The notes beneath the pieces were generated by a model. That model had not been told where the DNA came from. It ran no database searches and saw only the letters and a list, made by a program, of their open reading frames with translations. Below are positions 1 through 24,475 of a stretch of DNA of 24,475 bases, piece after piece (within the stretch, counting starts at the first letter, position 1; each line of letters opens with the position of its first letter). The position numbers and the translations under genes were made by a program. Origin of the DNA: a virus; the IMG/VR virus record IMGVR_UViG_3300038450_000041, positions 1 through 24,475 of that record; one strand, given 5' to 3'.

Positions 1-791
1 CATGTATCGATTGTCCACACGCCTCCCGAAAGATTAAACCCTGAATTGCCGGGTATTGTAAGATATGCGGTCGCTCCGTCAAATTTACCCGAGCCACCGC
101 CGAACTCGAAGTTTAATGCGTCAAAGGTCATATTGACGTTTGTAACGGTGTTTGGACTTGACGATGAATCGGTAACATCGCTATCAAGGTGCAGAATGAG
201 CTTGGTGTGTGTATCTATCCCGGTCCCAGGGGCGGGAACTAAAATGGCTGAATTTTCCGCATCGGACATGGTGTTTTGAAGAACGTCTGTAAAGTCGTAT
301 TTGAAAGAACCCGCAGGGTCATAGTTTACAAAGGCCCCCACAACCATCTCATCCCCGCCCCAAATGAGAGATTCGGCGCTGTTGCAGTAGACACATGCTC
401 CGTCTGGACCGGATGCAAAAAATCCCCTTCCCACTCCTGCTGCGTCCGTATGAAGGGCGTTTGCATTGAAATCCCCAGCGTTTGGTATCGCTGTGTCGTT
501 CGTGTAAACCTTGGAGTTGGCGTCGCTTGCGTCATAAGCCTGGGTCAGCAGGTGGGATTCTACCGGCTGCGTTTTCACGAAATGGTATGCCGATCTTATG
601 TGAGGATTAGCAAGAACATCAGGGTTTATCTTCGTCATCCCCCGGATTCCCTGGGGGTGCGTATCGGTATAGCGCATGTTCTGGAGCGTGGTGAAGTTGG
701 TCCCCACCATCACACCATCATCTGAAGTGACAAGTTTCCCGTTAAGGGGGATGTCTTTTTTGATTAGCTGGTCGCCACTCTGTTGCGCCAT
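1..791 (-). CDS. Partial virion/tail protein with LamG-like domain (3' end off window)
   Basis: 263 codons are visible and the frame is open to base 1, so the gene continues beyond the left edge. The ATG at 791-789 has an AAAGGA ribosome site that overlaps the stop region of the upstream gene, 9 bases away. The N-terminal ~190 residues resemble phage particle proteins of unknown role. From about residue 195 the sequence looks like a concanavalin A/LamG beta-sandwich: the strands KLILHLDSD, SGKFDGATAYLTI and GVWTIDT occur in the order usual for LamG-type domains on phage tail and surface proteins. Such domains bind carbohydrate or proteins, so host-surface binding is a reasonable inference. 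It lies at the distal end of the structural operon, as expected for a tail or appendage gene. The family call rests on motif spacing only. Confidence 0.8.
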   Translation of the reverse strand, partial: MAQQSGDQLIKKDIPLNGKLVTSDDGVMVGTNFTTLQNMRYTDTHPQGIRGMTKINPDVLANPHIRSAYHFVKTQPVESHLLTQAYDASDANSKVYTNDTAIPNAGDFNANALHTDAAGVGRGFFASGPDGACVYCNSAESLIWGGDEMVVGAFVNYDPAGSFKYDFTDVLQNTMSDAENSAILVPAPGTGIDTHTKLILHLDSDVTDSSSSPNTVTNVNMTFDALNFEFGGGSGKFDGATAYLTIPGNSGFNLSGGVWTIDT

Positions 792-800
792 GATGTTCCT

Positions 801-1805
801 TTAGAGGTTGAGGCGGTAGCCTTGGACATTCAGGCCTACAGTCCCCGTGCCTGTTCCTATTTTCCCGTAGTAAACTGTCGCAGCACTTAGAATAGGCATT
901 GTGAACTGCGGCCCCGCGAGCCCTGCCAGTGCAGTGGCAGCATTTATAAACATAAAAGAAGTGAATATTCCCAAGGTATTAGTATTACCAACTTCTAAAC
1001 CCACATTTACGTTATTGCCATGGCCGAGTAGCATAATATTCATAATGACATGGGTAATATAAGGATTGGGGGGGAACTGCCCCGTAAAGTCCAATGTTTG
1101 TGGCCATGTCCCCGTAAGAGAATCAAATAGACTCAACGCTTCCATAAAATAAAGATCGTAATTATTTTGGATAAATGGGACGAAGTAAGCATTTATCCAA
1201 GGAGTTGCGCCTATCCATCTATAATATGTATAACCCAATGGCAATTCAGGAGAGGTCGCAGACAGAGACATCAGGCATGAAGCCGTCTGCATGACAGGAT
1301 CATAAATTTCAAAAATGTAGTATATGCTCGATCCCTGCGGACCTGTGCCCGCAGGAGAACCGATATCCAATCCTCCAACTCCGTTAATTGCACTGTTGAG
1401 CGTTTGGCCCGATATGGGAGCAGAAAGCGTGATAGTCGTCCCATCGTTGGGGTTTTGCAGAACCATCCCTGCGCCAAACGAAATACTGATTGTTGTCGGA
1501 GCATTATCCCCCAAAGGAGTTTGAAGTGACAAATTTGAAAACCCAAGCCCTTGTGTGCTCTGAGTCGCCAGCGCCCCCTGATCGTCAACCACCTGCGCGG
1601 GATTGCCTGTAACCGTAGGCGCTGTTATCCCCGCCGTGGCGTAAGGAGCTACTATCTTTCTCCTGGAAGGCACATTGGAGGATAGTTGCGGGAGCCTGAT
1701 TGCTCTTCTTTGCGGTGAATAAGTCGGCCTCATCTCTTCACCTTTCACCGAACCGGCAAAACCAAATAAAAGAATAATCCACAAAAACCATGCAACGACT
1801 CTCAT
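801..1805 (-). CDS. Virion-associated protein with N-terminal signal-like segment, 334 aa
   Basis: The N-terminus (residues 1-22) is a typical Sec signal: Arg at position 2, a hydrophobic core WFLWIILLFGFAG and a small-residue exit at VKG before EE. The rest looks like a phage structural protein. Residues ~155-195 (YYIFEIYDP then LPLGYTYYRWIGA) match a domain often found in phage tail-fibre or receptor-binding proteins. The first ATG has GGGGAG upstream. A second ATG at residue 26 (codon 1730-1728) has its own AGGTGAAGAG site just upstream and would give a product without the signal. The gene starts 3 bases after the adaptor stop. A signal peptide is unusual on a tail protein, so either the short form is the virion protein or this is a genuinely exported protein. 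Confidence 0.8.
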   Translation of the reverse strand: MRVVAWFLWIILLFGFAGSVKGEEMRPTYSPQRRAIRLPQLSSNVPSRRKIVAPYATAGITAPTVTGNPAQVVDDQGALATQSTQGLGFSNLSLQTPLGDNAPTTISISFGAGMVLQNPNDGTTITLSAPISGQTLNSAINGVGGLDIGSPAGTGPQGSSIYYIFEIYDPVMQTASCLMSLSATSPELPLGYTYYRWIGATPWINAYFVPFIQNNYDLYFMEALSLFDSLTGTWPQTLDFTGQFPPNPYITHVIMNIMLLGHGNNVNVGLEVGNTNTLGIFTSFMFINAATALAGLAGPQFTMPILSAATVYYGKIGTGTGTVGLNVQGYRLNL

Positions 1806-1808
1806 TTC

Positions 1809-2726
1809 TCATCTTCTCCCCGCCTTCATATTTACTTTCATCCGGTTGTTCGTTCTGTACCGGGCAGAAATTCCGTATGAGTACCGCTTCACCTGATTAT
1901 CGAAATGGATGTAATATTTATCCCCCTCGTTCGGCTTGGAATCCCGGTATTTGTAAAGCCAGGCCGCATACATTATGACCGCAAGGCAGTACTCACGTTG
2001 GAAGCGATAGACTCCATAGTCCGAGAAAACAGGCGCGGGTCTTTGAACATAGGGCAGGCTGATCGTATATCCCGGCGTCGAGGGGGGCGGGTCAATAACG
2101 ATCATGCTTCGGCCCTGCGGAACGATCTCGTAAGCGTCCCCTGCGCTCCATTGGTTTACCGTCCCGGAGAAAAGGGCTGTCACAAGCTGGGTGCTGGATG
2201 TTTTGGAAAGAATGATTCCCAGTGAGCCGTCAGTAATGTCATGCACCGAATCCCCAGCGTCGAACGAAGAAAAATCAGCGGTTGAATCGGTAAGAACCGA
2301 CTGCCCCCCCGAGGCGACGCTTGTTCCCGAAGCCGTTCCGCTGACCGGCGCGGGAGGGTCTGGATCGTCAATAATTGTGAAGTTATAAGGATATTGGACG
2401 GAGTTTTGCTGGTTCCGATACAGAATTTCCGAGTAATCTTTATAGAAAAGATAATGGTTGTCGCTTACCCCGTCGTTTAGGGTCACGAAGTAGCGGTTGT
2501 CGTGTGTCTTTGCGAAAAGCTCAAGATAGTCGGCATTGAGCGTGTAACTCGGTATTCCAGTCTGAGTCGTTATTGCCTGAGTGTTTTTAAAGCACTCGGT
2601 ACGGGAAACGAACTCGACAGCCCCCTGCCACAAGTACATATAGCTGGTGAAACCATCCATCCAGCCGCTAGATGAGGACTCGTTTAGAATATCACGCAAC
2701 TGCCGGAGTAGCTGGTTCCCGTCCAT
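1809..2726 (-). CDS. Head-tail adaptor protein (SU10 adaptor-like), 305 aa
   Basis: The N-terminus (LLRQLRDILNES, then YMYLWQGAVEFVSRTE) is the helical opening typical of phage adaptor proteins that sit under the portal ring in SU10-like and related podoviruses. The segment around residues 130-200 is rich in Ser, Gly and Asp and probably forms a beta-rich insertion. The C-terminus is helical and basic (YGISARYRTNNRMKVNMK), including YAAWLYKYRDSKPNEGD. The start lies 35 bases inside the preceding gene, with GGAG 7 bases upstream, which indicates translational coupling. The position after capsid and before tail proteins fits a neck component. I am fairly confident of the class and less so of the exact family. 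Confidence 0.7.
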   Translation of the reverse strand: MDGNQLLRQLRDILNESSSSGWMDGFTSYMYLWQGAVEFVSRTECFKNTQAITTQTGIPSYTLNADYLELFAKTHDNRYFVTLNDGVSDNHYLFYKDYSEILYRNQQNSVQYPYNFTIIDDPDPPAPVSGTASGTSVASGGQSVLTDSTADFSSFDAGDSVHDITDGSLGIILSKTSSTQLVTALFSGTVNQWSAGDAYEIVPQGRSMIVIDPPPSTPGYTISLPYVQRPAPVFSDYGVYRFQREYCLAVIMYAAWLYKYRDSKPNEGDKYYIHFDNQVKRYSYGISARYRTNNRMKVNMKAGRR

Positions 2727-3369
2727 CCTGTAACTCCATCATCTCGCCAAAAGAGGGAGAATCTTCATCCCCGGTAAAGGGAGCGACTTTTCTTGTCCGG
2801 CATGTCATGCTTTTGGGCCGGAGCTTTTCGCAGTTGGTATTTTCGCCTAGGAGCTTATTGCAGATTTGCGTTGCGATTGTGGCATCATCCCTTGAAACCA
2901 TGCCGCCTTTGTAGCTCTTGAGGTTGAGCATTGAAGCAAGGCGCTTGTCGATTTTTACGCACGGGTTCATCTGGCGTTTTAGTTCTTCGTGGGCGCTTGC
3001 TTCACCTGTTTGCATGTCATCGTAGGTGAAAAGAGTTTCCTTGATCCCCGCTTCGAGGTTTGCGACTTCCCGAGTCAGGAAGTTCTTTTGAGGTCCGTTC
3101 AGCTTGGGCCGAGAGGCTTCAACTTCCTTGACTTTGGCCTCAAGCAGCCTTGTTTCCGCTGCATACTCAGGGCCGCTCGGCACTATTTCGTCATCGGCCG
3201 GCCGTCGCTTCCGTTGCTTCAATTCCTCTTTTTGAGCGGCAAGCTGCTGGTCGAAATACCATGCAGGGTAAGTCGATGTTAGAATCTCTTGCTTTTTCTC
3301 GAATTTCTTGTCCACATCGGTGAAAAACTGGATATCTTCTATTCCCGCTGATCTTGCGTCTTGAGCCAT
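2692..3369 (-). CDS. Conserved phage structural-operon protein, coiled-coil, 225 aa
   Basis: I do not recognise a named family. The protein is charged and mostly helical. Residues ~20-110 have heptad-like Leu/Lys/Glu spacing (LAAQKEELKQRKRRP, LLEAKVKEVEASRPK), suggesting a coiled coil. Residues ~145-165 (IDKRLASMLNLKSYKGGM) resemble a short helical domain, and three Cys residues lie in the C-terminal third (CNKLLGENTNCEKL, MTCRTRK). The start ATG at 3369 follows AAGGAT. Its last 35 bases overlap the adaptor gene. Its position between a beta-helix protein and the adaptor suggests a minor virion or assembly role, but no function is shown. Confidence 0.7.
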   Translation of the reverse strand: MAQDARSAGIEDIQFFTDVDKKFEKKQEILTSTYPAWYFDQQLAAQKEELKQRKRRPADDEIVPSGPEYAAETRLLEAKVKEVEASRPKLNGPQKNFLTREVANLEAGIKETLFTYDDMQTGEASAHEELKRQMNPCVKIDKRLASMLNLKSYKGGMVSRDDATIATQICNKLLGENTNCEKLRPKSMTCRTRKVAPFTGDEDSPSFGEMMELQDGREPATPAVA

Positions 3370-3392
3370 AAAAAATCCTTATTTGGAGGTTG

Positions 3393-3412
3393 GGGAGGAC
3401 CGAAGCCCTCCC
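3393..3412 (-). other. Intercistronic UUCG-tetraloop hairpin
   Basis: On the minus strand the RNA would form an 8-bp stem (one G-U) capped by UUCG, directly between the beta-helix gene and the 225-aa gene. There is no U-run directly after it, so it is not a standard terminator. It is more likely an mRNA-stability or processing hairpin. Confidence 0.6.
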
Positions 3413-3420
3413 TGTAAAAG

Positions 3421-4452
3421 TTAAGCGGCTGTCGCATACAATGTGCCGAACCCGGCGGAACTGGTCGGAGTCAGCACACCGCCTATAAGCACCATGCTTG
3501 TGTGGGCGTTGTCCCAACTTCCGGCGTTCGTGTAACAATTCGGATCTACAATTACTCTCCCGCTAGCCTGAGCGGCGGTAATCGACATGGCGCTGGTTTG
3601 GGCATGGGCCGCATTAACCGAAGTTGAAATGAAACCGCAACCTTCAAACCAGACGCAGCCAAATCCGATGGAGTTGGCGTCTACTGTTTTGATGAATGGA
3701 GTGTTGGTCGAGGAAGAAAGCCGCTGGATGAACTTGTCACGTCTGAAAGTGATGATTCCGGTTCCGGCTCCGATCAGCACGGTGCTGTTGGCCGCACTGC
3801 CCGAATCAATGGTGTAGGAACCCATCACGCAGTCTTCAACCAGCGTATCGGCGGCAGCGCTGAAATACGCAGCGTAGGCTCCCACGGCATCGTTGCCTGT
3901 GTTGACAGGCCATGCAATACCTACGTTGCGGAGAACATTGCGATCCCCCGAAACATAAACGCCGCCGGAAAGATATGTCTGGCCGTTTCCAACTACGAAA
4001 CTGACATTTTTAATCAGACAGTCGTTTGCGCTCAGAGAAAAAAGCGGAACCTGGCTTGTAAGCGCGGTCGTGGCTGTAGAAGCCCATCCTATTCTGGACC
4101 GTTGGCTGAAAGGGTTGCCATCGTTTACGCCGATAAGATGGACCCCGTCCTTCGCCCAGTTGAGAGTTGTCGATTGATAGTCCGTTGTGGAGCCTGCTGT
4201 ATTGCTCTCAGCATACATCAGAACCACATCGTTCTGATTCGCTACGGCTGCGGTTTGAGCATAAGGAAGGGTTTTGAGTGCCTGGTCCGGTCTTTGGCCG
4301 GTATTTGAATCCGAACCGCTGTAGGGTTTAACATGCCAGATATTGCCGGGTATAAATGGCAGTTCCGCCAAAATCGGCATGACCCTGGAACCGCGCACGT
4401 TTACCAATTTCACTTGCCCTTGATTGTTCGTATAGGCTATTGCACCGCCCAT
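3421..4452 (-). CDS. Right-handed beta-helix (pectin-lyase-like) virion protein, 343 aa
   Basis: Residues ~38-85 carry the hallmark of pectin-lyase-fold phage proteins: IWHVKPYSGSDSNTG, then a spaced ALKTLPYAQ and NDVVLMYAESNTAG. The remainder is a series of short beta-rungs with polar turns (FSLSANDCLIKNVSFVVGNG, NVLRNVGIAW, FEGCGFISTSV). Such proteins serve as fibres, spikes or capsid decorations. No catalytic residues can be assigned. It follows the homing endonuclease and tandem hairpins downstream of the capsid gene, so a decoration or head-fibre role is plausible. AGGAAAGG lies upstream of the ATG. Confidence 0.75.
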   Translation of the reverse strand: MGGAIAYTNNQGQVKLVNVRGSRVMPILAELPFIPGNIWHVKPYSGSDSNTGQRPDQALKTLPYAQTAAVANQNDVVLMYAESNTAGSTTDYQSTTLNWAKDGVHLIGVNDGNPFSQRSRIGWASTATTALTSQVPLFSLSANDCLIKNVSFVVGNGQTYLSGGVYVSGDRNVLRNVGIAWPVNTGNDAVGAYAAYFSAAADTLVEDCVMGSYTIDSGSAANSTVLIGAGTGIITFRRDKFIQRLSSSTNTPFIKTVDANSIGFGCVWFEGCGFISTSVNAAHAQTSAMSITAAQASGRVIVDPNCYTNAGSWDNAHTSMVLIGGVLTPTSSAGFGTLYATAA

Positions 4453-4469
4453 TTTGAATCCTTTCCTGC

Positions 4470-4500
4470 CAGTGATGGCTCACTGAGGGGCCGAAGCCCC
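4470..4500 (-). other. Tandem hairpins between HNH gene and beta-helix gene
   Basis: Two stems lie side by side: CAGTGA/TCACTG with a 4-nt loop (4470-4485), and GGGGC/GCCCC with a loop that reads UUCG on the minus strand (4487-4500). No U-run follows. They separate the endonuclease message from the beta-helix cistron and may protect or process the mRNA. Confidence 0.6.
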
Positions 4501-4509
4501 CCAGCAGGG

Positions 4510-5115
4510 TTATGAGGTTAAGTAAAATTTGTTGTAATGTCCCTTTTTCATGCCAGCCGTGCATTCAGGGCAGTATTTCCGGCACTCTTCAGATTTCGGA
4601 TAAATCCTGCCGCATTTTTTGCACGGTTGGTCATAAAGCCCATAGTGAATCCGTTGTTTCCTGAGAAATGAACGACTAATGCCGAGTTTTGCGGCAGCCT
4701 CATCAAGGCCCTTGCTATCAGCAAGAGCCTTTTGGATAGACTCTTTGTCCACGATTTTGATTTTGTACTGTCCGAGATCGTGCGCTTTGGCGTGGCAAGA
4801 TCGACACAACAATTCTTGATATTCATGCTCGTTCTTGTCGCCAGTGGTGTGATGCCCTGTAATTTCAAAAGAGTCGCCGGTTTTGCCACACTTGCTGCAA
4901 ACAAGGCCATATTGCGCAACCAACCGTTCTTTTCCGTTCCCATGTCGGCTTTTCTCTTTATGTTTGAGGTTGGCTTCATGCTTCCTATCCTTGTTTATGT
5001 GCTTTGCTTCATGAACTTCTTGGCATTTCTTCCGACAAAACTTTTGATTGTTGCCAGTCGGATAAAACTTTTTCCTGCACTCTTCACAATACCTAGGCGC
5101 AATGTTTTTTCTCAT
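4510..5115 (-). CDS. HNH homing endonuclease with zinc ribbons and HTH, 201 aa
   Basis: Domains in order: an N-terminal Cys4 zinc site (C10, C13, C27, C31); an HNH nuclease core with zinc Cys pairs C73-xx-C76 and C104-xx-C107, catalytic HH at 88-89 and CHAKAH ending at H112; a helix-turn-helix near residues 138-160 (AAAKLGISRSFLRK); and a last Cys cluster (CKKCG, CRKYCPEC). Nuclease plus HTH plus zinc fingers is the usual layout of free-standing phage homing endonucleases, which cut a cognate site near their insertion point. It sits between the capsid and beta-helix genes and breaks the structural operon. The start ATG has GGAGG 7 bases upstream, and that ribosome site lies in a strong inverted repeat (see 5117-5182), so translation is probably restricted. 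Confidence 0.92.
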   Translation of the reverse strand: MRKNIAPRYCEECRKKFYPTGNNQKFCRKKCQEVHEAKHINKDRKHEANLKHKEKSRHGNGKERLVAQYGLVCSKCGKTGDSFEITGHHTTGDKNEHEYQELLCRSCHAKAHDLGQYKIKIVDKESIQKALADSKGLDEAAAKLGISRSFLRKQRIHYGLYDQPCKKCGRIYPKSEECRKYCPECTAGMKKGHYNKFYLTS

Positions 5116-5116
5116 A

Positions 5117-5182
5117 GGACAACCTCCATTTTAAAATGTTGGGTTAATGGCAGTAACCTACACTATATTATGGAGATTGTCC
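5117..5182 (-). promoter_or_regulatory. Inverted repeat burying the ribosome site of the HNH gene
   Basis: The minus-strand RNA arm GGACAAUCUCCA (5182-5171) can pair with UGGAGGUUGUCC (5128-5117) over all 12 positions, with one U-G wobble; one further U-A pair extends it inward. The second arm contains the GGAGG ribosome site and ends one base before the ATG. Transcripts reading through from the capsid gene would contain both arms and hide the site. A transcript starting inside the loop would not. Confidence 0.75.
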
Positions 5183-5195
5183 ATTTTAAAATCCA

Positions 5196-6119
5196 TTACG
5201 ATACTTGACTCCCTAGTATAAAGCGCCAGTCCTTGAACCCGTAGGCGAACCTGAAATACATCGCCAGCTTCAAGGTGTAGGTCTCAAAATCCCAGGTGTT
5301 TTTCGGTTCGGGTTTAATCCGGTCCACCCAGAGATGATCTTCCTTCATCTGCGATTTCCAGGTGAGATACCAGTTGGAGGTCGAATAGTCGTCCAACCGG
5401 GGCAGAACGAGAAGATCATATCTTTGGTATTGGAAGTTCACGTTTCCTTCCGCCGTATCCAGGCTTTTCGGGGTCTTAACGATCTCATAGGCGGTCTCGT
5501 GAAGATTGTCGGGAACGATCAGCATTAAATCGTCTCCAACGTCGATTCGCTCTCCGAGGTCATCGCGGAAAAGCCTCATCTTGAGCCTGGCCGCTGCAAC
5601 CGCTGTTTTTGAAAGGGCCGCAGTGCTGAGGTTGTTAAAACCAACGGAAGTCGATGCGCCCGACTTGGTAAGATGCCCGGTCGAGCAAAGCGCCACGCCC
5701 TCTTCCGAGGTCATGTACTCGAAAGCCGCAGAGAAGGCGTAGACAAGGCTGTGCATTTCCGCCTTTATCTCGGTCCTTCTTGCCGCTCTCATGAGCCATG
5801 CTGCCCGGTTTGAAAGAACGCCGTACTGCTCGTCGTCCAGAAGTTTTCGCTGAAAGAGAAGGCCCCCCGAAAACTCTTTCGGCTCGATCTTCGTGTAGTA
5901 GCCGGAGAAGACGGGCAGGTAATTGATACGCCCGGTAAAAGCCGGAATGTCGGGAACGGTCCCGATTGAAAAGAAGTCCTCATACGCAGAGTCCGAAGAC
6001 ATCACCTTGAAAAGACGGTCTTTATAGCTGGGGATGTCCTTATATGTCTGCTGCTTCACGTTTTTGATATGCCCTTCCACGAGCTTGCGGAAGGATGCTG
6101 ATTCAATAATACTGGCCAT
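5196..6119 (-). CDS. Major capsid protein (Mu gpT-like, HK97 fold), 307 aa
   Basis: The length (307 aa) and sequence pattern fit the gpT-type major head subunit. There is a helical N-terminus (residues 1-45), then an E-loop-like region with FTGRINYLPV and TKIEPKEFSGGLLFQRKLLDDE. A central helical segment (WLMRAARRTEIKAEMHSLVYAF) follows, then the P-domain-type strand DDLMLIVPDNLHETAYEIV. The C-terminus ends in beta-strands (NTWDFETYTLKLAMYFRFAYG). It lies after scaffold and decoration genes, the standard order. The ATG is preceded by AAAGGAGC. Confidence 0.85.
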   Translation of the reverse strand: MASIIESASFRKLVEGHIKNVKQQTYKDIPSYKDRLFKVMSSDSAYEDFFSIGTVPDIPAFTGRINYLPVFSGYYTKIEPKEFSGGLLFQRKLLDDEQYGVLSNRAAWLMRAARRTEIKAEMHSLVYAFSAAFEYMTSEEGVALCSTGHLTKSGASTSVGFNNLSTAALSKTAVAAARLKMRLFRDDLGERIDVGDDLMLIVPDNLHETAYEIVKTPKSLDTAEGNVNFQYQRYDLLVLPRLDDYSTSNWYLTWKSQMKEDHLWVDRIKPEPKNTWDFETYTLKLAMYFRFAYGFKDWRFILGSQVS

Positions 6120-6140
6120 GACTTAGCTCCTTTCCGCGCC

Positions 6141-6974
6141 TTAAACCAGCAAGGGCAGGAAGTTGTAGAGGTTAAACCGGAAATCGACATATTCTCTTCC
6201 GGCTTCCTCAAGATTGAGGCGCACTATATCTGCCGCTACTCCTGTGGTGCCCGATGTCCCTGCCGTGGCGCCGTCAACCCACATTCCCTGAGCATCCGGC
6301 ACAAGGCAGCAGGTTCCGAAGGACTTGATGTTCGCATGGACAAACGTATCGCCAATCGTTACTGCATACGGAAAAGGCGATGTAAAGGTTAGGGCGGTCG
6401 TGCTTCCCGCTTCCGTTACGCGGTAGATGCCCCGGTTAAGTCCCGAACGGCAGTAGGCGGTTGTAAGATCGGCTATGCTGGTAAAGCCGATGGTGGCCGC
6501 AGTGGTATACCCCATGCCCGTTGAACCGTTTGTCGTAAGAGAGGAAACTGTTGCTACGGTTGGGGCGGTCCCTACTGTCGTGAAGTAAATATTCGACCGT
6601 AACACCGTCCACGGGAAAATCCGCTCCACATAGACATAAGCCTGCTGGTCCATCCCCCAGCCGCCTTCAATACCCACCATCTCACGAGTGAAATTGGCGT
6701 TTGAAGTGATAACTGAGGTGATGTACTGGGCGTTGTAAGTGGAGGAATATTGTTCGTATCGGTTGCTGGTCCCGATCACAAGGCCCCACGGTATAGCGGT
6801 CGCAGGCCATGTGGTCTTGCCGGTGGTGTTCCAAGCGCCGGACCCGTAAGTATACGGGATAACACCATCCGTACTCATTGTGACAAGTGAGCCTTCATAG
6901 ATGGTGATGCCGGAACTTGTGCAAACAGGGACCCAGCATCTCTGCGCTGGTTCGCCTTGGTTTAAAATCTGCAT
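6141..6974 (-). CDS. Capsid-associated structural/decoration protein, 277 aa
   Basis: This is a Thr/Ser/Gly-rich beta protein with little charge and no signal peptide or nuclease motif. It lies directly upstream of the capsid gene in the transcript, where phages often encode a head-decoration protein. Segments such as WGLVIGTSNRYEQYSSTY and DTFVHANIKSFGTCCLVPD are typical of beta-barrel virion proteins but do not identify a family. The C-terminus EYVDFRFNLYNFLPLLV is strongly hydrophobic/aromatic and may form an assembly contact. The structural role is inferred from context. Confidence 0.7.
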   Translation of the reverse strand: MQILNQGEPAQRCWVPVCTSSGITIYEGSLVTMSTDGVIPYTYGSGAWNTTGKTTWPATAIPWGLVIGTSNRYEQYSSTYNAQYITSVITSNANFTREMVGIEGGWGMDQQAYVYVERIFPWTVLRSNIYFTTVGTAPTVATVSSLTTNGSTGMGYTTAATIGFTSIADLTTAYCRSGLNRGIYRVTEAGSTTALTFTSPFPYAVTIGDTFVHANIKSFGTCCLVPDAQGMWVDGATAGTSGTTGVAADIVRLNLEEAGREYVDFRFNLYNFLPLLV

Positions 6975-6986
6975 AAATGTTTCTCC

Positions 6987-7382
6987 TTAGCGGTAGTCGC
7001 CTCGGTAATTGACCGAACCGCAAAATGGACAGCCCCGGTCAACTATGGGCGAATAATTCAAAAGAATCGGTAGAGGGTTCCCTTCTCCGTCCACCCGGAC
7101 CAATACGGTATGAGACTGGCCCCTTAGAATTTTGGGAACGGCAGCCTGGCCGTAGTCGATCCAGTTGTGGTCAGGAAGGGTAAACTGTGCAAATTCGCTG
7201 TCAGTTCCAGCCCGATCTTCGGGTCCGCCAAGTTGGTCTCTTTCCGAGTCGCAGATGAAGTTGCAGTTCCAGCATCGGAAGTACCGGCCTTCTTCTTCCC
7301 ACCTTGCGGGTTTTAGAGGCCTAGTCCTTGCGTCATGCCGGACTATCGTTCTGCTTGGATGTCTGCGTGTAAACTCTCGCAA
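6987..7382 (-). CDS. Zinc-ribbon protein of the head module, 131 aa (TTG start)
   Basis: Cys pairs at both ends (C37-xx-C40 with C44 near the front, C118-xx-C121 in GCPFCGSVN at the back) could fold together into a zinc ribbon. The N-terminal ~30 residues are very basic (TRRHPSRTIVRHDARTRPLKPAR). The start is TTG at 7382, with AAGGGA upstream overlapping the end of the scaffold gene, 3 bases away, indicating coupling. It sits between scaffold and decoration protein, which suggests a role in capsid assembly or DNA contact. I do not recognise a named family. Confidence 0.7.
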   Translation of the reverse strand: MREFTRRHPSRTIVRHDARTRPLKPARWEEEGRYFRCWNCNFICDSERDQLGGPEDRAGTDSEFAQFTLPDHNWIDYGQAAVPKILRGQSHTVLVRVDGEGNPLPILLNYSPIVDRGCPFCGSVNYRGDYR

Positions 7383-7385
7383 CTC

Positions 7386-8222
7386 TTATCCCTTCATGAC
7401 ATCTTCAAGGGCCTTGCCCGAATACCCCCATGCCGCCGCCGCCCGTTTCGCAAAAGCATCGAGTTCAACACTCTTGTCGGGCTTTTTGGCGGTAGATGAA
7501 GACGGTGCGCCCAAGGGATTCTCGGGAGTCCCGCCCTTTAGAGGATTTTCAGGGGTCTTGCCTTTTGAGATGCGCTGTTCGAGGATGTAAGCCTTGGCTC
7601 GGAAAAAATTGGTCGTGGCGTCTGCCGAAGCACTGTTGGAATACTTCTTGTTGAAAGGCTGTCCGCCTTCGGTTGTGAGTTTTTTAATCTCGGCAACCAT
7701 CGCCGGGTCGGATTCGCCTTTCCCTATTTCCTCGATCACGTTCACATATTCGTGGGCAAAGGCCATAGCTTGACTTTGCGCCTGTGTCTGCCTCTGCTGT
7801 TCGCGCTTTTCGAGGAAGGACAGAAACTCCTTGGTTTCGGTCGGAATGTATTCCGGCTCATCGGTCTGGACTTGACTTTGTTGCTGTTGCTGCGCGGCCT
7901 GGGCAAAGTGGGTAATGATGTCTGTCACCTGCTTTAATTGAGCATTTGACTGCTGGAGCAAGCCCCTCATTTCTTCGAGTTGCTTTTCCTGTGCAGCGAC
8001 TTTCATTCCCAGCTTGGTGCGTGTCGCGTTATCCGTAGGTTCCTCTGCGGGTTCCTGCTCGGTTTCCTTCGGCTTTTCAGCATCGAGTTCTCCGGCCGGT
8101 TTCTCCACGAGGGTTTCTTGGGTTTCTGCCTGTTTGGTCTCCTCCGCCGCACGATGAAGGTCTTCAACCGTTACGTTGATCTCTCCACCACCAGCTTCAG
8201 CCGACACGTTTTCGCCTGCCAT
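7386..8222 (-). CDS. Capsid scaffolding protein, 278 aa
   Basis: The protein is very acidic and Gln-rich, with a disordered N-terminus (residues 1-70, many Glu/Thr/Pro). A coiled-coil follows (KVAAQEKQLEEMRGLLQQSN), then poly-Gln, then more helices, and a positively charged C-terminal region. Low complexity, coiled coil and the place immediately before the capsid gene are the usual signature of phage scaffolding proteins. The motif TPENPL occurs twice in tandem (~residues 223-238). It is the first gene after a strong intrinsic terminator, so a promoter or read-through must supply its transcript. Confidence 0.8.
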   Translation of the reverse strand: MAGENVSAEAGGGEINVTVEDLHRAAEETKQAETQETLVEKPAGELDAEKPKETEQEPAEEPTDNATRTKLGMKVAAQEKQLEEMRGLLQQSNAQLKQVTDIITHFAQAAQQQQQSQVQTDEPEYIPTETKEFLSFLEKREQQRQTQAQSQAMAFAHEYVNVIEEIGKGESDPAMVAEIKKLTTEGGQPFNKKYSNSASADATTNFFRAKAYILEQRISKGKTPENPLKGGTPENPLGAPSSSTAKKPDKSVELDAFAKRAAAAWGYSGKALEDVMKG

Positions 8223-8246
8223 GTTTAATCCTTTATGTTGAGAGTG

Positions 8247-8290
8247 AATAAAAAAAGCCCTCAGACCCGGTTTCCCAGGTAAGAGGGCTT
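8247..8290 (-). terminator. Intrinsic terminator before the scaffold-capsid module
   Basis: On the minus strand AAGCCCTC and GAGGGCTT form the base, an inner ACCTGG/CCGGGT stem (one U-G) is capped by a GAAA tetraloop, and TTTTTTTATT follows. This is a classic rho-independent terminator, placed 25 bases before the scaffold start. It divides the packaging genes from the head genes in the same orientation. Confidence 0.9.
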
Positions 8291-8412
8291 CTGTTGTTCA
8301 GATTGTCCCTGAAACTATTTAGTTAGAGGGCTATGAATGAATTTTTATGCTCTTTCTTCTTTTATCTGGTTCAAATCAGCTTCGGTGATCTGCCGCTCAA
8401 CAATCCATCTCT

Positions 8413-8796
8413 CTATTCAGTCGGTTTTGCAAACCTTAAAGAAACTCCATCGCTTGATATTCTAACATCGATTCTGTCTGCCCTATAACCACCCACAGTT
8501 GTTAAAACATCAGAATCACTTACCCCTGACTCCTCTATCCGTTTTTTAAACTCTCCCCAAGTGGTGATGTGTGGTTTATATCCAGCATCGGACAGCATCT
8601 TGTTTATTTCGTTGTAAGCCTTCCTCCCAACTCCCTTAATTTTAAAAAGTCTATAACTGTGGTTAGCACAATCTTCACAAAGATCTTGTGCCGAACCCAT
8701 TCTGTTGTGATAGTGTTTATCCCACAGAAATATTGCACCGATAGCATTTGTACCCAGCGGTGCTTTGTCAATTATCTCTTTTAATTTCTCATCCAC
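8413..8796 (-). CDS. Small protein with RNA polymerase alpha-CTD-like helix-hairpin-helix, 127 aa
   Basis: Residues ~40-75 (DLCEDCANHSYRLFKIKGVG followed by RKAYNEINKMLSDAGY) resemble the end of the bacterial RNA polymerase alpha C-terminal domain: the turn KGVGRKAYNEI corresponds to the nonspecific DNA-binding (HhH)2-type hairpin. The C-terminal ~50 residues are beta-rich and of unknown function. The start is GTG at 8796 with AGGAGG upstream, 1 base after the stop of the previous small gene. The gene ends about 120 bases before the terminator. A role in modulating transcription is possible but inferred only; HhH domains also occur in DNA repair and packaging proteins. Confidence 0.65.
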   Translation of the reverse strand: MDEKLKEIIDKAPLGTNAIGAIFLWDKHYHNRMGSAQDLCEDCANHSYRLFKIKGVGRKAYNEINKMLSDAGYKPHITTWGEFKKRIEESGVSDSDVLTTVGGYRADRIDVRISSDGVSLRFAKPTE

Positions 8797-8797
8797 T

Positions 8798-8971
8798 TCA
8801 GCCTCCTTTATTTTGGTTGGCTTCCGGCATACGAATGCTTCTGTTCACGTTTATGTTCGGCACACTGCCTGCATTAAAATTCAACTGGATCGAACCATAG
8901 TATTTTTTATCCGTCCATTCGTCAATAAGGCGAATCACAGCTTCTTTAAGATTTTCATTGCTGCATTGCAT
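8798..8971 (-). CDS. DUF2292-like small protein, 57 aa
   Basis: This short gene starts at ATG 8971, inside the end of the upstream gene (17-base overlap), and stops one base before the next GTG. The pattern of an N-terminal helix (LKEAVIRLIDEW), then YYGSIQLNFNAGSVPNINVNRSIR, matches the small DUF2292-type fold seen in phages and bacteria (helix followed by a YGS-I beta hairpin with a central Gly). The function of the family is unknown. The tight spacing on both sides supports it being real. Confidence 0.6.
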   Translation of the reverse strand: MQCSNENLKEAVIRLIDEWTDKKYYGSIQLNFNAGSVPNINVNRSIRMPEANQNKGG

Positions 8972-9260
8972 TTTCAATACCCATTTTTAACTGATAGTGC
9001 ATTGCAATCTTTTTAGCCGCCTCGGTCAACTTGTGGTCGATTATTGCGAATGTGAGCTTTTCCTCATCCGTTGCCACTCGGTTTACAATCCTTCCAAAAA
9101 GAGTCCGCCAGTCCTGCACCCAATCGGACAGGAGTTCTTTACCGACAGGAGTGCTTACAGCCTCAACAAACCCCTGCCCCCGGCCGAGTTCTGAAAGCAT
9201 GGTTGCAGCTTTTTTCTTCCCGAACTTTAAAACGAATTCTTTTAGGTTGAACTCATCCAT
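8955..9260 (-). CDS. Conserved phage protein downstream of portal, 101 aa
   Basis: A small, mostly helical protein with no motif I can name. Residues 7-20 (EFVLKFGKKKAATMLSEL) and 45-95 form amphipathic helices. It overlaps the portal stop by one base (TAATG), so translation is coupled to the portal. Its place among packaging genes suggests an assembly factor, without further evidence. Confidence 0.65.
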   Translation of the reverse strand: MDEFNLKEFVLKFGKKKAATMLSELGRGQGFVEAVSTPVGKELLSDWVQDWRTLFGRIVNRVATDEEKLTFAIIDHKLTEAAKKIAMHYQLKMGIENAMQQ

Positions 9261-11242
9261 TAGTAATATCCCCCTCCAGCCGCCTGTCTTGTCTCAGACT
9301 GCATTGCCCCCTGCGGTATGCCCATTTGGTTGCTTGGCGCACCGCCTCCCTGCGGTACTGCCTGCGCTCCACCGCCGCCTTGTCCCTGTCCGCCTTGCTG
9401 AATAGGCGGGATAGCCGGGTTTAAGAGTTTTCCTGCGTACCGTTCAACGTCTTTGCCCATTAGTTCGGCGGTATCGAGCAAAATATCGCTCAGAAACATG
9501 ATAAATCCGGGCTGGTTGGCAAACATCTGCATGTAAGGCTGGAGCATTTGCATGAAGGTCGTGTTGCTCCTTAGCTTCATTTGCTTGCTCTGCTCCGACT
9601 CAATAGCCTGAGTTACGGGCAGGTAGAAATAATCAAGGTCGGGTCTGAACTTATAAACCTTCTCGCGCATAAGGACAAAACCCGTCTGAGGTTCGGCAAA
9701 TCTCCAGGTCATCTGCTGAATCATCCAGTAAAGGTCGGCATCCCAGGTATTTGTCCAGGTAAGCGCCTTAAAGTGCTGCCGGTTGTCGGTCTTCTGTTCT
9801 GAACCTTGAACTGCTGTCGCCGTAGTCGAAGCCTGGACCGGGAGCCTGCCCATAGTAGTCGGGTAGGTCGCTGTAAGCTGCTGCATCTTATCCGTGAAAA
9901 AGGAAGCCTGCTGCATGGCCCCTTGAATATTGTCCTGGATTTTAAACTCTTGCAGGTCTTCCATGTCCGTCAAGGGGATATTATGGCCCGGCTCGACATA
10001 GAACTGGTCTGAGTTTTCTTCGTAGGCCATTTTCTTGACCTTAAAGAGCGGAATGGTGGCCAGCTTTGTCCGGTCGTTACTCATGTTGATTGTATCGTCC
10101 AGCCCGATTTGCAAATCATGAGCGTGTTTCGCGTCGCCAAATCCGCCGTCTTCTGTCGGGTGGAGGTAGCAAATCCCGCGCAGAAGGGGCCTATAGGGTT
10201 GATTTAAACAGTCGATGTAAGGCGTAGGGTGATAGGCGATAAGGGTCATTTTGCCGTCTGCAAGGGCGTATTCCTGGATTAATTCGGCAAGCTCGGCCTT
10301 ATCCTTCATCTTGCCTTCATCGTCAAAACCCGGTTCGACTTCAATCGGAAGGCCCGTTTCTGGATTTCTTTTTTTTACAATCACCCAGCTCGGCCCGTAT
10401 CTTTTCAGAATATCGAACATGTGCAGGACCGGCTTTTCCATCGGGGCATCGTTTCTGTACTTATTGTATGTGTCCTGGTTGGTTTCGGTCTGCATTGGAG
10501 GCTTTACTTCCTCCAGGATATCGAGATTAAAATAACCGGCCTGGTCCTTTTCCCTCTTCAATCGTTCAAGGCTTTTCTCACACCGGATGATGACAAAGGG
10601 TTTATGCTGAAGCGAATAGGTATAGCTGTCGTCATAGAAGACGTTCCGGTTGTCCAGAATATCGATTTCGAACTGGTCTTTATCTACGGTCTTTTGAGTT
10701 ACAGGTTGGGTTTTCAGCGCCGGGAGTTGCTTTTCCCTGTCGGTAACCGGATCTCCGTGTATGTCCACATCGGATTCCACAAGTTCGTGAGCAACGACGA
10801 TTTCACGCTGTTGCTTATTCCATCGGCATTCGGCGTGGACAAGGCCGGAAAGCCGAGCCAATGACCCGGCCCTGATTCGCTTCTGGTAGTAGAACAGGTC
10901 GCGCCTGTTGAGTGTCTTGTTAATGAGCGTCTTAGCGGCTTCTGCACAGGCCTTGGCTTCATCACTTGCGTCCTCCAAATAGACTTCGGCAAAGTCCCTT
11001 GTCCCAAAGGTCATTGCGGCGTCGAGGGAAGCCTGAGTGAGTTCCTGACTCACGTATTCTGGGATTTTAATGTCTGAAAGCCACTGGTATTCCTTCTCCG
11101 TGCGCTTCTGGTCAAGAAGGTCCACATAGTTTTCGAAGTCGTCAAAGTCCTGCTGACGGTTGGCCTTAGACTGGTCATACTCGCCCTGGACATCTAGGCA
11201 AAGCCTGGTTTCGATTTTTTCTTTAAATTTTCTAGGCATCAT
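9260..11242 (-). CDS. Portal protein (podovirus/P22-SU10-like), 660 aa
   Basis: The length, the position three genes after the large terminase and the layout fit a portal of the P22/SU10 type. The N-terminal helical wing contains VDLLDQKRTEKEYQWLSDIKI and a Pro-Glu-Tyr-Val stretch. A central stem/clip region contains AYHPTPYIDCLNQPYRPL. A tyrosine-rich section RPDLDYFYLPVTQAIESEQS precedes the crown helix MQMLQPYMQMFANQPGFIM. The C-terminal ~45 residues are Gly/Gln-rich and disordered. Portals form dodecameric rings at the unique head vertex. Two adjacent ATGs (11242 and 11239) overlap the stop of the preceding gene. Confidence 0.88.
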   Translation of the reverse strand: MMPRKFKEKIETRLCLDVQGEYDQSKANRQQDFDDFENYVDLLDQKRTEKEYQWLSDIKIPEYVSQELTQASLDAAMTFGTRDFAEVYLEDASDEAKACAEAAKTLINKTLNRRDLFYYQKRIRAGSLARLSGLVHAECRWNKQQREIVVAHELVESDVDIHGDPVTDREKQLPALKTQPVTQKTVDKDQFEIDILDNRNVFYDDSYTYSLQHKPFVIIRCEKSLERLKREKDQAGYFNLDILEEVKPPMQTETNQDTYNKYRNDAPMEKPVLHMFDILKRYGPSWVIVKKRNPETGLPIEVEPGFDDEGKMKDKAELAELIQEYALADGKMTLIAYHPTPYIDCLNQPYRPLLRGICYLHPTEDGGFGDAKHAHDLQIGLDDTINMSNDRTKLATIPLFKVKKMAYEENSDQFYVEPGHNIPLTDMEDLQEFKIQDNIQGAMQQASFFTDKMQQLTATYPTTMGRLPVQASTTATAVQGSEQKTDNRQHFKALTWTNTWDADLYWMIQQMTWRFAEPQTGFVLMREKVYKFRPDLDYFYLPVTQAIESEQSKQMKLRSNTTFMQMLQPYMQMFANQPGFIMFLSDILLDTAELMGKDVERYAGKLLNPAIPPIQQGGQGQGGGGAQAVPQGGGAPSNQMGIPQGAMQSETRQAAGGGYY

Positions 11243-11525
11243 CGGCCTCTATATTTTTGGGAATAAATCCCAAACCCAGACTGTCTTCACAACGATCATC
11301 ACAAAATATTATGTGGCTCTTGCAACTTTCATCGGCTAAAAGAGTAATGTCACCGTTATAATCAGCAATCACCCTAATATTGCCTTTCCCAACATGCAAA
11401 CGGGCAAATCCAGTAAAATGACCCTCTTTGATTTTGCCAGCTTCCACTTCCGCAATAGCCGCCGGGTAAAATTCAAAAAGAACTCTGACTTCATCTTCGC
11501 CCGTTTCAAAGTTTTTCTGCCGCAT
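11232..11525 (-). CDS. Hypothetical protein between zinc ribbon and portal, 97 aa
   Basis: I chose ATG 11525 because it overlaps the preceding stop as TAATG and has AGGGGG 5 bases upstream; a GTG at 11558 would add 11 residues. The protein is a small alpha/beta domain (VRVLFEFYPAAIAEVEAG, then HFTGFARLHVGKGNIRVIAD) with three Cys residues (CKSHIIFCDDRCED) that may bind metal. It overlaps the portal start by 11 bases. I do not recognise the family. Confidence 0.6.
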   Translation of the reverse strand: MRQKNFETGEDEVRVLFEFYPAAIAEVEAGKIKEGHFTGFARLHVGKGNIRVIADYNGDITLLADESCKSHIIFCDDRCEDSLGLGFIPKNIEADDA

Positions 11526-11698
11526 TAGAACCCCCTGACGCCTGCCGTCCACTTCCACATCGGGGCGGGCATGAGTCTTCGCATCTTAGCCCTCTTGCAT
11601 CTCGGGCAAAGCGGCTCTTCTTTTGAATCATTGTTCACAAAGGCTTCTTCGGTAAGGCCGCAGTTATCGCAATGAAAATCAAAAATCCTATAGCCCAT
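11525..11698 (-). CDS. FmdB-type zinc-ribbon miniprotein, 57 aa
   Basis: Read by hand: ATG 11698 overlaps the terminase stop as TGATG, and the stop overlaps the next gene as TAATG, so it is fully embedded in the operon. It has two Cys pairs (C10-xx-C13 in FHCDNCG and C31-xx-C34 in LCPRCKRAKMRRL), then a Pro-rich tail, which is the layout of FmdB/zinc-ribbon proteins frequently encoded beside phage terminase and portal genes. The function in phages is not established; nucleic-acid binding is the usual guess. Confidence 0.8.
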   Translation of the reverse strand: MGYRIFDFHCDNCGLTEEAFVNNDSKEEPLCPRCKRAKMRRLMPAPMWKWTAGVRGF

Positions 11699-13530
11699 CA
11701 TCCCCTCGCTGATTTCATATATTGTTCCCCCATTCGCCTTTCCCGGTAGTCGATCTGCTTATTGAACCGGAAATATGGGTGCTTGTGAAGACACTCAAAC
11801 ACCATCGGCAAATGACTATACTTCTGCTGAGGCGTGTTCTTGTCGTCTTTCGTGGTTACTGCCGCCTGGTCTATCCATTGCTCCCAGGACCACTTTGCAA
11901 AGGATTCAGCCGCCTCATACGCTCCATCCCTGAATATCCAAAGAGTAGGCAAGTTTACTTCCCGGCCATTCTCAATCGTCTTATTATTGAAGGGTTTCCC
12001 GACTCTCCGGGAGTTCTTGAGCCTGACTTTGATCTGGTCGCGCCCGTATTCGCCCTTTGTGTCCCAGGTCTGCCAGTAGCCGCCCGTTCCTATGCCATCC
12101 CGCTTGAGTTCACCAGTCACGCGGTTTATTTCATCAAGATCAGTCGCACCATCCCTTTCGTTAGCCTTAGATAAAGGATCAACCAAGTGCAACCTGAACT
12201 CATAGTCCATGCAGGCGTGCGCGAATTGCTCCATTATTTGAAAGGTAGTAAACTTGTCAGGCGGTATCCCCTTTGCGTACCAGATGAACAATTCGTCAGT
12301 GGGGGACAGCGTACAGGCTCCGCATGCCCAGGGCGTTCGAGGATGGTAGTCAATTCCTCTAAAGTGAGTCCAATACAACGGAACTCGACCCCCTGAAAAA
12401 TATTTTTCTTTGTCGATTGCATGAATTTTCCAATCAAAATCTTTGAGAATCCTACCTGTGGCTTGTCTGTGGATTCCATAACGCCTCGTTGCCACCGTGT
12501 CTTCATCGGCATAGTTAAGGGTGCGCTCTATGGCTTCGGGGCTAAGAGTCGGGTTATCGTCTGTTGCCGCCTGGAAAACAGCTTTGTAGCTTCTCCTGGA
12601 CGAAAACTTTTCAACTCTTTTAGCTTTGTCCTCTTCACCGGAGCGTCCGTAAAAATCGCAAATCGCCTTAGTGCGAACGTAAATTTCAGCCTGTTCGAAC
12701 ACCTCGTCAAACGTCCACGAATTTCTAATGGCGGGAGTGAGGCCGAGTTGAAAATCCCCGTTTTCAGCCATTAGCCGGGGCATCTGCTCTTCGTAAAAGG
12801 GAAAAGGAGGCTCCTCATCGCACATAACGCAAAGACGCTGAGTGCCTGCCGTGCTCTGCATGACCTGAGAATAGCTTACGAACTCGAAAATAATGTCGTG
12901 GCCCGGGTACTGGATAGCGTCTTCACCCGTTCCAAAGACTGAGCCACCGTTTAGATCGGCAATTTTAAGGCTTGAATTGCGCTGAGATATGTCTTTTTTG
13001 ATAAGAAACGGGGGAAGCCATTTTTTTAGCTCGGGATAGGTCCGATTTTTTATTTCTGCGGATTCGACCCCGCTTCCTTCCTTTTCCATCGGCAGATTTT
13101 CACTGCAAAGCCGGTAGATAGTGGTTTTTCGCTCGTGAATCTTGAGCTTTGCACCGCAGGAGCAGGTCAAATTCTGCGGGAACATGACTTTTTGAGGCGA
13201 TGTTTTCTTGTCTTCAGACATTCTGAAGCATTCGCCGTTTTTAAGGAAGAAGAAATGAAGTCCAGGCCAAGGGGCAGGCCGTCCGTAGGTGTGCCCGTTC
13301 TCGCACTCAAAGTAGAGAAAGTTTTTTTCAGGTACAGGATGAGCGCCAATCGCTCTCATTACCTTTTCATGGCACAGAAGGCCGGTCTTCCCGACCTGGT
13401 TCCCGGTAAAAAGAGCAATCTGGTTGTAATACGGCGGCAGTCCATAGAACTGCTTAAAGAGCCATGTGGGTTTGTAGCTCAAAAAGGATGCAAAATCGTT
13501 TAGTTTTTCGACTTCGCTTACTTCAGCCAT
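11698..13530 (-). CDS. terL: Terminase large subunit (ATPase-nuclease), 610 aa
   Basis: The packaging motor. Walker A is GNQVGKT at residues 43-49, and Walker B with catalytic carboxylates is LCVMCDEE at 233-240. An inserted Cys region (C76, C101, C123, C125) suggests a zinc-binding insertion in the ATPase domain. The nuclease half begins with the strand HFRGIDYHP with acidic D394, and HLVDPLSK around D451 is a second probable metal ligand. The start was placed at ATG 13530 because it overlaps the upstream stop (TAATG) and gives a normal N-terminus; an upstream in-frame extension would run through the previous gene. No intein or split is seen. Confidence 0.93.
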   Translation of the reverse strand: MAEVSEVEKLNDFASFLSYKPTWLFKQFYGLPPYYNQIALFTGNQVGKTGLLCHEKVMRAIGAHPVPEKNFLYFECENGHTYGRPAPWPGLHFFFLKNGECFRMSEDKKTSPQKVMFPQNLTCSCGAKLKIHERKTTIYRLCSENLPMEKEGSGVESAEIKNRTYPELKKWLPPFLIKKDISQRNSSLKIADLNGGSVFGTGEDAIQYPGHDIIFEFVSYSQVMQSTAGTQRLCVMCDEEPPFPFYEEQMPRLMAENGDFQLGLTPAIRNSWTFDEVFEQAEIYVRTKAICDFYGRSGEEDKAKRVEKFSSRRSYKAVFQAATDDNPTLSPEAIERTLNYADEDTVATRRYGIHRQATGRILKDFDWKIHAIDKEKYFSGGRVPLYWTHFRGIDYHPRTPWACGACTLSPTDELFIWYAKGIPPDKFTTFQIMEQFAHACMDYEFRLHLVDPLSKANERDGATDLDEINRVTGELKRDGIGTGGYWQTWDTKGEYGRDQIKVRLKNSRRVGKPFNNKTIENGREVNLPTLWIFRDGAYEAAESFAKWSWEQWIDQAAVTTKDDKNTPQQKYSHLPMVFECLHKHPYFRFNKQIDYRERRMGEQYMKSARG

Positions 13531-13823
13531 TAAAGCACCGTAACGTAAAGAATGCCTGCTGTCATGGTTGGAACATAAAACCCGTCCCAGGGCATTTTGT
13601 GTTCGGGATTCGGCCAATCCTCAATTCCCGAAGAGGCATCGTTGCCTGCCGCAACCGAGGTCACTTGCCACTGGATATTGCCACGCCCGTCTTCCACAAC
13701 TAAACTTTGGCCAGCAGCAGTAGGGTGCCATGAAATTCGTCCGATATACACAGGCCCGGTATATTTGCTAGTCGTTCCCGCAGTATCAATTATCCATGTA
13801 CGAGCGCTAAAGTTATTGGCCAT
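13530..13823 (-). CDS. Small beta-rich virion-type protein, 97 aa
   Basis: The pattern RTWIIDTAGT, YIGRISWHP, SLVVEDGRGNIQWQV, then WDGFYVPTMTAGILYVTVL resembles small phage proteins in which an N-terminal strand is followed by a beta-barrel and a conserved final GxLYV strand. They are found near terminase or tail genes and are thought to be structural. It overlaps the terminase start by one base. The exact role is unknown. Confidence 0.7.
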   Translation of the reverse strand: MANNFSARTWIIDTAGTTSKYTGPVYIGRISWHPTAAGQSLVVEDGRGNIQWQVTSVAAGNDASSGIEDWPNPEHKMPWDGFYVPTMTAGILYVTVL

Positions 13824-13834
13824 TTTCGTTCCCC

Positions 13835-14020
13835 TTATTTATAAAAGAATGAACAAGCATCTAACCAATTCTGTTTCCTTTTTCTTAGCAAAAACGGCGG
13901 TATGAGATACGACGGCAAGGAAGTCATAAGCCCCCAGGAGCTATAAAGATTAGCCGTCTGGTCAGCGTTTGCCGCCCCGTAAAATCCGAATCCCACAAAT
14001 GCCTTTGTATTTACTGCCAT
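13835..14020 (-). CDS. Small hydrophobic protein, paralogue of its upstream neighbour, 61 aa
   Basis: The start ATG at 14020 lies inside the end of the upstream gene (10-base overlap) and has GGTGGGA in front. The N-terminal 40 residues (MAVNTKAFVGFGFYGAANAD, then QTANLYSSWGLMTSL) align closely with the next gene's VAVNYMAMLSWGMYGGATAS and QRANLFASWGLMQSL. The middle is a Gly/Ala/Phe-rich segment that could be a membrane or packing helix. The C-terminus is basic-aromatic (RKRKQNWLDACSFFYK). Function unknown. Confidence 0.65.
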   Translation of the reverse strand: MAVNTKAFVGFGFYGAANADQTANLYSSWGLMTSLPSYLIPPFLLRKRKQNWLDACSFFYK

Positions 14021-14211
14021 AGTCCCACCAGTGACCGGCTTCCCGTTCGCGGCCCGAAAGTGCGCCTGAAAAAGATCGTGACAACGGCGGAAATCAAAGA
14101 CTGCATCAGTCCCCAACTGGCAAAAAGGTTTGCTCGCTGCGAAGCCGTAGCACCGCCGTACATGCCCCAAGAGAGCATTGCCATATAATTAACAGCCACA
14201 GTTCCCCTCAT
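14011..14211 (-). CDS. Small hydrophobic protein, tandem paralogue, 66 aa
   Basis: The upstream copy of the tandem pair. It shares the core AVN-x-MGxYGGA-ASQRANLFASWGLM with the 61-aa gene, but its C-terminus diverges (TIFFRRTFGPRTGSRSLVG). The start is ATG 14211. The HNH gene on the opposite strand begins 110 bases away, so this gene may have lost its normal upstream neighbour to that insertion. Function unknown; the pair could be small membrane or virion proteins. Confidence 0.6.
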   Translation of the reverse strand: MRGTVAVNYMAMLSWGMYGGATASQRANLFASWGLMQSLISAVVTIFFRRTFGPRTGSRSLVGLWQ

Positions 14212-14252
14212 TTCTTATTTGCAAAATGTTCATGCCTGTTGTATAAAAGAAC

Positions 14253-14315
14253 GAGCCGGTGAAGTGGTTGCACACCTCAACGGCTCTAACCAATCCTCTT
14301 ACTAGCGGGAGTAAG
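14253..14315 (+). promoter_or_regulatory. Hairpins in the leader of the plus-strand HNH gene
   Basis: Two stems precede the gene: GAGCCG (14253-14258) with CGGCTC (14281-14286), which can be extended inward with a mismatch, and CTTACT (14298-14303) with AGTAAG (14310-14315). The loop and inner arm of the second contain the ribosome site GGGAG (14307-14311), so it may lower translation, as at the other HNH gene. Confidence 0.45.
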
Positions 14316-14320
14316 TAGTC

Positions 14321-14839
14321 ATGGCTGAGTCCGAGAATACAATCCCTTACGGTTGCTGTCAATGTGGGTGTGGGCAAAAGACTGCATTGGCGAAATGTAC
14401 TCGTTCCGAGAGAGGAAACATCAAAGGAGAACCCGTAAGATTTATCAGTGGCCACAATCCGCAATCGCCTCATCGAAACTGGAAAGGAGGCAAGCATGTA
14501 GAATCTGATCGTCCCAATCGTGTCAGAGTATGGATGCCGAATCATCCAAGAGCGAATACCAATGGCTATGTTCGAGAACACATTCTGATAGCAGAAAGAG
14601 TCCTTGATAAACCGTTGCCCAACGGAACCGAAGTACATCATCATAGCCCTACTGATTTGGTAATATGTGAAGATCATGCCTATCACATGCTTATCCATCA
14701 GCGCGCCCATGCGTATTACGCTTGCGGGAATGCAGACTGGTTGAAATGCAATTATTGCAAGCAATATAAGGCTCCCGAAAAGGTCAAAAGATACTCCAAT
14801 GGAACTTATTACTGTCTGACCCATTTACAGCCTGAATAA
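14321..14839 (+). CDS. HNH homing endonuclease on the opposite strand, 172 aa
   Basis: The N-terminal zinc motif GCCQCGCGQKT (C12, C13, C15, C17) and a basic GHN-x-HRNWKGG linker precede the HNH core: NGYVREHILIAERVL, NGTEVHHH (H107/H108), EDHAYHMLIHQRAHA, then a last Cys set (CNYCKQY, YYCLTH). This is the common N-terminal-zinc type of phage HNH endonuclease. It is transcribed against all neighbouring genes and its last 15 bases overlap the end of the converging 126-aa gene. That fits a selfish insertion between late genes. GGGAG lies 9 bases before the ATG. It may cut DNA of related phages at this junction. Confidence 0.9.
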   Translation: MAESENTIPYGCCQCGCGQKTALAKCTRSERGNIKGEPVRFISGHNPQSPHRNWKGGKHVESDRPNRVRVWMPNHPRANTNGYVREHILIAERVLDKPLPNGTEVHHHSPTDLVICEDHAYHMLIHQRAHAYYACGNADWLKCNYCKQYKAPEKVKRYSNGTYYCLTHLQPE

Positions 14840-15205
14840 CCACCTTCCAAACCGTTGCAGCCAGTTAAGAGGGCGCTGCATCTTTGCGATTATTTCGGAA
14901 GCCGCTGCATCCCTGTGAGTCTTCATAAGCTGGTTAAAAAAGGCTTCGAGCTTTACCACTGAATCGGTAAGCTCAACCTTGTGCAAGTGCGTCGCTACTT
15001 CGAGCAGATAATGGTCGAGGTCTGCACCGCTCGCAAAAGTCTTTCCGCGCTCGATTTCGTCGTAGACCGAAAGAACGGCCTGATCGATGTGGGAGCGCGG
15101 GATAGATTTTGAGAGCAACCATTTCACTTGCCCCTCGACGGTCCTGAGAGGCGTGCCGTCAGGTTGCGGCTCACTGTAAGGTGCTAAAAGTTCAGTTAGG
15201 TTCAT
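14825..15205 (-). CDS. Hypothetical phage protein, 126 aa
   Basis: An all-helical, charged protein (LRTVEGQVKWLLSKSIPRSH, IDQAVLSVYDEIERG, LDHYLLEVATHLHKVEL) with a C-terminal WLQRFGRWLFRL amphipathic/basic end. It overlaps the preceding gene by 4 bases and is convergent with the HNH gene. The location between surface proteins and the terminase module suggests a minor virion or assembly protein. No family recognised. Confidence 0.65.
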   Translation of the reverse strand: MNLTELLAPYSEPQPDGTPLRTVEGQVKWLLSKSIPRSHIDQAVLSVYDEIERGKTFASGADLDHYLLEVATHLHKVELTDSVVKLEAFFNQLMKTHRDAAASEIIAKMQRPLNWLQRFGRWLFRL

Positions 15206-16491
15206 GCTGCCCTCAGTCTGGTTGTCGTGGTGGAATCGTCTGTCAGCATCCCGGCCACCGTGAAACCTGCGGTGGTCGAGTCATCCTTATAAATCACCGT
15301 GTTTCCGTTCGCGTCGGTTACGGCGATCTTGTTTCTAAGTATCCAGCCGTAAGTTCTCAGGCGGTCAAGCAGGCTATTAGCGTTGAGGCTCGTCGCATCA
15401 GTGAATGCCGTATTAAGCGCGGCATAAGCAGCAAGCGGGATGGTGTTTCCTGCTGTGGCCACGTCTGCATTGAAAGCGGCGTTATTTATGGCCCCTGCCG
15501 CTACGGAGACGGCATTTACGCCGAGTTGAGCGGTTGAAGTGCTTACCGCCGATCCCGCTATGTTTATAAGATTTACGCCGATTTGCGCTGCCGTGGTGGA
15601 AAGCGCGGAGCCTGCCATGTTGACCACATTAACACCGAGTTGAGCCGATCCAGTTGCTACTGCGGCCGTGGCAATGTCTGTCACATCGACTTTGGCGAGG
15701 GCCGATCCTGCGGTGCCGGTGAAGTTAATCGGTTGAGTGGTTCCCTGATAGGCGCCAACTGTCGTGATGGAGGTTGCCGCCACGTTGTTCATGTTCTTGA
15801 CATTGACTTCGGGAATCCCAGCGGTTGCCGGAGAAGAAACAGCCGTCCCGTTCCAATCCGTAACGTCGCTTTTTGCCAGTGCGGAAGCACCCGTTCCTGT
15901 GAAGTTGACAGGTTGAGTAGTGCCCTGATAGGCGCTTACGGTTGTGACTGATGTGGCGGCAATGGAATTAATGGATTTAACATTTGAATCTATCACGCCG
16001 GAAGTAACGGAAAGTTGCCCCGTGCCAGTACCGGATGAGATCAAGACGCTTGCCCCCAAGTCCCGCGCGGTCTGGCTGGTGCCGTTGATTTTGAGGACAT
16101 CGACCCGGCCGCTCGTATCAACCGACAAAGGCAGTCCGCCTGATGCCCCGGCCGCCGCGTTTGGAAGAGCGGTCATGCCGCCCCTTACCCCGTCCTGCGG
16201 ATCATAGGCGACTACCTCGGCGACTATGCCGTCGAACGGGTCGCCGGAGGTCGCGGTCGCATGAAGGGCGATGGGCCCGGCTGTCCCGGTGTCGGTCGCG
16301 TTTGCCGCCACCTTGTACCAGCCGTTTGCAATCTCCGAGACCGCCCCGGAGGGAGATGCGAACGCGCCCCCGTTCTTACTGATCGTAACCGTTGGAGACG
16401 CCCCGGTGAGGCCTGTAAGATGATCTGCTGATTGCACCATAAAAAATAGAAGCGGACATTCGGTTGAAGACTTTAAAATCTGGTAAGCCAT
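15202..16491 (-). CDS. Repetitive surface/tail protein, 429 aa
   Basis: The N-terminal ~95 residues form an immunoglobulin-like or BppU-like domain (FFMVQSADHLTGLTGASPTV, ISKNGGAFASPSGAVSEIAN, GWYKVAANATDTGTAG), typical of phage baseplate and fibre bases. The middle consists of repeats: AYQGTTQPxNFTGT with flanking AATSxTTV and ALAKxDVTD occurs twice, and a shorter 19-21-residue unit (AQLGVNVVNMAGSA) occurs three times. The C-terminus carries LLDRLRTYGWILRNK and a final beta domain. The composition (Ala/Thr/Ser/Val, low charge) fits a fibre shaft. Repeat number probably varies between relatives. Confidence 0.75.
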   Translation of the reverse strand: MAYQILKSSTECPLLFFMVQSADHLTGLTGASPTVTISKNGGAFASPSGAVSEIANGWYKVAANATDTGTAGPIALHATATSGDPFDGIVAEVVAYDPQDGVRGGMTALPNAAAGASGGLPLSVDTSGRVDVLKINGTSQTARDLGASVLISSGTGTGQLSVTSGVIDSNVKSINSIAATSVTTVSAYQGTTQPVNFTGTGASALAKSDVTDWNGTAVSSPATAGIPEVNVKNMNNVAATSITTVGAYQGTTQPINFTGTAGSALAKVDVTDIATAAVATGSAQLGVNVVNMAGSALSTTAAQIGVNLINIAGSAVSTSTAQLGVNAVSVAAGAINNAAFNADVATAGNTIPLAAYAALNTAFTDATSLNANSLLDRLRTYGWILRNKIAVTDANGNTVIYKDDSTTAGFTVAGMLTDDSTTTTRLRAA

Positions 16492-16492
16492 A

Positions 16493-17683
16493 TCACCATC
16501 CTATCATCTGTCTGTCGGAAATCTTTGGGCCAAAGCCCCTCCGGGAATAGATGGACGCCGCTGAAACGGCCAAATAAGATGAAACCCCGTAAGCGTTATG
16601 CGCCCCTGTTCCACTGCCGCTTGTCGGGGCATAATTAAACCCAAGACCCGGCTTTCCCGATGTAAAAGGCCCATATCCGCCCGTGCCCGTATCCTGCACG
16701 CTTCCGATCTGTACGCCGTTTTTGGCGGCGTATATGGTGTTTGTGCTGTCGATCCAGGCGGTTATCACGTCCCCGTCTACGACGCCATACTCGGCGTTGT
16801 TGGTAAGGTCCAGGAGAACATTGAAGCCGGGACTTGCCGTCAGGCCGTTCCACCGGACAATCGTCATGTAGCTGCTTGCCCCCTGGCCGACGCTGAAAGC
16901 AATCTCATAGCCGTAAATATTCGTGGAAGTATTGGTCATTATGAGATGTAGTTCAACTTCGGGCCAATCTGTGCCGTAGGTCGCGCCCGGAATGCTTACC
17001 TGCGCCTGAACGAACTGGGGGACCGACCATAACCCGTTTGCAAGGGTTGCGACTGCATCATTTGTGTTGGAAGGCGGGTTATTTATGCCGTAGCAAAATC
17101 CCCCGGAAGTCGCTAGATTTGTGCTGCCCGCGACAGCGTTTGTCCAGTTCCCGGACTCGGAGACAGGGTTCTCGGTCAGGGGAAATGAAGTCGAGTAGTC
17201 ATTGGGAACCGCGATCTTTACTCCAAAGGCCATAGCGCCGCCGTCAGAAACCGAAGGCAGCGTGGATGGAGGAAAGGACGAGTAGGTTTCCGACGTATAC
17301 CAGCCGTTTACAGGATTAGTCGCGACAGATGATCCCGCCATGGAGATGTTCGTATTGTCGCAGTTACATCCTATGTAGTAGGCGCCGGCCGCCACGCTGA
17401 CGCTGATTGCAGCTTCTTCCCAGGTCATTGTGGAAATATTTGAGGAAAGGGTTATCGTCCCGGTCGAACCGGCCACCAGGTTTTTAGAGCTGTTATACAG
17501 GGCCAGTTTAACGTGCATCGTGGAGGCGCTGTTGTTAAGCATCATGAGGCCGATTGCGCTTATCGCGCAGGCGGGAAGGGCTATGGCCGTCAAAATAAGG
17601 AGATTATTGTTCCCGGTTCCGTTGTTGGCGGTAAACGACGCCGGCGGGGCGTTCCCGCCGTATACATAAAAAGGTGTGCTCAT
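16493..17683 (-). CDS. Lectin-like phage surface protein, 396 aa
   Basis: The protein is beta-rich. Residues 1-150 contain strands such as MHVKLALYNSSKNLVAGSTG and WEEAAISVSVAAGAYYIGC, a carbohydrate-binding-like sandwich. From ~165 a concanavalin-type domain is suggested (WPEVELHLIMTNTSTNIYGY, VDGDVITAWIDSTNTIYAAK). It begins immediately after the SpeD homologue (stop and start abut as TAAATG). Probable role: host-surface or environmental-glycan binding on the particle. No enzymatic motif is visible. Confidence 0.7.
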   Translation of the reverse strand: MSTPFYVYGGNAPPASFTANNGTGNNNLLILTAIALPACAISAIGLMMLNNSASTMHVKLALYNSSKNLVAGSTGTITLSSNISTMTWEEAAISVSVAAGAYYIGCNCDNTNISMAGSSVATNPVNGWYTSETYSSFPPSTLPSVSDGGAMAFGVKIAVPNDYSTSFPLTENPVSESGNWTNAVAGSTNLATSGGFCYGINNPPSNTNDAVATLANGLWSVPQFVQAQVSIPGATYGTDWPEVELHLIMTNTSTNIYGYEIAFSVGQGASSYMTIVRWNGLTASPGFNVLLDLTNNAEYGVVDGDVITAWIDSTNTIYAAKNGVQIGSVQDTGTGGYGPFTSGKPGLGFNYAPTSGSGTGAHNAYGVSSYLAVSAASIYSRRGFGPKISDRQMIGW

Positions 17684-18061
17684 TTACAGTCTTTTTCTCC
17701 GTTCAACGACTGTCACATCAAAACTTCCGATTCCAAAAGCTCGAACCAAATCCTCGGTAACGAGTTCAACATCAAAAGGTCGGCACGAGTAAAGGTCAAA
17801 CTGCAATTCTCTCCTTGCAGGCCATGTGTGAACGGAGGCGTGGCTTTCCGCAAGCATGACGAATCCGGATATCCCCGCATTGATTTCGGGGCATTTGGGC
17901 GGTTCGTCTCGTTTGATCTTTGCAGGCATGAGCACGCGCATTCCGACTTTCCCCGGCAGGAGATCGAGCCAGCGCACAATGCCGACTGCATCGGACATGA
18001 GTTCTCCGGTGCATTCGTAGCCATCAACGATGAGATGTTGCCCGCGTTTAAATCTCGACAA
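17684..18061 (-). CDS. speD-like: Pyruvoyl-dependent AdoMet decarboxylase (SpeD/AdoMetDC) homologue, 125 aa
   Basis: The N-terminal RGQHLIVDGYECTGE and the core GISGFVMLAESHASVHTW match bacterial class 1b S-adenosylmethionine decarboxylase. By alignment to the Thermotoga enzyme (S63, H68, C83) the pyruvoyl-forming Ser is S73 (cleavage AE|SH), the processing His is H78 and the proton-donor Cys is C93; the spacing is identical. This family cleaves itself into two chains and decarboxylates S-adenosylmethionine for spermidine synthesis. Against strict AdoMetDC function, the Glu of the usual WPE (ribose contact) is Ala here (WPARR). Some SpeD relatives have become ornithine or arginine decarboxylases. 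TTG start with GGGGG upstream; coupled to the lectin gene. Confidence 0.88.
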   Translation of the reverse strand: MSRFKRGQHLIVDGYECTGELMSDAVGIVRWLDLLPGKVGMRVLMPAKIKRDEPPKCPEINAGISGFVMLAESHASVHTWPARRELQFDLYSCRPFDVELVTEDLVRAFGIGSFDVTVVERRKRL

Positions 18062-18079
18062 CTCACAAAGCCCCCAGGG

Positions 18080-18247
18080 TTAGGATTTCTTTTTCTTTTT
18101 GGGCAATCCCTTTTCTTTCGTGGCGGCAAAGTCGTGCAATTGAGATTTTTTCATCTTGAGTACGCCACGATTCTTTTTTTTGACTTTCCCAGGCTTGTGT
18201 TCAGCGATTGCCATCAATTCCCTTTGTTTCTTAGATAGTGCTGGCAT
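18080..18247 (-). CDS. DUF3008-like small basic protein, 55 aa
   Basis: The start MPALSKKQRELM and end FAATKEKGLPKKKKK are the two conserved ends of the DUF3008-type family seen in phages and bacteria; the Lys-rich tail suggests nucleic-acid contact. I used ATG 18247 rather than the ATG at 18265, because it yields the family's normal MPALSKKQ start and has GGAAGGG upstream. Function of the family is not established. Confidence 0.7.
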   Translation of the reverse strand: MPALSKKQRELMAIAEHKPGKVKKKNRGVLKMKKSQLHDFAATKEKGLPKKKKKS

Positions 18248-18264
18248 CTCAACCATCCCTTCCA

Positions 18265-18477
18265 TTAACTCGCTGCCGGAGGCTGGTTCTGATTCCCTGT
18301 CTTATGGTCCCCAGCTATAAGGCCCGCGAGCGCCACGCAAACGGCAGCGAGCACCTGAGATTTAGTCGGCACCTGGCCAGCCGCGAGCACGGGTTGGAGC
18401 ACAATTCCTACGGCCATAACGAAACCGAGAATCGTTGTTCGCCAGCTTTCAAGAGCCGCTGATTTCAGCCAGTTCAT
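18265..18477 (-). CDS. Holin-like small membrane protein, 70 aa
   Basis: Two predicted membrane segments (TTILGFVMAVGIVLQPVLA and VLAAVCVALAGLIAG) are separated by a short polar turn with QVPTKSQ, and the C-terminus is polar (GDHKTGNQNQ). The size and topology fit small phage holins, which form membrane lesions at lysis. ATG 18477 has GGGGGGA 3-8 bases upstream and starts inside the preceding 49-aa gene. The neighbours include a lipoprotein and peptidase-like genes, consistent with lysis. The holin role is not proven. Confidence 0.55.
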   Translation of the reverse strand: MNWLKSAALESWRTTILGFVMAVGIVLQPVLAAGQVPTKSQVLAAVCVALAGLIAGDHKTGNQNQPPAAS

Positions 18478-18598
18478 GTTGTCCCCCCATAAGTCTTTCC
18501 TTGATCCAATCCTTGTACATATCGCAACCATCCCGACATGATGTGTAATGGTTGATCACGTAGAACGAGTTGCAGATGTAGCATGGACAGTGGGTCAT
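18449..18598 (-). CDS. Cys-rich 49-aa protein
   Basis: Read by hand in the gap between lipoprotein and holin-like genes. The start is ATG 18598, 4 bases after the lipoprotein stop; the ribosome site is weak (AAAGAA). The sequence has HCPCYICNSFY and SCRDGCDMYKDWIKERL, i.e. five Cys in two clusters that could bind zinc. Its last 29 bases overlap the holin-like start. Similar tiny Cys-rich proteins surround it, which supports but does not prove coding. Confidence 0.45.
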   Translation of the reverse strand: MTHCPCYICNSFYVINHYTSCRDGCDMYKDWIKERLMGGQHELAEISGS

Positions 18599-18602
18599 TT
18601 CT

Positions 18603-19160
18603 TTATAGCCAACTAAAGAGCGGGTAGATGTGCGAGCAGTACCAGGCTTCTACCTTCTGCGTGAAAGTCAGATTGGTCTGTAACTCGGCCTTCAGCATCG
18701 ACGCGGACTTTCCCTGTGCAGCCGCAACACCCTGACAAATGCCGGTCACTATCGCAACGGCGTACTGTGAAACCAAAGAAGAATTGCTGCCGAGCGCATT
18801 GATTTGGCCGACCACATCGTTAATCTCGTTTATGGCCACTTGGGCGGCACCCTTTATCAGTACGCTATAGGTGCCGTTGGTCATGACGTTGTAAGCCGCT
18901 GTCCAGTCCTGCTGGAAAAGGTTTAGTAAGTTGTCTAGAGTGCCCTGCGGGTCAACAGCAGCTTTCGGAGTAAGAGAGCAAGCCGCATTGATGGCAAGCT
19001 GGCTTACGGGCGCCATAGTCGTAAAGGCCCAGCCGTAATATCCAAGGCTGTATCCTGCGGCCTGCGCGACGGCAGGAGTTACGACTGTAGTGACAGTCGA
19101 ACAAGCCACGAACATAAACGGAATAAGAACAAGCAGTGCTCCCAGTTTTTTGAACTTCAT
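18603..19160 (-). CDS. Phage lipoprotein, 185 aa
   Basis: The N-terminus is a lipoprotein signal: KK, a hydrophobic core (LGALLVLIPFMF) and lipobox VACS with the acylated Cys at position 20. Mature sequence: a Gly/Tyr-rich stretch (AAGYSLGYYGWAF), then helices (GTLDNLLNLFQQDWTAAYNV, INEINDVVGQINALGSNSSL) and a C-terminal Trp/Tyr pair. A periplasmic, membrane-anchored location is likely. Candidate roles are outer-membrane spanin-like fusion protein or superinfection exclusion; the length exceeds a typical Rz1. It overlaps the upstream gene as ATGA. Confidence 0.7.
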   Translation of the reverse strand: MKFKKLGALLVLIPFMFVACSTVTTVVTPAVAQAAGYSLGYYGWAFTTMAPVSQLAINAACSLTPKAAVDPQGTLDNLLNLFQQDWTAAYNVMTNGTYSVLIKGAAQVAINEINDVVGQINALGSNSSLVSQYAVAIVTGICQGVAAAQGKSASMLKAELQTNLTFTQKVEAWYCSHIYPLFSWL

Positions 19161-19390
19161 TTCTTTTCCCCCTCCGATGTTAATATCTGAGTCAATTCAG
19201 CCCCACAATAAGGGCAATTCTGTATCGCTTCCCCCATGAAAAACGAGGGCTTCCCGTATATCGCGGCTGGCCGGAGCTTAAAAGCGTACACTGTGGCGCA
19301 TGTGGCTTGATAGCAGCAGAACTCAACGGTGTGAAGATACTCGATGGTTCCCACAACCACAGGAGGGAACTTACCGTAGAATAGTTTCAT
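19157..19390 (-). CDS. Small zinc-ribbon protein, 77 aa
   Basis: The C-terminal NCPYCGAEL (C59-xx-C62) is half of a zinc ribbon; the FCCYQATC cluster (C25, C26, C31) could supply the other ligands. Residues 10-22 (PVVVGTIEYLHTVEF) look like a beta hairpin. Start and stop overlap the neighbours as ATGA on both sides. Function unknown. Confidence 0.65.
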   Translation of the reverse strand: MKLFYGKFPPVVVGTIEYLHTVEFCCYQATCATVYAFKLRPAAIYGKPSFFMGEAIQNCPYCGAELTQILTSEGEKK

Positions 19391-19632
19391 TTCTTTTCCC
19401 CCCTCTTAGAATGTTTTTTACGCCACTCACCACACCAATCCAGTTCGACCGTAGTTGGGAACTTAGCCTTCTCCGGGTGCATACAACGCCTGCCCTCTGA
19501 GTCCATAAAGGCGGTAAAAGCAGCCGTTGGCGGGAACTTATTGCACTGGCCGATTACGCTTTGATTAAAGCAGGCCCAGAAATGGCAGTTCCCACAGCAT
19601 CGGGCTTCATCGAGATGATCGTCGGTGTCCAT
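19387..19632 (-). CDS. Cys-rich small protein, 81 aa
   Basis: Cys residues in the pattern CC-xx-C-xxx-C (ARCCGNCHFWACF), then GQCNKFPP, RRCMHPEK and DWCGEW recall small phage metal-binding proteins. ATG 19632 was chosen because it overlaps the upstream stop as TAATG; longer in-frame starts would run through the previous gene. The basic end KKHSKRGEKK precedes the next ATG. Confidence 0.65.
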   Translation of the reverse strand: MDTDDHLDEARCCGNCHFWACFNQSVIGQCNKFPPTAAFTAFMDSEGRRCMHPEKAKFPTTVELDWCGEWRKKHSKRGEKK

Positions 19633-19793
19633 TATTTCAGTTCCTTCCCACACCACGGGCAATAGACCATGACCGGCCCGAGATAGTGAACACCGTGCAG
19701 GTAGGCTTCTTTTGCCACTGCATAAAGCTGGTTGGTCCCAGCTTTCCAATTCGCACAGTCACACGCTTTATCAGGCCAGTTGTCGATTGCCAT
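19632..19793 (-). CDS. Small zinc-ribbon protein, 53 aa
   Basis: CDCANWK near the front and MVYCPWCGKELK at the end provide four Cys in two pairs, the simple zinc-ribbon layout. ATG 19793 has AGGAGT upstream and the stop is coupled to the next gene. Function unknown; it belongs to a run of small Cys proteins between the peptidase-like gene and the lipoprotein. Confidence 0.65.
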   Translation of the reverse strand: MAIDNWPDKACDCANWKAGTNQLYAVAKEAYLHGVHYLGPVMVYCPWCGKELK

Positions 19794-19795
19794 GA

Positions 19796-20554
19796 TTACT
19801 CCTGATCGGCTATTGCCTGAAGGTCCGCCATCATCTGCTGTACACTCAACCCCGTCGCGCTTGCAAACTTCGCGGGGTTGGCAACTGCCTCTTGCGGCAG
19901 GACGCCGTAGCATTCGTCAACTCTATTTGCCCAGCATGGATCGGTTACTTCCTGAACGTCTCCCCAGGTCAAAACCTTGTAGGGTCCATAGGCCCCGGTA
20001 AAGATACCGTGACCGCCGATAATTTGGGTTCCTGAACCATCCCACGGTTTTCTTGCATCAAACTGCGATTCCATCTGGTCATCGACTTGAATTCCAGTCA
20101 TGAGTCCGCCAAAAAGGTAAATGCCAAGCCTCACATGCAGTTCGTTGGACGGGTCAATGTAGACAAAAGCGGGCGGCTTCTCGCCGAGTAAACCGTTTTT
20201 CGCCGCATATTGAAGCGTGTCGTACATGTTCAGACCGTTGTCCTGACCGCCTGAAAGTTTGAAATAGGCATTGATTACATCTGCGGCGGCTGGGATTACC
20301 TTTTGGCCGATTAAACCGCTGTAGACCGTTTTCCCATGCCCGTACATTGCCATTACGCAGCAACCATACTGATCGTTTCCATCCATCGGGAAAAGAACCT
20401 TTGGATCTGAAATTCCCAGGCTGGAGTAGACATTTGAAAGCGAATCAAATATTCCCGGAGGGGTGATCGTCTGATCGGTCATCCAGTTCGAAAACCGGAG
20501 GGCATTCTTGATTTTCTTCGGGTCGAATTTATGCTTACCGAGTTTAAACCGCAT
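19796..20554 (-). CDS. Papain-like cysteine peptidase candidate, 252 aa
   Basis: GNDQYGCCVMAMYGHG (Q62, C65/C66 then a helix) looks like the oxyanion Gln plus nucleophile-Cys helix of papain-fold enzymes. IIGGHGIFTGAYGPY (H182) and KVLTWGDVQEVT (W197, D199) provide the His strand and a following acidic/aromatic strand. It is known as a recurrent phage gene type without clear assignment. No signal peptide. Its place beside a holin-like and a lysozyme-like gene allows a lysis role; cleavage of a virion protein is an alternative. Fold call is by motif order only. Confidence 0.55.
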   Translation of the reverse strand: MRFKLGKHKFDPKKIKNALRFSNWMTDQTITPPGIFDSLSNVYSSLGISDPKVLFPMDGNDQYGCCVMAMYGHGKTVYSGLIGQKVIPAAADVINAYFKLSGGQDNGLNMYDTLQYAAKNGLLGEKPPAFVYIDPSNELHVRLGIYLFGGLMTGIQVDDQMESQFDARKPWDGSGTQIIGGHGIFTGAYGPYKVLTWGDVQEVTDPCWANRVDECYGVLPQEAVANPAKFASATGLSVQQMMADLQAIADQE

Positions 20555-20571
20555 TACCTTCTCTCCTTGCC

Positions 20572-20907
20572 TTACTTATTGATATTTAGATTTGAATGGT
20601 CTCTAGCTTCGAGAAAGCCGAGCATCCTATCAACTTTTGTCCCGAGGCTTTTAAGTTCGTCCCTGAAATCGCTTATGCACTCAAGGACCATGACTTGTCT
20701 TATCTCAACGACTTTTATCGGGCAGTTAGCAGTTCTTGCGTTGTGCGCCGTTTCGAGTTCCAGGAGCCGATCCTCTATATTGCTCACTGTTTTTTCGCCG
20801 TCTTCGTGCCGCCGTTTGTGATACCCGAACCAGATGAGCATTGCCCCGAGACTGCCCACAAGGGTTATGCCCCCGCTGATAAGACCCGCTACGACTCCTT
20901 CAGGCAT
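20572..20907 (-). CDS. Membrane-anchored coiled-coil protein (holin/spanin-like), 111 aa
   Basis: One N-terminal membrane segment (residues ~6-27, VAGLISGGITLVGSLGAMLI) is followed by a basic stop (HKRRHEDGEK) and a long helix with coiled-coil character (NIEDRLLELETAHNART, FRDELKSLGTKVDRML). This is the topology of inner-membrane spanins or of single-pass holin-type proteins. Its start lies 19 bases inside the preceding frame. It sits in the lysis-like cluster. Confidence 0.6.
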   Translation of the reverse strand: MPEGVVAGLISGGITLVGSLGAMLIWFGYHKRRHEDGEKTVSNIEDRLLELETAHNARTANCPIKVVEIRQVMVLECISDFRDELKSLGTKVDRMLGFLEARDHSNLNINK

Positions 20908-21128
20908 TCACCCTGCTCCTGCTGCTCCAAAGGAGCCTCGCTCTGGTCTTCCAATGCCTTCTCCAATCGCTCTATCTGGCTTTCGAGGTCAAACAACTGA
21001 ATCTTCGATATGTTGCCTCGATTGTTGATAGATTCCAGTATGAGCTTGTGAATGTGCCTGATGCACTGGATAGGGTTTCGGATGCCGTGACAGAGCCGGT
21101 CGCGGTCGCTCTCTTTATGGTTGGTTAT
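20889..21128 (-). CDS. Helical frame lacking a normal start codon, up to 79 aa
   Basis: A frame open from 21150 to the TAG at 20889 encodes a convincing protein: ESDRDRLCHGIRNPIQCIRH, then a long charged coiled coil (IQLFDLESQIERLEKALEDQ) and a Glu/Gln-rich end. It fills the gap between two genes with the usual small overlap. There is no ATG, GTG or TTG before the middle; an ATA at 21128 follows AGGG by 6 bases. The alternative is a +1 frameshift from the 73-aa gene near its CCA-TAA end, or a sequence error. HGIRNP resembles a histidine-kinase H-box, but no kinase domain is present. Confidence 0.4.
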   Translation of the reverse strand: MTNHKESDRDRLCHGIRNPIQCIRHIHKLILESINNRGNISKIQLFDLESQIERLEKALEDQSEAPLEQQEQGECLKES

Positions 21129-21336
21129 ACATTGCCCTGCGTTCTTGAATGGTTAGCTCTCTAAAGTGACGGCGTGGATTCCCGCACGTATAGCAAGAAC
21201 AGCGTACATTTGTTTTACGGTAGAACCTGAATTCTCTCTGCCAAAAATTATCATCGTGAGGTCCCCACCATTGTCGGCGCATGGCAACTCTACGGTTGGC
21301 AATAATATTTGCTTGTATCATTCGCTGACCGCGCAT
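21115..21336 (-). CDS. Small Arg-rich CxxC protein, 73 aa
   Basis: It contains RCSCYTCGNPRRHFRELTIQ, a motif seen repeatedly in tiny phage proteins with two Cys pairs (here C48, C50, C53) and a basic helix. Overall it is very basic, suggesting nucleic-acid contact. The start ATG shares a base with the upstream stop (TAATG). The end may be extended by frameshifting into the next frame. Confidence 0.65.
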   Translation of the reverse strand: MRGQRMIQANIIANRRVAMRRQWWGPHDDNFWQREFRFYRKTNVRCSCYTCGNPRRHFRELTIQERRAMYNQP

Positions 21337-21743
21337 TAGTTTGATGTCTTCCGTTTAAAAAGGCACTCGGCAAGCGCATCGAGGCCCGCCTGCCAGGTCG
21401 CAAATTCTCTTGTATGCCCCTGATCGTCATTCCCAACATTTCCAGCGTTTTTAGTTTTCGCAGCACGGCCTAGACAGCCTAACATGCCCTCATCCTGGCA
21501 AATCGCAACCATGACCGCTATGCCATTGCTTCCAAGTTCAAACTTATCCGATGCGGAAACGATCATCTCCCCGGTCAGTGGGGAAGTGGGCGCGTGGTTC
21601 TGGATATACAGATTGATTGCGGGAGCCGTGGGGAGACAAATGCTTAGAAAGTGGTGCGCTATCTCCCCCACAACAACGGGCTGCTGGGGATTCGTGCTGT
21701 AGCCTTTGAGTTCGAATCCAAGAACTTTGGTGTCAGACATCAT
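21336..21743 (-). CDS. Lysozyme/transglycosylase-like protein, 135 aa
   Basis: The C-terminal half reads LTGEMIVSASDKFELGSNGI then VMVAICQDEGMLGCLGRAAK, with E85 in the place of the catalytic Glu of lysozyme-fold enzymes (usual pattern Q-E-S-xx-G). It continues KTKNAGNVGNDDQGHTREFA, resembling the peptidoglycan-hydrolase substrate-cleft region. The N-terminal 45 residues are not recognised. It is small and lacks a signal, so it could be an endolysin or a truncated one. The position at the head of the small-gene cluster supports lysis. Confidence 0.55.
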   Translation of the reverse strand: MMSDTKVLGFELKGYSTNPQQPVVVGEIAHHFLSICLPTAPAINLYIQNHAPTSPLTGEMIVSASDKFELGSNGIAVMVAICQDEGMLGCLGRAAKTKNAGNVGNDDQGHTREFATWQAGLDALAECLFKRKTSN

Positions 21744-21931
21744 TCATAGGACTCTTCTAAAATCTCTTGTTGGACAGACACGAGAACTCCAATCACGGCA
21801 GCATAGCTCGTATCTCCACGGTGCTTGTCGATAGCTTTGTGCAGATCAGAATGCAATGCTTTCAGTTCTGAAGGCCGGTCAACCTTGTGGAGTTTGCGCT
21901 TGGGAAACTTCAGAAGTTTTAAGTCAGGCAA
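21740..21931 (-). CDS. Small helical phage protein, 63 aa (TTG start)
   Basis: Residues KALHSDLHKAIDKHRGDTSY followed by AAVIGVLVSVQQEILEE match a recurrent small phage protein (helix, turn, helix with a hydrophobic second half). An upstream ATG at 22000 would force translation through the T-arm-like hairpin of the adjacent RNA, so I prefer TTG 21931, which has a G-run 6 bases upstream. It overlaps the next gene by 4 bases. Function unknown. Confidence 0.55.
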   Translation of the reverse strand: MPDLKLLKFPKRKLHKVDRPSELKALHSDLHKAIDKHRGDTSYAAVIGVLVSVQQEILEESYE

Positions 21932-21971
21932 TGGCGGCCCCCCCAAGCGCCATCGTGAAAAGCAAGTAACT

Positions 21972-22282
21972 GGATTGAGGCAGGGAATCGAACCCTGCAT
22001 GATGTGGCCTTCTGAGCCTCTGCACCTTACCGTTTATGAGAGTTTAGGGCTTCTTTTGTCCGCCATTCTCGCTTTTACGAGTTAGCTTGCGGTCTTCCCC
22101 GCTAGGCTATTTATGGTAATTCGGGTTTATTCAACCCCTGGCCCTTTCGGTCATGCCACCAGACTTTCGCCTTCCGCTTATTACTCTCCGGCAATACAGA
22201 CCATTGACACTCACATTCGGGCGAGCCCTCACCCGTCCACCTTCTTTCAGTACCAGCGTCTACCCCTTCCGCCACTCAATCC
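21972..22282 (-). ncRNA. Structured RNA with tRNA-Leu-like ends and a ~220-nt interior
   Basis: The 5' end GGATTGAG-TGGCGG-AAGGGGTAGA-CGC has the class II (Leu) D-arm, including T8, A14 and GG. The 3' end has GCAGGG-TTCGATT-CCCTGC (T-arm) and CTCAATCC. The first and last 8 bases pair perfectly, 11 bp counting flanking ACT/AGT. Between D-arm and T-arm are ~255 bases with many local stems: 22235-22218 (GGGC loop), 22196-22179, AGGC-GAAA-GUCU at 22172-22161, a second GAAA hairpin near 22150-22143, GGGTT/AACCC 22137-22123, UAGC..GCUA around GCGG/CCGC 22109-22083, and CUCGU-AAAA-GCGAG 22081-22068. Candidates are an intron-split tRNA or a new tRNA-like RNA. Confidence 0.6.
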
Positions 22283-22304
22283 AGTCAAATCAAATACCCT
22301 ATTA

Positions 22305-22379
22305 GCCAGCTTCGCCAACTCGGGGCGTAATCCCAAGCTGGCAGTTCAAGGCCCCTGGCGGGGTGCGGCATCAGGGGCC
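22305..22379 (-). other. Two strong hairpins upstream of the tRNA-like RNA
   Basis: GCCAGCTT/AAGCTGGC (22305-22312 with 22335-22342) and GGCCCCTG/CAGGGGCC (22350-22357 with 22372-22379) are perfect 8-bp inverted repeats lying side by side. Neither is followed by a U-run on either strand. Together with the RNA element they make a 0.5 kb RNA-only block between the RHH gene and the lysis-like cluster. Confidence 0.6.
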
Positions 22380-22438
22380 ACCAGAAAGGAGGATGAGTTG
22401 AGCGTTCGTGAGTATTGCAACAGACTAATGAAGTGATG

Positions 22439-22624
22439 TCAACGAGCGCGAAACTCCAGTAAACGATTAGCATTCTTTCGGCTTTCAACGAATCCATTCA
22501 CCGCATGTCTTACTAGAAAAGAAATCGACTCCCCCGTTCGTTCCTTTTCTTCCTCTAAAATTTCTACTTGGTAACTCGTAAGCCAGATGTTTTTCCGCTT
22601 CATTCCCTTTTCTTTAGCATTCAT
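22439..22624 (-). CDS. Ribbon-helix-helix (Arc/CopG-type) DNA-binding protein, 61 aa
   Basis: KRKNIWLTSYQVEILEEEKE then RTGESISFLVRHAVNGFVES has the RHH order: beta strand with alternating side chains, helix A, the G-E-S turn and helix B. Such dimers bind operator DNA and usually repress. ATG 22624 has GGAGG upstream; M8 is an alternative start. A good minus-strand promoter lies 60-90 bases upstream, divergent from the winged-helix gene, so it may regulate that interval. Confidence 0.7.
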   Translation of the reverse strand: MNAKEKGMKRKNIWLTSYQVEILEEEKERTGESISFLVRHAVNGFVESRKNANRLLEFRAR

Positions 22625-22684
22625 CGTCCCTATTCCTCCCCCGCTTTTGAAAATCCATCTATGCGTTGCCCCTCTTGAGTGTCT

Positions 22685-22713
22685 ATTTTACCCCTAATCC
22701 ATTGACTTGTAAA
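22685..22713 (-). promoter_or_regulatory. Sigma70-type promoter for the RHH gene
   Basis: Minus strand: -35 TTTACA (22713-22708), 17-base spacer, -10 TAAAAT (22690-22685). The predicted start is near 22678, giving a ~54-base leader to the RHH ATG. Confidence 0.6.
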
Positions 22714-22724
22714 ATTCACCACTA

Positions 22725-22753
22725 TTGCGCTTTTTACCGTTTCTTGAGATAAT
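22725..22753 (+). promoter_or_regulatory. Possible plus-strand promoter for the winged-helix gene
   Basis: TTGCGC (22725-22730), 17-base spacer, GATAAT (22748-22753). The match is moderate; it would start a ~98-base structured leader. It lies back to back with the RHH promoter. Confidence 0.4.
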
Positions 22754-22798
22754 AACGGGGAGTCGTACAAAACTTTAGCCTGGTTCGACGGACGAAAG

Positions 22799-22852
22799 GG
22801 GGGACTCCTGAACGGTCCCCCGCCAGGCATAACTTCATAGCCTGTTCAGGAG
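22799..22852 (+). promoter_or_regulatory. Pseudoknot-capable leader that can cover the ribosome site
   Basis: Stem 1 GGGGGAC/GTCCCCC (22799-22805 with 22815-22821) encloses loop TCCTGAACG. Bases 22805-22813 of stem and loop (CTCCTGAAC) are perfectly complementary to GTTCAGGAG (22844-22852), which contains the AGGAGG ribosome site. CAGGC/GCCTG (22824-22828 with 22840-22844) forms a further stem between them. Confidence 0.65.
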
Positions 22853-22857
22853 GCACC

Positions 22858-23172
22858 ATGGAAAAGAAAAGACCTTCAAAAAAAGCGTACTTCAAGACCC
22901 ATCACAACATCATAGATTCGAATAACTTCCGAAGCCTTACTTACTCTTCCCAAATCTTGTACTTCCATCTCACCCGCCTTCAAAACTGGTACTGCAACGG
23001 TAAACCAGGCACCTTCACACAACGGGATTGGCAACTAATTAATGAAACGGGGCTGGAACCACGAACAATTAAACGGTCGAGAAAGCAGCTTAAAGAAAGA
23101 GGTCTCATTGATACAAACAGGCAAGGGCCAAAAGGACCGACCGCTTACACCATCTTGCCACCCACTGAGTGA
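22858..23172 (+). CDS. Winged-helix DNA-binding protein, 104 aa
   Basis: NNFRSLTYSSQILYFHLTRL (helix 1), GTFTQRDWQLINETGLEPRT (helix-turn-helix) and IKRSRKQLKERGLIDTNRQG then PTAYTIL (recognition helix and wing) match winged-helix domains used by phage replication-initiation and regulatory proteins. The N-terminus is very basic (EKKRPSKKAYFKTHH). The ATG follows AGGAGG closely. It is the only non-mobile plus-strand gene, so it probably belongs to a different expression class. GTGACA repeats begin at its stop codon and may be its binding sites. Confidence 0.7.
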   Translation: MEKKRPSKKAYFKTHHNIIDSNNFRSLTYSSQILYFHLTRLQNWYCNGKPGTFTQRDWQLINETGLEPRTIKRSRKQLKERGLIDTNRQGPKGPTAYTILPPTE

Positions 23173-23227
23173 AGTGACACCTCTGTCACCTCAGAACCGT
23201 TCCTGAAGTGACAAAGTTGTGGTGACA
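23170..23227 (+). repeat. GTGACA repeat cluster (iteron/operator-like)
   Basis: GTGACA occurs at 23174, 23208 and 23222 on the plus strand and as TGTCAC at 23184, the latter making a GTGACA-CCTC-TGTCAC inverted repeat with the first. TGAAGTGACA is an exact 10-base direct repeat (23170 and 23204). Confidence 0.6.
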
Positions 23228-23583
23228 AAAACGCCCCCACTTAATAAGAAAGAAGTATTAAGAAGGGAAAGCTGAATTAAACCCGCAAATGCGTGGGTGT
23301 GTGTGGGTGAGTTCTGCGAAAACGCTGTAGAGCCGGGACACCGGGGTCCGCTCCCCCTCCCACCCTCTCGGCGCAGACCACACCATCTAAGGGCTAACGC
23401 TCGCGCTAGAGCATGGACCCATGGGCATCCATGGGCGCTCATACGCTCACTTGGCAGGGTAGGCCATGGGGTAGCAAATTGGGTATACGCCTGTAGATTG
23501 GCTCTGGTGGCGGGTCGTTAGTTTACATAAGTTATATTATCAGGTTCTTAATTCCGTGAATTTAGGCACAAGTATACTGGTGG
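23228..23583. other. Gene-free convergent interval with palindromes
   Basis: No convincing reading frame on either strand. It holds an inverted repeat CTTAATA/TATTAAG (23240-23246 with 23256-23262), a G+C-rich stretch (about 23330-23470), the palindromic block CATGGA-CCCATGGG-CA-TCCATG (23412-23433) with CATGGG-type words recurring to 23468, and an A+T-rich end (23520-23575). It could be an origin, attachment or control region; nothing in it decides between these. Confidence 0.4.
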
Positions 23584-24078
23584 CTAATCCGCGTCACCCT
23601 CCAGATCCGTCCACTCGGCTTCCTCGGCCTGGTCCTGAATGGCTGCCAAGCTCTCGGGATTGAACAGGCCGGCGAGTTGGGGCGATAGGATTGCGGTGGC
23701 ATTGACCTGAATGAACTGCTGCACAACCACACTCGGCGCGAGCGAGGGAGCGATGCCCACCGATTGCAGGACTCTATCGGCTATTTTGTGGGCTTGGTTG
23801 AGGAGTGGAGCATGGGCTGATTGTTCGATTGGTGGCACAGTGGCATAGATTGTTTTCGCGGAATCAACGCAGGCTATATTGATTTCAGTGGATTTTGGGA
23901 TCATGCGCTCGAAATAGTCGAGGGCGGCGGCTTCAGCCAATGGGCGCAACCGTTTCGCTCTTTCGTTGACCACTCGGCGGGATACTCCTGCCTGCTGTGC
24001 AATAAATCCTTGGGTATGTCCGGCTGCCAGGCCGTCGATGATAATCTGATCTGTTATTGGTTGTAATGGCTGTCCCAT
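23584..24078 (-). CDS. HTH DNA-binding protein, small-terminase-like, 164 aa
   Basis: Residues ~6-42 (TDQIIIDGLAAGHTQGFIAQ then QAGVSRRVVNERAKRL) form a clear helix-turn-helix. A helical middle follows (IACVDSAKTIYATVPPIEQS, LLNQAHKIADRVLQSVG), then PSVVVQQFIQVNATAILSPQ and an acidic tail. HTH, oligomerisation helices and a beta-like SPxL end are reminiscent of terminase small subunits, but it is 10 kb from terL. The ATG lacks a recognisable ribosome site. A TATAAT hexamer lies at 24142-24137 with a poor -35. Confidence 0.6.
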   Translation of the reverse strand: MGQPLQPITDQIIIDGLAAGHTQGFIAQQAGVSRRVVNERAKRLRPLAEAAALDYFERMIPKSTEINIACVDSAKTIYATVPPIEQSAHAPLLNQAHKIADRVLQSVGIAPSLAPSVVVQQFIQVNATAILSPQLAGLFNPESLAAIQDQAEEAEWTDLEGDAD

Positions 24079-24161
24079 AGCGGATATAGGGTACTACATA
24101 CTGCTGGATTGTCAAACCCGCCATGCGGAAATCAATATTATAACTAACCCACCCCACGCGT

Positions 24162-24179
24162 AGGGGGCCTTCGCCCCCT
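24162..24179 (-). other. GC hairpin between two HTH genes
   Basis: AGGGGGC/GCCCCCT with a 4-base loop (GAAG on the minus strand), 6 bases after the 62-aa stop. There is no U-run after it, so it is at best a weak terminator. Confidence 0.5.
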
Positions 24180-24184
24180 CGCTC

Positions 24185-24373
24185 TCATTCCTCCACAGCC
24201 TTTTTAATCTGTCCACGCCGCCACAGCTCAATAAGCCGCGTATCACTCTCCCACCGGTCCCCGATCATCGCCATGGGAAATGCTAGATCCTGCCGCCACT
24301 TAAGAAGAGTCTCCCAGGACCGCCCCATGTACGCCTGTATCTGTTTTCTCCCCGAAAGCGCTGTGCTGTCCAT
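24185..24373 (-). CDS. Small winged-HTH protein (excisionase/Nu1-like), 62 aa
   Basis: LSGRKQIQAYMGRSWETLLK then WRQDLAFPMAMIGDRWESDT and IELWRRGQIKK follow the order of the MerR-like HTH of AlpA/Xis and Nu1-type proteins: HTH, wing with W-E-S-D, final helix. It is common in phages as an excisionase, repressor or small-terminase DNA-binding domain. ATG 24373 has AAGGGG upstream and a strong promoter 60-90 bases away. Confidence 0.65.
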   Translation of the reverse strand: MDSTALSGRKQIQAYMGRSWETLLKWRQDLAFPMAMIGDRWESDTRLIELWRRGQIKKAVEE

Positions 24374-24400
24374 AGCCCCTTATCCCCATCTCATTCCAAG

Positions 24401-24460
24401 CTTTACAATTCTTTACAATTCTCTTATTGACATTATACCATTATGCCATTATCTTGTAAT
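24401..24460 (-). promoter_or_regulatory. Minus promoter with tandem repeats in promoter and leader
   Basis: Minus strand: -35 ATTACA (24460-24455), 17-base spacer, perfect -10 TATAAT (24437-24432). The spacer and -10 carry three head-to-tail ATAATG units. The leader carries an exact 10-base tandem duplication (24401-24410 and 24411-24420). Such repeats are operator-like. Confidence 0.65.
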
Positions 24461-24475
24461 CAACAAGGCAAAGAA

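Follow-up and report, generated by a model that had tools for sequence, protein, structure and literature searches.

A free-standing HNH endonuclease gene follows the major capsid gene in the window, by which we mean the whole 24,475-nucleotide stretch of viral DNA analysed here (positions 1 to 24,475 of IMG/VR record IMGVR_UViG_3300038450_000041), and its ribosome-binding site is predicted to be closed off in a long RNA stem, as at six other endonuclease starts of the same junction. We consider the following account, taken as a whole, to be probable. The HNH gene has been inserted, together with its own leader, downstream of the major capsid gene and ahead of the structured leader that precedes the next late gene. 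On RNA that starts upstream, as capsid read-through RNA does, a stem of 12-13 bp would close over the Shine-Dalgarno sequence (SD), and the nuclease would hardly be translated. The nuclease would be made from a short RNA of its own, which would begin beyond the left arm and so could not fold into the stem. The features of the junction are collected in Table 1.

Table 1. Features at and around the junction of the capsid and HNH genes in the window
Feature	Position	Strand	Basis and remarks
Major capsid gene (Mu gpT-like / PHROG major head protein)	5196-6119	minus	Pfam PF10124, 6.5e-11; PHROG 371, 3.2e-15
Capsid stop codon TAA	5198-5196	minus	sequence
Possible 12-codon leader ORF MDFKMDNLHNIV	5158-5196	minus	direct reading; ATG overlaps the capsid stop (TAATG)
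Direct repeat ATTTTAAAATGGA, copy 1	5180-5192	minus	repeat search
Possible -35 box TTTAAA (weak)	5185-5190	minus	promoter match 9/12
Left (anti-Shine-Dalgarno) arm GGACAATCTCCA	5182-5171	minus	sequence, fold
Possible -10 box TATAGT	5162-5167	minus	spacer 17; predicted RNA start ~5155, in the loop
Direct repeat ATTTTAAAATGGA, copy 2	5125-5137	minus	repeat search
Right arm TGGAGGTTGTCC, includes the SD	5128-5117	minus	sequence, fold
Shine-Dalgarno sequence GGAGG	5127-5123	minus	sequence; 7 nt, then HNH ATG 5115-5113
HNH homing-endonuclease-type gene, 201 aa	4510-5115	minus	homology to L096, L182, L078
Native structured leader of the next gene, pushed downstream by the HNH insertion	4450-4511	minus	matches the capsid-adjacent leader of L009-L012

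An HNH gene inserted after the capsid gene

The HNH protein is laid out as a zinc ribbon, an HNH core, a helix-turn-helix (HTH), and a second zinc ribbon. It is 36-44% identical to proteins of three other viral contigs (L096, L182, and L078), which match the PHROG 1271 HNH endonuclease family at 7e-8 to 3e-11, and it has the core residues HH...CxxC-H in common with them. The window protein itself gives only weak library matches (the HTH match, at 0.0012, is under the Pfam cut-off), a PDB sequence search with it returned no meaningful match, and a single-sequence structure prediction was set aside at a mean pLDDT of 61. The gene was not found in annotated phages or genome contigs, nor were the HNH proteins of its relatives found in phages. 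Judged on its HNH core and on the presence or absence of the insertion among close relatives, the window gene can be classed as that of a homing-type endonuclease, in line with the preliminary description, which had called it a capsid-adjacent homing endonuclease.

Four contigs with a capsid that is 83% identical (L009-L012) carry neither the HNH gene nor the stem. The native leader stands directly after the capsid stop codon in these contigs but 3' of the HNH gene in the window, which indicates that the HNH gene and its hairpin were inserted between capsid gene and leader. A comparison of junctions with and without the insertion had been proposed in the preliminary description; besides this absence of both gene and stem, it brought to light differing stems at other endonuclease genes, as described below. 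An intron-encoded endonuclease was ruled out, as the capsid ORF is complete and collinear with its relatives and there is no Rfam match. Four other IMG/VR contigs carry the same gene in the same place and are identical over 1900 bp, so they add no covariation to the window stem itself. A relative of the capsid gene, with no endonuclease, lies on one WOR-3 MAG contig, which is too little to name a host.

The native leader is conserved before the post-capsid gene, whether it stands after a capsid gene or after an endonuclease gene (window, L009, L014, L044, L070, L029, L090, L186, and L096). It reads YYTRCTGG, hairpin, CTGGT, hairpin, ACTGGYARR, and then an SD, an apparent three-way junction. 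Four pairs of its basal helix show changes on both sides in the nine sequences, and the leader has no Rfam match.

A stem over the ribosome site of the HNH gene

The arms GGACAATCTCCA and TGGAGGTTGTCC pair over 12 bp with one U-G, correct to the base as first described (5117-5182), and an inner A-U pair extends the stem to 13. Both GGAGG, which lies 7 nt upstream of the ATG and had been noted in one arm, and the spacer ahead of the HNH start codon (5115) are inside the stem. The left arm begins 13 nt past the capsid stop codon, which is about the limit of the footprint of a terminating ribosome.

For the minus-strand RNA 5199-5090, the predicted folding energy is -36.7 kcal/mol (z = -5.2), which none of 200 shuffles reaches, and the plus strand at the junction folds more weakly. 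Opening the HNH ribosome site would cost ~19-21.4 kcal/mol, the highest value among the 23 genes of the window (1.5-15.0 for the 22 others). When only the upstream sequence was shuffled and the SD region was held fixed, 0/200 shuffles matched this opening cost (z ~6). By length alone, a stem of at least 12 pairs, with any number of G-U, covers the ribosome site in 44/3000 shuffles (1.5%). The window stem is thus well above chance; a lone 12-bp stem is not astronomically rare, and the comparative evidence outweighs these statistics. We also looked for an intrinsic terminator and found no terminator-like U-tract 3' of the stem, so this reading was rejected. The junction RNA has no match in Rfam, and a search for the exact hairpin elsewhere returned the identical contigs only.

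Stems at other endonuclease genes of the junction

A scan for relatives of the capsid gene gave ~80 loci. LAGLIDADG genes stand directly after the capsid gene in L036/L037, L039, L048, L054, L063/L064/L066, and L081, and L078 (4031-5167) carries an HNH gene and then a LAGLIDADG gene (L078b) in tandem after one capsid gene. Searches with endonuclease proteins, which were blind to the leader, added L096 and L182 (HNH) and L100 (LAGLIDADG), all right after capsid genes, that of L096 being very diverged. We examined 12 endonuclease genes, 11 directly after the capsid gene and L078b second in its tandem.

A stem covers the SD or the start codon in seven of the 12, with lengths of 13 bp in the window, 15 in L096 (no G-U), 13 in L182, 14 in L078, 18 in L054, and 19 in both L063 and L100. 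Apart from the L063/L100 pair, the stem sequences are unrelated by eye. On read-through RNA, these leaders are predicted to need 14.7-20.7 kcal/mol to open (z 4.5-6.6). The five other genes (L036, L039, L048, L081, and L078b) have no stem; in the L078 tandem, stem and promoter are found at the first gene only.

In the matched control, none of the 44 non-endonuclease genes that come next at the same junction reaches 14 kcal/mol (maximum 13.7, median 4.3), as compared with 7/12 endonuclease genes (Fisher p = 3e-6). Since its hairpin was the reason for including the window, we also give the count for the rest, 6/11. A wider control took 260 random genes of these loci. By chance it included L096 and L078, which ranked first and joint second by z; of the 258 others, one reaches 14 kcal/mol. 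Across 67 LAGLIDADG leaders surveyed, strong stems over the ribosome-binding site (RBS) were found only after the capsid gene (L097 = L063, L101 = L054, and L100), so such stems are not general for all phage endonuclease genes.

A further LAGLIDADG gene, in L131 (1900-2000), has no capsid gene in view upstream. Its leader holds TTGACA-17-TATACT and an 11-bp stem over the start codon; with no clear SD and a modest opening cost (7.5 kcal/mol), it is a weak further case.

Pairing is also kept where related leaders have diverged. L082, closely related to L054, keeps the leader with its stem, 113 nt past the capsid stop codon, but hardly anything of the endonuclease ORF. Of the 18 pairs, 17 are kept in both L054 and L082, two of them through double changes from A-U to G-C and two through a change on one side; one pair is broken. 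Sliding the arms by 1-3 columns lowers the pairing from 97% to 28-44%. We note that this comparison involves two sequences and that its shuffle control is uninformative (127/500). Between L063 and L100, two A-to-G changes stand opposite U and leave the pairing intact.

Candidate promoters inside or beside the left arm

The preliminary description gave no route by which the nuclease could be switched on. The relatives offer a candidate in the form of promoter-like sequences inside or beside the left arm, scored here on the assumption of an E. coli-like sigma-70 consensus, from which that of the host may differ. The match is complete in L054 (TTGACA-17-TATAAT, 12/12; reached in 0/1000 shuffles) and close in L100 (TTGACA-17-TATATT, 11/12; 2/1000), L063 (TTGCCA-17-TATATT, 10/12; 12/1000), and L078 (TTGACT-17-TAAAAT, 10/12; 17/1000). 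In all four, the left arm takes in the -10 box completely or almost completely, and RNA initiated at the gene's own promoter would therefore begin 3' of the arm or of most of it.

The remaining stem-bearing leaders give lower scores. L182 is intermediate and not significant (TTGCTA-17-TAGTAT, with an extended -10), and L096 is a poor match, also not significant (TTGACT-17-TATGTC). The window candidate, TTTAAA-17-TATAGT, is weak and not significant at 9/12, a score that 79/1000 shuffles reach. In the window and L096, most of the left arm falls within the spacer between the two boxes. A promoter whose transcript would lack the arm is accordingly read with more assurance from the relatives than from the window. 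The predicted own-promoter RNAs would cost 2.6-6.9 kcal/mol to open, which is in the range of ordinary genes, and the five stemless endonuclease genes have a best promoter of at most 7/12. This association of stem and promoter rests on few, partly related cases.

Other readings of the junction

Ribosomes that finish the capsid gene might restart at TAATG, read the leader ORF through the left arm, and open the stem, in which case HNH protein would be made in proportion to capsid. The preliminary description overlooked this ORF, which could couple the HNH gene to capsid translation: its ATG (5196-5194) overlaps the capsid stop codon, and the frame covers the whole left arm and ends at 5158 in the loop. 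Against this, it is not unusual for TAATG to open a frame of 12 codons by chance, and there is no well-placed SD before the leader ATG, the nearest GGGAG being 12 nt away. In the relatives, the overlapping-ATG ORF stops before the left arm (L054, L078, and L100) or is absent (L063 and L096). Since the leader ORF is not conserved, we rank coupling second and think it unlikely, and we reject it as a general mechanism.

It is more doubtful still that the junction works as DNA and that the RNA pairing is incidental, the repeat being an operator or binding site for the HTH of the nuclease or the end of a mobile unit. The leader does overlap an exact 13-bp direct repeat with a palindromic core, ATTTTAAAATGGA, whose only two exact copies in the window are both in the leader and could be an operator; the protein has its HTH, at the sub-threshold score given above; and I-TevI, which represses its own promoter, is a precedent. 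The arms themselves point to RNA. Although their sequences vary, one of them lies over the SD or the start codon in all seven stem-bearing leaders, where the sense strand also folds better than the antisense strand (7/7), and the positions that are not Watson-Crick read as G-U on the sense strand, although the stem search admitted no other kind of mismatch. An operator as such predicts no pairing with the SD, and both could hold.

The least probable reading is that the hairpin arose by accident, or that it acts on the capsid mRNA as a processing site or by protecting the 3' end, and does not control the endonuclease gene: strong hairpins do occur right after the capsid stop codon at uninserted junctions too, but these native hairpins close over the ribosome site of the next gene in 0/44, the native hairpin is still present 3' of the HNH gene, the window stem has no terminator-like U-tract, and such stems recur strongly on endonuclease genes.

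Relation to known endonuclease leaders

Silencing of the nuclease by its RBS stem on read-through RNA, with a switch to an internal promoter, has its models in T4 I-TevI, I-TevII, and I-TevIII, and a layout like theirs is seen in L054, L063, L100, and L078 and weakly in the window. The preliminary description had cited I-TevI for silence in late read-through transcripts. The sequestration holds but the timing does not, as the RBS of I-TevI is hidden in early and middle read-through RNA and it is the late promoter whose RNA lacks the 5' arm (PMC2988022); overall, the interpretation offered there is partly supported. I-TevI is moreover an intron-encoded GIY-YIG enzyme in an early gene, whereas the HNH gene of the window stands free behind a capsid gene. 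An operator resembling the homing site over the promoter, with autorepression, has been shown for I-TevI only.

A nearer precedent is Aeromonas phage Aeh1 mobE, a free-standing HNH gene for which an RBS-sequestering hairpin has been shown; such a hairpin is implicated for T4 segB (PMC3014915, PMC2988022). Like the window gene, mobE and segB are endonuclease genes that stand free, either between genes or at a split gene. The likeness is one of layout: the neighbor here is a capsid gene and not ribonucleotide reductase or a tRNA region, and the phage is not T4. RBS-blocking stems are also found in T4 e and soc, which are not endonuclease genes; the long read-through RNA of gene e is blocked and its short own-promoter RNA is translated (PMC3014915).

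A homing endonuclease adjoins the major capsid gene in T4 as well, where segD (GIY-YIG), which has no known promoter, is found between genes 23 (capsid) and 24 (vertex) and points the other way from the capsid gene (PMC2988022); the window HNH gene, unlike segD, is co-directional. The window holds a second HNH gene (14321-14839, plus strand), of another PHROG family (PHROG 20891, 2.9e-13), which runs opposite to the surrounding genes, an orientation that recalls segD. Its ribosome site is not sequestered (z -2.3).

The capsid junction as a possible landing site

In its C-terminal half, with zinc ribbon and HTH, the window HNH protein is homologous to the corresponding half of the L054 LAGLIDADG protein (L054:4027-4761), with 40% identity over 108 residues. 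This similarity suggests a common DNA-binding module, on which one nuclease has apparently been swapped for another, and possibly a common target. The number of independent origins is uncertain, with at least one HNH lineage, whose four diverged members show no leader similarity that we noticed, and one LAGLIDADG-HTH lineage.

We tentatively entertain a broader view, which may well prove too wide, that, across a broad group of uncultured phages, homing endonucleases of differing nuclease folds recurrently land at the post-capsid junction and that the same two-part switch has been acquired there repeatedly, namely, a host-type promoter whose -10 box or spacer doubles as the arm against the ribosome site. 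If so, these elements would be expressed from their own promoter but not from late capsid mRNA. Read-through RNA from the capsid gene is presumably late, and the promoters of the relatives look like host sigma-70 promoters, so the timing may be opposite to that of I-TevI. Silence on this RNA, we infer, would keep the nuclease low when capsid mRNA is abundant.

To our knowledge, RBS-hiding leaders of homing endonuclease genes are known only from T4-like phages. The same layout now appears in unrelated uncultured phages, with HNH and LAGLIDADG enzymes that seem to share a DNA-binding module and a landing site. It has a signature that can be searched for: the SD or start codon is complementary to the -10 box or spacer of a promoter. 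These findings suggest that a selfish nuclease gene beside a capsid gene commonly has to be held in check on the main late mRNA.

Follow-up and report, generated by a model that had tools for sequence, protein, structure and literature searches.

A tRNA-Leu-ended RNA in an uncultivated phage as a putative noncoding RNA built on a tRNA head

The stretch of DNA analysed here (the window) is a 24,475-base IMG/VR virus record (IMGVR_UViG_3300038450_000041, positions 1-24,475). It carries an RNA element with the ends of a tRNA-Leu on the minus strand (22282..21972), the strand on which most of the likely genes of the window are also found. The parts of the element and neighbouring features are listed in Table 1. 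One flank of the RNA is formed by a short gene for 61 aa and on the other flank genes run toward the lysis region, where a 252-aa protein is encoded; a distant phage match of this protein carries the annotation cysteine protease/amidase. A 104-aa reading frame (22858-23172, plus strand) lies on the strand opposite to most genes and resembles in sequence a helix-turn-helix replication or regulatory protein. Directly upstream of the RNA, within 22290-22400, there are two G+C-rich hairpins (GGCCCCTG..CAGGGGCC and GCCAGCTT..AAGCTGGC). Near the RNA, promoter and terminator matches did not rise above chance.

Table 1. Positions of the tRNA-Leu-ended RNA, its parts and neighbouring features in the window.
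Feature	Position	Strand	Remark
Whole tRNA-Leu-ended RNA	21972..22282	-	311 nt
Acceptor stem, 5' strand GGATTGAG	22275..22282	-	perfect pairing with 21979-21972
U8, G9 and tRNA-Leu-type D-arm TGGCGGAAGGGGTAGACGC	22256..22274	-	profile score 23.6 bits, next best site 3.9 bits
Hairpin CGGGTGA/TCGCCCG	22218..22235	-	prediction only; mean pair probability 0.95
Interior in place of anticodon and variable arms	21999..22255	-	257 nt; no Rfam family, no convincing anticodon stem
Long-range 18-bp bulged helix, 5' strand	22183..22200	-	prediction only; partner 22043-22019, pair probability 0.91-0.98
Long-range bulged helix, 3' strand	22019..22043	-	prediction only
R-like motif AAGGTGCAGAGGCTC	22014..22028	-	probable chance resemblance
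T-arm GCAGGG-TTCGATT-CCCTGC	21980..21998	-	sequence read directly
Acceptor stem, 3' strand CTCAATCC	21972..21979	-	pairs with 22282-22275
61-aa gene	22624-22439		look of a ribbon-helix-helix regulator, by eye; one flank of the RNA
Candidate spanin	19160-18603		weak spanin match

Read from 22282 to 21972, the element consists of GGATTGAG, TG, GCGGAAGGGGTAGACGC, the interior, GCAGGG-TTCGATT-CCCTGC and CTCAATCC, followed by an A (21971) which would be the discriminator base if the acceptor is counted as 8 bp. All eight pairs of the terminal stem GGATTGAG/CTCAATCC are perfect and the flanking CTG/CAG extend it to 11 bp. In the T-arm, a 6-bp stem (GCAGGG/CCCTGC) closes the loop TTCGATT. The D-arm agrees with canonical tRNA numbering (U8, A14, G18, and G19) and has all fixed positions of the tRNA-Leu motif TGGCGNAANNGGTAGACGC, which occurs once in the window when both strands are searched. 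A profile built from 44 tRNA-Leu D-arms of other phages was run over both strands of the window and scored this site highest (Table 1). Across this phage and six related contigs, a shell search (acceptor, D-signature and T-arm) identified this element alone, and zero such shells were identified in 5.16 Mb of shuffled sequence, both strands included. The tRNA-Leu-like shell at 22282..21972 certainly exists, and the Leu-type D-arm, canonical T-arm and perfect 8-bp (11 bp with flanks) terminal stem described in the first-pass annotation are confirmed by direct reading, profile and shuffles. The acceptor and T stems together form a stack of 13-14 bp instead of 12, as had also been described, with one extra pair on the 3' side between acceptor and T-stem, which would speak against ordinary delivery by EF-Tu. 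Bacterial tRNA-Sec, which has a similar 8+5 bp stack, was rejected as a candidate because its D-arm differs.

In the interior, further best-predicted hairpins are found at 22137-22123, 22109-22083, and 22081-22068, next to the hairpin and the long-range helix of Table 1. The minimum-energy fold of the whole RNA has a z-score of about -2.7 to -2.9, with equally good folding in 8 of the 152 other 311-nt segments of the same contig, and the interior on its own is unexceptional (z -1.6). The at least seven local stems reported earlier do appear in the predictions, but these values support them weakly. The free energy minimum opens the D-stem in favour of a GTGGC/GCCAC pairing, and retention of the D-stem costs 2.2 kcal/mol.

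A second phage, of 49.7 kb, has the RNA without a single difference in the 341 bases compared. Its sequence is 98.5-99.8% identical to the window over the compared parts, bar a replaced stretch at ~16.5-17.6 kb. Compared with L002, positions 16493-17650 of the window have 78% identity or none between otherwise near-identical phages, and the sequences suggest that a tail or receptor-binding module may have been swapped. No ordinary tRNA gene was found in the sister-phage record. The sister phage also has a second degenerate tRNA-like element, with T-arm GCAAG-TTCGAAT-CTTGC and an imperfect acceptor, at a place not covered by the window (L150:5739-5645, minus strand, record G009). Diverged homologues of the RNA were looked for by blastn in phages and plasmids, in IMG/VR with patterns (R-like motif plus T-arm, D-arm plus 5' interior, D-arm-to-T-arm spacing, and a middle interior motif), in the GTDB species-representative genomes, and in relatives found via the head protein, a 135-aa neighbour and the 252-aa lysis-region protein; near-identical copies alone were recovered. 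The sequence of one relative (G001, head protein 83% identical) stops before the region, and the element is absent from another (G002). In every copy found both halves lie in one unit and in normal order, which gives no support to the 'split tRNA' proposed at first.

The IMG/VR search on D-arm/T-arm spacing, aimed at homologues, also brought in contigs with other tRNA shells. With canonical tRNAs, group I introns and two-gene spans left out, 56 (about 55) distinct shells longer than 95 nt and without an anticodon arm were counted in 39 viral contigs, a count that is approximate as the anticodon-arm test was a simple pattern. A Leu-type D-arm is present in 33 of these shells, including the window RNA and one residual two-element span (273 nt, L012). 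Shuffled controls contained no such shells. Many shells have common AGTCAGGTGGCGGAATGGTAGACGC...ACAGGTTCGAATCCTGTCCTGACTA ends and quite different interiors, with several shells per contig. Such tRNA-Leu shells with unrelated interiors of 50-140 nt were seen in L012, L018, L024, L052, L055, L056, L094, L105, L108, L111, L122, and others, and a hairpin (TTGACAGCTTGGAAAGACAAGCAA) precedes several of them. The entire common shell was found in no isolate phage, and its 5' half is present in four MAG contigs. After the window RNA, the longest shells are 268 nt (L027, from 3595 on the minus strand in reverse-complement coordinates, tRNA-ended with a non-Leu head) and 218 nt (L158/L159). A 153-nt pair in L036 and L055 differs by 32 substitutions, with nine compensatory, four one-sided and no broken pairs in a consensus fold built on these two sequences themselves, and this comparison supports a structured RNA. 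This 153-nt tRNA-ended RNA (GGYTCTATAGC...AGAGCYA) is located from 4129 in L036 and from 2089 in L055, both on the plus strand, and is also found in L125 and L126. In the shells of L011, L019, L044, L069, L101, and L104, a 7-bp hairpin (GGTTAGGGG..CCCCTGACGTGGTAGACGC) is inserted into the D-loop and shows compensatory changes. Rfam searches of the scanned contigs recognized some shells as weak tRNAs and placed none in another family. The window RNA and the other shells have the tRNA head in common, not the interior.

Three explanations had been offered for the element: a degenerate intron-bearing tRNA, a tmRNA-like derivative or an undescribed phage RNA. The acceptor stem, a D-arm of tRNA-Leu consensus and the T-arm of a functional tRNA-Leu are present; an anticodon arm and a long variable arm were not found, and ARAGORN calls no gene. 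Positions 201-284 of the RNA (the 84 nt that precede the T-stem) contain no full 5-bp partner in register for the expected anticodon strand, in line with the earlier remark that the anticodon stem closes poorly. In the one shifted pairing, GTACT with GGTGC, two of the pairs are G-U and U33 is lacking. The R-like motif is a real resemblance to the R element of tRNA-Leu group I introns, starting at 22028 and not at 22027 as first given. Seven genuine tRNA introns, from phage contigs identified in the same searches, served to build P, Q, R, and S profiles. Of 2000 shuffles, 414 reached the highest P score of the window, 772 its highest Q score and 1270 its highest S score, in agreement with the earlier observation that no S element follows the motif. 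Its R score was reached by 43 of 2000 shuffles, or 26 of 2000 after an eighth intron (L088, GTGCAGAG) had been added, and is below the scores of the real introns. The 15 nt from the end of the R-like motif to the T-stem are too few for P3', P8, and S. The predicted fold pairs the motif with TCTGTAT (22200-22194), and the resemblance is probably fortuitous. RF00028 gave no match to the window RNA at E 10; the control intron records L088, L049, and L029 scored 70.1, 58.9, and 37.2 bits. A group I intron in normal order, and with it the group I version of the degenerate intron-bearing tRNA, is rejected on the absence of P, Q, and S, the weak R, the 15-nt gap, the silent RF00028 and the lack of a convincing anticodon stem. 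Inspection by eye also argued against a permuted group I intron with the R-like motif last, as P and Q are lacking in both orders, and against a group II domain V, for which no convincing hairpin was seen. It is improbable that the element is a tRNA-Leu gene with a non-group-I intron of unknown type that is spliced to a working tRNA. Such a gene would have the complete tRNA-Leu head seen here, and the same search found real group I introns in tRNA-Leu genes of other phages, but the lack of an anticodon-strand partner beyond the shifted pairing and the absence of P, Q, S, and an RF00028 match count against it.

Still less credence can be given to a tmRNA-like RNA, in which a tRNA-like domain would be combined with a coding or pseudoknot body. 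The RNA resembles a tmRNA in its size, in its T-arm end and in the GTGGC/GCCAC pairing by which the D-stem is opened, the interior contains TAATAA, and L006, a phage sharing one gene, has a permuted tmRNA. Against this, no tmRNA match was obtained in Rfam, even at E 10, or by ARAGORN, the third acceptor pair is A-U and not G3-U70, the frame closed by TAATAA ends in ..VCIAGE, with neither an ALAA-like end nor another recognisable tag, and a full tRNA-Leu D-arm is present, whereas tmRNA has no D-stem. The permuted form of tmRNA was likewise rejected. The checks proposed in the first-pass annotation (Rfam with group I and tmRNA models, ARAGORN) thus yielded no Rfam family and no ARAGORN gene for the RNA, and the conclusion that it is neither a group I intron nor a tmRNA is well supported. 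The permuted tmRNA of L006 (5128-5499, plus strand; RF04321, 70.5 bits), a phage related via one lysis-region protein, has a long spacing of ~190 nt between its two pieces; permuted tmRNAs are already known in phages (PMC9004378). The main rival explanation is a tRNA-Leu gene broken by an insertion, leaving a pseudogene remnant with a functionless interior. We consider this unlikely. An interior without homologue and with unexceptional folding, and the absence of the element from G002, are consistent with a remnant, but all diagnostic positions of acceptor, D-arm, and T-arm are intact, which is unexpected in a decaying gene, the sister phage offers no ordinary tRNA as ancestor, and many like shells occur elsewhere.

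On balance, the element is probably a stable and functional noncoding RNA of the phage, processed like a tRNA and built on a tRNA-Leu head. An undescribed phage RNA is the one of the three explanations offered that is supported. In favour of a stable RNA on a tRNA head we counted the exclusion of group I intron and tmRNA, the intact Leu-type D-arm with perfect acceptor and T-arm, the identical RNA in a second phage without an ordinary tRNA gene in its record, the ~55 shells in 39 contigs, the compensatory pairs of L036/L055 and the T-arm of T4 rnaC. Counted against it were the lack of a diverged homologue, the interior z-score of -1.6, the D-stem opened in the free minimum, the lack of a promoter or terminator match above chance and the finding that the other shells have in common with it the tRNA head and not the interior. 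A functional RNA of this kind would have kept the acceptor stem, U8, D-arm, and T-arm and exchanged the anticodon and variable arms for the 257-nt interior. By established tRNA biology, host RNase P would cut the transcript, the 3' end would be trimmed and CCA would be added as for a tRNA. The shell may in this way provide maturation and protection from exonucleases, and function may reside in the interior, which as a regulator or decoy would bind a protein or RNA. The leucyl-tRNA synthetase of E. coli does not need the anticodon, and charging with leucine could therefore be possible.

More tentatively, the window RNA may be the largest member seen of an extensive and so far undescribed RNA class of uncultivated phages, in which a tRNA head, mostly of tRNA-Leu type, would carry different structured payloads, sometimes in arrays of near-identical shells with different interiors, the payload of the window RNA having its target in the host or the virus. 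If so, the tRNA head would supply prefabricated 5' and 3' ends, the phages' independent version of engineered tRNA scaffolds, and many 'bad tRNAs' that are missed or misnamed by tRNA finders would become testable noncoding genes, in the company of T4 RNAC. The preference for tRNA-Leu, whose synthetase is able to ignore the anticodon, would suggest a tie to leucylation or to tRNA-targeting host defences. No description of such a wider class was found in the part of the non-preprint literature covered.

Among known systems, tRNA-Leu group I introns (RF00028; L026, L029, L049, and L074) resemble the window RNA in the long insert in a tRNA-Leu and the R-like motif; the window RNA differs in having no P, Q, and S, no room for P3'/P8/S and no flanking anticodon stem. 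tmRNAs (RF00023 and RF04321) likewise have tRNA-like ends flanking a long interior and no anticodon, whereas the window RNA keeps the D-arm and is without G3-U70, a typical tag end and a covariance-model match. The shells of uncultivated phages (e.g., L012, L122, L158, and L036/L055) share the acceptor, D-arm, and T-arm and the lack of an anticodon arm, but are mostly 98-169 nt long, nearly all have a 12-bp acceptor/T stack, and their interiors are unrelated. Phage T4 encodes rnaC and rnaD beside its tRNAs. T4 RNAC is a late stable RNA of unknown function that was shown by northern blot (PMC9697503). The rnaC sequence (species 1 RNA, 139 nt) folds strongly (z -4.6) and has a perfect T-arm at its end, a long non-tRNA interior and no anticodon. 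In contrast to the window RNA, it has no Leu-type D-arm, its terminal stem is imperfect and it lies in a tRNA cluster, and there is no sequence homology between the two. Both are phage RNAs with tRNA-like ends and without an anticodon arm, and T4 rnaC is the closest characterised relative in kind.
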